From Methanolobus bombayensis (GTDB taxonomy: Archaea; Halobacteriota; Methanosarcinia; Methanosarcinales; Methanosarcinaceae), in the NCBI RefSeq assembly GCF_017873415.1, contig NZ_JAGGKD010000001.1, positions 310,001 through 374,000 on the forward strand: DNA of 64,000 nt, read 5' to 3'. The notes beneath the pieces were generated by a model that was not told where the DNA came from, did not search any database, and saw only the letters and a program-made list of their open reading frames with translations. The translations under genes were made by a program, and so were the position numbers. This document shows, one piece after another, positions 1-64,000 of the stretch. The number at the start of each line of letters is the position of its first letter. Position 1 is the stretch's first letter.

Positions 1-89
1 TATTAAAAATTCTTCTTTTCTAAGCAAGAATGCCAATCTTATTCTTCAATATGGTAGCTACAACTGTTTTTTAGGATAGATGTGCCTTC

Positions 90-917
90 TCAGCACCAAG
101 CATGATAATATCCCTTATCCTTCCCAACCTCGACAGGAACTCCAAATAACTCCGTCAGTTTCTCGGCAGTAAGAATATCCTCAATATCTCCGTCTGCAAA
201 TATCCTTCCATCCTTCAGAAGAACCGCACGGTTGATTTCAGGAACAATATCCTCAAGGTCGTGGGTTACAAGGATTATGCTCTTTCCGGCAGCTGCGATC
301 TTGCTCACAGTTTCCCTGAACACATGCTTGCTTTTCAGGTCAAGGCTGTTCGTCGGTTCGTCCAGAACAAGTATCATGGGGTCGTGGACAAGTGCCCTTC
401 CGATGAGAACTCTTCTTGCTTCACCGGTTGAAAGGTGGGATATGTTCTTACCGGCAAGATGTCTTATCTCAAGGAAATCAATGATATCTGCTGTCCTTTG
501 CAGCATGTAAGGTTCGATCTTCATGTTAGGATAGATGCCAATGCTGCTGAAAAAACCTGAAAGGACTACTTCAACTACTGAGATGTCCCTCATGTAATCC
601 AGTTGAAGATCGCCTGATACAATTCCCATGAGTTTTTTCAGGTCAGAGATGACCCATCTGTCCTTTTCCATAATCCTGAAAACCATTCCTTCCGTGTCTG
701 CAATTGGGCGGTAGTCCCCGATAATAGTTTTGATGATAGATGACTTGCCGGAGCCATTGGGTCCGATGAGTGCGATATTTTCACCTTTCTTAATGTTGAA
801 ACATAAAGAATCAAGGATAAGTCTGTCATTTTTCCTGACAACAATATTCTTCATCTCAACAAGAGATTCAGGTATATATTCGCTATTTATCTCTGTGTTT
901 TTTTGTGTATCTGTCAT
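90..917 (-). CDS. ABC transporter ATP-binding protein
   Basis: A 275-residue stand-alone ABC ATPase. Visible motifs are Walker A GPNGSGKSS (residues about 52-60), the signature LSTGE (162-166) and Walker B ILVLDEPT (182-189), followed by a switch histidine in LVTHD. Before the ABC core lies a non-conserved leader of about 20 residues, so Met22 (MKNIVV) is a possible alternative start. The overall form resembles the YlmA/ModF-type single ABC ATPases, which are often listed as molybdate or iron-chelate transport ATPases. No permease is visible in the window, so the substrate is unknown. The neighbouring gene in the transcription direction lies outside the window. Confidence 0.85.
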   Translation of the reverse strand: MTDTQKNTEINSEYIPESLVEMKNIVVRKNDRLILDSLCFNIKKGENIALIGPNGSGKSSIIKTIIGDYRPIADTEGMVFRIMEKDRWVISDLKKLMGIVSGDLQLDYMRDISVVEVVLSGFFSSIGIYPNMKIEPYMLQRTADIIDFLEIRHLAGKNISHLSTGEARRVLIGRALVHDPMILVLDEPTNSLDLKSKHVFRETVSKIAAAGKSIILVTHDLEDIVPEINRAVLLKDGRIFADGDIEDILTAEKLTELFGVPVEVGKDKGYYHAWC

Positions 918-1156
918 CTACTGGTCACATGTTTCCTTTCTGCTTGGTGACGTCCGGTTATTTGTCCAGAGGTAATAATTCTTTTGCAGTATTGGATGAA
1001 TGTACGTCTGAAACGTTTTTGCTATTTGATTTCATAGAAAAAACAAAAGACAATCTTTATATATTTATTACTTTATACGTTTATTATTATCATCTATGGT
1101 TGTAATTCTATGTTACAGAAGTGGTTTCAATTCAATAGATGGCAAGGAGGTTTCCT

Positions 1157-1627
1157 ATGGATGATGAAATCATCGGAATAGTTCCGAATTTGAAGAAAAG
1201 TAAGATGCTGGGTATGTCCTATGACATGTTCACTTTGATCGCAACGCCTGATACTACCGTCATAGCAAAGGTTACACGTGAAATGCTGAATCAGGTTATA
1301 AAAGATTCCCGTGCACAGGCCAAAGCTGAAGGTAAAGGCTTCTTTGGTCAGTGGGGTGCTCAGATATCCGGTGCGAACAAATATGCAGAAAGATATGCAG
1401 GCATGAGTGCACAGACTGCGCTGTCAGAGGATAAAGCAAATTTTGCAATTCCTAACTCAACTATAAGTTCTGTCAAGGTCAAGAAAAAGACCAGATCGGA
1501 TGACGATGGTATAACTCAAACAACCTGGGAGATTATCATCAAGGCGGATTCAGGGAAACTGAAGTACAAAACCGATTTTGATCCAAAGGGGCATTTGCAA
1601 GCTATATACGGCAACAGGGTAAATTGA
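1157..1627 (+). CDS. Conserved hypothetical protein, about 156 aa
   Basis: I do not recognise this protein. An upstream in-frame ATG at 1139 exists, but the strong Shine-Dalgarno AAGGAGG at 1144-1150 lies inside that extension and is ideally spaced from the ATG at 1157, so I choose 1157. The protein has no signal peptide or membrane segment. It has a helical Gln/Ala/Lys-rich middle and a basic KVKKKTRSDDD stretch, then a beta-rich end (WEIIIKADSGKLKYKT) reminiscent of PH-like or bPH folds that sense membranes or stress. That resemblance is a weak inference. A hairpin terminator follows at 1692-1714, so it appears to be transcribed alone. Confidence 0.7.
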   Translation: MDDEIIGIVPNLKKSKMLGMSYDMFTLIATPDTTVIAKVTREMLNQVIKDSRAQAKAEGKGFFGQWGAQISGANKYAERYAGMSAQTALSEDKANFAIPNSTISSVKVKKKTRSDDDGITQTTWEIIIKADSGKLKYKTDFDPKGHLQAIYGNRVN

Positions 1628-1691
1628 TCAGTACATGGAATCTTGTTCTTTGTTAAGTACAGGATACTTTCAGGTATGTGGTACAAGGCCA

Positions 1692-1714
1692 GAACATGTG
1701 ATTAATTCATGTTC
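1692..1714 (+). terminator. Hairpin terminator after the 156-aa gene
   Basis: GAACATG (1692-1698) pairs with CATGTTC (1708-1714) around a 9-nt loop and is followed by a T-rich run at about 1720-1736. It lies about 65 nt past the stop codon. A TATA-rich tract at about 1741-1757 then begins the promoter of the metalloprotease gene. Confidence 0.5.
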
Positions 1715-1821
1715 GGGTTAATTTTTATTTTTATCATTTAATATATATATATATGTTTATAAATTTTTGATGCATAACAACAAATAATTGAATTCTTTTT
1801 AAATAAAGTGTTGGTGGTAAA

Positions 1822-4800
1822 TTGAGAATATATGTTGTTCTGATTATGTTACTTATCCTGCTCTGCCCTCTTGTTTCTGCCGGACAGAATGCCAGGATAG
1901 AAATGCCAGATAATGTGGTGTCAGGTGAAATATTTCAGGTAAAACTGGTCATTGATGATCCTATGTTACGGGAACTTACACATAGGATCAGTGTGGGTAC
2001 TCATGGAAATATCAATTTAAAAAGAACTGGTGAAACTTCCAGACCAAACGAATTTGAATATTCAGGTGAGGATGAGATAGTTTTTGATGCTGTGATGTTT
2101 TCAGGTTTCAGGGAAGGAGATGAGCAAGCAGCCGTATCATTCCGGTTTTACGGTGATGTTGAAGAAATGAAAAGCAAATATCCGGACTGGGGCATGTATA
2201 TGGGTACAGTCGGAACTGTCTCAAAGGAAGTTCATGCTTCACCTGTAAGCTTTTATGCGGATCTTCCGGACCTTCCCGATGGAGAATTCAAGACTGAATA
2301 CTGGGATAAAGTAACTTATACTCCCAGTTTCGGTTATGTGAGGGCGTCTGATGTGAATTCAATTTATGATCCTATGCAGCGCTACATGGGATCTTTTGGC
2401 AGAGAAGTATGTTATGGAAATGTTAATGACGATTATATATCATGCACATCCATACCAAAAGAATACCTTGATAATCCTAAAGAAGGTATGGAAGTTTCTG
2501 AATATTATGGTAGCCCGGGAAATACAGGTCCTTCCAGGGGTTACTATATGTTTAGTGTTGACAAGTCAAAAAAAACACTTTATGACGACAACGGAGAACC
2601 TTATGATGAGTATTCGATCTCTTTAGGCTATACATCTGAGGTAGTTGTCAATGATTTTGTTATCTACAAAACATGGATAGCAAAGGAGATCCAGCGTGTA
2701 AAAGATGTAGATGTGGATTCTGCTGTCAAAGAATCTCTGGATGAATTCCATAACATAGCCAGAAGTCAGTATTATACACCCGTTGGTACTTCCAGTGGTT
2801 CATATCCTTCTGTTTTTGAAACAGAATTACCCCTTGAAGAAGGGCCTGAGACTCTGTACATAAGCGGTTCGGTCAGCGATGCTGATGGAAACCCACTATC
2901 ATATGCAAAGCTTGAAGCAAGGGTAAAAGGCGAGGTATTTGAAGGTATAGCAGATGAACATGGCGACTTTCAGATTCCTGTTACAATAGAACTTGATGAT
3001 AAAGAAAAGAATGTTAAAGTGGAATTCTTTGTTATTCTTTCCTACGAAAGAGATGATACGAACTATTTCCTACTTTATGATCTGGATGGAAACACTTACA
3101 AAAATGCCTGGTATTACCAGGAACTGACTATAGTTGATCAGGGAAATATCGAAGCCCATATCAGACTGGATGGTTCTCAGGGAAGGGATAAAGCCAGCAG
3201 TACCGGCAATCTTGCTGATATGAAAAGTCTTGGTGTCATTTATGCCCATACAGCTGAGGCTGTAGATTTTTGTCTTGTTGACCTTGAGGCCAACATAGAT
3301 TACAAGTTACCTGTGGAGATACTTGTGGGCAATAATAATGACAATACCCTCTATTCTCCGGGAGAATCACAAATCCTTATTTCAAGTAATGATGCTGGAT
3401 ACTCCAACTCGAACAGGCCGAAGAACCGTGAGTACCATGAGTTCGCTCATCATCTGATGTATGCTAACTATGGAGGATGGACAAGCGGCGGTAAAGAGGC
3501 AGGTACAGTTAACCATGATGGGTTCCTGAACCCTAACACTGCAGATTCCTTTGATGAAGGGTTTGCAGAGTTCATTGCTCTTGTGATCTCCGATAAGTTC
3601 GGGGACAGCAATCCTTCTGACGGCAAGACAAAATCGGATATCTATGCATCTTTCGGTAGCCTTGAGAACAATTATCATCCCTGGGATGGGAAAGGTTATG
3701 ATGAGGAATTTGCAGTTGCCTCTGTTCTGTGGGATATGTATGATAAGAAAAACGACAATGGTGATTCTCTTTCCCTGTCCCTTTATGATATGTGGTCCGT
3801 GCTTAAGGTTCAGAGAACAGATTTCTATGATTATTATGTTGCTTTCAGAGAAGCAAATCCCAGCAAATCTGCAGAGATTGATAAAATATTCATTGAACAT
3901 GGTTTCTTTGCTGATACCACAGAAGGTAACGGTAAGAGGGACACTTTTGAAGGTTTCAGGGATGCTAACAATAATAGAAGATATGATTCAGGTGAAGTCT
4001 TCTTTGATCTGGGATGTCTGAATTCCACTTCTGAGATCGAATATAAGAAAAACATGGTTATCGGAAAAGCTGCTAACTATGAAAGAAGTAACAGGAGCAC
4101 TGCCGTAAGGATAGATGGTGCTTACCTGAAAGTAAAAGATGATGAAATACGTCAGTATCTTGTAAAAGTACATTATCCTGATCCAGGATATGGTGATGAC
4201 TATGAATACGTAGTCGACCTGCGAGATGGCCTATTGTATGTTCAGCCTCTTCCATCAGACGTTCCGGCACAGATCAGCATTGAACCTTACTCTGTGGAAT
4301 ATACTGCTGAAAAAATCTATACTATCAGTAATGAGGAGCTGATAAATGAACTGGAAGAGCCTTCTGAGTACTTCGATGAACATGAGTTCTCACTGGAAAG
4401 TACGGGTGTTACCGGTGATATGGAGTATATTGTGTATAATGATGTTGAACCGACATATGCATATGAAGGTGATCTTGGTCAGGAAGTAGATGTAAAGTTC
4501 TCAGATGATGAACTTGATGCCGATGATGACAGGGGTCTGTCATTACTATGGTTGATACCTTTGATCCTCGTCGGCTTTGTAGCCGGTGCAGGTTTTCTGG
4601 TCATGAAAAAGTCAGGAAATCTGGTAAAGTCAGTGGATCTGACAAAAGCACAGGGTAAGGCGCAGGAACTAATCAAAAAAGGGTCTCAGGAATTCAATGA
4701 TAAAGGGATACCTGCTATAAGAGAAGCCAGTAAAAAAGCTGCTAATTGCACTGCCAGAGGTGCGGAATTTGCTGCACAGCAGACCAGGGAAGGATACGAA

Positions 4801-4878
4801 AAGGCCAGACCTCAGATCAACAAGGCCCGGGAGGATATTAAGAAGAAGATCAATGAAACAAAGGAAAAGAAGAAGTGA
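1822..4878 (+). CDS. Secreted, membrane-anchored zinc metalloprotease
   Basis: This 1018-residue protein starts at a TTG preceded by GGTGGT. An N-terminal signal peptide (MRIYVVLIMLLILLCPLVSA) directs it outside the cell. Around residues 345-395 is a carboxypeptidase-regulatory-like beta-sandwich (ISGSVSDADGNPLSYA). The zincin motif HEFAHH (H539-E540-H543) is followed about 35 residues later by DEGFAEF (E579/E583), a plausible third zinc ligand as in gluzincins. Near residue 710 an Asp/Asn-rich DANNNRRYDSGE segment resembles a calcium-binding dockerin or EF loop. A transmembrane helix spans about 905-926, leaving a Lys/Glu/Ala-rich, strongly helical tail of about 90 residues that should face the cytoplasm. 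It has no PGF-CTERM or PEF-CTERM signal. The exact peptidase family and substrate are unknown. Confidence 0.8.
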   Translation: MRIYVVLIMLLILLCPLVSAGQNARIEMPDNVVSGEIFQVKLVIDDPMLRELTHRISVGTHGNINLKRTGETSRPNEFEYSGEDEIVFDAVMFSGFREGDEQAAVSFRFYGDVEEMKSKYPDWGMYMGTVGTVSKEVHASPVSFYADLPDLPDGEFKTEYWDKVTYTPSFGYVRASDVNSIYDPMQRYMGSFGREVCYGNVNDDYISCTSIPKEYLDNPKEGMEVSEYYGSPGNTGPSRGYYMFSVDKSKKTLYDDNGEPYDEYSISLGYTSEVVVNDFVIYKTWIAKEIQRVKDVDVDSAVKESLDEFHNIARSQYYTPVGTSSGSYPSVFETELPLEEGPETLYISGSVSDADGNPLSYAKLEARVKGEVFEGIADEHGDFQIPVTIELDDKEKNVKVEFFVILSYERDDTNYFLLYDLDGNTYKNAWYYQELTIVDQGNIEAHIRLDGSQGRDKASSTGNLADMKSLGVIYAHTAEAVDFCLVDLEANIDYKLPVEILVGNNNDNTLYSPGESQILISSNDAGYSNSNRPKNREYHEFAHHLMYANYGGWTSGGKEAGTVNHDGFLNPNTADSFDEGFAEFIALVISDKFGDSNPSDGKTKSDIYASFGSLENNYHPWDGKGYDEEFAVASVLWDMYDKKNDNGDSLSLSLYDMWSVLKVQRTDFYDYYVAFREANPSKSAEIDKIFIEHGFFADTTEGNGKRDTFEGFRDANNNRRYDSGEVFFDLGCLNSTSEIEYKKNMVIGKAANYERSNRSTAVRIDGAYLKVKDDEIRQYLVKVHYPDPGYGDDYEYVVDLRDGLLYVQPLPSDVPAQISIEPYSVEYTAEKIYTISNEELINELEEPSEYFDEHEFSLESTGVTGDMEYIVYNDVEPTYAYEGDLGQEVDVKFSDDELDADDDRGLSLLWLIPLILVGFVAGAGFLVMKKSGNLVKSVDLTKAQGKAQELIKKGSQEFNDKGIPAIREASKKAANCTARGAEFAAQQTREGYEKARPQINKAREDIKKKINETKEKKK

Positions 4879-4949
4879 TTCTTGTTCATCTTTTTCTTTT
4901 TCCTTTTCTCCGGAAATCTTAATTTTTCTTAAAACAAATCTAATATAGA

Positions 4950-5837
4950 TTGCTCACTTTTCATATTATTGTGAATAAAGAACCTGTTTCCACTCTGGAT
5001 CGAAAAATCAACAGCTTTCAGTCACTATCAGTAATAGAAGGTTATTATCTGGTACTGGGTGGCGGAAAAATAGGAAGTGATTTTGCCAGATATGCCAAAG
5101 ATAAGTCTTTCCCTTTTGTAGTTATTATCGACGTTGATAAGTCAGCCAATGCCGCCAACAATTCAATAAACATAAATCGCAAAGAACTTTTTAGTCTGAT
5201 AGAGGATTTCCAAAAATCAAAAGCCAACTCGGGTAATGTTTATTTCCATTGCATGGATGTCCACAATGTTCCTGAGATACTTGAGGCTGGAATCCCTGAG
5301 TTCATAATTCCTGCTGTACCCACACATGCGGTTGTGAATATGGCAATTGATATGCTGAGTTCGGCATCTTCAGACCACTTGATCTCAGATATCCATATAG
5401 ATGATAAGGATGAAGAAATGAAGGCATATTTTAACAAGCTCCTGTCTCTTTTACCTGAAAATATCGTTGTTTTCAGTTCCCTGAAAGACGGTGTGATCAT
5501 GTTCTCATACGCAAAGCCGGGAGAGATATGTCCTGATAACTGCATGGGCCCCAAAGATTATTGCTACAATTTCAAGAGGGAAAAGCCCGAGACTATAACT
5601 GCATATGTCAGAAAACTGTTACCATCTTACAAAGGCTGGGTTTTTGAAAGCTGCCAGATGAAACCGGGAATTGGCGGGATAATGGGAGTTGATTTCAAGG
5701 AATATATGCTTTCTTTGATGGAGTATGTGAAGTATGTACACGAAAAAAGGGATTTCTGCCCGGTTGAGGATCGTGTTTTTTTCATTGCAACTACGTGTAA
5801 TTGTCATGGTATCATGAATTTACTTGACGTTGTATGA
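4950..5837 (+). CDS. Cys-rich NAD(P)-binding Rossmann-like protein
   Basis: About 288-295 residues. The start is uncertain: TTG at 4950 or GTG at 4971, neither with a Shine-Dalgarno, so a leaderless message is possible. A dinucleotide-binding beta-alpha-beta is seen near the N-terminus (YLVLGGGKIGSDFA followed by VIIDVD), resembling TrkA-N or saccharopine-dehydrogenase-like Rossmann folds. The C-terminal half carries clustered cysteines (CPDNCMGPKDYC, SCQ, TTCNC) that could bind a metal or an Fe-S cluster. There are no membrane segments. It is probably a methanogen-lineage protein of unknown function. A T-rich tract separates it from the metalloprotease upstream. Confidence 0.65.
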   Translation: MLTFHIIVNKEPVSTLDRKINSFQSLSVIEGYYLVLGGGKIGSDFARYAKDKSFPFVVIIDVDKSANAANNSININRKELFSLIEDFQKSKANSGNVYFHCMDVHNVPEILEAGIPEFIIPAVPTHAVVNMAIDMLSSASSDHLISDIHIDDKDEEMKAYFNKLLSLLPENIVVFSSLKDGVIMFSYAKPGEICPDNCMGPKDYCYNFKREKPETITAYVRKLLPSYKGWVFESCQMKPGIGGIMGVDFKEYMLSLMEYVKYVHEKRDFCPVEDRVFFIATTCNCHGIMNLLDVV

Positions 5838-5938
5838 GATAGTTGGAAAAACCTGTGAACTTGTATTGCAGGCATATTCTTTTCCAAAAGTGTTTTGTGC
5901 AGCTTGTTAAATAGTTCTTTTACTCAGGATATGATAGT

Positions 5939-6178
5939 ATGAAAAAAGAAAAAAAGGAATATATTGTTCACAGGCAGATATACGAGGACACAGTTAAAAA
6001 GAACAAGAAATTAGGTATGGTAAATTTACTGATCTTCGGTACGGGTTTGATGCTTAAATATGTAGGACGATCTGATCTGGGAAGCCATTTCATCTGGCTG
6101 GGGATTGTGATTCTGATATATACCCTGGGTTCTAACATGATGGCAAAGTATCAAATGAAAAAACATCAGTTGAAGTGA
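5939..6178 (+). CDS. Small membrane protein, 79 aa
   Basis: A basic N-terminus (about 25 residues, rich in Lys/Glu) precedes two hydrophobic segments (GMVNLLIFGTGLML and FIWLGIVILIYTLG) and a basic tail (YQMKKHQLK), consistent with a two-helix membrane protein with both ends in the cytoplasm. I see no recognisable family. It starts at ATG 5939. In the short gap upstream, TTGGAAAA (5843-5850) and TTTTCCAA (5880-5887) form a weak inverted repeat that may end the preceding transcript. Confidence 0.55.
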   Translation: MKKEKKEYIVHRQIYEDTVKKNKKLGMVNLLIFGTGLMLKYVGRSDLGSHFIWLGIVILIYTLGSNMMAKYQMKKHQLK

Positions 6179-6231
6179 GCTATTACAAAAAATCAATTTA
6201 GGTAATATACTTCAGAATCAGAGAATATGAA

Positions 6232-6304
6232 GCCTCGAGCGTGATTTGAACACGCGACCTAGTGATTACAAATCACTCGCTCTGCCGGGCTGAGCCATCG
6301 AGGC
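6232..6304 (-). tRNA. tRNA-Thr (anticodon UGU)
   Basis: Read on the minus strand, the gene is 73 nt without encoded CCA. A perfect 7-bp acceptor stem (GCCTCGA/TCGAGGC) is present. The anticodon arm AGTGA-TTTGTAA-TCACT puts TGT at positions 34-36, reading ACA (Thr). The T arm is GCGTG-TTCAAAT-CACGC. There is no intron. A TATA-like CATAAAA lies about 25 nt upstream on the minus strand. Confidence 0.95.
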
Positions 6305-6402
6305 AACATGATTGCATTCCACATCTTTTTATGGAAAGCATTCCCTTACATATCATAATAGCAGATAAATTTTATGGTAGCAGACTACCCGGAGATATAC
6401 CT

Positions 6403-6963
6403 ATGTGGCATGAAATTTCGAGGATTGGAAAAAAACTTGTGGCAAACGGGCTGGTAGAATCACATTTTGGCAACATCAGTGTAAGAATTGGCAGCAAAAT
6501 GCTTATCACACGCAGCGGTTGCGCCTTGGACGAGATAACAGAGGATAACGTAGTAGAGGTGCGCATCGATGGAACATCTCCCCTTGACATGATTGCCTCA
6601 TCCGAAGCTATTGTTCACCGTGCCATCTATAGCAAAACTCCTGCTCTTGCAATCGTTCATGCACATTGTCCATTTGCAGTGACACTCTCTCTCCTTGAAG
6701 AAAGTGAAAGCATAAAGCCTGCAGACAGCGAAGGGCAATATTTCCTGGGGGAAGTTCCGATTGTAAAGGGCGGCATAGGCTCTGATGAGCTTGCGGGCAA
6801 CCTTGCATCAGCCCTTGCGAATAACAAAACCGCGATTATCTACAGTCACGGCACTTTTGCCATAGGAAAAGTACTGGATGAGGCTTATGTACTCACCACA
6901 CAGGTGGAGCACTCATGCAAGATAAAATACTGGTACGACCTTGCAGTAAACACCAGAGCATGA
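6403..6963 (+). CDS. Class II aldolase/adducin family protein (fuculose-phosphate aldolase-like)
   Basis: 186 residues from ATG 6403, which has GGAG about 8 nt upstream. The longer open frame from 6262 runs through the tRNA gene and is rejected. Class II aldolase features are visible: the substrate loop GNIS, the catalytic/metal glutamate SSEA (E68), the zinc ligands HAH (H86, H88) and a third His in YSHG (about residue 149). The family cleaves or condenses DHAP-type phosphosugars. In Methanocaldococcus the homologue (MJ1418) was proposed to make lactaldehyde for the coenzyme F420 side chain, and a similar role here is inference. It is a stand-alone gene on the strand opposite the tRNA. Confidence 0.8.
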   Translation: MWHEISRIGKKLVANGLVESHFGNISVRIGSKMLITRSGCALDEITEDNVVEVRIDGTSPLDMIASSEAIVHRAIYSKTPALAIVHAHCPFAVTLSLLEESESIKPADSEGQYFLGEVPIVKGGIGSDELAGNLASALANNKTAIIYSHGTFAIGKVLDEAYVLTTQVEHSCKIKYWYDLAVNTRA

Positions 6964-7056
6964 AACTTTGCCTGTCAGGTAGCCTGAAATTATTCTAAAA
7001 TATTATAATTCCCGGAAAACGTTAAATCATAAAAATGCTCATTTGGTACAATATTC

Positions 7057-7668
7057 ATGACATTCAATGCTCTAAGACCTGTGGCATCAAAAATACTTGA
7101 GCCAATGGCACGAAAAATGGCAGACATGGGCATATCTCCTAATACAATATCGCTACTTTCTCTGTTTTTTGCAGTAGCTGCCGGTTTTCGTTATTATTAC
7201 TCTGCCTCTGATCCTCTACTTGTACTCATAGCAGGCTTGATGGTGGCGTTCAATTCATTCTTTGATGCAATGGACGGCCTCATGGCCCGCTATCTTAACT
7301 CAGCCAGTGCGCGAGGAGACTTCCTTGACCATGTAATTGACCGGTACTCAGACGTGTTTATCATATGCGGTGTCTTCTTCGGAGGCTATGTGGACTGGCA
7401 GATCGGTGTCATAACCATCGTTGGTGTCCTTCTCACAAGCTACCTCGGAACACAGGCACAGGCACTGAATCTCGGACGTTACTATGGTGGAATCATAGGT
7501 CGAGCAGACAGACTTGTTCTTATCATGTTGTCTTCAGTGATCTATTACTTCTATCAGGGTGAAGTTCTCGGATTCTCATCTCTTGGATGGATGATACTTA
7601 TTATTGGAGTTGGAAGCCACATCACAGCTTTCCAGCGCATAAATCACATCTGGAAACAACTGGAATGA
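7057..7668 (+). CDS. CDP-alcohol phosphatidyltransferase (archaetidylinositol-phosphate synthase-like)
   Basis: 203 residues with about six hydrophobic segments. The family signature D-x2-D-G-x2-A-R-x8-G-x3-D-x3-D is complete (D70, D73-G74, A77-R78, G87, D91, D95) and places the Mg2+-dependent active site at the membrane surface. The enzyme couples a CDP-activated archaeol to an alcohol phosphate. The N-terminal form (LRPVASKILEPMARKMADMG) resembles archaeal inositol-phosphate-transferring enzymes, so archaetidylinositol phosphate synthase is the best guess. The true acceptor cannot be read from sequence. This is distinct from the second enzyme of this superfamily at 14776-15480. Confidence 0.75.
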   Translation: MTFNALRPVASKILEPMARKMADMGISPNTISLLSLFFAVAAGFRYYYSASDPLLVLIAGLMVAFNSFFDAMDGLMARYLNSASARGDFLDHVIDRYSDVFIICGVFFGGYVDWQIGVITIVGVLLTSYLGTQAQALNLGRYYGGIIGRADRLVLIMLSSVIYYFYQGEVLGFSSLGWMILIIGVGSHITAFQRINHIWKQLE

Positions 7669-7738
7669 TTAAATCCTGCAAGTAAACTTCCGGTAATTCA
7701 GGGGGCTAGTTTAATTATCTCAAGACCAATTAAAGCTC

Positions 7739-8188
7739 ATGTCATCTGAGATGGATCTTGAATACGAGTATCTGGAGCACACTGCTGATGTAAGGTTTCG
7801 GGCTTACGGCAAAAGCCTTGAGCAGGCATTTGAGAATGCCGCCCTTGCCATGCTTAATGTTATGGTGGAAACCTCTTCTGTCAACAACATTCTGTCAGTA
7901 AATATTGAACTTAAATCCTTTGACCTTGACAGCCTGCTCTTTGAATGGCTTTCCGAGATACTCTTCGTATTCGAGGTAGATGAAATGGTGTTTGGCCGCG
8001 TGGAGGTCAGTAAGATCACCACTAATGAAGATGATGAAGAATGCTCCCTTGAAGCAACACTCTATGGAGAAACAATCGATCTTTCAGTTCATGTCTTTGA
8101 TACTGAGGTAAAGGCCGCCACTTATAATGACATGAGGATCGAGAAGTCAGATGATGGCTGGATGATCCAGGCTACAGTGGATACGTGA
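7739..8188 (+). CDS. Archease, RtcB activator
   Basis: 149 residues. The N-terminal [15 protein letters not shown] motif, with its metal-binding Asp, and the acidic [11 protein letters not shown] region identify archease. The protein speeds RtcB guanylylation and allows multiple turnovers in tRNA splicing. It sits directly upstream of rtcB on the same strand, a common archaeal arrangement. The start could be Met1 or Met5 (MDLEYEY). A short hairpin at 8208-8220 lies between the two genes. Confidence 0.9.
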
Positions 8189-8207
8189 AATTTCGTTCCA
8201 ATCTGTT

Positions 8208-8220
8208 CCTGGTTACCAGG
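8208..8220 (+). terminator. Short hairpin downstream of archease
   Basis: CCTGG-TTA-CCAGG followed by a short T run (TCAATCAATTTTTTG). It could end or attenuate the archease transcript before rtcB. The five-pair stem makes this tentative. Confidence 0.35.
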
Positions 8221-8312
8221 TCAATCAATTTTTTGTAATCAATATATTCATACGATTAGAACACATATTCTTCATTATAGACGACAGAAGGAAGAAAAAC
8301 AAGAGGAATAAC

Positions 8313-9779
8313 ATGTCACATGAAAATGAAAAATCAATTTCAGATATTCTCACTAAAGTAAATGATAATACATGGGAGGTGCCCGGTAATTACAAACCTG
8401 GAATGAATGTTCCGGGAAGGATATTCGTATCAAAACCTCTCCTTGATATGCTGGAACCTGAAACCATCGATCAGGTCGCAAACGTGGCATCCCTGCCGGG
8501 AATACAGAAATACTCCATGGCAATGCCAGATGCTCACCTTGGTTATGGATTCTCCATTGGAGGAGTTGCAGCATTCGATAAGATTAAAGGTGTGATAAGC
8601 CCGGGTGGTGTAGGTTTTGACATCAACTGCGGAGTACGCCTCATCCGTTCTAATCTCATGGAAGATGATGTCCGTCCCAGGCTTTCAGAGCTTCTGGATG
8701 CATTATTCGATGCAATACCTTCAGGTGTTGGTTCCAAAAGTCGTATGAGACTTAACGATGAGGAATTGGATGACGTATTTATCAATGGGGTAAACTGGGC
8801 TGTTAAGAATGGATATGGTATGAAGGGAGACCTAAGTCATTGTGAGAGCAATGGTAAGATGTCCGGTGCTGATCCTTCAAAAGTAAGTATTAAAGCCCGG
8901 AAAAGAGGTCGTCCGCAGATAGGAACTCTTGGAAGTGGGAACCATTTCCTTGAAGTGCAGTATGTGGATAAGGTCTATGATGAAGAAGCTGCAAAAGCTT
9001 TCGGCCTTAAGGAAGGACAGATAACCTTCATGATCCACTGCGGTTCACGAGGTGCAGGTCACCAGATATGTACTGACCATCTCCAGAAGCTCACACAGGC
9101 TTCCAAGAAGTACAAGATTCCTCTCCCTGATAAACAACTGGCATGTGCTCCTGCAAGCTCAGAGGAAGCACAGGATTATTTCAAGGCCATGACATGTGCG
9201 GCAAACTATGCATGGGTGAACCGCCAGATGATAATGCACTGGGCACGTGAGGTCTTTGATGAGTTCTTCAAGGCTCAGCACGGTGACCTTGGACTAGATC
9301 TTGTGTATGATGTCGCTCACAATGTTGCCAAGCTTGAGAAACACATGATCGATGGCGAAGAAAAGGAAGTCTATGTTCACAGGAAAGGTGCTACAAGAGC
9401 ATTCCCTGCAGATCATCCTGAGATTCCGGAGGATTACAAGGGCATAGGACAGCCGGTCATTATTCCTGGAAGTATGGGCACTGCATCTTATGTGCTAAAA
9501 GGCTGTCCTGTTGCCATGGAACTGACCTTCGGTAGTGCCTGTCACGGTGCAGGAAGGGTTATGAGCCGAAGCAAGGCAAAGAAAGAGCTGCGTGGTGAAG
9601 AGATTCAGAAAGAACTGAAGTCTGAGGGAATTATCGTAAGAGCAACCCAGCCATCACTCATAGCCGAGGAAGCACCGGAAGTATACAAATCCAGCAGTGA
9701 TGTTGTAGATGTCGTACACAATCTCGGCATTGCCACAAAAGTTGCACGTGTACTTCCAATGGGAGTTGTCAAAGGTTGA
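8313..9779 (+). CDS. rtcB: tRNA-splicing RNA ligase RtcB
   Basis: 488 residues, the usual length for an intein-free archaeal RtcB. It joins 2',3'-cyclic-phosphate and 5'-OH ends using GTP and Mn2+. Metal and catalytic residues are visible: Cys106 in FDINCG, His in GSGNHF, His in IHCGSRG, His in DVAHN, and the guanylylated His411 in SACHGAG. The C-terminus ends in the expected PMGVVKG. The gene follows archease. Its 3' end runs into a T-rich tract (about 9800-9830) likely to terminate transcription. Confidence 0.95.
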
Positions 9780-9883
9780 TCTGCCTTTGACTTAATTTCT
9801 CTTTTTAGTTTTTCTCTTTTTTCTCAGAATAAGTTTTAATTTTAAAATTGATGGTATATTGATGATATTTATGTACTAATTAC

Positions 9884-9892
9884 TTTAAAAAT
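9884..9892 (+). promoter_or_regulatory. TATA-like box before the candidate RNA
   Basis: TTTAAAAAT lies about 25-30 nt before position 9915. No start codon with a coding frame follows, but the inverted-repeat element at 9943-10058 does. A transcript from here would begin upstream of the first hairpin. Confidence 0.4.
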
Positions 9893-9942
9893 ATTTGATA
9901 TGCAGAGTTTACACTAATCAGTTAAGCAACATAAGAAAAGTC

Positions 9943-10058
9943 TTGCTCATTATTGAGCAACGAGGAAACGGGGACATGTTTGAGGGGATGAATGGTTTTG
10001 CTTGGTTACAGTTACTATACCTTTGAATACAGTTACAAGCAGTAGTTCCCGTTTCCTC
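9943..10058 (+). ncRNA. Candidate structured RNA (two-stem element) between rtcB and the PUA gene
   Basis: This lies in the 419-nt gap between rtcB and the next gene. A perfect 7-bp hairpin (TTGCTCA-TTAT-TGAGCAA, 9943-9960) is followed after one base by a long stem. GAGGAAACGGGGAC (9962-9975) pairs with GTTCCCGTTTCCTC (10045-10058), 14 bp with a single G-U. Within the 69-nt interior, GCTTG (10000-10004) pairs with CAAGC (10036-10040), and TACAGTTAC occurs twice (10007-10015, 10028-10036). A TATA-like box lies upstream. No open frame explains it. It could be a small RNA or a tiny inverted-repeat mobile element. Confidence 0.45.
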
Positions 10059-10198
10059 AACTTATAATTGGTCATTATTATATATAAATCTGTTTGACAT
10101 TATTTATATAGCAAATAAGTTCCACTTCCTTAAATATGAGATAATCTCATATCAATTTAACCGCTATCATTTTAAAACTTATACTTTATTTAGCAACT

Positions 10199-10672
10199 AT
10201 GAGCAATGCAGATAAAAATCTCATTAGAGTAAGGACAATGGCCGACATTCAGTTCGGTAAGGGTTGTGGAGAGATCCTTTTTCCTGACGGTGTTGCATTC
10301 CAGCTTTCCAGGACAAAACGTGTAAGACAGGTCCAGTTCAACGGAAAGCACATGGCAACAGTTCGTGCAAGGGACGGAATGCTCACTCTCAGCATAGACG
10401 GAGCTGCTGCACTTCATCAGGGACTTGAAAAGCCTGCATCAAGAGTTGTGATCTGTGATGATGCAGTTCCATTTGTCTCAAAAGGAAAAACCGCTTTTGC
10501 AAAACACGTAGTTGCAGTTGACCCGGAACTAAGGGCAGGAGACGAGGTTATAATAGTTGATGGAAAGGATGAGATCCTTGCAACAGGGCAGCTATTACTT
10601 TCACCTGCTGAAGCACTTCACTTGGACAGGGGTCCTGCAGTTGATGTAAGGCGGGGGATAGCACAATCTTAG
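10199..10672 (+). CDS. Stand-alone PUA-domain protein resembling the C-terminal part of archaeal TGT/ArcS
   Basis: 157 residues. The first half (IQFGKGCGEILF, RTKRVRQV, DGMLTLSIDGAAAL) matches what I know of the domain that precedes PUA in archaeal tRNA-guanine transglycosylase. The second half (FVSKGKTAFAKHVV, LRAGDEVIIVD, GPAVDVRRG) is a PUA RNA-binding domain. No catalytic TGT barrel is present, so this looks like a separate RNA-binding subunit that would work with a catalytic protein encoded elsewhere in archaeosine formation. This is inferred from pattern. A generic PUA RNA-binding protein is the alternative. It starts at ATG 10199, with TATA-like TATATAAA at about 10080 upstream. Confidence 0.7.
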   Translation: MSNADKNLIRVRTMADIQFGKGCGEILFPDGVAFQLSRTKRVRQVQFNGKHMATVRARDGMLTLSIDGAAALHQGLEKPASRVVICDDAVPFVSKGKTAFAKHVVAVDPELRAGDEVIIVDGKDEILATGQLLLSPAEALHLDRGPAVDVRRGIAQS

Positions 10673-10780
10673 AATAACTATTTATAAATCTATCTCTATT
10701 AAATACGATGAAAATAAAGTCATAGTAGTGCCTTTGATACAGTATATCCGAGACCGGAGAGTGAAAGCATAGAAGAGGAG

Positions 10781-11647
10781 ATGTTTAAGACATTTGTAAT
10801 TCCAGACAACACAAGGATGGAAGAACGTACAATAGTCATAGATGGGGATGTTATTGCAGGCAATCACTCTGAAATAAAGTACGGTATCATTGCAAATTCA
10901 GCAATATTTGGTGAAAGGGTCACCCTCGCAGGAGATCTGATTACCACTGGAGATGCCAGGGTCGATATCTGGTCAGAAATTGGCGGTAACGTCAAAACAG
11001 ATCAGAATGCCTATATCGGAGAATTCGTAACCATTGATGGTAAACTGGTGGTTAAAGGTGACCTCGATATTGGTAACGATGTAAAGATCAACGGTGGTTT
11101 TGAAGCCAAGGGCTGGATAGTTGTAAGAAATCCGGTTCCGGTCATAGTTTATCTTTTCCTTTATATCAGCGAGCTTCTGAGACTTGGGAAGGACGAGGAA
11201 GTTGAAAAGGCATTAGAGGAGCTTTTTGAAGATGATGAGGAGTCCATAGGGCTCAATTCCATGATCATTCCTAATGGTTCCAGGATATCCATGGATTCCA
11301 TAAGGGTTCCTTCAAATGCAATTATCGGAAGCAAATGCAGGCTTGTCGGGAATATACGTGCAACTTCTCTTGACATGGCAAACGAGACCACATTATATGG
11401 AAGCATACGTACAATCCAGGATGTAAAGCTCGGAAATGATAATGTGATTCACGGGAATATAATTTCCAGAGGCAAAGTTTACGTTGCTGCCGGAACCCAT
11501 ATTCTCGGGGAGATCAACTCACAGTCGATAACGATTCACGAAAGTGCTCGTGTTGACGGTGTAATGCGTGCTCCCGGAGGTATAATCTTTGAGCGTGAGG
11601 AAGATGATTCTCTTAGTGATAATGAACTGATGGAACTGGATGTCTGA
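10781..11647 (+). CDS. Bactofilin-like / left-handed beta-helix protein
   Basis: 288 residues built from short hexapeptide-like beta repeats (for example GDLDIGNDVKINGG and GNIRATSLDMANETTLYGSI) in two blocks. These are separated at about residues 120-150 by a hydrophobic VPVIVYLFLYISELL stretch and an acidic helix (EEVEKALEELFEDDEES). Such repeats form right- or left-handed beta-helices, as in polymer-forming bactofilins and gamma-class acyltransferases. No acyltransferase catalytic His is evident, so a scaffold or polymer role is favoured. AGAGGAG at about 10771-10777 is its ribosome site. It precedes a small membrane protein on the same strand. Confidence 0.65.
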   Translation: MFKTFVIPDNTRMEERTIVIDGDVIAGNHSEIKYGIIANSAIFGERVTLAGDLITTGDARVDIWSEIGGNVKTDQNAYIGEFVTIDGKLVVKGDLDIGNDVKINGGFEAKGWIVVRNPVPVIVYLFLYISELLRLGKDEEVEKALEELFEDDEESIGLNSMIIPNGSRISMDSIRVPSNAIIGSKCRLVGNIRATSLDMANETTLYGSIRTIQDVKLGNDNVIHGNIISRGKVYVAAGTHILGEINSQSITIHESARVDGVMRAPGGIIFEREEDDSLSDNELMELDV

Positions 11648-11696
11648 ATGGCTTTAGTTTTAGTATATGTTTACACAAAATTATGAGGGGATGGCT

Positions 11697-12038
11697 ATGA
11701 GTCTGAATTCAATGTTCAATTTTCTGGATCTTTCAATACGTCTTTGTATTGTGGTCCTGGCGTTACTGACATCTTATCTCCTGGTGAAGATCGATCCCGA
11801 TGTCATACGCTCACGAATTTATGTATCATTTAACAATCTGAAAAAGTATTTTGTATTATTGACAGTTGGTTTTGTGCTTTATCTTTTTGAAGCACTGGTA
11901 ACGATAAATTCCATGCCTGGAAGCACGCAGAACGATGATTTTAATAGCATTATGATGCTGCTCTTCCAGATAACAATGCTGATTTTCCTTTATCATCTCT
12001 ATGTAGCGATAAAGGTCCCTGACAGACGCATTCTTTGA
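11697..12038 (+). CDS. Small three-helix membrane protein of unknown function
   Basis: The start at ATG 11697 is set by GAGGGG at 11685-11690. An upstream in-frame start at 11667 would place this Shine-Dalgarno inside the gene. The 113 residues contain three hydrophobic segments (LCIVVLALLTSYLLV, FVLLTVGFVLYLFEAL, MMLLFQITMLIFLYHLYVAI) joined by short loops. No family is recognised. It lies 49 nt after the bactofilin-like gene, so the two may be co-transcribed and this protein could anchor it. Confidence 0.6.
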   Translation: MSLNSMFNFLDLSIRLCIVVLALLTSYLLVKIDPDVIRSRIYVSFNNLKKYFVLLTVGFVLYLFEALVTINSMPGSTQNDDFNSIMMLLFQITMLIFLYHLYVAIKVPDRRIL

Positions 12039-12102
12039 TAAGTGGCGTTCAGCTGGCTGCTGGCTGGCTGGTCATGGTTACTTTTTTCTATTTGTTTTTA
12101 TC

Positions 12103-12118
12103 GTAGCGATGTAGCGAT
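12103..12118. repeat. Tandem GTAGCGAT repeat upstream of argD
   Basis: GTAGCGAT occurs twice head-to-tail (12103-12110, 12111-12118), just before the likely TATA-like GATTTAAAAA of argD. A third copy lies at 12003-12010 within the end of the preceding gene. A CTGGCTG-type tandem array (12051-12071) lies between. It could be an operator, but this is unproven. Confidence 0.35.
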
Positions 12119-12166
12119 AGTCAGATTTAAAAACGGTTCTAATAATTATAGTGAAAAGGTGTTAAT

Positions 12167-13342
12167 ATGCAACAGGATTATACTTCGTCATCATCAGGGT
12201 CTAAATCCATATTCGATAAAGACTCAAAATATGTAATGCAGACATACGGCCGACAGCCATTGGTACTTGAAAGCGGCCAAGGTTCTCTGGTCTACGATAT
12301 CGAAGGCCGGGAATATGTGGACTGTGTTGCTGGTATTGCAGTGAATAATATAGGTCACTGCCACCCTCGATTAACAGAAGCAATAAAAAAACAGGCTGAG
12401 AAACTAATTCACGTTTCAAATCTCTATTACACAGAGCCTCAGGCAGAGCTTGCCGAACAACTTGTCAACGTGACTGGAATGGATCGTGTGTTCTTCTGTA
12501 ACTCCGGAACAGAAGCAGTTGAAGCCGCAATGAAACTTGCAAGGGCTACAACCAAAAAGACAGATTTCATAGCAGTTGAACACTCATTTCACGGTCGTAC
12601 CATGGGTTCACTGAGTCTGACATACAAAGATATTTACCGTGCCCCTTTCAAGCCTCTTGTGCAGGAAGAAAAGTTTGTTCCTTTCAATGATGCACAGGCA
12701 ATAGCGGATTCTATCACTTCAAACACGGCCGCTGTTATAGTTGAACCGATACAGGGAGAAGGTGGCATAAACGTTCCTTCACCGGATTATTTGAAAGAGG
12801 TCCGCAGGATATGTGACGAGAATGAAGTTCTCCTTATCTTTGACGAGGTTCAGACCGGTTTTGGAAGGACAGGTACCTGGTTCTGCAAGGAACAATTTGG
12901 TGTTGAACCTGACATCATGACAATGGCCAAGGCAATAGGTGGAGGTTTTCCAATGGGTGCTATCGCTGCACGTGAAGGAGTTTCATTCAACCGTGGTGAA
13001 CACGCTGCAACATTCGGAGGAAGTCCACTTGCATGTGCCGCAGCACTTGCATCAATCGGAGTTATACGTGATGAAAATCTCATTCAGCGCTCAAAGGAAA
13101 TGGGGGAATACTTCCGCAGTGAATTGAGCAAATTGTCAACAGATGGTTTTGTAGAAGTCCGTGGAAAAGGCCTTATGATAGGTGTCCAGTTTGACCGCAA
13201 GTGTGCTGACCTTGTGGAACATGGCCGTAAGAATGGAGTTCTTCTGAACTGCACTTCAGAAACAGTACTGCGTATTGCACCTCCGTTGGTGATCACAAAA
13301 GAGCAGATCGACAGGGTGGTGGGCGTACTTGAGCAGGCCTGA
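12167..13342 (+). CDS. argD: Acetylornithine aminotransferase
   Basis: 391 residues of a class III PLP aminotransferase: GHCHPRL near the N-terminus, [15 protein letters not shown] for cofactor-phosphate binding, [12 protein letters not shown], and the PLP lysine in [13 protein letters not shown]. It converts N-acetylglutamate semialdehyde to N-acetylornithine in arginine synthesis. Some archaeal homologues also serve lysine-type pathways. GGTG about 7 nt before the ATG is the likely ribosome site. The stop overlaps the start of hisC by 14 nt, so the two aminotransferases are translationally coupled. Confidence 0.9.
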
Positions 13343-14420
13343 GCTAATCAAGGAAGCTGTAACCTCAATTGCAGAATATGTTCCGGGAAAGTCCATAGAA
13401 GATATTGCAAAGAAATACGACATCGACCCGAAGGATATCATAAAACTCGGTTCCAATGAAAATGTTCTCGGACCGTCCCCAAAGGCAGTTGAAGCTCTCG
13501 TATCCTCCGCATCAAAAGTGAACATATACCCATCTGCGGATGCTTCTGAGCTTGTAGAAGCTATCTCTGTTTATACAGGTCTTCCGGCAGAGAACATATG
13601 TGCTTCAGGTCCTGGAATGGACGGTTTACTTGACAATATGATGCGTGTGCTCATCGAGCCGGGAGACGAGGTTGTAATTCCAACTCCAACATTCTCTTAT
13701 TATGAGATTTCAGCAAGGGCAAACGGAGCAACTGCTGTTCATGTGGCTCCTGGCGAAGGATTGGAATTCGATGTAAACTCCATAAAGGAAGCAATTACTG
13801 ACAGAACAAAGGTTGTATTCCTCTGTTCCCCTAATAATCCTACAGGAATGCTCACTTCAGAAGAGGATGTTCGTTCTCTTATTGAGTCTACTAAGGGACT
13901 TGTGTTTGTGGATGAGGCATACGTTGAGTTTGCAGACAAAAGTCTTTCAAAGTTGGTACTTGAATATGACAACCTCATAATCGGCAGGACATTTTCAAAG
14001 GCATTCGGACTTGCAGGTCTGAGAATTGGATATGGTTTAATGCCTGCATGGCTCAAAGCTCAATACATGAAGATCGCTACTCCTTTCAATGTAAGTCTGC
14101 CTGCTATTATGGCAGGAATGGCTGCACTTTCAGATTCTGAATATCTGGAGAAGAGTATCTCAATGACTGTGGAAGGTCGTAAGTATCTGACGGAAAACAT
14201 TCCTTTCAAGGTATACGATTCCCAGGCTAATTTCATTCTTGTGGATGTTTCACCTCTGATTGCAAGAGATGTTTCTGAGTCTCTTCTGAAAAAAGGTATC
14301 ATTGTCAGGGATTGCAGGTCATTCAAGAATGCCGGTGAATCACTGATTCGTGTGACCGTGGGAACCAGAGGACAAAATGAAAAAGTAGTATCAGCCTTTA
14401 AGAATGCAAAGGCCTATTAG
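13329..14420 (+). CDS. hisC: Histidinol-phosphate aminotransferase
   Basis: 363 residues, class I/II PLP aminotransferase. Visible are [10 protein letters not shown], the cofactor region [15 protein letters not shown], and the PLP lysine in [16 protein letters not shown]. It transfers an amino group from glutamate to imidazole-acetol phosphate in histidine biosynthesis. The start is TTG 13329 inside the end of argD, preceded by GGTGG. No ATG gives a complete N-terminus. The pairing with argD puts arginine and histidine transamination in one transcript. Confidence 0.9.
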
Positions 14421-14441
14421 AATTGAATCTAATTAGGGAAA

Positions 14442-14801
14442 TTAATATATCTTTTCTATTTTCATAAGCGGATAGTCAAGCTCTGTGTCAAATGCCAGGC
14501 TGACATCTGCTTTTGCACTTTCGAATACTGCTGTGATATGAACATCCAGCATACGGCCTTCAAGTTCACAGTAGCCGTATTTGCCGTTAAGTTTTGACCT
14601 GATCATGTCTCTGTTGATGGAAACACTGATATTCTCAACGCAAGGTTGGACTGAAATGCTTTCCTGTATTCCTTTTTCCAGACTTTCAACTGTATCAAGA
14701 TTAACTGGGGATCCGGTGAACTGGTGATAAAGAGCACCAAGTTTGATACCTGCTTCAAAAAGTACGTTGTCCCTGTCAGTTATCACTTCGTTTTCCTGCA
14801 T
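14442..14801 (-). CDS. mptD: Archaeal dihydroneopterin aldolase
   Basis: 119 residues. The conserved FEAGIKLGALYHQFTGSPV block matches the archaeal MptD family (DUF372, MJ1585-like), which cleaves 7,8-dihydroneopterin to 6-hydroxymethyl-dihydropterin in tetrahydromethanopterin synthesis. It is unrelated to bacterial FolB. It overlaps the end of pssA by 26 nt and so is the last gene of the artA-asd-pssA-mptD transcript. It converges on hisC with a 21-nt gap. Confidence 0.85.
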   Translation of the reverse strand: MQENEVITDRDNVLFEAGIKLGALYHQFTGSPVNLDTVESLEKGIQESISVQPCVENISVSINRDMIRSKLNGKYGYCELEGRMLDVHITAVFESAKADVSLAFDTELDYPLMKIEKIY

Positions 14802-15480
14802 AATGTGCCTCTTTGTTCTTTTTGATAATAGGTGAAATTATGTAAATTGCCATAATTCCTGAAAGTATGGATGCCATGATATGAGTATATTCTATGTTTA
14901 TAATAAATGAAATAATGGTTGCGGCAAATATAATTGTTAGTGGGATGAGTATTTTTTTATTATTTGCTTTAATGTAAGTTATGTTGCTCACCATTAGTAT
15001 TCCGAGAACAAGTGCAAGTGCAGCTATGGCATAAACATCAAAAAACTGCTCTCCCATAAGAAGGTATGCAGAAACAGCTATCCCTCCAGCAGTTATTGGC
15101 AAACCGCTGAATGCATTTTTTTTCTTGTATATGGTGTTGAATCTTGCAAGTCTCAGGATACCGCAGGTGAAGTAGAATAACATTGCAGGTAAAAGGATGT
15201 ATTGTGCATTATTTCCTGTCAATGAGTATGTAATTATGACGGGTGCAGCTCCAAAAGAGATAGCATCAGCAAGTGAATCAAGATTTCCACCAATTTCACT
15301 TGATGTGAATTTCCTTGCAATATGTCCGTCAATGCCGTCAGCAACTGCTGCAATCAGTATGAGTAATGGAGCAAGGTATGTAAAACCATTAATTACAAGA
15401 ATAATTGCAACGACTCCGCACAATGCATTCAGTATGGTGACAAAGTCAGGTAGTTTCAAAGTATGGAGTATCTGGTTCAC
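14776..15480 (-). CDS. pssA: Archaetidylserine synthase (CDP-archaeol:serine transferase)
   Basis: 234 residues, mostly membrane helices. The CDP-alcohol phosphatidyltransferase signature is present as DGIDGHIARK (D48, D51-G52, A55-R56), then G and two Asp in GGNLDSLAD. The length and the FVTILNALCG N-terminus fit the PssA class. It makes archaetidylserine from CDP-archaeol and serine. The partner decarboxylase lies 5 nt upstream in the same transcript, giving archaetidylethanolamine. Confidence 0.85.
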   Translation of the reverse strand: MNQILHTLKLPDFVTILNALCGVVAIILVINGFTYLAPLLILIAAVADGIDGHIARKFTSSEIGGNLDSLADAISFGAAPVIITYSLTGNNAQYILLPAMLFYFTCGILRLARFNTIYKKKNAFSGLPITAGGIAVSAYLLMGEQFFDVYAIAALALVLGILMVSNITYIKANNKKILIPLTIIFAATIISFIINIEYTHIMASILSGIMAIYIISPIIKKNKEAHYAGKRSDN

Positions 15481-15485
15481 TTCCT

Positions 15486-16094
15486 TTATTTAATTCTTGC
15501 AATCACCGTCTCACCGGCAAAAACCCTGTCCCCTTTTTTAATGTTAATTTCAAAGTTGTCAGGGATTGTCACATCAACTCTTGACCCAAAGCGTATCATT
15601 CCAAAACGCTGACCCTGTTTCATGTAATCGCCTTCCTGAACATAGGAAACGATTCTGCGTGTGACAGTTCCGGCTATTTGTATTACCTCAACGATACCAT
15701 GATCGGTTTCTATAAACGTATGACTCCTTTCATTGCGATGTGAGTCTTTACAGAATGCAGGGATATATCCACCTTTTTTGTGTTCAATGGTGTGTATTTT
15801 TCCGTTAATTGGAACTCTGTTCACATGTACATTCTGGAAATTCATGAAAATACAGATTTTCCTGCCTCTTATATCGACGATTTTTCCATCTGCCGGCGAG
15901 AGCATATGGTTGTCATGTTCCTTTATTTCCCTTTCGGGATCCCTGAAAAAGAATAAGAAGAAAATTGTCACAGACAGTGCAATTATGGCAATAGTTCCTG
16001 AATGTGGAACTTTGTATAGTATATATGCAAGGGAGCTTATCACACTTATAGTGATGGACGTTAGTATCCAGGGAAAAGAACCTTTAGCAAGCAT
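15486..16094 (-). CDS. asd: Archaetidylserine decarboxylase proenzyme
   Basis: 202 residues with two N-terminal membrane helices. The LSPADGKIVDI block, the histidine-rich FMNFQNVHVNRVPI region and the self-cleavage site RFGSRVDV (pyruvoyl group formed from Ser after Gly-Ser cleavage) are typical of the short phosphatidylserine-decarboxylase-related family. Product: archaetidylethanolamine. It lies directly after artA (1-nt gap) and 5 nt before pssA. In haloarchaea these two lipid genes are functionally linked with ArtA. Confidence 0.88.
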   Translation of the reverse strand: MLAKGSFPWILTSITISVISSLAYILYKVPHSGTIAIIALSVTIFFLFFFRDPEREIKEHDNHMLSPADGKIVDIRGRKICIFMNFQNVHVNRVPINGKIHTIEHKKGGYIPAFCKDSHRNERSHTFIETDHGIVEVIQIAGTVTRRIVSYVQEGDYMKQGQRFGMIRFGSRVDVTIPDNFEINIKKGDRVFAGETVIARIK

Positions 16095-16910
16095 TTATTG
16101 GTTTCCTACTACTTTATAGAATAGCTTTTGAACAAATCCGGTAACCAAAAACCAGATCCCTTCAATCAAGTCTACCAGCTCAGGCAGTATGCGCATAACA
16201 ATGTAAGCTATTACGAATAATGCTATTCCTGATCCTATCTTTGCAATAGTATGATGTGCTATTTCAAAGCTTTCGGGGCCAAACCACTGGTATCCATAGG
16301 CTATAATTACAAAAACATCTCTTATTATATTTAAAACGTATATAACAGGTACTGAAACCATGAATGCCGCAACAAGTCTTTTAAAAGGAGCATTCACTGA
16401 TGCGATAAGTCCTATGAAAAGTGCTATGCTTTCAATAGCTGTACATGCAAGAATAATCTCTACTGTATACCCGTTAAGTGTTATTTTGTTCCATGTTACC
16501 ATTTCAGCTGGCATATTAATATTTTGAAGTGTCCAGAAAACAGTATCTGTCACCTGTGATATGATCCATACATTCAGAACTTCCATTTGAGCAAAGGGGA
16601 AATAGAACAAAGACCCCAGGGCTGTTGCGCTGGTAGCCATTTTTGTAATGTCCGGTGAAGGTATATTATCCTCCCTGTATTCTCTTAACATAGTATGGGC
16701 TATGATAAGGCAGACTATTCCTACAACAATTACCAGAGCTACATTGAAGTAATCTCCAATTTCTATATAATGGAGAGGCTGGTAGAACCAGTGTATGGAA
16801 AAGAATCCCCATCCTATCGCAGATATCACTCTGCGCGCCTTGACGGTATTAGGGATTATTGACCCAAGCAGCATAAAAGCCACTGCAATCCATAGAACAT
16901 TTTCAATCAT
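16095..16910 (-). CDS. artA: Archaeosortase A
   Basis: 271 residues with about eight membrane helices. The exosortase/archaeosortase catalytic residues are in place: Cys156 in LACTAIES, Arg197 in NIIRDVF and His219/His220 in EIAHHTIAK. ArtA removes the PGF-CTERM tripartite tail of secreted proteins and exchanges it for a lipid anchor. It is the first gene of a transcript continuing into asd, pssA and mptD. It diverges from the Nudix gene across a 66-nt shared promoter region. The PEF-CTERM protein at 19660-20316 would be expected to use a different archaeosortase. Confidence 0.9.
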   Translation of the reverse strand: MIENVLWIAVAFMLLGSIIPNTVKARRVISAIGWGFFSIHWFYQPLHYIEIGDYFNVALVIVVGIVCLIIAHTMLREYREDNIPSPDITKMATSATALGSLFYFPFAQMEVLNVWIISQVTDTVFWTLQNINMPAEMVTWNKITLNGYTVEIILACTAIESIALFIGLIASVNAPFKRLVAAFMVSVPVIYVLNIIRDVFVIIAYGYQWFGPESFEIAHHTIAKIGSGIALFVIAYIVMRILPELVDLIEGIWFLVTGFVQKLFYKVVGNQ

Positions 16911-16939
16911 TTAAGCACACCTTTAATAGGTATGGCTTC

Positions 16940-16947
16940 TATATATT
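16940..16947 (+). promoter_or_regulatory. TATA box of the Nudix-tfs transcript
   Basis: CTATATATTTGA-type TATA element about 30 nt upstream of ATG 16977. With no Shine-Dalgarno in between, the message is probably leaderless or nearly so. Confidence 0.45.
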
Positions 16948-16976
16948 TGATGTAGCCTATTAACTTTTTGTTCCTT

Positions 16977-17393
16977 ATGCCACCCAATACCCCTAAACTT
17001 ACAGTTGATGCCGTAATCATCTTAAATGGAAAAATAGTTCTGATCCAGCGAAAAAATCCTCCTTACAAAGAAAAATTTGCACTCCCTGGAGGTTTTGTAG
17101 ATATTGGTGAGACCACAGAAGAAGCTGTCGTGCGTGAGGTTCTTGAAGAAACAGGTCTTACAATAGAAATAGTTAAGTTACTTGGAGTATATTCTGACCC
17201 TTCGCGCGATCCCCGCGGGCACACGGTGAGCGTAGTTTACCTGACTCGGGGGAAGGGTGAACCAAGAGCAGATTCAGATGCTAAGGCGGTACATTTGTTC
17301 AATCTTTCGGATATACCGCAAATGGCTTTTGACCATAACTTAATAATAGATAATGCGAGAAGTGATATTGATGGAATTTTGTCCCGAATGTAA
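16977..17393 (+). CDS. Nudix hydrolase (ADP-ribose pyrophosphatase-like)
   Basis: 138 residues from ATG 16977. A TTG 9 nt earlier is less likely. The Nudix box is complete (GGFVDIGET at residues 38-46, then REVLEETGL at 53-61), supplying the Mg2+-binding glutamates. The family hydrolyses nucleoside diphosphates linked to another group. The SDPSRDPRGHTVSVVY segment is typical of ADP-ribose or NADH-type members, but the substrate is unproven. Its last 23 nt overlap the start of tfs, coupling it to an information-processing operon. Confidence 0.85.
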   Translation: MPPNTPKLTVDAVIILNGKIVLIQRKNPPYKEKFALPGGFVDIGETTEEAVVREVLEETGLTIEIVKLLGVYSDPSRDPRGHTVSVVYLTRGKGEPRADSDAKAVHLFNLSDIPQMAFDHNLIIDNARSDIDGILSRM

Positions 17394-17685
17394 AAGTATG
17401 ATGTTCCCTTCAGGTGATTCCTTTAAGTGTAGAAAATGTGGCTATATAAAGGGAAAACAGCAAGGTTCTGAAGCACTTGTGTCAAAGGAGTCCAGGGAAA
17501 AGAGGGATGTTACTGTACTAGAAGGCAATGTGGACCAGGGTCTTCCTACAACCACTGTCAGATGTGAGGAATGCGGCAACAATATAGCATATTGGTGGTT
17601 GCGTCAGCTAAGATCAGCAGATGAATCTGAGACACGTTTCTTCAAATGTACAAAATGTGGCTGCACCTGGCGTGAGTATGACTAA
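17371..17685 (+). CDS. tfs: Transcription factor S (TFIIS-like)
   Basis: 104 residues from ATG 17371, within the end of the Nudix gene. An N-terminal zinc ribbon (C4, C7, C20, C23) is joined by a linker to a C-terminal zinc ribbon (CEEC and CTKC). The catalytic Asp-Glu of the RNA-cleavage loop is visible in RSADESETRFFKC. TFS binds archaeal RNA polymerase and stimulates cleavage of backtracked transcripts. The next gene in the operon direction is pcn. Confidence 0.92.
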   Translation: MEFCPECKSMMFPSGDSFKCRKCGYIKGKQQGSEALVSKESREKRDVTVLEGNVDQGLPTTTVRCEECGNNIAYWWLRQLRSADESETRFFKCTKCGCTWREYD

Positions 17686-17788
17686 AAATATCTGATACAT
17701 TTTTCTGGTTTTGGATATTTTAAAGAAAACTTATATTACTTATTAGATATAATGGCATAAAAATTCAAATTATTGGTGGCGAATCCAG

Positions 17789-18526
17789 ATGTTCAAGGCA
17801 ACTATTGATGCAGACATTTTAAAAACTGCAATTGAGACTCTTTCGGTTCTTGTTGATGAAGCACGTTTCAGGTTATCTCCTGAAGGTATCTCCGTCAGGG
17901 CTGTAGACCCTGCAAATGTAGCTATGGTAAGTTTTGATCTTAGTTCCAGTGCTTTTGATGAATTCAATGCTGATGATTCTGAGATTGGAATGGACCTGTC
18001 AAAGATAAATGATATCTTTGGTGTTGCAGGCAGGGATGAAAAAGTTGTCATGGAACTCGATGAGATGTCCCAGAAGATGTCATTACATCTTGGTGGTCTG
18101 TCTTACACTCTTGCGCTACTTGACCCTTCAACGATCAGAGCAGAGCCAAGGATACCACAGCTTGAGTTGCCTGCTGAAGTCGTCCTCAACGGAAAGGATC
18201 TTCAGAGAGCCGTAAAGGCTGCTGAGAAGATAAGTGACCACATGTTGCTTGGTGTCGATGAAGATGTCTTCTATATGGAAGCAGAAGGTGACACCGACCG
18301 TGTACGTCTTGATATGGCCCGTGACAGTCTTATTGACATGAAATCAGGGGAAGCACGTTCATTGTTCTCACTGGATTATTTGTCTGATATCGTTAAACCT
18401 GCTTCACGTTCCAATGAAGTTACTGTAGAGCTTGGTAAGGACTTCCCTGTGAAGATTGGCTTCTCCATTGCAAATGGTGCAGGAAAGATCGGTTATCTTC
18501 TTGCTCCGAGGATCGAGTCTGAATGA
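17789..18526 (+). CDS. pcn: DNA polymerase sliding clamp (PCNA)
   Basis: 245 residues, the normal length. The N-terminal FKATIDADILKTAIETLSVLVDEARF, the central LDPSTIRAEP and the C-terminal YLLAPRIESE match archaeal PCNA, which forms a homotrimeric ring tethering polymerase, ligase and Fen1. It has its own TATA-like CTTATATTAC about 60 nt upstream and a GGTGG ribosome site. priL follows after 3 nt. Confidence 0.95.
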   Translation: MFKATIDADILKTAIETLSVLVDEARFRLSPEGISVRAVDPANVAMVSFDLSSSAFDEFNADDSEIGMDLSKINDIFGVAGRDEKVVMELDEMSQKMSLHLGGLSYTLALLDPSTIRAEPRIPQLELPAEVVLNGKDLQRAVKAAEKISDHMLLGVDEDVFYMEAEGDTDRVRLDMARDSLIDMKSGEARSLFSLDYLSDIVKPASRSNEVTVELGKDFPVKIGFSIANGAGKIGYLLAPRIESE

Positions 18527-18529
18527 TCT

Positions 18530-19603
18530 ATGGATGAAAAGGATTTTGCATTATACCCTTACACTTCCGGGGCATCAGCACAAGTAAAAAGCCTCGGAAT
18601 ATCTCTTGATCGTCTTGTAACTTCCAGAGCCATGGAGTCGGCAAGAATTCGTGGTAAGGAACGCGTCATGCAGGCGATCTCGGGTGAGTTACTTAAGCCT
18701 GCTCTTTCGATATCCGATGAGCAAAAAATATTGCTGGAACTGCTTTCTTATCCTTTTTCAAGAATACTGGTGTCATGTATTGATGATTCTTTCCTGATCC
18801 GAAGGTATTGTCTTGCAGAGGCTGTTGCCTCCTATAAAATTCTAAAGACAATGAGTCTTGATTTTCTTGAAGAATTTGCTTCTGATTTTTCAGTTTACCC
18901 TGATAAAGGTGATTCCAGTTTTAAATTACACTTTACTTCATATATCAGAATGGCAAGCTCACTCAAAGCCATTGAATGGAAACTCGTTAATCGCAAACTT
19001 CAACATGGGGACGTGAATGTCTCAAAAGAGGAATTTGCCCGTCTTTTGCAGGAATTGATCAAAGAGCGTGTTGAACACAATCTGCCTATGCCTGTGAATG
19101 AAGAACTTGTGCAAGCATGTGAACCATATCTGTTAGAGATACGGGAATATCTTGAGGAAAAAAAGAACACTTTCGGTGAATCTGAATTTGAGACCGTTGA
19201 AACCGATCTATTCCCTCCGTGTATAACACAAGCCATAGCAAATACTCAGGCCGGTGTCAACCTTGCCCATTCCATGAGGTTTGCCATGACCGCTTTCCTG
19301 CTGACCATAGGGATGACTGTGGATGATATAATGAATCTTTTCACTGCATCACCTGATTTTGATGTTGAAAAGGCAAGATATCAGGTGGAGCATATTGCAG
19401 GTTCGTCAGGTACTCACTATAAACCGCCATCATGTTCAACTATGCAGACCTATGGCAACTGCTATGCTCCTGATGAGATGTGTAAAAAGATCAGTCACCC
19501 TCTTAATTATTACAGCCGCAAGGTCTGGTTCAGAAAAAGGGATGCTCAAAAAGCTGCCGGAAATAATGTTTCTGACAAGAACTCAGAAGACAAAAAGAAA
19601 TAG
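18530..19603 (+). CDS. priL: DNA primase large subunit
   Basis: 357 residues. The N-terminal helical domain precedes a C-terminal iron-sulfur domain whose four cysteine ligands are visible in FPPC, PPSC, YGNC and DEMC. The 4Fe-4S domain is needed for primer initiation together with the catalytic PriS, which is not in this window. The gene is 3 nt downstream of pcn, so clamp and primase are co-expressed. A bidirectional hairpin follows at 19626-19644. Confidence 0.92.
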   Translation: MDEKDFALYPYTSGASAQVKSLGISLDRLVTSRAMESARIRGKERVMQAISGELLKPALSISDEQKILLELLSYPFSRILVSCIDDSFLIRRYCLAEAVASYKILKTMSLDFLEEFASDFSVYPDKGDSSFKLHFTSYIRMASSLKAIEWKLVNRKLQHGDVNVSKEEFARLLQELIKERVEHNLPMPVNEELVQACEPYLLEIREYLEEKKNTFGESEFETVETDLFPPCITQAIANTQAGVNLAHSMRFAMTAFLLTIGMTVDDIMNLFTASPDFDVEKARYQVEHIAGSSGTHYKPPSCSTMQTYGNCYAPDEMCKKISHPLNYYSRKVWFRKRDAQKAAGNNVSDKNSEDKKK

Positions 19604-19625
19604 TTTATTTTGTTAAAAAAATATG

Positions 19626-19644
19626 TGGGACACGATTTGTCCCA
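19626..19644. terminator. Hairpin between convergent priL and the PEF-CTERM gene
   Basis: TGGGACA-CGATT-TGTCCCA, a perfect 7-bp stem with a 5-nt loop. A-rich sequence (AAAAAAA) lies on the left and TTTTTG on the right, so it has the form of a terminator in both directions. It sits in the 56-nt gap between convergent genes. Confidence 0.55.
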
Positions 19645-19659
19645 TTGCTTGTTTTTGAA

Positions 19660-20316
19660 TCAGTCCTTTCTACGCTGCATGAAGAATGCAAGTCCGATAA
19701 TTGCTGCGACAGGGATTGCAATTGTTGGGAACTCTGGAATTTCTTCTTCACAATTAATTGGTTCAACAGTCACCTGCATGTTTCCACTGATACATGTAAT
19801 TGGAATTTGGTTAATGTATAGTTCATTAAATGCAAAGGTGTATACTCCATTTGCAGCATTTGTGACTATTACAGTACCTGTTACTGGCATTTTTTGCTCA
19901 TTTATTATAAGGTAAGCAGTAAATCCGATCTTCTCATTAGCTATCCATACATCTATGCCATCAGGGAATTTAAGATCCTCAATGTCGACATTAATTGGAT
20001 ATGATAATGCATATGGTATGCTGGGGTTACTTGTGAATGATTTAACTTCTATGGTATTACCATCTTTTTTAACTGTGGCTTCAGCGACTATGTTCATAGT
20101 TGGTGGGATAAGGCCTTCAAAGCAAGAAGGAAGACATTCTCCATCTATTACATAATTTCCATTAGCAGTTACCTGATAGCATCCATCTTGGTACTGATTA
20201 AAATAGCAATATGGATTTATTGCTACTGAAGGTTCTGTTTCTGCCACTGCACTTGCAACCAGTGTTGTTGATAACAACACCATCAATAGTATCAATATTA
20301 AATTTATTTTTTTCAT
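19660..20316 (-). CDS. PEF-CTERM surface protein
   Basis: 218 residues. The N-terminal signal peptide (MKKINLILILLMVLL...ASA) and the C-terminal tail PEFPTIAIPVAAIIGLAFF followed by MQRRKD form a textbook PEF-CTERM sorting signal: motif, membrane helix, basic tail. The middle is beta-rich with a few cysteines (CYFNQYQDGCYQVTANG, GECLPSCFEG) that may form disulfides. PEF-CTERM proteins are thought to be processed by an archaeosortase other than ArtA. GGTGGT precedes the ATG. Two copies of ACTTATAAAAAG (20438-20449, 20474-20485) lie further upstream. The function beyond surface display is unknown. Confidence 0.8.
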   Translation of the reverse strand: MKKINLILILLMVLLSTTLVASAVAETEPSVAINPYCYFNQYQDGCYQVTANGNYVIDGECLPSCFEGLIPPTMNIVAEATVKKDGNTIEVKSFTSNPSIPYALSYPINVDIEDLKFPDGIDVWIANEKIGFTAYLIINEQKMPVTGTVIVTNAANGVYTFAFNELYINQIPITCISGNMQVTVEPINCEEEIPEFPTIAIPVAAIIGLAFFMQRRKD

Positions 20317-20503
20317 TGTACCACCAATAATCTATTTCATATATTTTATTTATATACACTTATACATATTGTATATATTTCAAATGTACTTTTTCATTGT
20401 ACTTTGTATTTAAATCTTTTGAAATTATTTGGTATAAACTTATAAAAAGCAAAGCTTATACTAAAAGTTACATACTTATAAAAAGAAACAAATCGATTGA
20501 TAA

Positions 20504-21820
20504 TTATCTAAGTCTGTATTCCCTGCACTTCTCAACAAAACTCTTCACAGGGAATGTCGCAGGGTGGGTATGAGTATAACTTGCAAGTGAATTGTGCTCG
20601 GTAAGTCCGTCTTTACCATCAACAATTCCTTTTCCTCTTTTCATATCATATGCAAGCTTTGCATCGTTATCACAATAGGTTGCAGAATAATGGAACTCAT
20701 GTCCACGAATAGTTCCTTTGATGAACTCTCCGTTTGCAACTCCTTCTGTGTACCCGAGTGCCTGGAGCTTCTTTGTCTGTACTGTCTCAGCAGGCAGCAC
20801 ATCTGCCATCTTATAAACAGTTCCATCTATCTCGTAGGATGTGGACATATATTGTAATCCACCACATTCTCCATATATTGGCATGCCATTGGCAGATAGA
20901 TCTTTAAGGGTTTTTGTAGTTTTTGACTTCTCAAGCTCTGAAATGTACAGTTCGGGATAACCTCCACCAAAATAGAATCCGTCAACATCAGGAACTTCCC
21001 CTTTTATCGGGCTGAACAATTCAATTTCTGCTCCTGCATTCCTGAAAGCCTCAAACATATCCTGGTAGTAGAAACAGAATGCACTGTCGTATGCAATTCC
21101 TATTTTCAGATCAGCTTCGATATTATCTTCTTCCTCAGGTTTTTCGAAATCCGGTGCAGTTTTTGCAAGATCCATTATGGCATCAAGGTCTATGTTCTCT
21201 TCAATGAATGCAGCCAGACCTTCAGTATCGAAATCCATCTCATTTGCCATATATAATCCAAGGTGACGTGATGGAACTGTTACGTCCTTGTTACGTGGCA
21301 GTGTTCCAACAACAGGAATATCGGGAATTGAATCTATGATCATCTGTGCATGTCTTGGACTTCCTACCTTGTTCAGGATCACACCAGCAATCTTGACATC
21401 AGGATCGAACTGAGCAAAACCTTTGACAATCGCTGCCGCACTTCTGGACATTCCATGTACGTTCACTATTAATATTACTGGAATTCCAAGCGATTTTGCT
21501 ACATGCGCGGAACTTGCTATCTCAGTAGCTCCCATTCCGTCAAAAAGCCCCATAACTCCTTCAACGATGTTGATATCAGCATTATCAGAATGTTTTGAAA
21601 AAGTGTTCCTGACACCATCAATCTGCATCATGAAGGTATCAAGATTCCTTGATGGTTTGCCGCAGATAGCTGTATGATATGTAGGGTCTATGTAATCAGG
21701 TCCTACCTTAAAAGGCTGAACTTCCATTTCTCTTCTTTTCAGGGCCGCCATAATTCCCATGGAAACCGTTGTTTTTCCAACTCCACTGTTGGTACCTGCA
21801 AGCAAAACCGCGTTTGTCAT
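20504..21820 (-). CDS. cfbB: Ni-sirohydrochlorin / cobyrinate a,c-diamide synthase
   Basis: 438 residues of the CbiA/CfbB family. The ATP-binding N-terminal domain carries GTNSGVGKTT (P-loop) and VGPDYIDP. The C-terminal class I glutamine amidotransferase-like domain carries the nucleophile Cys in YGECGGLQYM. The enzyme amidates the a and c acetate chains of a corrinoid or Ni-sirohydrochlorin using glutamine and ATP. In methanogens this family serves coenzyme F430 (CfbB) and may also serve cobamides, and sequence alone does not decide. It diverges from moaA. Confidence 0.85.
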   Translation of the reverse strand: MTNAVLLAGTNSGVGKTTVSMGIMAALKRREMEVQPFKVGPDYIDPTYHTAICGKPSRNLDTFMMQIDGVRNTFSKHSDNADINIVEGVMGLFDGMGATEIASSAHVAKSLGIPVILIVNVHGMSRSAAAIVKGFAQFDPDVKIAGVILNKVGSPRHAQMIIDSIPDIPVVGTLPRNKDVTVPSRHLGLYMANEMDFDTEGLAAFIEENIDLDAIMDLAKTAPDFEKPEEEDNIEADLKIGIAYDSAFCFYYQDMFEAFRNAGAEIELFSPIKGEVPDVDGFYFGGGYPELYISELEKSKTTKTLKDLSANGMPIYGECGGLQYMSTSYEIDGTVYKMADVLPAETVQTKKLQALGYTEGVANGEFIKGTIRGHEFHYSATYCDNDAKLAYDMKRGKGIVDGKDGLTEHNSLASYTHTHPATFPVKSFVEKCREYRLR

Positions 21821-21881
21821 GGAGATTATTGTGTATAGTTCGGATATATGTATTATTCCCTTGGGAGATGATTCAAAACGA

Positions 21882-21889
21882 TTAAATAA
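21882..21889 (+). promoter_or_regulatory. TATA box of moaA
   Basis: TTAAATAA centred about 25 nt before ATG 21910, with no Shine-Dalgarno between. This spacing suggests a leaderless moaA message. Confidence 0.5.
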
Positions 21890-21909
21890 ATAACGTATAT
21901 CTAAGTACT

Positions 21910-22824
21910 ATGTCTTTCCCGGAAGCAACAGAAATTCTTACGGATTCTTACGGGCGCACAGTCAGGAGCCTTAGAATGTCTGTGACTGATCGCTGCAATC
22001 TTAATTGTATCTATTGTCACAATGAAGGCCATATAGGTCACAGTAAAGAAATGTCAGTGGATACTATTGTTAATATTGTTAATGTTGCCTCGGGCTTTGG
22101 TATCGATCGTTTGAAGATATCCGGCGGAGAGCCACTTATGAGAAAGGACCTTGAGGAAGCACTTGTACGTCTCCCTGAAATGCGAGATGTTTCCATGACC
22201 ACCAATGCTGTCCTGCTTAAAGACAGGGCATCTTCTCTTAAAGATGCAGGTCTTGACAGGGTCAATATAAGTCTTGATACACTTGATCCTGATAAGTATC
22301 ACATGATCACAAATTGCAGGGATGGGATTTTTGACAAAGTGCTGGATGGGATACATGAAGCCGTAGATGCTGGCCTTACTCCTGTTAAACTTAATATGGT
22401 TCTGCTTAAGGATCTTAATGACGATGAGATACAGGATATGCTGGGATTTACACGCAGATATGATGGCGATGTTATCCTGCAGCTTATCGAACTTATGGAT
22501 TTCAGGGAGCTTCCGCAGTACCGGATAGATGCCAATGAAGTTGAACGTTCATTAATGGCAGTCTCTTCGGATGTAAAGGTACGTGAGCTTCATAAAAGGA
22601 AAAAATATATTATCAATGGTGCAGAAGTTGAATTTGTCAGGCCGGTTGACAATACGGAATTTTGCGCAAACTGTAATCGTTTGAGGGTTACAGCTGATGG
22701 GAAATTAAAGCCTTGCCTTCTGGTAAGCGATAATATGGTTGACGTTTCAGAAGCCAGCATTGATGAGTTACCTGACCTTTTCAGACTGGCTGTCAGCAGG
22801 CGTGTTCCGTTCTGTAAAAGTTAA
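21910..22824 (+). CDS. moaA: GTP 3',8-cyclase MoaA
   Basis: 304 residues. The N-terminal radical SAM cluster Cys29-x3-Cys33-x2-Cys36 (DRCNLNCIYC), the GGEP motif and the C-terminal 4Fe-4S ligands (EFCANCNRLR, then KPCLL) define MoaA. It rearranges GTP to the cyclic precursor for molybdopterin/tungstopterin, needed for formylmethanofuran dehydrogenase in methanogens. AAAGGAG follows at the very end (22823-22829), serving the 49-aa gene downstream. Confidence 0.92.
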   Translation: MSFPEATEILTDSYGRTVRSLRMSVTDRCNLNCIYCHNEGHIGHSKEMSVDTIVNIVNVASGFGIDRLKISGGEPLMRKDLEEALVRLPEMRDVSMTTNAVLLKDRASSLKDAGLDRVNISLDTLDPDKYHMITNCRDGIFDKVLDGIHEAVDAGLTPVKLNMVLLKDLNDDEIQDMLGFTRRYDGDVILQLIELMDFRELPQYRIDANEVERSLMAVSSDVKVRELHKRKKYIINGAEVEFVRPVDNTEFCANCNRLRVTADGKLKPCLLVSDNMVDVSEASIDELPDLFRLAVSRRVPFCKS

Positions 22825-22837
22825 AGGAGTAGCAAAA

Positions 22838-22987
22838 ATGGAAGTCGTACTTACAGTAGATGGAAAAGATATCGAGATCAACCATTTCGTGCAGTCCATA
22901 CTTGGCAGCACAGTCATTGGAGCAGTCACAACATTACATGGTGTTGAGGATGACTGCAAAGAAGTGCTTATTAAAGTAAAACAGTAG
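22838..22987 (+). CDS. Small conserved protein, 49 aa
   Basis: ATG 22838 has AAAGGAG 8 nt upstream. An upstream in-frame start at 22739 lies inside moaA and is rejected. The sequence begins MEVVLTVDGKDIEINHFVQ, compact and mixed alpha/beta, with one cysteine near the end. It probably belongs to the moaA transcript. I do not know its function. The ribosome site and compact composition argue that it is real. Confidence 0.7.
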   Translation: MEVVLTVDGKDIEINHFVQSILGSTVIGAVTTLHGVEDDCKEVLIKVKQ

Positions 22988-23010
22988 TTCCTGAGATAAG
23001 TGTCAGGAAC
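22987..23010. terminator. Hairpin between convergent genes
   Basis: GTTCCTGA (22987-22994) pairs perfectly with TCAGGAAC (23003-23010) around an 8-nt loop, overlapping the last base of the 49-aa gene's stop codon. T-rich sequence follows. It sits between this gene and the convergent surE. Confidence 0.55.
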
Positions 23011-23054
23011 CATTTTATTGTTTCTGAATATCGATTTTATTTGATGTATTCATC

Positions 23055-23843
23055 TTACAGCAGGTGCTCTATTTCTGAGAAATCAATTGGCGACGTTGCA
23101 TCAAGTGATATGGGTGTAACAGAGACGTTCCCGTTGTTCATAATGGCATGGACATCGGTGCCTTCCTCTTCATCCACCAGCAGATCTCCTGCAATCCAGT
23201 AATAAGGTCTTCCTCTTGGATCATGCCTTTCCTCAACATCAGTCTTGAAGAATTTTCTTGCAAGCCTTGTTATTTCTATATCCGGTTCATCTTCAGCATG
23301 GTGTGGAATATTTACGTTCAAAAGATCCACGTTTTCAGGAAGACCATGTTCCAGTACTTTTTTTGCAATCCTGTTCACAACTTTAATGGCAATATTATAA
23401 TCATGCTGGAAATTCCTGTTATCGTCAAATTTGTCTCCTTCTTCCATCACCTGTATGGACGCAGCAATTGCAGGTATTCCGTAACTTGCACCTTCGAGTG
23501 CCGCACCTATAGTTCCTGATGTGGTTATAGTGTCAGTGCTGATATTCTCTCCAATGTTGAATCCTGAAAGAATAAGATCTGGTGTTTCCTTCATAATTGC
23601 AAATATGCCCAGGATCACAGAATCAGTTGGTGTGCCTGCCACACCATTGACATCTATTCCATTGATGTTTGTCTGTGTAATTCTGAGTGGTTCAAAGATA
23701 GATATCGATCTTCCAACACCACTTTGCTGGGTCATAGGTGCGGACACTGTAACATCTCCAAGGTCTGCAACACTTTTCCAGGCAGCATGTATGCCTGTGG
23801 AATAAACACCGTCATCATTGGTAACAAGTATCTTTTTTGACAT
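23055..23843 (-). CDS. surE: 5'-nucleotidase SurE
   Basis: 262 residues. The N-terminal ILVTNDDGVYSTGI supplies the acidic Asp-Asp metal site, and PMTQQSGVGRSI and SGFNIGENIS are the conserved Ser and Asn loops of SurE. The enzyme removes phosphate from nucleoside 5'-monophosphates (and polyphosphate in some species). It is a single gene on the minus strand with no obvious partner. Confidence 0.9.
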   Translation of the reverse strand: MSKKILVTNDDGVYSTGIHAAWKSVADLGDVTVSAPMTQQSGVGRSISIFEPLRITQTNINGIDVNGVAGTPTDSVILGIFAIMKETPDLILSGFNIGENISTDTITTSGTIGAALEGASYGIPAIAASIQVMEEGDKFDDNRNFQHDYNIAIKVVNRIAKKVLEHGLPENVDLLNVNIPHHAEDEPDIEITRLARKFFKTDVEERHDPRGRPYYWIAGDLLVDEEEGTDVHAIMNNGNVSVTPISLDATSPIDFSEIEHLL

Positions 23844-23971
23844 GCTAGTATCAATTGCATGTCAGTGTCTTAAAACTAATGCCAGTTATTTAGTATCGAA
23901 ACTTGACGTAGCACAAGCTCTACAGGCAAAATCTCTGAAAAAAGAATGTATCTAATGGAGGTTATATGGAT

Positions 23972-24397
23972 TTACACGTTTGCGTAAATCCTGTCTTTCC
24001 TATGCGATGAATTGGAAAATCCTTCCTGTTCAGCCATGTCGGCAAGTGCCTTGACCTCTTCCAGGACTTCTATTTTGTCACTCATTTCATCGAGGGTAAA
24101 GATCATCTCTTCAATGGCTTTGTTCTCTTCAGTATCCAGGCAGGGACTATCTTTCACGATTTCCAGCAAAATTGATGCGTCATCTATTACTTGAGCCAGG
24201 ATGGTCCGGTCCATGTATGATTTGGCGACTTCAGAATCGCTTCCTTTCAGGGTAGAGTTGAATTCATTGAGCTGTTCTTCAAACAACCCTATGTCGTAAT
24301 GTGCGCTTCTGAATATTTTTCTGATATAGTCTTCTCTGTAGACCTGCTTTGAGTTTTTTAAAACCTTCAGAAGTTTTTTGTAATCCATGTTTTTCAC
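23972..24397 (-). CDS. Hypothetical helical protein, 141 aa
   Basis: No recognised domain. The N-terminus (MKNMDYKKLLKVLKNSKQ) is basic; the first ATG or Met4 could be the start. The rest is acidic and strongly helical, with heptad-like runs (SILLEIVKDS, EMIFTLDEMSDKIEVLEEVKALADMAEQ) suggesting coiled coils. There is no signal peptide or membrane segment. It is followed upstream (24482-24757) by another unknown gene on the same strand. Confidence 0.55.
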   Translation of the reverse strand: MKNMDYKKLLKVLKNSKQVYREDYIRKIFRSAHYDIGLFEEQLNEFNSTLKGSDSEVAKSYMDRTILAQVIDDASILLEIVKDSPCLDTEENKAIEEMIFTLDEMSDKIEVLEEVKALADMAEQEGFSNSSHRKDRIYANV

Positions 24398-24481
24398 CCT
24401 GGGTTATACGCAGGTGCCTTTTCCCTCATCCCGTGCAAATTTCGTCACGTAAGGCCCTGCTACTTATAATCCCAATATGGT

Positions 24482-24757
24482 TTACTGTATTGTTGCTTCA
24501 TTCCCAAGATTGTGTTTAATTGTTTCAACTGGCATTACTCTGTTGAAGTTTGTATCTGAGAATTGTCCGCCATTCACATCATATTCCTGTTCGATATTAA
24601 TTCCGTATTCTTCGTCCAATTCCTCGATAATCGGATCGCACAGGTATACTTGAAGGCTGCCACTTCCATCCATGAATATTGATGGTCTGACACCTGTATT
24701 ATTATATTCTTCAACAAGTCCTCTGAATACTAATGACATATAGCGCATTGATTCCAT
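24482..24757 (-). CDS. Hypothetical protein, 91 aa
   Basis: A short acidic protein of unknown function. The start could be Met1 or Met4 (MRYMSLVF). It has a predicted beta-strand pattern (SIFMDGSGSLQVYL) and an acidic loop (EELDEEYGINIEQEYDVNG). It has no membrane segments and few basic residues. It shares the strand with the 141-aa gene 84 nt downstream. Confidence 0.5.
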   Translation of the reverse strand: MESMRYMSLVFRGLVEEYNNTGVRPSIFMDGSGSLQVYLCDPIIEELDEEYGINIEQEYDVNGGQFSDTNFNRVMPVETIKHNLGNEATIQ

Positions 24758-25082
24758 CGGTCATCACCAGTACTCCATTTTTATGGTCATACACTTAAAC
24801 GTAATGTATGGTTTTCTGATCATATGTTCAAAAAATACATCTGTTATGTTCACAAACCGACGATTTTTGAGTTCGTGATTTGTCGAAAAAAGCTATCTGT
24901 GGGAATTGTTCTTCATGTATATTTATATTATCTCTTATATACTGTCTATTTTTACCTTTGTACCATCTTTCAATGCTCTTCGATAAGAAACGTTTTTAAT
25001 CATTGGTGCGATAGTTGGAAGAATAAATCAGACTTAGTATTAGATATATTTAGACTAAAACAATCATCCAGTTGGAATATTT
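24758..25082. promoter_or_regulatory. 325-nt intergenic region upstream of alaS
   Basis: No convincing gene is seen: an 88-codon open frame here is Cys/Phe/Tyr-rich and lacks a ribosome site. A TATA-like TAGATATATTTAG at about 25041-25053 lies 30-40 nt before the alaS ATG, so alaS probably has a very short leader. AGTTGGAA occurs at about 25013 and about 25070. Confidence 0.4.
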
Positions 25083-27857
25083 ATGCTTGAAGACGAATAT
25101 CAGCTTGATTTTTTTTCAGAGAATGGATTCGTTCGCAAACAATGCTCTAAATGTGGAAAACATTTCTGGACACGTGACCTCGAAAGAGTCACATGCGGAG
25201 ATGCTCCATGCGATCCATACTCCTTTATCGGTAATCCTGTTTTTAAGAAAAAGTTCGACCTTGCAGAAATGAGAGAATATTATCTCAACTTCTTTGAGGA
25301 GAGGGAACATACAAGGCTTGAAAGATATCCTGTGATCGCAAGATGGAGAGATGACATTTATCTGACCATTGCATCAATTGCGGATTTCCAGCCTTTTGTA
25401 ACATCCGGCCAGGTACCTCCACCCGCAAATCCTTTGACCATTTCCCAGCCATGCATCCGTCTTTCAGACCTTGATGCCGTTGGCAGGAGTGGCCGCCATC
25501 TGACAACGTTTGAAATGATGGCTCACCACGCCTTTAACAAAAAAGGCGAAGAAATATACTGGAAGGACCGCACAGTGGAACTTTGTGATGAACTGTTCAA
25601 CTCCCTGGGGGTAGATCCATTTGCAGTTACATATAAGGAAGAACCCTGGGCAGGCGGAGGAAATGCCGGTCCATGTGTGGAAGCACTTGTCGGTGGACTG
25701 GAAGTTGCGACCCTTGTATTCATGAACATGAAGCAATCAAAAGATGGTGACATTCAGATCAAGGGCGAGAACTACCACAAGATGGACAACTACATAGTGG
25801 ATACTGGTTATGGTCTTGAAAGATTCGTATGGGCATCAAAAGGTTCACCTACAATATATGATGCGGTCTTCCCTGACATTGTCAATGAATTAATGGGCCT
25901 TGCAGGAGTAGAACACGAGCTTGATAATTCTGAATATTCAAACATCCTTGCTCAGAATGCGCGTCTTGCCGGTCTTATGGATGTAAGCGAGAAGGCCAAT
26001 CTCTTTGAACTGAGAAAACAGGTTGCTTCCAGTATAGGAACTACTGTGGAAAAACTCTCATCCATCATGGAACCTGTTGAGACTGTATATTCTATCACTG
26101 ATCACACACGTTGTCTGACATTCATGCTTGCAGATGGTGTAATACCTTCTAACGTCAAGGCAGGCTATCTTGCAAGACTTGTTCTCCGCAGGACACTCAG
26201 GATGATGAGGGATATGGGAATATCCGTATCACTGTCAGATATTGTAAAAATGCACATACATAACCTGCCTGAATATCCTGAGTTCGAGGAAAAGTTCGAT
26301 GTTATAGAAGATATTCTTACCCACGAGGAGCGCAAGTTTGGCGACACACTTGAACGTGGAAAACGCATGATCCAGAAATCTGCAAAACATTACAAGAAGT
26401 CCGGAGAGAACATGCCCCTTGAAAGTATCATTGAGATGTATGATACTCATGGTATCCCTCCTGAGATCTCAAAAGAAGCAGCTTCAGAGGTAGGTGTAGC
26501 TGTAGACCTGCCTGATAATTTCTATTCTTTAGTCGCTGAAGGACACAGCAAGGCCGAGGAAAAAGAGGTAAAGGTCTTCCCTTATGCTGAAAGGGTAGCT
26601 AAAGTCCCGGAAACCAGGAAGTTATTCTATGATGAACCTACGAGGATGGACTTTGAAGCAGTTATCCTTGATGTATTTGACAATCATGTTGTCCTTGACA
26701 GCACTCTCTTCTATCCTGAAGGGGGTGGACAGCCTGCAGACCACGGTACTCTTGAGATAGAGGATGTGGTCCATAATGTAATTGATGTCCAGGGTGTTGA
26801 TGGGGTTGTTGTTCATATCATAGAAGAGTCAGAGGATGAGTTCCACATTAAGAAAGGTGACCTGGTTCATGGTCATGTAAATGAGGAGCGTCGTATGGCT
26901 CATGCATGTCATCACACAGCAACTCACATTGTTAATGATGCTGCGCGTAAGGTTCTTGGTGATCATGTATGGCAGTCCGGTGCCCAGAAATTCGTGGACC
27001 GGGCACGTCTTGACATCTCTCACTATAAGCGTATCTCACAGGAAGAATTGAACCGGATAGAACTGATAGCCAACCGTACTGTCATGGAGAACCAGCGCGT
27101 TACTGCTGAGTGGATGGACAGGATAGAAGCTGAGAAGAAATATGGTTTTGGTCTCTACCAGGGAGGTGTCCCTCCAGGAAAAACCATCCGTGTGCTCAAG
27201 GTTGCTGATGATATTGAAGCATGTGGTGGTACTCACTGTATCAGTACGGGACTTGTAGGTCCTATTAAAATGCTAAAGACAGAACGTGTTCAGGACGGTG
27301 TTGAGCGTATTGAATATGCTGCCGGCCTTGCAGCTGTCAGAGCAACACAGAAAATGGAATCCTATCTCAGCCAGGCATCCGATGCACTCCGTGTCAGGCC
27401 TGAACATCTTCCATCTACAATTGATCGATTCTTCAATGAATGGAAAGAATTTAAGAAAGAAAACCAGCGACTTAAGGATGATCTTGCGCATGTGCATGTG
27501 CTTCAGATGGCCAACGATGCCGTAGATGTTGCAGGCATGCGTCTGGTGGCAAAATGCGTCCCTAATGCAGACATTGATGAGCTTGTGAAGATTGCCGGAG
27601 AACTTACTGTCAGTGATGATCTGGTTGTACTTCTGGCAAGTGATTCAGGTGGTGTCAAGATCGTTGGCGCGGCAGGAGAGGATGCATTGAAAGCCGGAGC
27701 AAATGCCGGTACTATCGTCAGGGAGATGTCCCAGATAGTTGGTGGTGGCGGTGGTGGCAAACCTGCCATGGCTCGTGGTGGTGGTGTTGATGCCAGTAAG
27801 ATAGATGAAGCACTGGATGCAGGACAGAAGCTCCTTGAAGCACAATTAAATAATTAG
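25083..27857 (+). CDS. alaS: Alanyl-tRNA synthetase
   Basis: 924 residues, archaeal-type AlaRS. The N-terminal extension carries a zinc-ribbon-like CSKCGKHFW and a further CGDAPC. The class II aminoacylation core includes RWRDDIYLTIASIADFQP and WAGGGNAGP. The editing domain has the zinc/active-site HACHHTATH and CGGTHC. The C-terminal domain includes a glycine-rich GGGGGGKPAMARGGG. It charges tRNA-Ala and clears mis-charged Ser/Gly. It is monocistronic, with a probable short leader. Confidence 0.96.
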   Translation: MLEDEYQLDFFSENGFVRKQCSKCGKHFWTRDLERVTCGDAPCDPYSFIGNPVFKKKFDLAEMREYYLNFFEEREHTRLERYPVIARWRDDIYLTIASIADFQPFVTSGQVPPPANPLTISQPCIRLSDLDAVGRSGRHLTTFEMMAHHAFNKKGEEIYWKDRTVELCDELFNSLGVDPFAVTYKEEPWAGGGNAGPCVEALVGGLEVATLVFMNMKQSKDGDIQIKGENYHKMDNYIVDTGYGLERFVWASKGSPTIYDAVFPDIVNELMGLAGVEHELDNSEYSNILAQNARLAGLMDVSEKANLFELRKQVASSIGTTVEKLSSIMEPVETVYSITDHTRCLTFMLADGVIPSNVKAGYLARLVLRRTLRMMRDMGISVSLSDIVKMHIHNLPEYPEFEEKFDVIEDILTHEERKFGDTLERGKRMIQKSAKHYKKSGENMPLESIIEMYDTHGIPPEISKEAASEVGVAVDLPDNFYSLVAEGHSKAEEKEVKVFPYAERVAKVPETRKLFYDEPTRMDFEAVILDVFDNHVVLDSTLFYPEGGGQPADHGTLEIEDVVHNVIDVQGVDGVVVHIIEESEDEFHIKKGDLVHGHVNEERRMAHACHHTATHIVNDAARKVLGDHVWQSGAQKFVDRARLDISHYKRISQEELNRIELIANRTVMENQRVTAEWMDRIEAEKKYGFGLYQGGVPPGKTIRVLKVADDIEACGGTHCISTGLVGPIKMLKTERVQDGVERIEYAAGLAAVRATQKMESYLSQASDALRVRPEHLPSTIDRFFNEWKEFKKENQRLKDDLAHVHVLQMANDAVDVAGMRLVAKCVPNADIDELVKIAGELTVSDDLVVLLASDSGGVKIVGAAGEDALKAGANAGTIVREMSQIVGGGGGGKPAMARGGGVDASKIDEALDAGQKLLEAQLNN

Positions 27858-27893
27858 ATATGTATATATATATGTAAATTGTAAAGGCTCAAT

Positions 27894-29234
27894 ATGATAC
27901 CTGGTGAGGTCAAAGAATTCTTTTCATCCCAATATGGCAAATCCCTTCTCGTAAAGGGTAAGCCTGGCACTGGAAAAACCACTTTTGTCTTTGGAGTGTT
28001 AGATGATATCTGCTCTGAAGGCAACTGTGTTTATATTTCACCACGTATCGATAAATCTTCGGAGTATGGTAAATACCCCTGGATAGAAGGGGATTTCAAT
28101 AACAACGAGGATTTTCTTCGAATGCTTGCATCCCGCATAAAAGTAATCTGGGAATCAAGTGATACAAAGCCTGTTATTGTTGTTGATTCCATAGATTCCC
28201 TGAGCATTGCAACGACAAGATCTTCTGACTGGAAACAAAATAAGTTCGAACTGGAGCGTTTACTTTTTGATTTTGCCCGTAAGGTCAATGCAGATCTGGT
28301 AATGATCACCGAGCAGGAGGATGTAACGTCTCTTGACTATCTTGTAGACGGTGTTGTATTTCTTGAAATAGCAGAATTATCGGGGCGTGACATAAGAAAA
28401 ATCAATCTTCTCAAGATGCGTGGTGTTGAACTATCTCAGTCCAGATATCCATTTACTCTTGATGGTGGCAGCTTCAGAAGCTTTGAACCTTTCACAGTGT
28501 CGTACCCGGAACAGATGCAGGTGCCCCATCCTCTTAGTGATCCGGAAGAAAACAAGATATCCACGGGAATACATGATTTTGATGAGATACTTGCCGGAGG
28601 GTATCAGAAAGGAAGTTTCAACCTTTTTGAGATCACAAGTGGTGTTGGTGACTCATTCTACAGTTTATTATTGCCTACATTCATAAATCATCTCAATCTG
28701 GCCCGCGGTCTTCTCAGTATGCCCACGGAAGGTACCAGCGTTGAGACTGAAAAACGCATGATATCTCCATTTACAGGAAATGATCATTTCCATGGACAAT
28801 TCGTTGGATTTGAGATAAGGGACCTTAAAGGAAGGATTCCTGCATATATTGAACCGTTCTCAGGCAATGTCTATAAAGATATGGACATTTTCCATAAGTC
28901 CAAGAATGAAATTCTGCGCCAGTACGGTTCACCTGTCCTTGATTATATAGGCCTTGACAGTATGGAATACAATTATGGATGGGAGAATATCGGCTCTATC
29001 ATAGGGCAAATGGCATCCATTACGAAAACAACTGAAAATGTTGTTCTTGCTGTGACAAAGTATGGCCAGAGAATTTCGGAATCTGTGGCACATATGGCCA
29101 CAACTCACTGGAAATTTGAAAACGTTGACAAGACCCTTGTTATGTACGGCGTGGTGCCAAAAACCGGTATTTTTGCAGTTCAGATGGAATTTGTTTCAGG
29201 ATATCCACAGGTTAGTCTCATTCCTATGAAATGA
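27894..29234 (+). CDS. GvpD/KaiC-like P-loop ATPase with degenerate second domain
   Basis: 446 residues. The first RecA/KaiC-like domain has an intact Walker A (GKPGTGKTT, residues 22-30) and Walker B (VIVVDSIDSL). The second, from about residue 220, begins like a KaiC domain (TGIHDFDEILAGGYQKGSF) but its P-loop is replaced by FEITSGVGDSF. It is therefore one active and one inactive KaiC module. Such proteins are annotated as GvpD-like in methanosarcinas, although no gas-vesicle genes are visible. A TATATATATATG promoter lies just upstream. It precedes two receiver-domain genes on the same strand, suggesting a signalling role. Confidence 0.75.
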   Translation: MIPGEVKEFFSSQYGKSLLVKGKPGTGKTTFVFGVLDDICSEGNCVYISPRIDKSSEYGKYPWIEGDFNNNEDFLRMLASRIKVIWESSDTKPVIVVDSIDSLSIATTRSSDWKQNKFELERLLFDFARKVNADLVMITEQEDVTSLDYLVDGVVFLEIAELSGRDIRKINLLKMRGVELSQSRYPFTLDGGSFRSFEPFTVSYPEQMQVPHPLSDPEENKISTGIHDFDEILAGGYQKGSFNLFEITSGVGDSFYSLLLPTFINHLNLARGLLSMPTEGTSVETEKRMISPFTGNDHFHGQFVGFEIRDLKGRIPAYIEPFSGNVYKDMDIFHKSKNEILRQYGSPVLDYIGLDSMEYNYGWENIGSIIGQMASITKTTENVVLAVTKYGQRISESVAHMATTHWKFENVDKTLVMYGVVPKTGIFAVQMEFVSGYPQVSLIPMK

Positions 29235-29329
29235 GCAATTTACATGCCGTATGTGCATTTTCTGCCCAAACATTAATAAGAAAATAAAACTAATAATATT
29301 TACTAAACAAAATTAAAAGGTACTTGGCA

Positions 29330-30382
29330 ATGAATGTTCAAACTCAGGAAATCCTTTCAACCCTAAGAACTGAACTATCCCAAAAAAATACATTGTTCCT
29401 TGCTCCGGTGGATAGCTTAATTGAGAGACTTGTATATTTTTTTGTATCTGATATAATGAAAGAGGAGAAGGACAGGACCATAGTCTGGTTGTGCCTTAAT
29501 TCTTCAAGGGATAAAATATTGTCTAAATTTGAAGATTTTGAATTTGATATTGATTATAAAGGAAGATTATTTTTTATCGACATTGATGCACCAGGTAAAG
29601 AGCATCATGATGATACATTCTACTGCAGTTCGGTTGCTGACTATACAAAGATGGCATCCCATATATCAAACATATTCCAGGACCATCAGAACTCAGTGCT
29701 GCTAATAGACAATATGAATGTACTTGCAAGTGACACAATGCAGGTGGTGGAAAATTTCATCCAGTTCATTGAAAAGAAAGTAGCTGAGAATAATGGTAGC
29801 ATTGTCTCAATGCTTTCCAGGAATATCCTGCCTTCGGAGACTGAAGTTCTTATAACCTCATTCTTTGATGTGGTTGTTGATATAACAAACGTGGGTGAGA
29901 TCCATGCTGAGATAGGTATGAAAGATTTTGATTTCCGATACTCTGTTGAAGGTGGGTCCATTGAATTTGAGCCCATGCAGAAGAAGATCAAACGTGATCG
30001 CCTGAAGATTCTCATTGTTGATGATGAACCAGATATACCGGAACTTCTCAAGCTCTCTCTCATAAGTGAGCCATATGATTTCATTGTGGCGCACAATGGT
30101 GAGGATGCTATTGATCTTACACTCAAAGAGCTTCCTGATCTTATACTCCTGGACATAATGATGCCGGACATGGATGGTTATGAGGTTGTGGAACATCTTA
30201 AAAAGAGCAAAGCTGCAAGTGATATTCCTGTGATCATGGTCTCTGCCAAGACCGCCATTGAGGACAAGGTCAAGGGAATGGAACTTGGTATCGATGATTA
30301 TATTTCCAAGCCATTTGACAAAAGAGAGGTCAAAGCAAGGATAAAGATGGTCATGCGTCGTCTTGGATGGGAAGAGGAATAA
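29330..30382 (+). CDS. Receiver-domain protein with N-terminal KaiC-like domain
   Basis: 350 residues. ATG 29330, about 10 nt after AAAAGG, is preferred to the TTG at 29324. The N-terminal 200 residues have a RecA-like pattern without Walker A (TIVWLCLNSSRDK, SVLLIDNMNVLASDTM), reminiscent of MEDS/KaiC-related sensor domains. From about residue 223 there is a CheY-type receiver: KILIVDDEPD, phospho-acceptor Asp at about 275 in LLDIMMPD, and the conserved Lys in YISKPFDK. There is no DNA-binding output. It is probably an adaptor that partners the KaiC-like protein upstream or a histidine kinase elsewhere. Confidence 0.75.
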   Translation: MNVQTQEILSTLRTELSQKNTLFLAPVDSLIERLVYFFVSDIMKEEKDRTIVWLCLNSSRDKILSKFEDFEFDIDYKGRLFFIDIDAPGKEHHDDTFYCSSVADYTKMASHISNIFQDHQNSVLLIDNMNVLASDTMQVVENFIQFIEKKVAENNGSIVSMLSRNILPSETEVLITSFFDVVVDITNVGEIHAEIGMKDFDFRYSVEGGSIEFEPMQKKIKRDRLKILIVDDEPDIPELLKLSLISEPYDFIVAHNGEDAIDLTLKELPDLILLDIMMPDMDGYEVVEHLKKSKAASDIPVIMVSAKTAIEDKVKGMELGIDDYISKPFDKREVKARIKMVMRRLGWEEE

Positions 30383-30450
30383 TTATATATTTTAATGAAT
30401 ATTGGGAATATAATAATATACTTTCCTTTTTTAGGAGATGTGAATAAAAA

Positions 30451-30822
30451 ATGTGTCCCAAAATCATGGTCGTAGATGATGAATCAGATACCATTGACCT
30501 CGTAAAACTTATCCTGGAATCAGAGGATATAGACGTTGTCGGGGCAAAGAGCGGATTTGAATGTCTTGAATCCATCGAAAAGGAAAATCCTGACGCGATT
30601 CTACTTGACATTATGATGCCGGATATGAATGGATGGGAGACATTCCATAAGATTAAAGAAAAAGAGCCAGCTCTCCCTGTTGCCATGCTCACTGTAAAGA
30701 GTCAGGAATTTGACAAAATGCTGGGACTACATGTCCTTAAGGCAGACGACTATATTACAAAACCTTTCAGCAGAAAAGAGCTCATCCAGAGAACAAGAGA
30801 ACTGCTGGAAATGAAACTTTAG
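30451..30822 (+). CDS. CheY-like single-domain response regulator
   Basis: 123 residues, entirely a receiver domain: acidic MVVDDES, phospho-acceptor Asp in LLDIMMPD, Thr in MLTVKS, and Lys in YITKPFS. AGGAGATG precedes the ATG. The domain resembles the receiver of the upstream gene, so a duplication is likely. It is oriented towards the archaellum operon about 1.2 kb downstream. A chemotaxis-like role is possible but not shown. Its stop overlaps the convergent methyltransferase gene by 4 nt. Confidence 0.88.
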   Translation: MCPKIMVVDDESDTIDLVKLILESEDIDVVGAKSGFECLESIEKENPDAILLDIMMPDMNGWETFHKIKEKEPALPVAMLTVKSQEFDKMLGLHVLKADDYITKPFSRKELIQRTRELLEMKL

Positions 30823-31850
30823 TCATCCAGCACTTCAAACAATATTGCTTTATCATTTTTCACAAATAGATGTGCCTTTCTCTCACCAACAAGACAGCTT
30901 TCAAGTTCATTACGCACATCCCAGTATTTTTCAGGTTCAATGGCTGCCCTGACAATAACTTTTCCAAATGAGTTTTTCTTCAGATATGAATTAATCAGAG
31001 AAAAATCAGGTTCTGAGATAAGAAGTCTTTTGTATCTGTTCTTAAAAAGGCTGTTCTTTATCATAGAATCAGAACTCAGAAGAGTTCTTTTTTTATCAAT
31101 TTCAAAAACAGAAATATCATCTGCTTCATTTTTCAACTCTGCTGCGAGTTGACCAAGGAGCCCTGCTTTAGTGACGCATTCTTCCGGTTCATATGCATAA
31201 CGAGCTGGTTCTTCGTTTCCACTGGCTGTATCATAGACGCCTGTTTTTCGAATAATATTAATTCCAGGAAGTGCAACAGCAGAGATGTCTGCTTTTTTCA
31301 GTTCACCAAAATAAAGATTAAGCCGGTTGAGTTTTCCTTCAAGGGACATGTACTCTCTTTCGCAGTCAAAGGGTATGCTTTCAGGGGAGAGTTGGGGAGG
31401 TGCTTCAAATGCAAAGTTTGAAGAAATATCTGAGTAAGCTTTCATAACTTCGGGAATAGAAGGCCTCAGATTGTCAATGCTTCTCTTTTTTTCCGAAGGT
31501 GGTCTTGCAGGATCTGAAAATACAACGTCCAGTTCAGGCAATTTTTCAATAATTTCAGGTGAAAGTGAATTGCCTGCAATGAATTCTATGTTATCCACTC
31601 CCATTATTTTTGCATTTTTCTTTGCAAATGCTATTTTTTTAGTATCAATCTCAATAGCATAAACAAAATCACAATACTTCGCAAAGTGAAGTGCTTGTCC
31701 ACCAATGCCACAACTGATGTCAGCTATTACTTTGCATTTCAATCTTTTTGCCCTGTATTCAGCAACAGGTTCTGGTGTAGCAAATCGTATTCCATCCTTG
31801 TCTGCTATCATTTCAGTTTTGAATTTCTTTTTTCGTGCCAAATCGATCAA
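30819..31850 (-). CDS. SAM-dependent methyltransferase with THUMP-like C-terminus
   Basis: 343 residues. Class I motifs are seen: IADISCGIGGQALHFA (motif I), VYAIEIDTKK, and SDPARPPSEKK in the position of the catalytic DPP(R/Y) loop used by RNA/DNA base methyltransferases. The C-terminal third is a ferredoxin-like/THUMP-like domain (FGKVIVRAAIEPEKYWDVRNEL). Targets in this family are unassigned. rRNA or tRNA is likely, given the THUMP-like part. It diverges from the archaellum operon. Confidence 0.7.
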   Translation of the reverse strand: MIDLARKKKFKTEMIADKDGIRFATPEPVAEYRAKRLKCKVIADISCGIGGQALHFAKYCDFVYAIEIDTKKIAFAKKNAKIMGVDNIEFIAGNSLSPEIIEKLPELDVVFSDPARPPSEKKRSIDNLRPSIPEVMKAYSDISSNFAFEAPPQLSPESIPFDCEREYMSLEGKLNRLNLYFGELKKADISAVALPGINIIRKTGVYDTASGNEEPARYAYEPEECVTKAGLLGQLAAELKNEADDISVFEIDKKRTLLSSDSMIKNSLFKNRYKRLLISEPDFSLINSYLKKNSFGKVIVRAAIEPEKYWDVRNELESCLVGERKAHLFVKNDKAILFEVLDD

Positions 31851-31996
31851 CTTTAAAAGTCATGTAAACGATTTAAAAGCATCTGATTTATATCTCATGC
31901 CAGCCATGTTTTATTCATAATTTATATATATTATTGATGGTATATTGTCCAACGTATAGATATATCTCTCATAAATTAAATAAAACCAGTGGAATT

Positions 31997-33352
31997 ATGG
32001 CCGGATTTAGTGATAAGATAAAAAAAATAACGTCTGTTCTTTCTAAAAAAGGAAAGAACAAAGGAGGAGACTCTCCTTTTGATTCAGATGCTCCTCCTTT
32101 CCTTCAAGGGGGGCCTGATCTGGGTTCAGTTCCCGATCTGGCTGCAGGTATGCCACCCTCTCCGGCTGGTCCGCCTGGTGCTCCTGCTACATCTGGCGCA
32201 CCAGATGCTCCCGGTTTTCCACCTGGTATGGCTCCTCCCGGTGTAGATGCTGGTGGTCCTCCCGGCGCATCGACACAGGCTGCTGCAATAGATAATGAAA
32301 TGCTGGAGGAGAATCGCAAAAAGATCAAAGAGGTTGAGAGCAAAGTTTCAAAGGCAGATGTGACTCTCAACATGGTCCAGAGAGATAATGAGGAAATCAG
32401 AAAAACAGTTGACAAGATAGATCAGAGTGTATTGGAACTTCTGTCTCTTTACGAAATTGTCTCTAATCAGGTAAATCCTTTTGTGGGAGACGATGTCAAT
32501 TCCAGGGATACCATCGAAAGATTTGAAAAGACTGAGAAAAGGCTCACTGAAATGGGCGATATGCTTGTTCTCATGAAAAATGATTTTGATGCGACTGCCC
32601 AGAAAATGACTATGCCGCAGGGAATTTCAGAAGAAGCGGAATCCAGGATGCACAATATTGAGTCTAAGATGGATGCGTTTGCAGATGCTATGGTAATGAT
32701 GCATGAGAGTATCGAACAGCTAACTTCAAAAACGGATGAGCTAGCTGAACGGACGGATTCCCTTGATCGGAATTTACTTGACATTGCAGAAACAACTTCT
32801 GCCATAACCAGCAGGCTGGAAGAACTCGAAAGCCGTCCGGAACCTTTTGTAAAAGGCCAGGCTAATCCTTCTTCTAAAACAAAGGACAAATCACTTTCTA
32901 GTGATAATCAGTCTGAATCTGATGAGGTTGCAGGACCAGAGCTTGAATCAGAAAAGGGATCAGAAACTGAATTATCTCCTAAGGCAGCTGCAGTGCCTCT
33001 TGTAAGGCTGGAATGCATAAAAGCCGATCCTACAAGTGTTGTTGTTCTTCTTAACTGGATAGAGTTCCTTATGGAAAGGGTTGGAAGGAACAACCTGATG
33101 GATGCACTTGATTATTATGTGGATATTGGATGGATAAGTGAGGATGTCATGTCAGAGATCATGGCATATGCCCGCGGAATCGATTATTATGTTGAAAAGC
33201 CAACATGGCGCCTCCTTCCAGAGGATCATACCAAATCCCTGCTCTTTATTGAAAGACTGTCAGGACGTAAGATCGACAGGAATATGCTGAGTTCCATAGA
33301 CAGGGAAATGGCAAAGGTTAAGCACGGTCTGGAGGAATTGTATGGGATTTGA
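31997..33352 (+). CDS. arlCDE: Archaellum switch/motor protein, ArlC and ArlD/E fused
   Basis: 451 residues from ATG 31997. A longer frame from 31934 adds an unlikely N-terminus. The protein has a basic start (MAGFSDKIKKI), a disordered Pro/Gly/Ala-rich linker (residues about 30-93), a coiled-coil-rich ArlC-type region (about 95-310) and a C-terminal ArlD/E domain (LLNWIEFLMERVGRNNLMDALDYYVDIGWIS, about residues 350-451). In euryarchaea these proteins form the cytosolic ring that links the motor to the chemotaxis adaptors. It is the first gene of the operon and overlaps arlF by 11 nt. The linker is unusually long. Confidence 0.85.
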   Translation: MAGFSDKIKKITSVLSKKGKNKGGDSPFDSDAPPFLQGGPDLGSVPDLAAGMPPSPAGPPGAPATSGAPDAPGFPPGMAPPGVDAGGPPGASTQAAAIDNEMLEENRKKIKEVESKVSKADVTLNMVQRDNEEIRKTVDKIDQSVLELLSLYEIVSNQVNPFVGDDVNSRDTIERFEKTEKRLTEMGDMLVLMKNDFDATAQKMTMPQGISEEAESRMHNIESKMDAFADAMVMMHESIEQLTSKTDELAERTDSLDRNLLDIAETTSAITSRLEELESRPEPFVKGQANPSSKTKDKSLSSDNQSESDEVAGPELESEKGSETELSPKAAAVPLVRLECIKADPTSVVVLLNWIEFLMERVGRNNLMDALDYYVDIGWISEDVMSEIMAYARGIDYYVEKPTWRLLPEDHTKSLLFIERLSGRKIDRNMLSSIDREMAKVKHGLEELYGI

Positions 33353-33773
33353 GCTTTCAGTTGTCGCTGCAATATTCTTTTTAAGCGCTGTAGTTCTGGG
33401 TTCTTTTTCCTACTCGATGCTAACAACCTCAAATGAAATTGTCAGTGATGCTTCTGAAGAACGATATGAAATGCAGAATTCTAAGCTTAAGACCAATATT
33501 GAAGTGACAGATGCCATCGCCGGGAACTATTCCGATACCTATAATCTTACAGTTATTCTTTCTAACACTGGTAGTGAAAATGTCTATTTTGATGAACTTA
33601 ACGTGCTTGTGGATGGAAATCTTGAACCTTACACATATAGTGATGTTGCAGCAACCTGGACTCCGGCTGAAACGCGTAACCTGACCGTCAAGGGTCTTTC
33701 AGGTACAGGTATTCACCGTGTGAAGGTAGTGACCCGCAATGGCGTTTCTGCTTATAATTCTTATATCGTCTGA
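33342..33773 (+). CDS. arlF: Archaellum stator protein ArlF
   Basis: 143 residues. One N-terminal hydrophobic segment (VVAAIFFLSAVVLGSFSY) of type IV pilin-like form is followed by a beta-sandwich domain (TYNLTVILSNTGSENVYFDELNVLVDG). ArlF/ArlG bind the S-layer and hold the motor. The start lies within the end of arlCDE. A TATA-like tract occurs in the 87-nt gap to arlG. Confidence 0.88.
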   Translation: MGFELSVVAAIFFLSAVVLGSFSYSMLTTSNEIVSDASEERYEMQNSKLKTNIEVTDAIAGNYSDTYNLTVILSNTGSENVYFDELNVLVDGNLEPYTYSDVAATWTPAETRNLTVKGLSGTGIHRVKVVTRNGVSAYNSYIV

Positions 33774-33860
33774 ATATACTTCCTGATAAATGGCAACTAT
33801 ATATACTATTAATTATATATTACTATCTTAATTCTATTTGCATCGGACTGGCAGAAAAAC

Positions 33861-34370
33861 ATGAAAAGCATGCTAAGAACAAACAGAGACCCCTTACTGA
33901 AAGATACGGGTGCAGAAACTGCAGTAACACACATGATCTTCTTCATCACTGCAATGCTACTGGCTATCAGTGTAGTTGTTCTTGTCTCTGGCAATGTACA
34001 ATCAATGGTCTCTTCATCCGGTGCAGGCAGCAAATTGTTATCCGAACAGATGCGGACTGACATAACAATCGTTAATGATCCTGAAATAATTCCTTTTGAT
34101 AACAGCACCGGCAAATACACTTTTTATGCCAAGAATACCGGCAAGACTGAACTGGCACCTGAATACGTGACCATACTTGTAGATGGTCTCCTTATAGAAC
34201 CTGCAGATGCGGATATTGCTCTGGTTGATGGTGATGTTGTCTGGAGACCGGGAGATATTCTGACACTAAATGTGACCACAAAACCGTCTCCCCTTGATGC
34301 AGGTGATCACAGAGTACTTGTTGCAGCAGATAATGGCAAATCCGGTGCAATGAGCTTTAAAACGGAATAA
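33861..34370 (+). CDS. arlG: Archaellum stator protein ArlG
   Basis: 169 residues. It has a basic start and one membrane helix (IFFITAMLLAISVVVLVSG), then a beta-sandwich similar to ArlF's (KYTFYAKNTGKTELAPEYVTILVDG). It forms filaments with ArlF in the pseudo-periplasm. The TATATATAC sequence upstream of it may be an internal promoter of the operon. arlH follows after 10 nt. Confidence 0.85.
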   Translation: MKSMLRTNRDPLLKDTGAETAVTHMIFFITAMLLAISVVVLVSGNVQSMVSSSGAGSKLLSEQMRTDITIVNDPEIIPFDNSTGKYTFYAKNTGKTELAPEYVTILVDGLLIEPADADIALVDGDVVWRPGDILTLNVTTKPSPLDAGDHRVLVAADNGKSGAMSFKTE

Positions 34371-34380
34371 GAGGCGAAGA

Positions 34381-35076
34381 ATGGCAAAAATTAATGCATT
34401 TGCAATCCCAAGGGATGACCTTAATGATAAATTAGGAGGAGGATTTCCTGCCGGTTCACTTGTAGTTATCGAAGGTGGCAGTGGTGGTGGGAAAAGCACA
34501 ATTTCCCAGCGACTTTCATTTGGTTTGAACGAAAATGATGTCAGTGTTACTTTAGTTTCCACACAAATGACAACAAAAGGTTTTATCAACCAGATGTATT
34601 CAATGGATTACCCGATAGCTCCTTTTCTTCTTAATGGCCTTCTTTTATACATACCTGTGATACCACTTGTTCAGGCAGCAAAATCACGTTTCGATTTTAT
34701 TGAGAGGTTAATGGCTGCTGAGGAACTCTTCGAAAAAGATGTTATAATTATTGATACACTTTCATCTCTTATCAAATACAGTGCAAATACTGAAAAAACA
34801 CTTGACCTGATCTCATTCCTCAAGAAACTTAATGGAATGGGAAAAGTTATCATTCTCACAATCGAACCCAACCAGCTCACAGAGGACCTGGCTTCCATGT
34901 TCCGTTCATCCTGTGATGTATACATTACTCTGAAGTCAAAGCCTCTGGGTAGTGAAGTTAAAAGAACTATCGTTGTGAACAAATTTACAGGTGCAAAAGG
35001 TCCGGTGGGTCAGATGATAGGTTTCAGAATAGAGCCGAAAGTAGGCCTTGTAGTAGAGATCGCTTCTGTATCATAA
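34381..35076 (+). CDS. arlH: Archaellum RecA-like protein ArlH
   Basis: 231 residues. Walker A GGSGGGKST, Walker B DVIIIDTLSSL and the KaiC-like fold mark ArlH, which binds ATP (hydrolysis is poor) and docks on ArlI to regulate assembly and rotation. GAGGCGAAG precedes the ATG. It is positioned between arlG and arlI as in all euryarchaeal operons. Confidence 0.92.
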   Translation: MAKINAFAIPRDDLNDKLGGGFPAGSLVVIEGGSGGGKSTISQRLSFGLNENDVSVTLVSTQMTTKGFINQMYSMDYPIAPFLLNGLLLYIPVIPLVQAAKSRFDFIERLMAAEELFEKDVIIIDTLSSLIKYSANTEKTLDLISFLKKLNGMGKVIILTIEPNQLTEDLASMFRSSCDVYITLKSKPLGSEVKRTIVVNKFTGAKGPVGQMIGFRIEPKVGLVVEIASVS

Positions 35077-35095
35077 TCGTAAGAGTCGTGATAAT

Positions 35096-36757
35096 ATGGA
35101 TCAGGAATTTCAAAAAGCAGTTCAAAGAAATCCTCATCTGGGCGAGTATGTTAAAAAGTTCATGCGCGAGACGGGAGAAGATGAACCCACTTTCATGGTA
35201 AGTCTTTCAAAAGACATTGACAGGGATAAAGTGAACGTTATTCTTCCCGTAGGGGATCCTGTGTTTATTCACCTGTATGGTGGTGAAGAGCTGGGTGAGG
35301 TCAATTATTACGGTGTTGAGCCTGAACTTAATGATACTGAAAAGAAGAAGTACAAAACTACTCTTGAGATAATTCTTGAAAAATCTGCCAATGAACCGGT
35401 TCCGGAATCTGAATCTGAACTCAAAGACCTGATCACTAAATTATTCAACGAATCTATTGATATAGGCTCAGGTGGCAACCTTGATGATGATGAAGAAGGA
35501 GGAAAATTTGATATTCTCCAGAAACTCATGCCTGTTCAGAAAAAAGTTCCCATGACCCAGAGAGAGTACAACAAAATTCTCTACCATCTGGAAAGGGATA
35601 TCATTGGATCCGGTCCAATCGAGCCGATCATCAGGGACCCGTATCTTGAAGATATCAGCAGTATAGGTGTGGACAACGTATTTATCGTCCACAAGATATT
35701 TGACACTATTAAAACTGACCTGACATTTGGAGATGAAGAAGGTCTTGACAACTGGCTTCGCAGTATGAGTGAGCGTATCGGTCGTCCGGTGAGTGATGCC
35801 AGGCCGATAGCTGACGGTGCTCTGCCAGATGGTTCTCGTATTAACATTATTTACAGTATCGATGTCAGTAAACGTGGTAGCAGTTTTACCATGCGTAAGT
35901 TCAGTGAGGTTCCTGTAAGTATTATCCAGCTTATAAATTGGGGTGCACTGGATGCAGAAATGGCAGCCTATATGTGGATGTGTCTTGAGAATGGTATGAG
36001 TATTTTCTTTAGTGGTGAAACAGCAAGTGGAAAGACCACAATGCTCAATGCGTGCCTTGCTTTTGTAAATCCAAAGGCCAAGATATTCTCTGCTGAAGAT
36101 ACTGCTGAGGTTCAGCCACCACAACCTGTATGGCAGCAGTTGATCACTCGTGAGGAAGGTCCGCCCGAATCAAGGGTAGATACTTTTGCCCTTCTAAAAG
36201 CGGCTCTCAGGTCAAGACCGAACTATATTATCGTAGGTGAGATCCGAGGAGCCGAAGGTAATGTAGCTTTTCAGGGTATGCAGACAGGTCACCCTGTACT
36301 TGCAACATTTCACGCATCTGCTGTATCAAAGATGATCCAGCGTCTTACGGCTGATCCTATCAATGTACCTGTGACTTTCATCGATAACCTGAATATTGCA
36401 ATGATTCTTTCAGCTGTTTATCGTAAAGGTAAGTTCCTCAGGCGTGCCCTTGCTATTGAGGAAATTGAAGGATACTATGAAGAGATCGGTGGTGTTGCAA
36501 CAAGGGCTGTTTTCCAGTGGGAGCCTGATACTGACACTCACAAGTTCCGTGGTCTGAATAACAGTTACATCCTTGAGGATAAGATAGCCACAAAGCTTGG
36601 TTATGAAGATAAAAGACAGATCTACCAGGATCTTTTCCTCAGGGCCAAAATACTGGAAGAAATGAGGTCCAGAGGAATTGAAGATTATTTTGATGTTCTT
36701 GAGATCATTGTGAATTTCTACAAGCACGGTGTGGATGGGCTTCCATTTGCAATATAA
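35096..36757 (+). CDS. arlI: Archaellum motor ATPase ArlI
   Basis: 553 residues of the type II/IV secretion ATPase superfamily. The Walker A (SGETASGKTTMLN, about residue 305), the Asp box (FSAEDTAEVQ), Walker B (YIIVGEIRGAEG) and the His box (GHPVLATFHA) are intact. ArlI hexamers power both filament assembly and rotation. It has an acidic N-terminal segment. It is translated 10 nt before arlJ. Confidence 0.95.
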   Translation: MDQEFQKAVQRNPHLGEYVKKFMRETGEDEPTFMVSLSKDIDRDKVNVILPVGDPVFIHLYGGEELGEVNYYGVEPELNDTEKKKYKTTLEIILEKSANEPVPESESELKDLITKLFNESIDIGSGGNLDDDEEGGKFDILQKLMPVQKKVPMTQREYNKILYHLERDIIGSGPIEPIIRDPYLEDISSIGVDNVFIVHKIFDTIKTDLTFGDEEGLDNWLRSMSERIGRPVSDARPIADGALPDGSRINIIYSIDVSKRGSSFTMRKFSEVPVSIIQLINWGALDAEMAAYMWMCLENGMSIFFSGETASGKTTMLNACLAFVNPKAKIFSAEDTAEVQPPQPVWQQLITREEGPPESRVDTFALLKAALRSRPNYIIVGEIRGAEGNVAFQGMQTGHPVLATFHASAVSKMIQRLTADPINVPVTFIDNLNIAMILSAVYRKGKFLRRALAIEEIEGYYEEIGGVATRAVFQWEPDTDTHKFRGLNNSYILEDKIATKLGYEDKRQIYQDLFLRAKILEEMRSRGIEDYFDVLEIIVNFYKHGVDGLPFAI

Positions 36758-36766
36758 GGTGATTTT

Positions 36767-38422
36767 GTGAGCTATGATAAAGCATTCAAGAATCTTGGAA
36801 TGGAACCCAAGGTTTATCTCAAGAAATTTGCATTGCCTATCATAGCATTCGGATTTATATTTTCCATACTTCTTCTTGCAATATTGCCTACAATTTTCAC
36901 AGGACCTGCACAATATATACCCTATCTGATACCTCTTGTGTGTATCGTATTTGCTTTCTCTTATCCTCTTTCGATACTGGGTGCCAAAGCTTCCCGTATA
37001 GATAACAATATGCACTACTATATCACCCAGATGGGTTCAATTGCAACAGCAGAAACTCCGAGGATAGATATCGTTAGAATCGTGTCGGAAAATGAAGATT
37101 ATCAGGAACTTGCGGAGGAAACAAGGAAGATATATGATCTTGTAACGGTATGGCATCTGAGTCTTGCAGATTCATGTCGCTTTATTTCCAAAAGGACTCC
37201 TTCTATAATATTTGAGGACTTTCTTGACAGATTTGCACATGCTCTCCAGTCAGGAGAAGATGTAAAAACCTTCCTTTTTGCAGAGCAGAACGTTGTGATG
37301 AACGAGTATGAGGCAATGTACAATGGTGCTCTCTATGTTGTTGAGATCATAAAGGAACTTTTCGTCTCTCTTGTCATGTCACTGATATTCATGGCTTCCT
37401 TTGCTGTTATCATGCCTGTGATAACCGGTATGAACGCAGAACTTCTCATGGGTATAGTAGTTGTTATTTTCCTTGTCACCGATGTCGTCATGCTGATGTT
37501 CACAAAGAGCAAGATTCCAAAGGATCCTGCATGGAGTCAGTCCAGCGATATTACGGAAAACAAACTGAAATTATACCGCTCAATTCCGGTTTCTATTGGA
37601 GGTTGTATTGTGGTTCTTATTGCAGTACTTCTCTATGGTAAAATTGAGACCAGTATAGCTGTTGCAATGGTACTCACTCCTCTGGTGTACACAGGACATG
37701 TTTCCAGAAAAATTGAAAAAGCTATCAGAAGAAAGGATGAGAATTTCCCTGCATTCATTCGCTCTCTTGGAAGCTCTGCCGGTGCAAGAGGTGGTGTTAT
37801 TGATGAGGCTCTCAAGGCATTGAGGGCGCATGACTTCGGACCGCTTACAACTGATGTGAATAATCTCTATAAAATGCTTGTTACCAGAATAGACAAATTC
37901 AGTTCATGGGAACATTTTGCAGTAAATACCGGTAGTAATCTTGTACAGCGTTTTTCTGGAATGTTCGTCCAGGCCACCAATCTTGGTGGTCAGCCTGAAG
38001 TTATAGGCGACATTATCGCAACCAATTTTCACAGGATAGTAACACTCAGGAAAAAAAGATCCCAATCTGCCGGAAGTCTTGTGGGTGTTCTGTATGGTCT
38101 GACCGGTGGTATAGGATTTACTATGTACATTTCCCTTGGTGTGGTGGGATTGATGCAGGATATGTTCTCAGCAGTGGAAATGCCTGCCGGTATGTCCATG
38201 GGCATGATTCTTTACACTAATATAGGTAATCTGGATACTCTTTCTAACATGGTTCTGGCCATCATGATAGGTCATTCCCTGATGTCAGCTCTTCTTATCA
38301 GGGTAGTGGACGGAGGGCATATGCTCAGTGCAACCATAGATTTTGTGATCATGGTCTGGATATCCGGTGCAAGTGCTGTTGTAACAATGGCAGCAGTATC
38401 ATCACTACTGGGTTTGGCCTGA
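36767..38422 (+). CDS. arlJ: Archaellum membrane platform ArlJ
   Basis: 551 residues starting at GTG with AAGGTGAT upstream. About eight to ten hydrophobic segments and two soluble loops (LVSNENEDYQEL-type and KIEKAIRRKDENFPAFIRSLG) are typical of ArlJ/GspF-like platform proteins. It is the last gene of the operon. No archaellin (arlB) or prepilin peptidase follows, and a hairpin at 38441-38459 ends it. Confidence 0.93.
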   Translation: MSYDKAFKNLGMEPKVYLKKFALPIIAFGFIFSILLLAILPTIFTGPAQYIPYLIPLVCIVFAFSYPLSILGAKASRIDNNMHYYITQMGSIATAETPRIDIVRIVSENEDYQELAEETRKIYDLVTVWHLSLADSCRFISKRTPSIIFEDFLDRFAHALQSGEDVKTFLFAEQNVVMNEYEAMYNGALYVVEIIKELFVSLVMSLIFMASFAVIMPVITGMNAELLMGIVVVIFLVTDVVMLMFTKSKIPKDPAWSQSSDITENKLKLYRSIPVSIGGCIVVLIAVLLYGKIETSIAVAMVLTPLVYTGHVSRKIEKAIRRKDENFPAFIRSLGSSAGARGGVIDEALKALRAHDFGPLTTDVNNLYKMLVTRIDKFSSWEHFAVNTGSNLVQRFSGMFVQATNLGGQPEVIGDIIATNFHRIVTLRKKRSQSAGSLVGVLYGLTGGIGFTMYISLGVVGLMQDMFSAVEMPAGMSMGMILYTNIGNLDTLSNMVLAIMIGHSLMSALLIRVVDGGHMLSATIDFVIMVWISGASAVVTMAAVSSLLGLA

Positions 38423-38440
38423 AACAAAAAAGAAAAGTAG

Positions 38441-38459
38441 AAAGGATAGAATATCCTTT
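38441..38459. terminator. Hairpin between convergent arlJ and aksF-like gene
   Basis: AAAGGATA-GAA-TATCCTTT, a perfect 8-bp stem, flanked by A-rich (ACAAAAAAGAAAAG) and T-rich (TTTTCATTC) sequence. It can serve as a terminator in either direction. Confidence 0.55.
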
Positions 38460-39458
38460 TCATTCTAATCTTGTTTTGATGTAGTTAGCTAAAAACTCTC
38501 CTACATCAGATGTAGTGCTCTTTCCTCCAAGGTCAGGAGTGCAAAGGCCCAGATTTAGGGCAGTATCTATAGCTTCTTCCAGAATTGTTGCTTCAGCCAT
38601 GTTCTTGTTCCATTCAAGAAGCATTTTGAGACTGAGTATTGCAGCAAGAGGATTTGCGATATTCTTGCCTGCAATATCCGGTGCACTGCCGTGAACAGGC
38701 TCAAAGAAGGCATATTTTTCGCCAATGTTGGCGCTTGGCAGAAGACCAAGCCCACCCACAAGAGCTCCTGACATATCACTGAGAATATCTCCGAAAAGAT
38801 TGGTGGTGACAATCACATCGTAGTTCCAGGGGTTCTTTATCAGGTTGTATGCAAAGGAATCCACCAGTTCATCGCTATGTGTGACACCTGCATCAGTTGC
38901 AGACTGCCGGCATACATCAAGGAACAGTTTATCGGATTTCATCACATTGGATTTGTGGACTATTGTCAGTTTATTGGTCCTGTTACTGGCAAGTTTGCTT
39001 GCGTAATCTGCAATCCTTTTCGAGCCTTTTTTTGTAACTACTCTTTTAGTGGTGGATATTTCTTCTCCTATCTCTTCAATCCCGGAATAAAGTCCCTCGG
39101 TATTTTCCCTGACGATAATGTAATTGAAATCAGTCCTGTCATGAATTCCCTTTACTGATAGAAGAGGGCGTATTGGACGAACATTTGCATACATATCAAG
39201 TTCTTTCCGTATTGTAAGGAGCACGCTTTTGTAATTCGGATCAGGAGGTGTTGTCACCGCACCAAAAAGGACACAATCACAGTCTTTCAGTGCATCTATA
39301 TCCTCTTCTGTGATTGCAGACCCTGTTCGTTCCCATCTGCCATAACCCAGTTCCATAGGTATTTTTTCCACGTCAAGTCCAAATGCGTCAAGAACTTCAA
39401 GGGCTGCAGGAATTACCTCTTTCCCAACTCCGTCTCCTTCTACAACTGCAAGTTTCAT
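38460..39458 (-). CDS. Homoisocitrate / 3-isopropylmalate dehydrogenase (AksF-like)
   Basis: 332 residues of the beta-decarboxylating dehydrogenase family: VEGDGVGKEV, NYIIVRENTEGLYSG, the metal-binding TTNLFGDILSD, and EPVHGSAPDIAGK. The specificity-region sequence TPPDPNYKSVLLTIRKELDMYANVRP is close to what I recall of methanogen AksF (YKSP..TLRK..) rather than of LeuB. Together with the AksE-like small subunit upstream, this favours homoisocitrate dehydrogenase of the coenzyme B (2-oxosuberate) pathway over leucine biosynthesis. This is inference, and LeuB remains possible. Confidence 0.7.
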   Translation of the reverse strand: MKLAVVEGDGVGKEVIPAALEVLDAFGLDVEKIPMELGYGRWERTGSAITEEDIDALKDCDCVLFGAVTTPPDPNYKSVLLTIRKELDMYANVRPIRPLLSVKGIHDRTDFNYIIVRENTEGLYSGIEEIGEEISTTKRVVTKKGSKRIADYASKLASNRTNKLTIVHKSNVMKSDKLFLDVCRQSATDAGVTHSDELVDSFAYNLIKNPWNYDVIVTTNLFGDILSDMSGALVGGLGLLPSANIGEKYAFFEPVHGSAPDIAGKNIANPLAAILSLKMLLEWNKNMAEATILEEAIDTALNLGLCTPDLGGKSTTSDVGEFLANYIKTRLE

Positions 39459-39482
39459 GTCAAATCCCCAATCATTCCTTTA

Positions 39483-40352
39483 TTATAAATTGTCTTTCTT
39501 ACCAGAAAGCTTTAGCTCCTGGACAAGATCCCTGATTGCCATTGTCACATCAAATTCCGAAGCACCCCAGTGTACAACTGCTCCTCTGATGCCACCTATG
39601 GTAACAATTCCTGAATTCTCTGCACGACAGCATCTTGTGATAAAAATCTTTGTGGGTTTGAATATATCTGATTTGAAGGGACAGATATTCACAAACGAAT
39701 ATTTGATTCCCGGAAATCTGGACTCAAAAAGACTCTTTGAGATCTCACAACCCACCAGCAAAGCTCCATCCTCATCGATAACATCGCAATCCAGACATTT
39801 TCCTTTCAGTCCGGAAGAAGAACATGGGAATACAGTATTTTCTCCTTCAAATTGTCTAAGGTCTGTAAGATTCTCTGTGAACCGAATAGACAGATCTCCC
39901 CATACTCCACTTTTTTCTATTCTGCGAACAACACTTGCAAGCCAGGAAGGTTCAGGTGGAAAAATATCAACAATCTCAATCTCAATAATCTCAGAAGGAT
40001 CAGGTTTGTGTACGAATGTCAGATGTTTGTCTATCCCTGTAAATATGACCGTATTAATTTTTTCATTGCAGATGTCTGCTGCTATATCTATGAGAAGCGC
40101 CCTATCTTTGATATTAAGTTCCTTCTCATAACGTATGATCTCTTCTCCGGAGGCTAGTTCTTTCAGGTTTGTAGCATCCCTGAGCAGTCCATCTCCCTGG
40201 TGTTCCACTTCAAAAAGTGAATAGGTTCCGTTTTCACAGTTTTCAACAATTAAGTATTTGGTAAGGAAGTAGATTCGTCTGTCCTCACCGTCAGGCATAT
40301 CTTTGCTGTGCCCGATGTATTTGTATTCATCCGGAAATATCATTTTAGACAT
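39483..40352 (-). CDS. Conserved protein of unknown function between aksE- and aksF-like genes
   Basis: 289 residues, no signal peptide or membrane segment. The N-terminal part is beta-rich (IYFLTKYLIVENCENGTYSLFEVEHQ). The C-terminal half contains several Cys pairs: FPCSSSGLKGKCLDCD, LVGC, VNIC and ITRCC. These could ligate a metal or cluster. The last segment (GGIRGAVVHWGASEFDVTMAIRDLV) is helical. I do not recognise a named family. It sits 2 nt after the AksE-like gene and 24 nt before the AksF-like gene, so its function is probably linked to theirs. Confidence 0.75.
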   Translation of the reverse strand: MSKMIFPDEYKYIGHSKDMPDGEDRRIYFLTKYLIVENCENGTYSLFEVEHQGDGLLRDATNLKELASGEEIIRYEKELNIKDRALLIDIAADICNEKINTVIFTGIDKHLTFVHKPDPSEIIEIEIVDIFPPEPSWLASVVRRIEKSGVWGDLSIRFTENLTDLRQFEGENTVFPCSSSGLKGKCLDCDVIDEDGALLVGCEISKSLFESRFPGIKYSFVNICPFKSDIFKPTKIFITRCCRAENSGIVTIGGIRGAVVHWGASEFDVTMAIRDLVQELKLSGKKDNL

Positions 40353-40354
40353 AA

Positions 40355-40843
40355 TTATTGTTTGTTCTTCTGTGCTTTTCTGTGTGCTACAAGGCCACCA
40401 TCAGTAAGAATCTCAAGCAGGAAGTCAGGAAGTTTGTTACCCTGGAAGACTTTGCCATTTACTTTCACGATTCCTTCTGGTAAATTAATCTCAACTTCGT
40501 CGCCTTCATTACACTGAACGTCTGCTTCCATTAATGGAAGACCTACATTAATGGCATTTCTGAAAAAGATTCTTCCAAATGACTTGGCGACTACACAGCC
40601 TACTCCTGCATATTTAAGTGCCAGAGCAGCTTGCTCTCTGGATGATCCACAACCAAAGTTGTCATCTGCAACAATGATATCGCCTTTCTGTATTTTCTGA
40701 GAGAATCCAGGGTCGATCCCTTCCATGGCATGATCTGCAAAGACCTGCATGTCCTTTGTTCGCAGGTATTTTCCGGGAATTATTACATCGGTATCGATAT
40801 CACTGCCGTATATCCATGCTTTTCCCTTGATTATATTGTCCAA
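40355..40843 (-). CDS. Homoaconitase small subunit-like (AksE) / LeuD family
   Basis: 162 residues of the aconitase-family small subunit ([35 protein letters not shown]). The flexible loop reads GKYLRTKD with Arg28-Thr29. Published work on MJ1271 showed that Arg-Thr in this loop marks the homoaconitase class, while isopropylmalate isomerases have hydrophobic residues (Val-Tyr type). The protein therefore probably pairs with an AksD large subunit elsewhere for 2-oxosuberate synthesis (coenzyme B). It is the first gene of the three-gene minus-strand unit. Confidence 0.75.
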
Positions 40844-40933
40844 TATATCACCTTATGGCTAGCTTCTGCATGATGTTATTTGTAGATGTCGGAAATGAAG
40901 TAAAAATGTAAAAAAGAGGAGAATGGGAAAGAA

Positions 40934-43393
40934 TTAAATTTCGATTACATTCCCATTCAAAACATCTGTTTCACTAACACTGACCTGTTGTGTGGTGTCT
41001 CCATAACTTATCACATAAGGTCCTGTTGGCATGGTATCGAATTGTGTTTCTCCTTCAATAGGTCCTGTTGTTGAATAAGGGACTGTGAATGAGTAAGTTC
41101 CGTCAGATGTTGTGGTTTGAGTGTATGTGAACGTTCTCATCTGGCTGGTCAGTATTGTGTTGCTGATAGTCACTGTCTCATTAGCAGGAGCTGTTCCGGT
41201 AATTGTGGCACCTTCAACGTATTCGAAGATTTTTACATAACCTGAATTTTCTTCTTCCAGGTTTCCACCAAAAAGAACGTTGTAGACATTCTTGTATCCT
41301 GTTTCCTGACTGTTTCCTATTGGTGATTCATGAACCATACGATATTGTTTCAGTCCGTTACCATCAAACATGTGGAGTCTTGCTTCCATCGAGTTAAAAT
41401 ATCTTTGTCCGGGAACATTCATGTATCCTGAATCGGTCTGCACCTGTACATAATAATCAGCAGTATCCAGTGTCCATGCTGTCATTGCATAGAATTTCCC
41501 AGTTGCCATTTCAACATCAGAGACTATATAGCGTGCCCCTGCTTTGTCAGGGTCTGGATGGACTGCTTCTAGGACTTCTGTGGCCTCTTCTTCAGATGGT
41601 GCTGTGAAGAAAGTTGATGCACCTGGTCTGTTCTCTTGTTCTATGCTATTTCTTCTTCCACCAATTCCCTGTTGGAATGGATTTGCATTTGGAATACGGT
41701 GTCCAATGACCTCTATCCAGTGTCCGTAGTCCCACCAGGACATCACACCGTATGCGGTTTCTGGGTATTGGTAGCTTTCGCCATCAGCAGGAATCTCATA
41801 GTTTTCATAGTAGTCAAGTCCTGGATCAGGAGTGTTATATCTTAACCATTGGGTTGCTTCTATCCAGTAACCATTTGGTCCACCTGTCCCCTGATTTTGC
41901 TGCGTTGCAAGACTATAACTTGGATATACCATGATCAGCAATATGAATATGGCTGAGAGTATGTGCATGGCCTTAATGTTTTTAGCATTGAACGTTTTTG
42001 ATTTGATACTGTCTATCAGGCTTTGCCAGCCGGCAAAATTCAGAATTTCAATACCTATCCATGCGCTGAGGATTGCTGCATTTACTGAATAATAATATGC
42101 AAAACGGTTCTGCTGAAGCATTGCCCATATTATCATAAGTGTCCAGACTAAAAGGAATATTTTGTCTGGAGTATTCTTCTGGGTGAATGCTTTGTAGATT
42201 AGTATTGCAAGTGCGATGAAAGAGATGTATCCAAGGGCGCCGAAGTTGTACCAGAGGGGTTGCAGGGAAAACTGACCACCTATGGAGAGGAGAGGGGAGG
42301 CTTCTGCTACTGTTAGGCCGCCACCTGTACGCATGAAATAGCTGAATACGCTGGTGATCAGGGAGTACGCTGATTCTGAGAAAAGTTTTGCTGCAAGGAC
42401 CCCTATTATGAAAAGGGTAGCAATTGAAACAGGGAAGTAATAATTTTTAAGTCCTTTATGTTTTGAAACAATAGATATCCCGGTTAATATCGGAAATGCT
42501 ATGATACCTGCAAGAAGACCTTTAATGTATAGAGATTTTGTTCCTCCCAAGTAGGGTGTCATAAGTACCATTATCAATGCAATAAAGAAGATGATCATTC
42601 CACTTATTGCGAGATAGTCCGTGCTTTTTCCATGCATATGATTAATAATATGCTGGACAGTAATGTAAACGCCAATTATAAATGAGAAGAATAATGCTCC
42701 TTTCCATGCGAGTGAGTAGGCTCCCAGGGCAATTCCTGTTAGAATAAGATAGGGAATTGCAGGTTTTATTGGATTTAAATTCATTTCTTTCAAATCAGAA
42801 AAGGTAATTTTATTTTGATCTGCCTTTTTTATTGCCATTATGAGGAACATGGCCACTACAGTGCTAAGCAATGTTTCTGCAATATGATGGTCATTGAACC
42901 CTATTATGGATCTTGAAAGAAACTGACCACAGGAAATTGCGATTAAAAAGGATGCTAACAAACCTGTCCTTTTATTGAATAACCATTTCCCAACAAAATA
43001 TGTAGGAATTACAACAAGAGCTCCTAATATGGAAGGATAGTATGCACTTATTGTGTAAATGAGGTTTTGATCTGGATTTCCAACACCAAGTACCCATATT
43101 ATTGTAGCAAGAACTAGGTCAAATAGTGGTGCAAATACCTGATCAGTGCCGTTTGGGAATTGTGTATATGCATCAAACCACAACATATGTGGAAAGTTAT
43201 GGATAATTGATTCTACATTTCGAAAGTGGTACCAAGGATCATTGCCACCGAATCTCACGAAAGTGTCAGATATGAAAACACCGGCTTTAGGAACTGTTCG
43301 GATGTAAAATGCTATTAGAAAGGATATTACCACACCTATCAGGTATGGTAAACCGTTTTTAATATCAAATGATTTTTTTTTCTCGTCTTCCAT
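40934..43393 (-). CDS. aglB: Oligosaccharyltransferase AglB
   Basis: 819 residues. About 13 N-terminal membrane helices carry the acidic DXD-type motif in FGGNDPWYHFRNVE. The conserved soluble motif WWDYGHW (residues about 553-559) follows, and the C-terminal part is a beta-rich domain (TGTAPANETVTISN..., ending GNVIEI). AglB transfers lipid-linked glycans to Asn in NxS/T sequons on S-layer proteins and archaellins. It lies beside the IS region and opposes the nonulosonate island. The archaellum operon is also close, so glycosylated archaella are plausible. Confidence 0.95.
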   Translation of the reverse strand: MEDEKKKSFDIKNGLPYLIGVVISFLIAFYIRTVPKAGVFISDTFVRFGGNDPWYHFRNVESIIHNFPHMLWFDAYTQFPNGTDQVFAPLFDLVLATIIWVLGVGNPDQNLIYTISAYYPSILGALVVIPTYFVGKWLFNKRTGLLASFLIAISCGQFLSRSIIGFNDHHIAETLLSTVVAMFLIMAIKKADQNKITFSDLKEMNLNPIKPAIPYLILTGIALGAYSLAWKGALFFSFIIGVYITVQHIINHMHGKSTDYLAISGMIIFFIALIMVLMTPYLGGTKSLYIKGLLAGIIAFPILTGISIVSKHKGLKNYYFPVSIATLFIIGVLAAKLFSESAYSLITSVFSYFMRTGGGLTVAEASPLLSIGGQFSLQPLWYNFGALGYISFIALAILIYKAFTQKNTPDKIFLLVWTLMIIWAMLQQNRFAYYYSVNAAILSAWIGIEILNFAGWQSLIDSIKSKTFNAKNIKAMHILSAIFILLIMVYPSYSLATQQNQGTGGPNGYWIEATQWLRYNTPDPGLDYYENYEIPADGESYQYPETAYGVMSWWDYGHWIEVIGHRIPNANPFQQGIGGRRNSIEQENRPGASTFFTAPSEEEATEVLEAVHPDPDKAGARYIVSDVEMATGKFYAMTAWTLDTADYYVQVQTDSGYMNVPGQRYFNSMEARLHMFDGNGLKQYRMVHESPIGNSQETGYKNVYNVLFGGNLEEENSGYVKIFEYVEGATITGTAPANETVTISNTILTSQMRTFTYTQTTTSDGTYSFTVPYSTTGPIEGETQFDTMPTGPYVISYGDTTQQVSVSETDVLNGNVIEI

Positions 43394-43545
43394 TATTATT
43401 CCCCTGCTAAATTAGTATTATTTTAATGATTGCTAAATATATTGTAGCGCAGACTAATTAGTGTCTCTGATAAATATAGATATTGTAGGTGGTAGCTCAT
43501 ATCCGGTTGATAGTAACCCCCAGTTTGACAGTTTCCACTCTTTCC

Positions 43546-43567
43546 CAAAGAGAATGTCTTCTCTTTG
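43546..43567. repeat. Inverted repeat near transposase remnant
   Basis: CAAAGAGAA (43546-43554) and TTCTCTTTG (43559-43567), a perfect 9-bp inverted repeat with loop TGTC. It lies upstream of aglB, between it and the decayed transposase, with a nearby GACAGTTT repeated at 43525 and 43606. It is probably part of the old element's end or its terminator. Confidence 0.45.
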
Positions 43568-43634
43568 AACCCAAAATTTTCGTTTTTTTGTCAGGAAAAC
43601 CTATTCGACAGTTTAAATAATTTCAGCTAAGTTG

Positions 43635-44351
43635 CTACGATTTTGTCCATTTTTGCCTTAAAATCAGTGAATTTATGTCATCAAAATTGGCGAAAATATA
43701 CTTTTTTACCTGACTTTTCATGAAATCGACGGTTACTGTCAAATTCAATAAGCTATTTTTAATGAATTTTGTAGACATATGTTTGAGTTCATCGAACTCA
43801 TATCGCATCAGCGATATGAAGAGTTGCGCAATGAACCCAATGATCACGGCACCATAAATGCTAGCATCCGTCCTCACTCGTAATGGTTTAATCTCAATTT
43901 CATTCTTCAGAGAATGCATTATTTTCTCGATACTATCCTTTTTTCTGTATGTTTGGAGAGCTTCTTTTAGTGTCAAATTCTTGCTCGATCTCAAACAGAA
44001 AAATCCTTCTCGACCCGTAATTAATTTCTCTTCAAGAAGTTTGATAGCTTCTTCTTCATCAAGTTCATGAGTTTTGTCTGCAAAGAATAACTCACATCAA
44101 CAAGGACATTATTAATCCTGAATCTTTTTGGAAGTTTCTTGTTCTTATCGATTGATTCTTGTATTGCCCTTGCTTACCCTAGTTGTCTCATTATTTTTCT
44201 TGCCTTAGAATCAAGTTGCTCTTTCTGAAGTTTCCTTGAAAAATAGAAGTAATTGACACTATTTGGTTTAACGATCTTAAGGCCGTATATTCCATTTTCA
44301 GTATCTATTAACTCAGGCGAAGATTCCCAGAATGTTGCTATTTTCTTATCG
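43635..44351 (-). pseudogene. Decayed IS4/IS1634-type transposase, C-terminal half
   Basis: An open C-terminal piece (from about 44090 down to 43635) contains GREGFFCLRSSKNLTLKEAL, TYRKKDSIEKIMHSLKNEIEIKPLRV and YGAVIIGFIAQLFISLMRYEF, typical of DDE transposases of methanosarcinas. Upstream, another reading frame continues the protein (KIATFWESSPELIDTENGIYG, FYFSRKLQKEQLDSKARKI), interrupted by a stop (after RQLG) and a frameshift near 44090. The N-terminal half with the first catalytic Asp residues is missing. The break coincides with the inverted repeat of the second element at 44352. Confidence 0.75.
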
Positions 44352-44374
44352 TCAAATTGAGATTATCAAATTAG
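44352..44374 (+). repeat. Left terminal inverted repeat of the IS
   Basis: The sequence reads TCAAATTGAGATTATC then AAATTAG. It matches the reverse complement of 45622-45644 with three differences, two adjacent near the middle. It marks the boundary with the decayed transposase to its left. Confidence 0.65.
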
Positions 44375-44413
44375 TTCATAATTCCCTCCATTCTAATTTG
44401 ATGAGTATTTTTC

Positions 44414-45532
44414 TTAAAAATATCTAGCTAAGTCAACCTTTTCAATTTTATTTTGTAAATTTGTCAGTGTCATAAACTGGTATGCCACAAATCTTACTAT
44501 TGAATAGAGTTCCCTGCTCTTCTTCTGTATTTCCCTCACATCAAAAGTTACTCTACCTTTGATGTGTCTATTTGATCTTTCAATAGGTTGTCTCGTCTTA
44601 ATTTTCTCTTCAAACTTTTCATCCATCATCATTCTGTTTCTCAGATACATACCTACTTGTTTTCGCCTTCTGTTTTCATATAGTAATTCCAGTTTTTTTG
44701 CTAATGGCATATGTATCGAACCGCCTTTTTTCCACAGCTTGTTGACCCAGTGGTTAATTCTTTCAATTGTTCCTTCTATGTTAATTACTGCATTACATTT
44801 GGGTGGGATTGTTGGTTTCACTTTCAAGTGATACCATATATCAGCATGATTTTCAAATGAATCATATCCAGAATCCAAAGCATAAAAATCAATGTCGATG
44901 TTGAACTTCTCTAAGAAGTTAATATGCTTATCTAGTTCAGGAGAATCACTGGCCAATCCATTTGTATACATCATGTACAATGGAAAAACTCCTATCAATG
45001 TGATGTGAGCTTTGTCCATTTTGCATCCATAGTGAGGATTATAATCACTATGTTTGTCATATCTGGAAGCTTCAAGAGGTGTAGAATCGGTTTTCAGATC
45101 TCTGGCTTTAGTTAGTTTGATGATCCTCTCAGCTATCATTCCCATAATATATTGAAATCCTTTCTTTCCTAACCTGTATTTTACAAAATGGTGAAGTGTT
45201 GCTCCTGTAGGTAGTGCAATATCCCCATGTTCATCAACAAAATGAAGAAGCAGAGCTTCTTCATTTGAAAGAGATGAGATTGTTTTGTTGAATGAAAGAT
45301 TTCTGAAACATTTGACAATAGTGAGTTTTATCATAGAAGAAATACGATATTTGAAATGCCAGTCTTTATTGGAATAATGGTTATTTTCAACATGCTGTGC
45401 GATGTCGTCAATATTAAGAAAATGTAGTAAGCGGCAAACTGATACATTCTCTTTACCAATATCGTTTCGAATGGAGTCCTCAAAGAGGACTCCTTTATAA
45501 ACAGTATAAATATCCTCCATGAGACTGGCCAA
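44414..45532 (-). CDS. IS transposase, DDE type
   Basis: 372 residues, apparently intact. An N-terminal DUF772-like helical part (CFRNLSFNKTISSLSNEEALLLHF, LPTGATLHHFVKYRLGKKG) precedes a DDE core with a first Asp in LKTDSTPLEASRYD, a second in FYALDSGYDSFEN and a C-terminal RQPIERSNRHIKGR that should supply the Glu. The organisation is that of IS5/IS1182-like elements; the exact family is not assigned. The protein fills most of the element between the inverted repeats. Whether the element is active cannot be told from sequence. Confidence 0.8.
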   Translation of the reverse strand: MASLMEDIYTVYKGVLFEDSIRNDIGKENVSVCRLLHFLNIDDIAQHVENNHYSNKDWHFKYRISSMIKLTIVKCFRNLSFNKTISSLSNEEALLLHFVDEHGDIALPTGATLHHFVKYRLGKKGFQYIMGMIAERIIKLTKARDLKTDSTPLEASRYDKHSDYNPHYGCKMDKAHITLIGVFPLYMMYTNGLASDSPELDKHINFLEKFNIDIDFYALDSGYDSFENHADIWYHLKVKPTIPPKCNAVINIEGTIERINHWVNKLWKKGGSIHMPLAKKLELLYENRRRKQVGMYLRNRMMMDEKFEEKIKTRQPIERSNRHIKGRVTFDVREIQKKSRELYSIVRFVAYQFMTLTNLQNKIEKVDLARYF

Positions 45533-45621
45533 ATTTATACTATTTATAGTTTTGGAGGGAGTGACGCTATTTTTTTGGGTAGGTCTTGTTGAAAAAAGAG
45601 ATAGGTTTTTAAATCAAAATT

Positions 45622-45644
45622 CTAATTTGATGGTCTCAAATTGA
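45622..45644 (-). repeat. Right terminal inverted repeat of the IS
   Basis: On the plus strand it reads CTAATTTGATGGTCTC then AAATTGA, the inverse of the left repeat. Beyond it the plus strand continues into AT-rich sequence leading to the glycan island. Confidence 0.65.
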
Positions 45645-45777
45645 ATTTTCTATTTATTACATAATATTAAATACCTGTAATTTACTCTATAACATAAGTA
45701 TTTATGATGAAATCCATAGGCATATCTAATGCTTTTAAATCTAAATTCATATTCCCAAAAAACAAATTATTCAATCA

Positions 45778-47715
45778 ATGATCATCATGGTTACTGACAG
45801 AACTTTAGTTCTTTGTGAAAAAGACTCTTTAAATATAATGAATAAAGTAATAAAAAAAACAGACAAAGTTTTGATTGTTTGCCTTGATCATGACATCCAT
45901 AAAATGCTTTTATCAAAAAATATTGAGCATAAAAATATTTGGGATTATTCATTGAGTGAATCAAGTGATATTGATATTTTGACTTGGTTCAAACAGTGGG
46001 CTGATAAACCTATTTTTGGGAACAGCACTATTAAGGAAATTTTTGACTATAAAGGAATTTCTTTATGGTGGTTTTTAGAAATTGGTATTTTTGACTCTTA
46101 TAAAGGTTTGAACAATCCCGTTTCGGTAAAAAAGCTTCTTGAAAAATTAGAACTTTTAGATTTAATTCTAAAAATAGAAAAACCTCAACATGTGATTCAT
46201 CTAAATACGTTTAACCCGCACAATTTTTATTATTCTGAAATATGTTCTATTTTGGGTTGTGATTCCAAGCATATCAAAAACAAAAAAATACTCCTTAGCA
46301 GTTTTTTTTGGTCTGGTTTATTTCCTACTTTCCTCCGATTTTTTGTAATTTTTCGTTTTTTTGCAAGAAAAATTGCTTCATCTTTGCTTTATTCTCGATA
46401 TAAAAAAAGACAGATGTCTCCTTTCAACAAAAACTATGTTATCATATCGTTGACATCAAACTGGAGAAATAAAAAGGATTTCATATTTGAATCGCTGATT
46501 CATAGAATTAACAAAAAAAATAAGGTTACAAGGATTGATTTTCCTGTTTTTTCGTTGATAGGATTAAAAAATATACTTGAAATGAAGCAATTGAAATATC
46601 ATAATATCTTTTTTAGAATTGCAGAAGGATATGATATAAATTTTGGAGAATTGTTAGCAGCGACAAAGAATTTACAAAGGTCGTATGAAAAACTAAAAAA
46701 TACGGATGTCTATTATAAATCCTACAATATTACAAAACTATTCTATAAACAGATGGATTTTCATATATATTCTTATGGCCTTCAAAACTCTATTTATTTT
46801 ATCGAAACTGTTTTAGAGATAATATATAAGGAAAGTCCTGAGTGTTTAATTCTTATTGATGAGTACAATCCAATTGGAAGAGCTGTTATTATTGGTGGAA
46901 AACTTTCAGGAGTCCGAACGATAGCTTTGCAACATGGAGCAATATCAAAAAACAGGCCAAGTTATGTTCATTTTCAAAGTGAAGTCTCAAAAAAAGGTGA
47001 ATATCATACTCCCTATTATCCATTGGCTGATATAACAGCTGTATTTGGTCCATATTATCTGAATTTGTTGGAAGAGATCGGAAATTATCCTCCTGATTCT
47101 TTAAGTGTGACAGGTTCTATTAAATATGATCTTGTTCCTGAAAAATTAAAGTATTTAAATAAAAACAAAACATTATCTGAAATTGGTTTGGACTTAAACA
47201 AAAGGACAATTTTGTATACTTCGCAACCTATTGACCCTGAAGAAAATAAAAAAATATTTATGGGGCTGGTTAAGGCAATTTCCGAGCTTCCTGATAGTCA
47301 ATTGATAATAAAATTGCATCCAGCTGAAACAAGCATAAGTAAAGAATTAATTTCCAATATAGATGGAAAAATAAAGGTCCTTCAAAAAATTGACATTTAT
47401 GAAATAATAAATTCATGTGACATCATGATGACAGCATTTTCCACAACTGCGCTTGAAGCCATGATTCTCCATAAGCCCGTAATTACTATTAATTTTACTG
47501 GAAAGGAAGACATGATGCCATATGCTGCAAGCGGAGCAGCTATTGGTGTTTATTCTGAAGAAGAGTTAGTTCCTGCAATCCTTTCTATTTTTGAAAATGA
47601 AAGTGTAAGGAGTTCATTAGACAAAAATGCAGAGATATTTGTTTATGAACATTTGTATAAGATGGATGGTGAAGCTACAACAAGAGTACTTAACATCATT
47701 GAGAATTCAGGATAA
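45778..47715 (+). CDS. Large GT-B-like surface polysaccharide protein
   Basis: 645 residues, first gene of the glycan island. The C-terminal half (from about 330) carries IALQHGA, TGSIKYD, ILYTSQP, LIIKLHPAE and an SCDIMMTAFSTTALEAMI segment followed by KPVITINF. This is the pattern of GT-B-fold glycosyltransferases/epimerases such as the CDP-glycerol- and capsule-type transferases. The N-terminal half is unrecognised. The C-terminus closely resembles the protein at 53808-54962, so the two are paralogues. Base composition is markedly more AT-rich than aglB or arl genes, suggesting transfer. The reaction is unknown; transfer of a nonulosonate or related sugar is plausible. Confidence 0.65.
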   Translation: MIIMVTDRTLVLCEKDSLNIMNKVIKKTDKVLIVCLDHDIHKMLLSKNIEHKNIWDYSLSESSDIDILTWFKQWADKPIFGNSTIKEIFDYKGISLWWFLEIGIFDSYKGLNNPVSVKKLLEKLELLDLILKIEKPQHVIHLNTFNPHNFYYSEICSILGCDSKHIKNKKILLSSFFWSGLFPTFLRFFVIFRFFARKIASSLLYSRYKKRQMSPFNKNYVIISLTSNWRNKKDFIFESLIHRINKKNKVTRIDFPVFSLIGLKNILEMKQLKYHNIFFRIAEGYDINFGELLAATKNLQRSYEKLKNTDVYYKSYNITKLFYKQMDFHIYSYGLQNSIYFIETVLEIIYKESPECLILIDEYNPIGRAVIIGGKLSGVRTIALQHGAISKNRPSYVHFQSEVSKKGEYHTPYYPLADITAVFGPYYLNLLEEIGNYPPDSLSVTGSIKYDLVPEKLKYLNKNKTLSEIGLDLNKRTILYTSQPIDPEENKKIFMGLVKAISELPDSQLIIKLHPAETSISKELISNIDGKIKVLQKIDIYEIINSCDIMMTAFSTTALEAMILHKPVITINFTGKEDMMPYAASGAAIGVYSEEELVPAILSIFENESVRSSLDKNAEIFVYEHLYKMDGEATTRVLNIIENSG

Positions 47716-47841
47716 TTGAATTTCTATTTTGTGCCAGATTGAATATATAAAATCACTTCTTTATTTATAGGATGCACATCTACAATTAATCTAATTACAA
47801 TACTATATGTATATAAGTGACTATAATTATGGTAATAGTGT

Positions 47842-48537
47842 ATGAAAAGCAAAATAATTGGGATTATTCCTGCAAGAGGTGGCAGCAAAGGTGTTCCTGG
47901 TAAAAATGCCAAAGAACTCGCCGGAAAACCCCTTATTGCCTATACAATTGAAGCTGCGTTAGCATCCAAATATCTGGATCAGGTGTTTGTTTCAACTGAT
48001 GATATTGAGATTTCAAATATATCAGAAAAGTACAAAGCAAATGTAATTAAGCGTCCCAGTGAGCTTGCAAAAGATAACTCTCCAACAATTGATGCGATTT
48101 TTCATGCAATAGATACGATTCAAAATCAAAATATTGAAGTCGGAATGGTTGTTCTTTTACAACCAACTTCGCCTTTACGTACTACTTTTGATATAGATAA
48201 GGCTATAGAACTTTTCTCTGAAAAGAAGTGCGAATCGTTAGTTAGTGTTTGTGAGGCAGAGCATCCTCCTTTCTGGTATTCCCAAATTGAAGCAGGATAT
48301 CTTAAACCCCTAATGAATGAAAAATATCTTAAAATGAGACGGCAGGACTTACCACGAACTTATCTCCCTAATGGAGCTATTTATATTTCAATTCCTTCTA
48401 CTTTAAAGAAATTCAATGGTTTTTATTGTTCAAAAACAATTCCATATATAATGCCATTACAGAGAAGTATTGATATTGACAATGAAATCGACTTTATGAC
48501 TGTTGAGACTATATTATATGAGAAAAAGTATATATAA
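47842..48537 (+). CDS. neuA: CMP-nonulosonate cytidylyltransferase (NeuA-like)
   Basis: 231 residues. IIPARGGSKGVPGKNAKELAGKP at the N-terminus is the CTP-binding signature of acylneuraminate cytidylyltransferases; LLQPTSPLR and DIDNEIDF follow. It activates a sialic-acid-like nine-carbon sugar as its CMP derivative. A TATA-like ATATGTATATAAG about 30 nt upstream and the lack of a Shine-Dalgarno suggest a promoter here and a leaderless message for the downstream pathway genes. Confidence 0.88.
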   Translation: MKSKIIGIIPARGGSKGVPGKNAKELAGKPLIAYTIEAALASKYLDQVFVSTDDIEISNISEKYKANVIKRPSELAKDNSPTIDAIFHAIDTIQNQNIEVGMVVLLQPTSPLRTTFDIDKAIELFSEKKCESLVSVCEAEHPPFWYSQIEAGYLKPLMNEKYLKMRRQDLPRTYLPNGAIYISIPSTLKKFNGFYCSKTIPYIMPLQRSIDIDNEIDFMTVETILYEKKYI

Positions 48538-48625
48538 TCAGATTTTTTGCCTTATTATAAGGGTAAAGTTGGATTTTTAGTAGTACAAAAAAAGACTGTA
48601 TAATTAATATTTGAATGAGGGACTT

Positions 48626-49672
48626 ATGACTAAAATTAGGATTGAAAAAAGCTATATTGGTATAGGTAGTCCATGTTTTATCATTGCAGAGGCTGGTGTA
48701 AATCACAATGGTGACATTGAGTTAGCAAAAAAATTAGTCGATGCTGCAAGCGATGCTGGTGCAGATGCTGTTAAGTTTCAGACTTTTATTGCAGAAGAAC
48801 TTGTAACTAAAAATGCACCAAAGGCTGAATATCAGTTAGATAATACTGACAGCTCAGAATCTCAGTTTGAAATGATAAAAAAACTGGAGTTATCAAAAGA
48901 AGGTCATAATGAATTAATTGAATATTGTAACAAGAAAAACATTATTTTTTTATCAACTCCTTTTGACAACAAAAGTGCTGATCTTCTTGAAGAACTAGAA
49001 GTTCCTCTTATAAAAATAGGTTCTGGAGAAGTTACAAACCACCCATTTTTAGAATATCTCTCTAAAAAAGGTCTTCCGATAATTCTTTCTACTGGTATGT
49101 CTACCCTTGAAGAGGTACGTGAGGCAGTGTCTGTAATAAAAAAGAACTGTAATAATCTGATTCTGCTTCATTGCGTGTCCAACTATCCGGCACGCATAGA
49201 AGATTCTAATTTGATGGCCATGAAGACAATGGAAAAAGAATTTGATATCCCTGTTGGATATTCTGATCATACTCCCGGTATCTATGTTCCTCTTGCAGCC
49301 GTAGCCATGGGGGCACCGGTCATCGAAAAGCATTTTACCCTCGATAAAAGCCTTCCTGGTCCTGATCATCTTGCATCCCTTGAACCTTTTGAATTAAAGG
49401 AAATGGTCAAAGCTATAAGAATTGTAGAGAAAGCACATGGCTCCGGCGATAAAATGCCTGTGGATTCTGAGCTGGAAGTAAGGGATGTAGCAAGAAAAAG
49501 CATTGTTGCAAAGAATCCTATTCAGAAAAATACTGTGATAAAGGAAGATATGCTTTTATTTAAAAGACCAGGTATAGGTATACCTCCAAAGGACCTTATG
49601 CAAGTAGTGGGAAAAGTTGCTAAAGAAAATATCCATGCTGATGAGATGATATTGTTTGAGAAACTTGAATAA
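48626..49672 (+). CDS. neuB: Nonulosonic acid synthase (NeuB family)
   Basis: 348 residues from ATG 48626, which has GAGGG just upstream; an earlier in-frame TTG at 48611 is less likely. The PEP-dependent aldol synthase barrel has IAEAGVNHNGD, AVKFQTF, IKIGSGEVTNHPFLEYL and GYSDHTPG. The C-terminal 60 residues (ARKSIVAKNPIQKNTVI) form the antifreeze-like SAF domain. It condenses a six-carbon aminosugar with phosphoenolpyruvate. Whether the substrate is ManNAc or a 2,4-diamino-6-deoxy sugar is not decided by sequence, but the downstream aminotransferase and dehydratase favour the latter. Confidence 0.88.
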   Translation: MTKIRIEKSYIGIGSPCFIIAEAGVNHNGDIELAKKLVDAASDAGADAVKFQTFIAEELVTKNAPKAEYQLDNTDSSESQFEMIKKLELSKEGHNELIEYCNKKNIIFLSTPFDNKSADLLEELEVPLIKIGSGEVTNHPFLEYLSKKGLPIILSTGMSTLEEVREAVSVIKKNCNNLILLHCVSNYPARIEDSNLMAMKTMEKEFDIPVGYSDHTPGIYVPLAAVAMGAPVIEKHFTLDKSLPGPDHLASLEPFELKEMVKAIRIVEKAHGSGDKMPVDSELEVRDVARKSIVAKNPIQKNTVIKEDMLLFKRPGIGIPPKDLMQVVGKVAKENIHADEMILFEKLE

Positions 49673-50444
49673 GAATGATTATCCTAGGATTGTTTATGCA
49701 GGTGACAGAGATATTAGTCAGTGGGTGCTTGAATTTATTCTTGAAAATGGTGTCAAACCCATTGCATTAATGGTTTCAGATAAGAACAAAGCAACTCATG
49801 ATAAGGATCTTCTGGAGTTATGTGATTACCTTGAAAGTCAAAATGTACTGGAAGGGAGCAAGTTCAGAACAGGAGAGAGTATACAAAAACTCAAGGAGTT
49901 AGAACCCGATTATATTATTTGTGTACATTTTCCGTATGTTGTGCCAAAAGAGGTACTGGAAATCCCAAAATATGGTGTACTAAACCTACATCCTGCATAT
50001 CTTCCTTATAACCGTGGTTGGAATACACCTACATGGGCCATATATGATGGTACTCCTTATGGTGCAACATTACATTTCATGAATGAAGGAATGGATGCAG
50101 GAGATATAATTCACCAAAAAGGGATAGAAATAATGCCTGATGATACAGCAGATTCCTTATATCAAAAAGTTAAAATGACAGAATTTGAATTATTTAAAGA
50201 AAGCTGGGAATCATTAGTTCATAACACTTATACTCTCAAAAAACAGGATTTAAACAAGGGAACTATATATAAAAAAGCAGATATTGAATCTATACAATTT
50301 ATTGATCTAAGTGAAAATGTTAATACAGGTGATCTTATAAGGCTTTTCAGGGCTCTGACGACCAGCAACATTAAAGAAAGTGCTTATTTTGAAGTTGATG
50401 GCAAGAGATACCGTATTCAGATACATATTGAAGAGGATAGATGA
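49656..50444 (+). CDS. Sugar N-formyltransferase
   Basis: 262 residues of the methionyl-tRNA formyltransferase fold. The catalytic triad appears as Asn110-x-His112 in LNLHPAYLP and Asp147 in EGMDAGDII, with the length and C-terminal region of sugar formyltransferases rather than of full-length Fmt. The start is TTG 49656 or 49665, within the end of neuB. A donor such as 10-formyl-tetrahydrofolate is expected for the family. Its place between the synthase and the epimerase suggests it formylates the 4-amino group of the sugar precursor, in place of the acetyltransferase found in legionaminate pathways. Confidence 0.75.
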   Translation: MRNLNKNDYPRIVYAGDRDISQWVLEFILENGVKPIALMVSDKNKATHDKDLLELCDYLESQNVLEGSKFRTGESIQKLKELEPDYIICVHFPYVVPKEVLEIPKYGVLNLHPAYLPYNRGWNTPTWAIYDGTPYGATLHFMNEGMDAGDIIHQKGIEIMPDDTADSLYQKVKMTEFELFKESWESLVHNTYTLKKQDLNKGTIYKKADIESIQFIDLSENVNTGDLIRLFRALTTSNIKESAYFEVDGKRYRIQIHIEEDR

Positions 50445-50448
50445 TATA

Positions 50449-51603
50449 ATGGAAAGAAAAATATGTGTTATTACCGGAACACGTGCAGAATATGGTTTAT
50501 TATATCCGGTTATAAAGGCTATAAAATATCATCCAAAACTCAATCTTTCGATAATTGCTACTGGAATGCATCTTTCTCATGCGCATGGTTATACCATCAA
50601 GGATATAGAAAAGGACGGGTTCGATATAGATGTTGCTGTTGATATGCTTTTGAGCAATGATTCTGGGGCATCCATGGCAAAGTCATTGGGTATCGGTATA
50701 ATAAGTATAACTCAGGCGCTGGAACAAATCAAACCAGATATTGTTCTGGTTCTAGGTGACAGGGGTGAACCATTTGCAGCTACCATAGCATCATCACATA
50801 TGAATATCCCTGTTGCACACATCCACGGCGGTGACTTCACTACCGGAGGATGTATAGATGAGAGTATACGTCATTCAATGACCAAGTTTTCCCATATTCA
50901 TTTTCCTGTTACAGAAGAAAGTGCGGAAAGGATCAGAAAACTCGGTGAGGAAGAATGGAGAATTAATGTAGTTGGTGCTCCAGGACTGGATACGATCTTA
51001 AATACAGATTTGATTCCATTTGATATTCTCGCAGAAAAATTTTCAATAAAAAGAAATGAACCTTTGTTGCTTGTAATACAGCATCCTGTAACTACTCAAC
51101 CCGAAAAAGCAGGGCCGGAAATAAGAATTACCCTTGAAGCCCTTTCTGAACTTAATATCCAGACCATATTGATTTATCCTAATTCGGATTCAGGTGGGAG
51201 GACAATAATTGAGGTAATCCAAGAATATGAGCACAAGGATTTTTTACATACTTTCAAGAACATACCTCGCAGGGAATTCATAAGTTTAATGAATATTGCA
51301 AGTGTTCTGATTGGTAATTCCAGTAGTGGAATGATCGAGTCTTCTTCATTCAAGTTACCTGTTGTTAATATTGGGATCAGGCAGGAAGGAAGACAGCGTT
51401 CTAATAATGTTATTGATGTACCAAATGATAAGGAAAAGATTCTGAGGGCTATTAATAAAGCATTATTTGATGAAAAATTCAAACAGGAAGTAAACAAATG
51501 CAAAAACCCATATGGTGATGGAAAGTCTGGTGTTAGGATTGCAGATGCTCTTGCAACGATAAGGCTTGACCAGCAATTGTTACAAAAGAAAAACACATAT
51601 TGA
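50449..51603 (+). CDS. Hydrolysing UDP-sugar 2-epimerase (NeuC/LegG-like)
   Basis: 384 residues from ATG 50449, 5 nt past the previous stop; an earlier frame extends into the formyltransferase. VITGTRAEYGLLYPVIKAI at the N-terminus, LGDRGEPFAATIASSHMNIPVAHIHGGD and the C-terminal NSSSGMIES are typical of the GT-B-like hydrolysing epimerases. They invert C2 and release UDP, giving the free sugar used by the NeuB-type synthase. This supports a legionaminate- or neuraminate-like route rather than a pseudaminate route. Confidence 0.85.
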   Translation: MERKICVITGTRAEYGLLYPVIKAIKYHPKLNLSIIATGMHLSHAHGYTIKDIEKDGFDIDVAVDMLLSNDSGASMAKSLGIGIISITQALEQIKPDIVLVLGDRGEPFAATIASSHMNIPVAHIHGGDFTTGGCIDESIRHSMTKFSHIHFPVTEESAERIRKLGEEEWRINVVGAPGLDTILNTDLIPFDILAEKFSIKRNEPLLLVIQHPVTTQPEKAGPEIRITLEALSELNIQTILIYPNSDSGGRTIIEVIQEYEHKDFLHTFKNIPRREFISLMNIASVLIGNSSSGMIESSSFKLPVVNIGIRQEGRQRSNNVIDVPNDKEKILRAINKALFDEKFKQEVNKCKNPYGDGKSGVRIADALATIRLDQQLLQKKNTY

Positions 51604-51630
51604 GTTTTATAGAGCACTTATAAAGGAGTA

Positions 51631-52767
51631 ATGATTTTGAACTGGAAAATTCCTCTTTTTAAAATATTCTGGGATGAATCTGATATTGAAAATGTTAGCA
51701 ATTCAATAAAGTCTGGTATGTCCTGGGCAGAAGGTCCGGATATTCAGGAATTTGAAAGACTGATAGCAGATTTTATTAGTACTAAGTATTGTGTGACATT
51801 TAATTCTGGTACATCTGCTCAACATGCTTCAATGTTAGCTTACGGTATTTCTAAAGGTGATGAAGTAATTGTTCCTTCATTTACTTTCATCTCTACCGCC
51901 AATACTCCTCTTTTTGTTGGTGCAAAGCCCGTTTTTGCTGATATTGAAGAACAAACATTAGGGCTAAATCCTGATTCAGTACTTGAAAAAATAACACCTA
52001 GGACGAAAGCTATTATGCCAATTCATTATGGTGGCTGTCCATGTATGATAAGGGAACTTAAGGAAATAGCCGATGACTATAATTTAATCTTAATAGAGGA
52101 TGCAGCTGAGGCATTTGGTGCATCTGTTAAAGGTAAAAAAGTAGGGACATTTGGTGATTCCACAATGTTGAGCTTTTGCCAGAACAAGGTAATAACAACA
52201 GGAGAAGGTGGTGCAATGGTAACTGATTCCGATGAGATATATAGAAAATTGAAATTGGTTCGTTCACATGGAAGGGCAGATAATTCGCAATATTTTTCTT
52301 CTACTATATCTATGGACTATGTAACTCTGGGGTATAACTTCAGGATGTCAAGTCTTACAGCTTCTCTTGGGATTGCACAAATGAAAAAAGTGGATGCTAT
52401 AATTAAAATGAGGCAGGACAACTCCTCTTACTTGAACTCACGTTTGAAGAAAGAAGTGGCTGAACATATTTATTTCCCAAACATGCCAGAAGGTCACGTC
52501 AATGTATATCAACTTTATACTGTTATTGCAAATGACAGGGATGGGTTGCAGGAACATCTAGCTAATAAGGGGATAATGTCTAAAGTATATTTTTCACCTG
52601 TACACCGGTCTCACTTTTACAGAAATGTATTAAAGTATGAGTGTGATTTGCCTGTTACGGATAAAATTGCAGATAATGTTCTTACTTTGCCCATGTACCC
52701 TGACCTGAAGCTAGATGAAATGGATTATTTGATTGATGAGATTACAAACTATTATGAGGGAAATTGA
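51631..52767 (+). CDS. DegT/DnrJ family sugar aminotransferase (LegC-like)
   Basis: 378 residues, PLP-dependent. Visible are NSGTSAQHASML, PSFTFISTAN, IEDAAEAFGA and the PLP lysine in SFCQNKVITTGEGGAM. It aminates a 4-keto sugar nucleotide. AAAGGAG lies only 2 nt before ATG 51631 but 8 nt before the in-frame TTG 51637, so the protein may really begin at the TTG. The next gene, a 4,6-dehydratase, would supply the 4-keto substrate. Confidence 0.85.
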   Translation: MILNWKIPLFKIFWDESDIENVSNSIKSGMSWAEGPDIQEFERLIADFISTKYCVTFNSGTSAQHASMLAYGISKGDEVIVPSFTFISTANTPLFVGAKPVFADIEEQTLGLNPDSVLEKITPRTKAIMPIHYGGCPCMIRELKEIADDYNLILIEDAAEAFGASVKGKKVGTFGDSTMLSFCQNKVITTGEGGAMVTDSDEIYRKLKLVRSHGRADNSQYFSSTISMDYVTLGYNFRMSSLTASLGIAQMKKVDAIIKMRQDNSSYLNSRLKKEVAEHIYFPNMPEGHVNVYQLYTVIANDRDGLQEHLANKGIMSKVYFSPVHRSHFYRNVLKYECDLPVTDKIADNVLTLPMYPDLKLDEMDYLIDEITNYYEGN

Positions 52768-52768
52768 A

Positions 52769-53803
52769 ATGGGTTATGATAATTTTTTTAAGGAGAAATC
52801 AATCCTGGTAACCGGAGGGGCAGGGTCAATTGGCAGTGTATTGGTAAGGAAATTGCTTGAATTCGATCCTGAAGTGGTTAGGGTCTTTGATAATAATGAG
52901 ACTGAAATATTCAATCTCTACAATGAGCTAGGTTCAGACAGAATACGACCGTTGATAGGTGATGTCAGAGACAAAGAAAGGATATCAAGAGCTCTTGAGG
53001 GTATTGATATTCTATTTCATGCTTCAGCTTTAAAACATGTTCCTCTCTGTGAATATAACCCTCTTGATGCCGTAAAGACAAATATTCTTGGTACACAGAA
53101 TGTGATGGACGCAGCACTTGATCATGAAATTGAAAAAGTGATCTTAATAAGTACGGACAAAGCAGCAAACCCTACTAATGTAATGGGAGCTACCAAGCTA
53201 CTTGCTGAAAGGTTGACCGTTTCAATGAACTACTACAAGGGCAAGAGAAAAACATCATTTTCATGTGTTCGTTTTGGGAATGTCCTTAACACTCGTGGTT
53301 CAGTTATACCTCTTTTCAAAAATCAAATAATGAAAGGTGGTCCGGTAACTCTTACTGACCCTGATATGACTCGTTTTATGATGACAATCGAAAAAGCTGT
53401 TGACCTTGTATTCGAAGCAAGCAGGATATCTTCAGGAGGCGAAATATTTATTCTGAAAATGCCTGTGATCAATATCAGGGAATTGGCAGAGGTCATGATC
53501 GAAAAATTTGCTCCTGAATATGGCTACAACTTCGCAGATATAACTGTTGAGGACATAGGCAAAAGGCCTGGTGAAAAGCTGTATGAGGAATTAATGACCG
53601 AGCACGAGGCTGAAAATGCTTATGAGGATGATAGGATGTTTATTTTGCCAACAGAGAATATGGGTCTTGCAGAAAGTTTCCTGTTAAATATTCCCGAAGG
53701 ATTTGTGAAAACCCAAAAAGCAGTGTATTCGTCTAATTCTAATGATTCTGATCGCTTAAGTAAAGAAGGAATCAAAGTACTATTGGATAAAATCTTTATT
53801 TGA
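52769..53803 (+). CDS. UDP-GlcNAc 4,6-dehydratase (PseB/LegB-like)
   Basis: 344 residues from ATG 52769. An extended SDR: the NAD(P) motif VTGGAGSIGSVL, the Thr-Asp-Lys triplet in STDKAANP and a MGATK in place of the usual YxxxK, as in FlaA1/PseB/CapD enzymes. It produces a 4-keto-6-deoxy sugar nucleotide. Whether C5 is inverted (pseudaminate) or retained (legionaminate, bacillosamine) cannot be read directly. The hydrolysing epimerase nearby favours retention. It overlaps no neighbour; the aminotransferase ends 2 nt earlier. Confidence 0.85.
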   Translation: MGYDNFFKEKSILVTGGAGSIGSVLVRKLLEFDPEVVRVFDNNETEIFNLYNELGSDRIRPLIGDVRDKERISRALEGIDILFHASALKHVPLCEYNPLDAVKTNILGTQNVMDAALDHEIEKVILISTDKAANPTNVMGATKLLAERLTVSMNYYKGKRKTSFSCVRFGNVLNTRGSVIPLFKNQIMKGGPVTLTDPDMTRFMMTIEKAVDLVFEASRISSGGEIFILKMPVINIRELAEVMIEKFAPEYGYNFADITVEDIGKRPGEKLYEELMTEHEAENAYEDDRMFILPTENMGLAESFLLNIPEGFVKTQKAVYSSNSNDSDRLSKEGIKVLLDKIFI

Positions 53804-53807
53804 CGAT

Positions 53808-54962
53808 GTGTTTCCAAGCGTATTTAATGGTGTAATATTGACCCAACGATTTTTAGCCATAGCTTCAAGATATAATCATGTTTCTACTCTTGATCCGGTA
53901 GTTAAAACCTTCAAAAAAAGGAGTAGGAGGATTATCTATTTGAATGTGTCCTCATTTTATGAAAGAGTAAACAGTAAATGCTCTAAAAGAAGTATAACTT
54001 CTGGGTCAGCAAGTTTATATCAAACCAGAATTATAGATAAAAGAACTCTATTAAAAGATAGACTGTTGGATATTTGTGTTCTCTTCTCTTCCTTGCTTTT
54101 GAGGATATATAGGCCTTCAACGATATTGGTCGTAAGTGAAAATACCCTCCCAGAGAAAATAGCTGTTTTGGCTTCTAACAAGTTGCATATACCTACTATA
54201 AGGATACAAGAAGGTGTATACGGCAAATCTTATGTTCCCGGTATCATAAAGGTCAATATGCTCGCTGTAATGGGTCCATTCTTTAAAAGCCTCCTTATTG
54301 ATTGTGGTGTTTCATCAAATATGATCACTGTTACAGGACAACCCCGGTATGATTCCCTGTTCCAACGCAAAATGGAAAAAAGCTGTGTTTTTACAAAGCA
54401 GGAGTTAGATTTGCCTTCGGACAAAAAACTAGTATTGCTTGCAACACAACCTGTCAGTGATGATCAAAGGTGGGCCTTAATTTATTCAGTTTGCAATACT
54501 ATTAGAGATAATTCTGAAATATTATTAATGATAAAACCCCATCCATCTGAATCAAATGACCTGCACGAAAAGGTGGTACATGAAACTCAGATACAAAATT
54601 ATATGTTTTGTGAAAATATGGACATTATTGATTTGGTAAATGTTTGTGATGTTCTCATAACTATTCATTCCACTGTGGCTTTAGAAGCTATGTTTTTTGA
54701 AAAGCCAGTAATAACTGTTAATTATAGTGGGCAGGAAGATATAATGTCCTATGCTGAAGAAGGTGCAGCAATTGGTGTGTACTCTTTTAATGAATTAACT
54801 TTAGCTTTAGACAAGGCTCTACACGATGATTATTTGATTTCGCAGCTAAGGAAAAAACAAAAAGTATATTTGCATGATTATTTATATAGGATAGATGGTA
54901 AGGCATCAGAGAGAATAGTAACTATTGCGGAAACATTGGTGTATGATGAAAGGTGTATTTAA
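53808..54962 (+). CDS. GT-B-like surface polysaccharide protein, paralogue of the 645-aa protein
   Basis: 384 residues with a probable GTG start at 53808, 4 nt after the dehydratase. It shares with the protein at 45778-47715 the motifs TGQPRYD, LLATQP, LMIKPHPSE and the NVCDVLITIHSTVALEAM block followed by KPVITVNYSGQED. GAAIGVYS is common to both. This places it in the same GT-B-like family. It lacks that protein's extra N-terminal 250 residues. It is probably a transferase acting on the CMP-nonulosonate product. Its stop overlaps the start of the radical SAM gene by one base. Confidence 0.7.
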   Translation: MFPSVFNGVILTQRFLAIASRYNHVSTLDPVVKTFKKRSRRIIYLNVSSFYERVNSKCSKRSITSGSASLYQTRIIDKRTLLKDRLLDICVLFSSLLLRIYRPSTILVVSENTLPEKIAVLASNKLHIPTIRIQEGVYGKSYVPGIIKVNMLAVMGPFFKSLLIDCGVSSNMITVTGQPRYDSLFQRKMEKSCVFTKQELDLPSDKKLVLLATQPVSDDQRWALIYSVCNTIRDNSEILLMIKPHPSESNDLHEKVVHETQIQNYMFCENMDIIDLVNVCDVLITIHSTVALEAMFFEKPVITVNYSGQEDIMSYAEEGAAIGVYSFNELTLALDKALHDDYLISQLRKKQKVYLHDYLYRIDGKASERIVTIAETLVYDERCI

Positions 54963-55945
54963 TGGCTGAAAGTTCTAAAAACAATTCGGAATCCAGTATC
55001 AGTGATAAAATCTATAAGGTCAGAAAATGGGGTTTGATCCCAAGTCTTAAGTGGTATTATTATGTTCATTACAAGATAGGGAGTTTGCAGAAAATAAGAA
55101 AGACTGCAAATTTCCCTCTGAATATGATGATGGAGGTCACGAATCATTGCAATTTGAAATGTATTATGTGTCCGCGAGAGATTATGACTCGGAAAGAGGG
55201 TGTCATGGACCTAGAATTATTTAAGAAAGTAATAGATGACACAACAAAATTCAAAAAGCCTTATCTTTTGACCCTGCACTTTTCCGGAGAACCGCTTATA
55301 AATAAGAAATTACCAGAAATGATAAGATACGCAAAAGATAAAGGTGTCCCAATAGTCAAGTTCAATTCGAATGCTATGCTTCTTGATGAAAAGATGTCTG
55401 AACAGATTCTTGGATCCGGACTGGATATTCTGACAATTGCAATTGAATCGACAAAAGACATTCATGATAAGTTCAGGGTTGGTTCCGATTTTGAGCAGGT
55501 CACAAGAAATGTTCAGAATATTGTTGAAATGAAAAAGAAAAAAGGATTAAAGAAACCTTCTATCAGGGTCCAAATGCTAACTTCCAAGGATACTGATGAA
55601 AAGGATATACAGGCTGGAATTGATTTGTGGGAGCCAATTGTTGATTATGTGAAGATTGAGTCGATTTCAACGGCTGGAGGACAAATTGAGGATTTCGGCT
55701 CAACAAGATCACAGAAAAAGTTATGCAAGGAGATATGGACCAACATGGTTATTCTGTGGAATGGGGATGTGACCGTTTGTTGTGTTGACCATAACGCTGC
55801 CCTTAAAGTCGGGAATGTAAATGAGAGCTCCATTGAAGAGATATGGAATGGTGAAAAATACCAAAGACTTCGTGACCTTCACAGAAAAGGAGATCTTGAC
55901 AAAATACCTTTGTGTGATAGTTGTCTGAATGCAAATCATGGATAA
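54962..55945 (+). CDS. Radical SAM protein with SPASM-like C-terminus
   Basis: 327 residues from ATG 54962. The radical SAM CxxxCxxC is C63-C67-C70 (NHCNLKCIMC), followed by GEP in FSGEPLIN. The C-terminal segment has several cysteines (VTVCCVDH, PLCDSC) as in SPASM domains that hold extra Fe-S clusters. The N-terminal 45 residues include a hydrophobic WYYYVHYKIG. In glycan clusters such enzymes are thought to modify sugars or peptides by radical chemistry. The substrate is unknown. Confidence 0.85.
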   Translation: MAESSKNNSESSISDKIYKVRKWGLIPSLKWYYYVHYKIGSLQKIRKTANFPLNMMMEVTNHCNLKCIMCPREIMTRKEGVMDLELFKKVIDDTTKFKKPYLLTLHFSGEPLINKKLPEMIRYAKDKGVPIVKFNSNAMLLDEKMSEQILGSGLDILTIAIESTKDIHDKFRVGSDFEQVTRNVQNIVEMKKKKGLKKPSIRVQMLTSKDTDEKDIQAGIDLWEPIVDYVKIESISTAGGQIEDFGSTRSQKKLCKEIWTNMVILWNGDVTVCCVDHNAALKVGNVNESSIEEIWNGEKYQRLRDLHRKGDLDKIPLCDSCLNANHG

Positions 55946-56302
55946 GGTCTCTATTGTGGCTGATAAGAACAATGTCAGGATACTGCTGACCACATATTCA
56001 TGTAACTAATGGATGATCTCAAAATTAGCTATCTTTAGAGTACAAAGTCACTCCAATTGACAAGAACGGAAATGATGATATTTTCATTTTGATCGTCGAC
56101 TCTTTACTGAATCATATGCTCACAGATAGGTTCCATTTGTAAGGAAAATGGGGTAAAGGATTGAAGGAATAAATTTAGTGCATTCTTTGGAAGAAACTGG
56201 AAAAAGACCGCCACGATCAAATAGCATTTGAAGTATTGTGGTCTAAAAGCGACTCAATGGATACCAACAGCTTTAAAGTCTTGATGTTTTAATTGAAAGC
56301 AA
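55946..56302. other. 357-nt segment with decayed coding remnants
   Basis: No intact gene. On the plus strand, short open stretches with coding-like composition appear (EYKVTPIDKNGNDDIFILI near 56040-56100 and a C-terminal-like KKLEKDRHDQIAFEVLWSKSDS near 56185-56280), separated by stops. They look like pieces of one broken gene, possibly from an element or a lost glycan gene. I cannot name it. Confidence 0.35.
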
Positions 56303-57796
56303 ATGCAAAAGAAAGAACGGATCATTCTGGATGCTTCTCACTATTCTGCAGTCCGGCTGGTTACAAGAATCCTACTTATCTTACGAGGAATAATTGTAGC
56401 TAGATTACTTGGTCCATCTCTTTTTGGTATTTGGAACATACTGCTAGTATTTCTAAGCTATAGTCAGCATTCCCATCTGGGCTTACGTGAAGCAATGCTT
56501 AAGGAAATACCATTCTACAAAGGTAGGATGGAGCCGGAAAGGTCCGAACTGGTTAAAAACACTGTTTATTATGAGATGATTTTTATATCCCTTGCAATTA
56601 GTGCAAGTCTTCTCTTAGCATCGTTCTTATTGCCTGATACTTATTCTTCAGTATTTATCACTGGTTTAAGGTTAATTGCGCTGGTAGTTATATTACAACA
56701 ACTTTACTCTTTTTACTTAGGTCTGTTAGCTGCAAATAGTAATTTTATAGTAATAGGAAAAATAACATTGATTTTCACATTTTTGAGTGTTATTACAATA
56801 TATCCACTCATTTTGATGTATGAATTGAACGGAGCTATTTTTTCAATAACTATCAGTTATGTTATTGCCCTGATACTTATCAGGAAAACAAAAAGATATA
56901 TTTTTCATATGAATATTAGGTTCGATGAAATTGTAAGACTTTTAAAAGTTGGTTTCCCTCTATTATTAATATCTTTTATGTATGAGTTGCTTGGAAGTAT
57001 TGATAAATTGATGATTGCAGGTCTTATCAATGAAACAGAATTAGGATATTATAGTATTGGGGTTGTTATCGCAAATTTGATATTTTATGTCCCATCAGTT
57101 ATAGGGTCAGTTATATTTCCAAGTATGATGGAAATACGCGGAGCAACTGATAAGCTAAACCATTTAAAAAATTATATAATAGAACCCACATTTGCTCTTT
57201 CTTACTTAATGCCTCTTATCATTGGGGTGACGTACCTGATGTTCCCTTTATTTATCAAAGGTATTTTGCCTGAATATATTCCGGGGGTCAATGCAGCAAA
57301 GATCTTAGTCGTACTTATGTTTTTTATGTCTCTGAGCACAATATCAAATAAATTTGCAATAGCAATTGACAAGCAATCCAGTCTTTTTATGCTTCAGATA
57401 TTTGCCCTTTTTTTGAATGTAGCTCTAAATTATACTTTTATTATGATAGGATGGGGGATAGAAGGCGTTTCTTTAGGAACGGGTATTACGTATATTGTTT
57501 ATGGAAGCATGGTCATAACATACTCCACATCCAAGGTATATAGTAGGCTCACTGATCAGCTCAAGTTCTTTGCAAAAATTTATCTTCCATTTTTTTATCT
57601 TGCTATCTTGCTTTTCTTGATAGAGTATGTTCTTTTAGCAGAAAAAGTAGATATAATTTCAACGATAAGTAAAACAATATTATTTGTACTGTTTAATATC
57701 CCTCTGTTCATATACCTAAATAGAAAAACCAATGTTGTACACAGTTTTATTCGAATATTAAAATCAATAAAATGGAACAAACAAAGAAATACTTAG
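56303..57796 (+). CDS. Polysaccharide flippase (Wzx/RfbX, MOP superfamily)
   Basis: 497 residues with about 12-14 hydrophobic segments. The N-terminal ILRGIIVARLLGPSLFGIWN is typical of O-antigen/teichoic-acid flippases of the PST family, as are the repeated LGYYSIGVVIANLI-type helices. It would move lipid-linked glycans across the membrane, so that AglB can use them outside. It lies between two decayed stretches. The ATG at 56303 is accepted because no closer in-frame alternative preserves the first helix. Confidence 0.85.
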   Translation: MQKKERIILDASHYSAVRLVTRILLILRGIIVARLLGPSLFGIWNILLVFLSYSQHSHLGLREAMLKEIPFYKGRMEPERSELVKNTVYYEMIFISLAISASLLLASFLLPDTYSSVFITGLRLIALVVILQQLYSFYLGLLAANSNFIVIGKITLIFTFLSVITIYPLILMYELNGAIFSITISYVIALILIRKTKRYIFHMNIRFDEIVRLLKVGFPLLLISFMYELLGSIDKLMIAGLINETELGYYSIGVVIANLIFYVPSVIGSVIFPSMMEIRGATDKLNHLKNYIIEPTFALSYLMPLIIGVTYLMFPLFIKGILPEYIPGVNAAKILVVLMFFMSLSTISNKFAIAIDKQSSLFMLQIFALFLNVALNYTFIMIGWGIEGVSLGTGITYIVYGSMVITYSTSKVYSRLTDQLKFFAKIYLPFFYLAILLFLIEYVLLAEKVDIISTISKTILFVLFNIPLFIYLNRKTNVVHSFIRILKSIKWNKQRNT

Positions 57797-58292
57797 TAAT
57801 AACTAAAAGTTAATTCTATTGATTCAAGTGGATCTACTAATGGTCATTCCTGAAGCAAGCATCTCCAACTACACTATATGAATAATTGTTACCAAATTCA
57901 AGATTTGGATGAACCTTTACATGATATCAGCATGTTAATAAATTGTTTAAACAATACCACAAAAATAATAAACCAAAGTCTTTGAAATGTATAAAGGTTA
58001 TGGTTCAGAATTAATAATATAAGAACAATATCAATCGATACTATGATTCCTCTATAAAAAGCAAAGTGCCATAGAAAATTGGAACAAGAACTCTGAAAAG
58101 CAGTTCACTACTATAGAAACTTTGTCAAGAGAAGATATGAGAAAGAAGCAAAGGCTAAAAAATACTATAATCTACCAAAGAAGTTTGATAGTAGCTATTA
58201 GTGCACAACAGTAACAAGAATATATCCATCTCTTAATGCCATTATATTATATAATTTGAATCTAATGTAGTATCACACTCAATGGAGTACAT
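57797..58292. other. 496-nt gap, mostly non-coding with short remnants
   Basis: No complete gene. On the plus strand a 55-codon stretch near 58050-58215 (KSAIENWNKNSEKQFTTIE-like, lysine-rich, ending SAQQ-stop) has coding-like composition but lacks a start and a ribosome site. The remainder is AT-rich. A TATA-like ATTATATAATTTG at about 58242-58258 probably serves the GT2 gene. Confidence 0.35.
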
Positions 58293-59414
58293 ATGAATCT
58301 CCCAATTGCCCTCACTTTAAGCGTATCTGCCATCCCTATTACAGTCTATTTCATTTACATAATTGCATCTTTTATCTCAAAACCACCTTTTACAGAAACT
58401 CTAAAGTCCTTACCTAATGTCAGCATTGTAATCCCTGCCTACAACGAAGAACTTGTCATTGAAGAACGTCTCAAAAACCTTGCAGAATCATATCCAAAAG
58501 ATAAGATGGAAATCATAGTTTCAAACGACGGTTCAAATGATTCTACGAAAGACATAGCAAAAAAAGCACTTGATGATTATGCACTAAATGGAAAAGTTAT
58601 CACGCATGAAAGAAGTGGTGTAAACAAAGCTATAAACAGGGGCATAGAGCAATCATTTAATGAAATAGTAGTTATAACAGGTGCAGATGGTCTTTTCGAT
58701 GAGAATACCATCCCTGATCTTATGGCGGTACTCACAAGTAGCGATGACATTGGTGCTGTTTCAGGTGACATGATAACCTATTCAGAAGGTGATACACTGT
58801 TCTCCAAGTCCGAAAGTGCCTATCGCTCCATCTATGGAAGGATATGTACATGGGAAAGCAATCTTCATTCCACATATTGTTTTAACGGAGCAGTAGTTGC
58901 TTTCAAGAAAAAGGCTGCTTCCTCACTTAATACTCGCAGAGGTGCCGATGATGCCAGTATGGCATTGTCTGTTATACGTAATGGGTATAAATGTAAATAT
59001 GTTCCATCCGCAAAGTTTTATGAACTCGTTCCTCATGAATTCAGTGAACAACGTCGTCAGAAAATCCGCAGGGCTACAAGATTACTTGAGGCCACGATTT
59101 TTAACAATGATGTTTTTTCTCCAAAATATGGTAAATTTGGTATGATAATTTATCCATTGAGATTTTTGATGTTTGCTGTAGTTCCGACAACATTTTTCCT
59201 GTCGTTGATATTGTGGACTCTAGTACTTGCTTCAATGAACTTGATCTATGGTTTCGCTTTCATAGTTTTCATTGTATTTCTTGTCCTGATGGGCAATATT
59301 CATACTAATATTGTCTCATCCTTTATTATCTATCAAGGATACCTACTGATAGGCTTGTTCAATATGTTGAGAGATGTGCACATATGGGAGCCCAATAAAA
59401 GAACTAAAATATAA
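58293..59414 (+). CDS. Membrane-associated GT2 glycosyltransferase
   Basis: 373 residues. An N-terminal membrane helix (about 1-28) precedes a GT-A domain (VSIVIPAYNEE, VSNDGSNDST, TGADGLFDE as the acidic sugar-nucleotide site, RGADDASMAL, EQRRQKIRRATRL). Two to three C-terminal membrane helices follow (FAVVPTTFFLSLILWTLV, FAFIVFIVFLVLMG). It resembles dolichol-phosphate-sugar synthases or processive enzymes of the GT2 family. Acceptor unknown. It begins the last part of the island. Confidence 0.85.
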   Translation: MNLPIALTLSVSAIPITVYFIYIIASFISKPPFTETLKSLPNVSIVIPAYNEELVIEERLKNLAESYPKDKMEIIVSNDGSNDSTKDIAKKALDDYALNGKVITHERSGVNKAINRGIEQSFNEIVVITGADGLFDENTIPDLMAVLTSSDDIGAVSGDMITYSEGDTLFSKSESAYRSIYGRICTWESNLHSTYCFNGAVVAFKKKAASSLNTRRGADDASMALSVIRNGYKCKYVPSAKFYELVPHEFSEQRRQKIRRATRLLEATIFNNDVFSPKYGKFGMIIYPLRFLMFAVVPTTFFLSLILWTLVLASMNLIYGFAFIVFIVFLVLMGNIHTNIVSSFIIYQGYLLIGLFNMLRDVHIWEPNKRTKI

Positions 59415-59474
59415 AGTGAATATTGTTTTTCTGTATGGTAGTATTTTTATATCTTCCTGATAATAGTATTTCCA

Positions 59475-60542
59475 ATGTCACAAGTCGCTGTCCGGAAAAC
59501 CACACCATCTACTGTAATAGAGGACTACAGTAAACTGATGCGTAGCATTGATTATCAGCAATATCTTCCAAAGGATAAAAAAACAATTATCAAACTTAAT
59601 TTGTCTTGGTCGCTTTATTTCCCTGCCTGTTCCACAGAACCCTGGCAGCTTGAAGCAATACTAAAAACAATGAGAGAAGATGGCTATGAAGATATTGTAG
59701 CCATGGAAAACAAAACAGTAGTTACCAACCCAATGAAAGGAGCCAGACAGAATAAGTGGATTCCTATTCTTGAAAAGTATGATGTTGATTTTGTTCCATT
59801 GACTGATGTGGAATGGGTGGACTATAAACCTAAATCTGAAATGCTTGCAATGTATAAGGTTTTTCCAGATGGATTCAAAATACCAAAACCATTTATTGGA
59901 GCTAATGTTCTTCATTTGCCAACCCAGAAAACACACGGACATACAACCATGACCGGAGCACTCAAAAATGCCTTTGGTGGTCTTCTAAGGGAAAGAAGAC
60001 ACCATTCTCATAAATACATTCATGAGGTACTTGTTGACCTGTTATCCATACAGAAAGAAATTCACACAGGTATATTTGCAGTAATGGACGGAACAGTATG
60101 TGGTGACGGTGCAGGTCCAAGAACAATGATTCCCGAAATTAAAAATTATATTCTTGCAAGTGGTGATCAGGTTGCAATTGATGCAGTGAGCGCCAAGATG
60201 ATGGGCTTTGATCCATTGTCAATTGATCAGATACGGCTTGCAGACGGGAAAAGTCTGGGTGTAGGTGATGTCAGCAACATAGAAGTAGTTGGTGAAGACA
60301 TTAGTAATGTCAATTATCATTTCAGCACCGGTGAAAGTCTCGTAATTCAGGGGGATAAATTGTTCAGAAAAGGCCCTCTAAGTTTTGTAGAGCCCATACT
60401 GTTTCACACTCCTCTTTTCAAAGTACCTATAATGGCTTCAGCAGGTTATCATGACTATTTCTGGTATCCACTTGTCGGAAAAAAACGTGTGAATGAATTT
60501 ATGAAAACAGAATGGGGACAATTATTCAAGAAGTATGACTAA
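59475..60542 (+). CDS. DUF362 family protein
   Basis: 355 residues. The N-terminal VAVRKTTPSTVIEDYSKLM and the LNLSWSLYFPACSTEP region match the DUF362 form, which is common in archaea. The C-terminal half shows GDQVAIDAVSAKMMGFDPLSIDQI, typical of the family. There is no Fe-S ferredoxin tail. The function is unknown; the island context suggests a role with lipid-linked sugars. It lies 14 nt before the GT-C enzyme. Confidence 0.8.
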   Translation: MSQVAVRKTTPSTVIEDYSKLMRSIDYQQYLPKDKKTIIKLNLSWSLYFPACSTEPWQLEAILKTMREDGYEDIVAMENKTVVTNPMKGARQNKWIPILEKYDVDFVPLTDVEWVDYKPKSEMLAMYKVFPDGFKIPKPFIGANVLHLPTQKTHGHTTMTGALKNAFGGLLRERRHHSHKYIHEVLVDLLSIQKEIHTGIFAVMDGTVCGDGAGPRTMIPEIKNYILASGDQVAIDAVSAKMMGFDPLSIDQIRLADGKSLGVGDVSNIEVVGEDISNVNYHFSTGESLVIQGDKLFRKGPLSFVEPILFHTPLFKVPIMASAGYHDYFWYPLVGKKRVNEFMKTEWGQLFKKYD

Positions 60543-60556
60543 ATCAGGAGATTATT

Positions 60557-62137
60557 ATGTCATCTGATGCTTACCCGGAAAAAAACAAGGAAGAAACCAA
60601 TTCTGTGGTTTCTGAAAAAAAAGGATTCATATCTCATATTTCAAATTCCTTCAGCTCAAAAATTGAATTACAGATAATATTCGCTATTACATGCTTGGCT
60701 GCAGTTTTAAGAATTTACCAGCTTGGGGCAGAATCCCTGTGGCTTGATGAAGTAACCACTTATTTAATATCCTCAAACACTCTTGCCGGAATTATTGAAT
60801 CAACATCTGGCGATGTACATCCGCCACTCTACTACATTTTAGTTCACATTTTTCTTGTTGCAGGGAACTCAGAGTTTGCCTTGAGGTTCCCATCCATGCT
60901 GCTTGGGGTTTTCAGTGTTCCGGTTTTGTACTTGTTAGCAACCAGACTTTTCAGTCATAAAGAGGGACTCATTAGTTCATTCCTGCTTGCAATTTCACTG
61001 ATGCATATTTATTATTCTCAGGAAGCAAGGATGTATTCAATGCTTATGTTTTTATCATTGTGTTCTATTTATTTCTTCTATCTTGCAGTTGAGGATAACA
61101 AAAAGATTTACTGGATCCTATTTTCATTGTTTACTGTATTGAATATTTATACTCACTATTTTGGTTTTTTTATTTTTCCAATAGAGATACTTTTTTATAT
61201 GCTTACAGGTCTGTCTTTTTCCCGGGAGTCCAATATTAAATATCCGATTGCATTGAAGGATGCAGGACAATTCAGGATTTTTACAATAAATATTCTGACC
61301 ATTGTTTTACTGATAATTCCTAGGATACAGGTTTTCCTCGAACAGGCTGCATCCAGGGTTGGAGGTGAAGTTACATGGGGAATTGGACCATCTTATTTAA
61401 TTCCAATATTATTTTCACGTTTTACAACTTATTCCTCATCCCCCTCTCTTCTCTTCTTAATACTTTTTGTTGCAGGGGCAATTGCTGTTATATTGCAAAA
61501 TAAAAGACAATCTCTGTTACTGGGAATGTGGTTTATTTTGCCTATCCTTGTAAGTTTTTACCTTTCTTCAGTTATGCCTTTCCAGCCAAGGTATCTGATT
61601 TTTATTTTGCCAGCATTTTTAATACTGGTTGCCCGTGGTATTGTTTCAATACCTCTATTGTTCATTTCAGAAACTCAGCATTCCGGAAAAAAGAAAAAGG
61701 AAATGAAAAAAGAATCTGTGAATAAGCAAATAATTTTAACAATTTTGATTGTACTTTCCCTAGTGCTTACTTCAGCTGGTTCTTTAGCTGATTATTATTC
61801 AACAGCACAGAAAAATGACTGGAAGGAGGTATCAAGAGTAATTGAATCCAATACCCAGCAAGGAGATGTAGTTGTTGCTCTTCCTTCTTATATATCAAAG
61901 CCTTTAAAGCATTATTATGATAACTCCAGTGATGGCACATATGTAAAAACTACTGGATACACTCATGAAGAGTTGGATTCAATTGTTTCACAAACTGCTC
62001 CGAATAAATTATTTTTTGTACTGACTGGTGATATAAATGCCGCAAATCCAGAGGGAACAGCAATATCTTGGCTGCAGTCCGATGCCCATGTTATATCTGT
62101 AGTTGGGGGAGTTTATATACTGACTCCAAATTCCTAA
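60557..62137 (+). CDS. Membrane GT-C glycosyltransferase (ArnT/PMT-like)
   Basis: 526 residues. A soluble N-terminal leader of about 35 residues precedes ten or more membrane helices. The first extracytoplasmic loop holds the acidic pair in SLWLDEVTT, and HPPLYYI lies in the next, as in ArnT/PMT GT-C enzymes that take sugars from polyprenyl phosphates. GGAG precedes the ATG. The C-terminal 100 residues are soluble (NDWKEVSRVIESNTQQGDVVV). The acceptor could be a lipid-linked glycan or a protein. Confidence 0.85.
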   Translation: MSSDAYPEKNKEETNSVVSEKKGFISHISNSFSSKIELQIIFAITCLAAVLRIYQLGAESLWLDEVTTYLISSNTLAGIIESTSGDVHPPLYYILVHIFLVAGNSEFALRFPSMLLGVFSVPVLYLLATRLFSHKEGLISSFLLAISLMHIYYSQEARMYSMLMFLSLCSIYFFYLAVEDNKKIYWILFSLFTVLNIYTHYFGFFIFPIEILFYMLTGLSFSRESNIKYPIALKDAGQFRIFTINILTIVLLIIPRIQVFLEQAASRVGGEVTWGIGPSYLIPILFSRFTTYSSSPSLLFLILFVAGAIAVILQNKRQSLLLGMWFILPILVSFYLSSVMPFQPRYLIFILPAFLILVARGIVSIPLLFISETQHSGKKKKEMKKESVNKQIILTILIVLSLVLTSAGSLADYYSTAQKNDWKEVSRVIESNTQQGDVVVALPSYISKPLKHYYDNSSDGTYVKTTGYTHEELDSIVSQTAPNKLFFVLTGDINAANPEGTAISWLQSDAHVISVVGGVYILTPNS

Positions 62138-62255
62138 CTAATCACCTTAAATATTATAATCGACTTACTAAATACTTTCCAAGTACCATCAGAGGATTAC
62201 ACACAAAATCTTAAAAATTTAAAAAAAATTGATTTTTAAAAGGATAAAGAGAGTT

Positions 62256-63122
62256 ATGATATCAGCTTTATTCAGGACCATGCGTCCTAAACAGTGGTAC
62301 AAAAATCTGGTTGTTTTTGTTGCAATTGTTTTTTCAGGTAATCTTGGAAACTTTGATGCATGGTCTGCTTCTTTGATTACATTTTTTGTATTCTGTCTCA
62401 TTTCAAGCAGTGTTTACGTCATCAATGATATAGTAGACGCTGAAAAAGACAAACAGCATCCTGTCAAAAAAAATCGTCCGATTGCTTCCGGAGAATTGAA
62501 GAGAGGACATGCATTTATTTTTTCAATAATTTTACTTGTCATTTCACTGGGTATATCATTTAACTTTACGCCATCATTGAGCATAATTTCTGGAGCATAC
62601 TTTGTATTATTTTTGCTCTATTCACTTGTACTAAAACAGATTGTAATAGTTGATGTACTGACCATATCCATAGGATTTGTGATGAGAGCTGCAGCTGGAG
62701 CCGTTGCAATAAGCGTTGTATTCTCCCCATGGCTTGTAATCTGCACATTCTTGGTGGCAATGTTTCTGGGACTTGGTAAAAGAAGGCATGAAATTTATTT
62801 ACTTGGTGATAGCGCCACTGCTCATCGTAAGATACTGGATGATTATTCGACAATGATGCTGGAGCAAATGATTACCATAATAACTGCATCTTTGGTTGTC
62901 TCATATTCCCTGTACACTTTCTTTTCAGGCAGGTACTATATGATGCTTACAATTCCACTTGCTGTTTATGGTCTTTTCAGGTATCTCTTTTTGATCCATA
63001 CTTCTGATTTTGGAGGAGAGCCTGAAATGTTGTTCAAAGATGCAGGAATGGTGGGTTGCATATTGATTTGGGTGATAATGGTACTTTTCATTCTCCATTT
63101 CACTCCTGTTTATTCTATATGA
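62256..63122 (+). CDS. UbiA-family polyprenyl-phosphate phosphoribosyltransferase-like
   Basis: 288 residues from ATG 62256; an upstream TTG at 62229 is less likely. The N-terminal MRPKQWYKN and the NDIVDAEKDKQHP motif with NRPIASG match decaprenyl-phosphate phosphoribosyltransferase (DPPR synthase, Rv3806c type). About eight membrane helices. Such enzymes load 5-phosphoribose from PRPP on a polyprenyl phosphate, giving a donor for GT-C enzymes. Its stop overlaps the next possible ATG by 4 nt. Confidence 0.8.
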   Translation: MISALFRTMRPKQWYKNLVVFVAIVFSGNLGNFDAWSASLITFFVFCLISSSVYVINDIVDAEKDKQHPVKKNRPIASGELKRGHAFIFSIILLVISLGISFNFTPSLSIISGAYFVLFLLYSLVLKQIVIVDVLTISIGFVMRAAAGAVAISVVFSPWLVICTFLVAMFLGLGKRRHEIYLLGDSATAHRKILDDYSTMMLEQMITIITASLVVSYSLYTFFSGRYYMMLTIPLAVYGLFRYLFLIHTSDFGGEPEMLFKDAGMVGCILIWVIMVLFILHFTPVYSI

Positions 63123-63130
63123 AAGAAGGG

Positions 63131-63832
63131 ATGATTTTGAGAACACTAAAATTCGATTTGCATACTCATACAAATAATTCACCAAAATGTGGTTTCCTGA
63201 CACCTGAAAAGCTGGTCAAAAAAGCTATTTCAAGGAGACTCGACGGCATAGCAGTAACTGATCATGATACCATAAAAGGTGCTCTTGAAGCCAGAAAATT
63301 TGAGACTGAAAATTTCAAGGTTATTGTGGGATGCGAGTTAATGACCACAAAAGGCGAAATAATAGGTTTGTTCTTGAATGAGGAAATAAAGTCAAGAGAT
63401 CCCTTTGAAGCCATAAGTGAAATACATAAGCAAGGTGGTATTGTAGTAGTTCCTCACCCATTCGATAAATTTCGTTCATCAAGATTTAATAATGTGGACA
63501 GTATTGTGCATCTTTTAGATGGGATTGAAGTTTTGAATTCCAGATGCTTAAAGAATGAAAGTAATGAGGATGCAAGGAAATATGCGTTGAAGAAACAAAA
63601 AGACTATAATCTGGTAATGCTTGCAGGAAGCGATGCTCACTTTTCAAATGAAGTAGGACATGCATACAATGAAATAAATGTTGACAATGAGGCTTATGAT
63701 AAAGATCCTATGCAGGCCCTTAAGGTATCAATCCTGGCCGGGAACGTGGATGTCTCTGGCAGAAAATCATCATTGATTAATCATGCAGGAACTAAATTGC
63801 TGAAATGGAAAAAACGCTATGTCAGTTATTGA
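63131..63832 (+). CDS. PHP-domain metal-dependent hydrolase
   Basis: About 233 residues. The PHP metal site is visible: FDLHTHTNNS near the N-terminus, VTDHDTIKG, GCELMT, PHPFDKF and the C-terminal GSDAHFSNE. The start is uncertain: ATG 63119 (overlapping the previous stop), ATG 63131, or TTG 63137, which is best spaced from AGAAGGG at 63124-63130. PHP enzymes are usually phosphoesterases. Next to a DPPR-synthase-like gene, it may remove the 5-phosphate of polyprenyl-phosphoribose. This is inference. Confidence 0.8.
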   Translation: MILRTLKFDLHTHTNNSPKCGFLTPEKLVKKAISRRLDGIAVTDHDTIKGALEARKFETENFKVIVGCELMTTKGEIIGLFLNEEIKSRDPFEAISEIHKQGGIVVVPHPFDKFRSSRFNNVDSIVHLLDGIEVLNSRCLKNESNEDARKYALKKQKDYNLVMLAGSDAHFSNEVGHAYNEINVDNEAYDKDPMQALKVSILAGNVDVSGRKSSLINHAGTKLLKWKKRYVSY

Positions 63833-64000
63833 AAAACTCAGGACAAAGATTCTGTTATCAGCTCTTTTTGCTGTAGTTGTATTTGCCCTTATTTCGATAT
63901 ATGCAGATCTTAACAAGATAACTGCTGAGCTAATTGCTTTTGAGTGGAAATACATTCCATTGATTCTTTTACTCACAGTTCTTAATTATCTCTTAAGATA
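63819..64000 (+). CDS. UPF0104/lysylphosphatidylglycerol-synthase-like membrane protein (partial)
   Basis: The gene starts at ATG 63819, inside the end of the PHP gene, and runs off the window; 60 residues are visible. A first helix (ILLSALFAVVVFALISIYA) is followed by FEWKYIPLILLLTVLNYLLR, the opening pattern of the UPF0104/AglD-C-terminal type flippase-like proteins. These are often next to glycosyltransferases in archaea. Only the start is seen, so the assignment is moderate. Confidence 0.65.
   Translation, partial: MSVIEKLRTKILLSALFAVVVFALISIYADLNKITAELIAFEWKYIPLILLLTVLNYLLR

What the first reader, a model, noticed from the sequence alone, without database searches (positions are those of the whole stretch)
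9884..10060. Structured RNA candidate downstream of rtcB
A 7-bp hairpin directly followed by a 14-bp closing stem (9962-9975 with 10045-10058), an inner 5-bp stem, a repeated TACAGTTAC in the interior and a TATA-like box at the right distance cannot be chance in a 419-nt non-coding gap. It is not a tRNA, C/D or classic H/ACA form as far as I can see. Its position next to the RNA ligase RtcB and archease recalls bacterial loci where RtcB neighbours Y-like RNAs. That link is speculative.
Basis: partly seen in the sequence, partly recalled or inferred. Interest (0 to 1): 0.58.

Follow-up and report, generated by a model that had tools for sequence, protein, structure and literature searches.

The report
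Archaeal antisense RNA with conserved target
Next to the RNA-ligase gene rtcB of a methane-producing archaeon lies a small RNA gene whose exposed loop matches hairpins at the start of one regulator gene's messenger; loop and hairpins have changed together in relatives, so the RNA probably controls that gene.

Summary
The structure is real, single-copy and conserved, but it lies on the opposite strand from the one read. In 65 of 111 family genomes (8 of 14 genera, among them Methanolobus, Methanococcoides, Methanohalophilus, Methanomethylovorans and Methanosalsum) a ~97-nt RNA sits between rtcB and a PUA-domain gene. On the minus strand a TATA box lies 30 nt upstream in 64 of 65 loci and a T-run follows in 59 of 65; on the plus strand 8 (scattered) and 0.

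The near-invariant unpaired loop AACCAUUCAUCCCCUCAA is complementary (median 15 nt, up to 20) to one or two hairpin loops (CUGAGGGGAUGAAUGG) in the 5' leader of a distant gene encoding a winged-helix protein. RNA and target gene co-occur: both in 63 family genomes, neither in 44, one alone in 4 incomplete ones. ANME-2 relatives carry the same loop in other stems, and loop and leader show compensatory changes in ANME-2 and in one Methanosalsum-clade genome.

Best reading: a dedicated trans-acting antisense sRNA controlling translation or stability of that mRNA. RtcB is incidental: genera without the RNA keep rtcB. There is no Rfam match. In ANME-2 the element precedes two riboflavin genes, so there it may act from mRNA leaders. 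Expression and direction of regulation are untested.

The parts
9962..10058 (-). core of the small RNA (97 nt between the ends of the closing stem); 5' end is at 10058
   Evidence: conserved in 65 of 111 family genomes, one copy each by model R1
10045..10058 (-). P1 closing stem, 5' arm GAGGAAACGGGAAC
   Evidence: P1 has 4 pairs with changes on both sides; 97.6% of cells paired
9962..9975 (-). P1 closing stem, 3' arm GTCCCCGTTTCCTC
10036..10041 (-). P2 stem, 5' arm TGCTTG
   Evidence: absent from most Methanohalophilus-clade sequences (L042 type)
9999..10004 (-). P2 stem, 3' arm CAAGCA
   Evidence: compensatory C-G to U-A in L063
9980..9997 (-). near-invariant unpaired antisense loop AACCATTCATCCCCTCAA, complementary to the leader hairpins of the winged-helix gene (G000:C1:408109-408136 and 408142-408171, outside the window)
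10081..10088 (-). TATA box TTTATATA, 30 nt upstream of P1 on the minus strand
   Evidence: matching box at the same place in 64 of 65 loci
   Evidence: hairpin not conserved, a following T-run is
9933..9941 (-). T-rich tract ACTTTTCTT, presumed 3' end
   Evidence: a run of 4 or more T within 40 nt in 59 of 65 loci on this strand, 0 of 65 on the other
8313..9779 (+). rtcB, convergent neighbour; presumed bystander
10199..10672 (+). PUA/TGT_C2-domain protein gene, divergent neighbour; presumed bystander

Best explanation
Window 9962-10058 (minus strand) encodes a trans-acting antisense small RNA. Its long P1 stem and the following U-run protect the ends and terminate it; P1 and P2 hold a ~18-nt segment (AACCAUUCAUCCCCUCAA) open. 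That segment pairs with the loops and then the 3' arms of one or two hairpins (CUGAGGGGAUGAAUGG) in the 5' leader of one mRNA, which encodes a protein with a C-terminal winged-helix domain. The nearer hairpin ends about 20 nt before the start codon (positions -49 to -20), largely inside the maximal ribosome-covered zone used for Methanosarcina mazei (-39 to +19). Most likely the duplex hinders ribosome loading and lowers synthesis of the regulator. Shown here by sequence: conservation, strand signals, structure, complementarity, co-occurrence and paired changes. Inferred: that the RNA is made, that it binds, and the sign of the effect (repression favoured; stabilisation or activation possible).
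For: Conserved single-copy RNA in 65 of 111 family genomes, next to rtcB in 62 of 65 and to the PUA gene in 62 of 65 loci. Structure: 98.4% of cells paired; 5 pairs changed on both sides; 12 such cells against 2.7 +/- 1.4 in shuffles, 0 of 500. Minus-strand TATA 64/65 and T-run 59/65 against 8/65 (not at a fixed place) and 0/65. Complementarity to own leader in all 59 pairs examined: longest Watson-Crick run median 15, range 10-20; shuffled leaders mean 6.8, max 13. Leader hairpins: 123 sites in 69 leaders, 94% with a stem of 5 or more bp, control 43%. Co-occurrence in the family: both 63, neither 44, RNA only 2, target only 2. Intermolecular changes: ANME-2 CCAUCCAUCC with GGAUGGAUGG against CCAUUCAUCC with GGAUGAAUGG; G071 CCGUUCAUCC with GGAUGAACGG. 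The motif search at up to 3 mismatches found the RNA and the leader in most genomes that have them.
Against: No transcript or binding data. Three of 59 pairs have contiguous complementarity under 14 nt even with G-U (G057, G105, G143). In much of Methanolobus and in Methanomethylovorans the first leader site has mismatches and only the second fits. Leaders of two related families (f3, f5) keep GAGGGG hairpins although no such RNA was found there, so the hairpins may have another job. Own-sequence P1 pairs slightly better on the + strand, and across 45 distinct sequences the G-U against A-C counts favour minus only weakly, 12 to 7. The motif occupies the same base pairs in DNA, so a DNA-binding site shared by both loci is not fully excluded.
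Confidence: 0.74

Rival explanations
1. Shared DNA operator: the winged-helix protein (or another) binds TGAGGGGATGAATGG as DNA, in its own leader region and in the RNA locus; RNA pairing is incidental.
For: The target has a predicted winged-helix fold, the leader site is tandem and flanked by inverted repeats, and the motif occurs at two loci in most genomes that have it.
Against: Leader stems keep pairing while their sequence changes completely between families (CCAT/ATGG; GGCCGCAA/TTGCGGCC; GCCACATT/AGTGTGGC). The RNA locus keeps covarying P1/P2 stems. Orientation relative to the promoter is fixed: C-strand in the RNA at all three locus types, G-strand in the leader. Sites lie well downstream of the TATA boxes.
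Confidence: 0.1
2. Plus-strand decoy: the RNA is read from the + strand, displays UUUGAGGGGAUGAAUGG like the leader, and titrates a protein that binds the leader hairpins.
For: The + strand holds the same motif as the leader and folds well; protein-titrating decoy RNAs are a known principle (CsrB/RsmZ, recalled).
Against: Promoter and terminator signals are on the minus strand. The CCAU/AUGG hairpin around the motif, kept in leaders, is not kept at this locus (sequences). In ANME-2 too the TATA-like sequence precedes the C-strand.
Confidence: 0.06
3. Leader element or riboswitch: the C-loop element is a cis-regulator of riboflavin genes in ANME-2 (ribD_C and ribH), and the stand-alone form in Methanosarcinaceae is a relict or sRNA derivative of it.
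For: In ANME-2 all 17 genomes carry the element and 14 of 17 have two copies; the loci examined lie upstream of RibD_C or lumazine synthase genes.
Against: It is not upstream of these two genes in the f1, f3 and f5 genomes examined (20 genomes). No Rfam riboswitch match in the window copy. It does not explain 15-20 nt complementarity to the winged-helix leader or the paired changes.
Confidence: 0.1

Closest known systems
Methanosarcina mazei sRNA162 (PMC3510493; abstract and passages seen)
   Same: Intergenic archaeal sRNA of a related methanogen; a single-stranded segment pairs in trans with an mRNA for a transcription factor, near its ribosome binding site.
   Different: Found by its authors only in Methanosarcina species and its linker is the most variable part; 191 nt, three stem-loops. 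Here the pairing segment is the most conserved part, the target has dedicated hairpins, and the RNA was not found in the g13 (Methanosarcina-like) genomes searched.
Methanosarcina mazei sRNA154 and sRNA41 (review PMC5867862; passages seen)
   Same: Archaeal intergenic sRNAs with structured loops that pair with mRNAs and block translation or stabilise them.
   Different: Linked to nitrogen; sRNA154 has several targets. Here one target was found.
Loop-to-hairpin antisense pairs of bacterial plasmids (such as RNAI/RNAII, CopA/CopT; recalled)
   Same: Complementary loop first meets a hairpin loop, then pairing spreads.
   Different: Those named are cis-encoded and fully complementary; here the two genes are about 88 kb apart and the RNA loop is open, not a small hairpin loop.
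Bacterial Y RNAs next to rtcB/rsr loci
   Same: Small structured RNA next to rtcB.
   Different: Opposite strand, no Rfam match, no need for rtcB in relatives.

Membership tests
trans-encoded antisense sRNA (archaeal intergenic sRNA) | own promoter in an intergenic region | tested here: met
   TATA-like box at -30 of P1 in 64 of 65 loci; sequence evidence only
trans-encoded antisense sRNA (archaeal intergenic sRNA) | unpaired segment complementary to an unlinked mRNA, with co-variation | tested here: met
trans-encoded antisense sRNA (archaeal intergenic sRNA) | expressed as a small RNA | not testable with these tools
   PMC5378194 reports 195 sRNAs in Methanolobus psychrophilus; its Table S6 could not be opened (0 supplement look-ups)
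trans-encoded antisense sRNA (archaeal intergenic sRNA) | changes target translation or stability | not testable with these tools
   needs bench work
Y RNA / RtcB-associated RNA | matches a known Y RNA family model | tested here: not met
   no Rfam family at E up to 5 on 9880-10120, both strands
Y RNA / RtcB-associated RNA | tied to rtcB in evolution | tested here: not met
   rtcB in genera without the RNA; ANME-2 copies examined lie elsewhere
C/D box or H/ACA guide RNA, tRNA | family model or C/D boxes | tested here: not met
   no TGATGA or CTGA in the 97-nt RNA sense by inspection
miniature inverted-repeat element | many dispersed copies | tested here: not met
   one copy in the genome; one match per genome
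riboflavin (FMN) riboswitch | family model | tested here: not met
   for the window copy; ANME-2 copies were not scanned with Rfam

The most novel reading that the evidence does not exclude
A regulator gene in Methanosarcinales carries dedicated leader hairpins that are read by an antisense loop which evolution moves between carriers: a stand-alone sRNA gene in Methanosarcinaceae, and leader elements of ribD and ribH in ANME-2. There the riboflavin transcripts themselves, or short RNAs released from their leaders, would control the regulator's mRNA: RNA-to-RNA cross-talk between genes, kept by intermolecular covariation.
Probability: 0.25. Interest if true: 0.82.

Novelty: new variant of a known kind. 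Interest (0 to 1): 0.66.

Why it matters
Few archaeal sRNAs have known targets, and sRNA162 was reported only in close relatives of its host. This pair shows conservation over 8 genera and a second family, with the target readable from sequence and both partners changing together. That makes an archaeal sRNA-mRNA interaction testable by two-sided mutation in cultured methanogens, and gives a handle on an uncharacterised regulator and a possible tie to riboflavin genes in methane-oxidising ANME-2.

Tried and rejected
RtcB or Y-RNA role: rejected. Mobile element: rejected. Archaellum link for the target (PF01917): archaellin is found in 87 of 111 family genomes including many without the RNA, so no co-occurrence. 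RNA hidden at the PUA or rtcB gene of genera lacking it: 20 stretches (L097-L116) scanned unfiltered with R1, best E 0.11; L096, scanned in the same call, is the ANME-2 element at 1.2e-05. Motif hits in g5 (L123) and f3 (L132-134) have no RNA-like stem by eye and look like chance. Four of 47 hits in genome contigs (L214, L216, L247, L248) lie outside Methanosarcinales and lack either stem: chance. Riboflavin leaders in 20 f1/f3/f5 genomes: no element. Solved-structure and NCBIfam look-up of the target protein: nothing; Pfam only a sub-threshold Penicillinase_R; fold search gives only a generic winged helix. Rows dropped: one search left out the six g10 loci cut short at TTCCCT (one sequence); one search left out L166 (leader cut off by the contig) and L137 and L149 (duplicates); one search used 51 of the 63 f1 genomes with both genes, because only those leaders were in hand, and 8 ANME-2 genomes.

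Literature: searches gave no paper that I recognised as describing this RNA; only listings, plus passages of PMC5378194, PMC3510493 and PMC5867862, were seen.

Full report
WHAT IS THERE. The stem, hairpin and repeat described lie in the 419-nt gap between rtcB (8313-9779) and a gene for a PUA/TGT_C2-domain protein (10199-10672). Both strands fold better than dinucleotide shuffles. There is no tRNA there and no Rfam family matches, even at E up to 5.

CONSERVATION. A DNA search with 9884-10070 matched 65 of 111 genomes of the family, 8 of 14 genera; in its own genome there is one copy. In 62 of 65 loci rtcB lies next to it and in 62 of 65 the PUA gene does; each of the six exceptions lacks only one of the two within the stretch fetched. 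Contigs of the same length with record titles place the genera as Methanolobus (the window's own genus), Methanococcoides, Methanohalophilus, Methanomethylovorans and Methanosalsum, among others. Forty-six distinct sequences were aligned. In the structure named (P1 10 pairs, P2 5 pairs) 98.4% of cells pair; five pairs change on both sides, in 12 cells, against 2.7 +/- 1.4 in shuffles, 0 of 500; slid versions pair 39-52%. A covariance model (R1) finds the same 65 of 111 and 66 of 237 in the class, the extra one (G136) being weak (E 6.7e-4) and informative, see below.

STRAND. On the minus strand a TATA-like box starts 30-31 nt before P1 in 64 of 65 loci (the 65th has a near match), and a run of 4 or more T lies within 40 nt after P1 in 59 of 65. 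On the plus strand the numbers are 8 (not at a fixed position) and 0. G-U against A-C counts in P1 favour minus only weakly, 12 to 7, and the window's own stem is slightly better on plus. I take the gene to be on the minus strand, from about 10060 to about 9933.

THE PARTNER. The most conserved part is unpaired: AACCAUUCAUCCCCUCAA. A pattern search over the order (185 genomes, up to 3 mismatches) found a second site in most genomes with the RNA, about 88 kb away in its own genome. It lies, as the complement, in the 5' leader of a gene for a 327-aa protein (G000:C1:408191-409171). The leader carries hairpins with loop UCUGAGGGGAUGA closed by CCAU/AUGG-like stems, two in most genomes, one in others. 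All 69 leaders counted have at least one GAGGGG; of 123 sites 94% are flanked by a stem of 5 or more bp, control positions 43%. Stem sequences differ wholly in other families while pairing is kept, which speaks for RNA hairpins.

PAIRING. For 59 genomes with both elements in hand (51 of the 63 family genomes with both, and 8 ANME-2), the longest Watson-Crick run between RNA and own leader is 10-20 nt, median 15; against shuffled leaders mean 6.8, largest 13. Allowing G-U, 56 of 59 reach 14 nt or more. Two changes are paired between the molecules: in ANME-2 the RNA has CCAUCC and the leader GGAUGG where the family has CCAUUC and GAAUGG; in G071 the RNA has CCGUU and the second leader site AACGG. 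The first lies in the leader loop, so leader folding alone does not explain it.

CO-OCCURRENCE. In the family, 63 genomes have RNA and target gene, 44 neither, 2 only the RNA (60% and 83% complete), 2 only the target (75% and 76%). Genera lacking both (g4, g5, g6, g8, g13) keep rtcB and the PUA gene, in the genomes whose places I compared not next to each other. So the partner is the distant gene, not rtcB. One such genome, G074, has a 5,751,492-bp contig, the size I recall for Methanosarcina acetivorans.

ANME-2. The weak hit in G136 proved to be the same loop in another stem (GGAAUUCGGG/CCCGAAUUCC). A second model (R2) finds it in 17 of 17 genomes of that family (f4), two copies in 14 of 17. 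The copies looked at lie upstream of a RibD_C gene and of lumazine synthase, ribH, in the same orientation as these genes. The target gene is found in 13 of 17; the leaders read there have one GAGGGG hairpin. Rib genes of 20 f1, f3 and f5 genomes have no such element. Within f4 P1 itself shows no double change; its sequence is wholly different from P1 of the Methanosarcinaceae.

OTHER FAMILIES. f3 (17 of 17) and f5 (32 of 34) have the target gene; the six leaders read have GAGGGG hairpins, but no RNA was found in those families. Either their RNA has diverged, or the hairpins have an older role, for example a protein site, that the antisense RNA later exploited. I cannot tell.

TARGET PROTEIN. 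N-terminal beta-beta-alpha part, long Q/P-rich linker in Methanosarcinaceae (short in most ANME-2 and f5 rows), C-terminal winged helix. Fold matches are generic winged-helix DNA binders, best Z 9.0. Function unknown; archaellum genes do not co-occur.

MECHANISM. The nearer hairpin spans -49 to -20 of the start codon in its own genome, the SD-like GAGG about 10 nt before the start. [quoted passage not shown] Repression is therefore my first choice; sRNA154 shows that stabilisation is also possible (PMC5867862, passage). Binding and sign are inferred, not shown.

NOVELTY. The kind, an archaeal trans-acting sRNA pairing with a leader, is known. The RNA family, its target and the pairwise covariation I found in no search (PMC open-licence papers only). 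The 2015 transcriptome of Methanolobus psychrophilus lists 195 sRNAs in a supplement I could not read (passages), so the transcript may already be recorded there.

Noticed in passing
L096 567-639 (+); L269-L271, match 1501-1578: In ANME-2 genomes two structured elements with the same loop lie upstream of RibD_C and ribH genes; a possible leader regulation of riboflavin synthesis.
   Followed up: partly
L193-L198, 5' leaders: Leaders of the winged-helix gene in families f3 and f5 keep GAGGGG hairpin loops although no antisense RNA was found there.
   Followed up: partly
L117 2404-2480: Upstream of the two target hairpins the Methanolobus leader has a further possible stem (ATTGTGAA ... TTCACAA), seen in several relatives.
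   Followed up: no
window 6231-6304: tRNA-Thr (anticodon TGT) gene on the minus strand overlaps the first bases of the ORF listed at 6262-6963, so that ORF's start is probably further in.
   Followed up: no
G057 (L014 and L147): Both partners look eroded here: P1 is imperfect and both leader sites have insertions; with G-U allowed its pairing (13 nt) is the shortest among the Methanolobus genomes counted.
   Followed up: no
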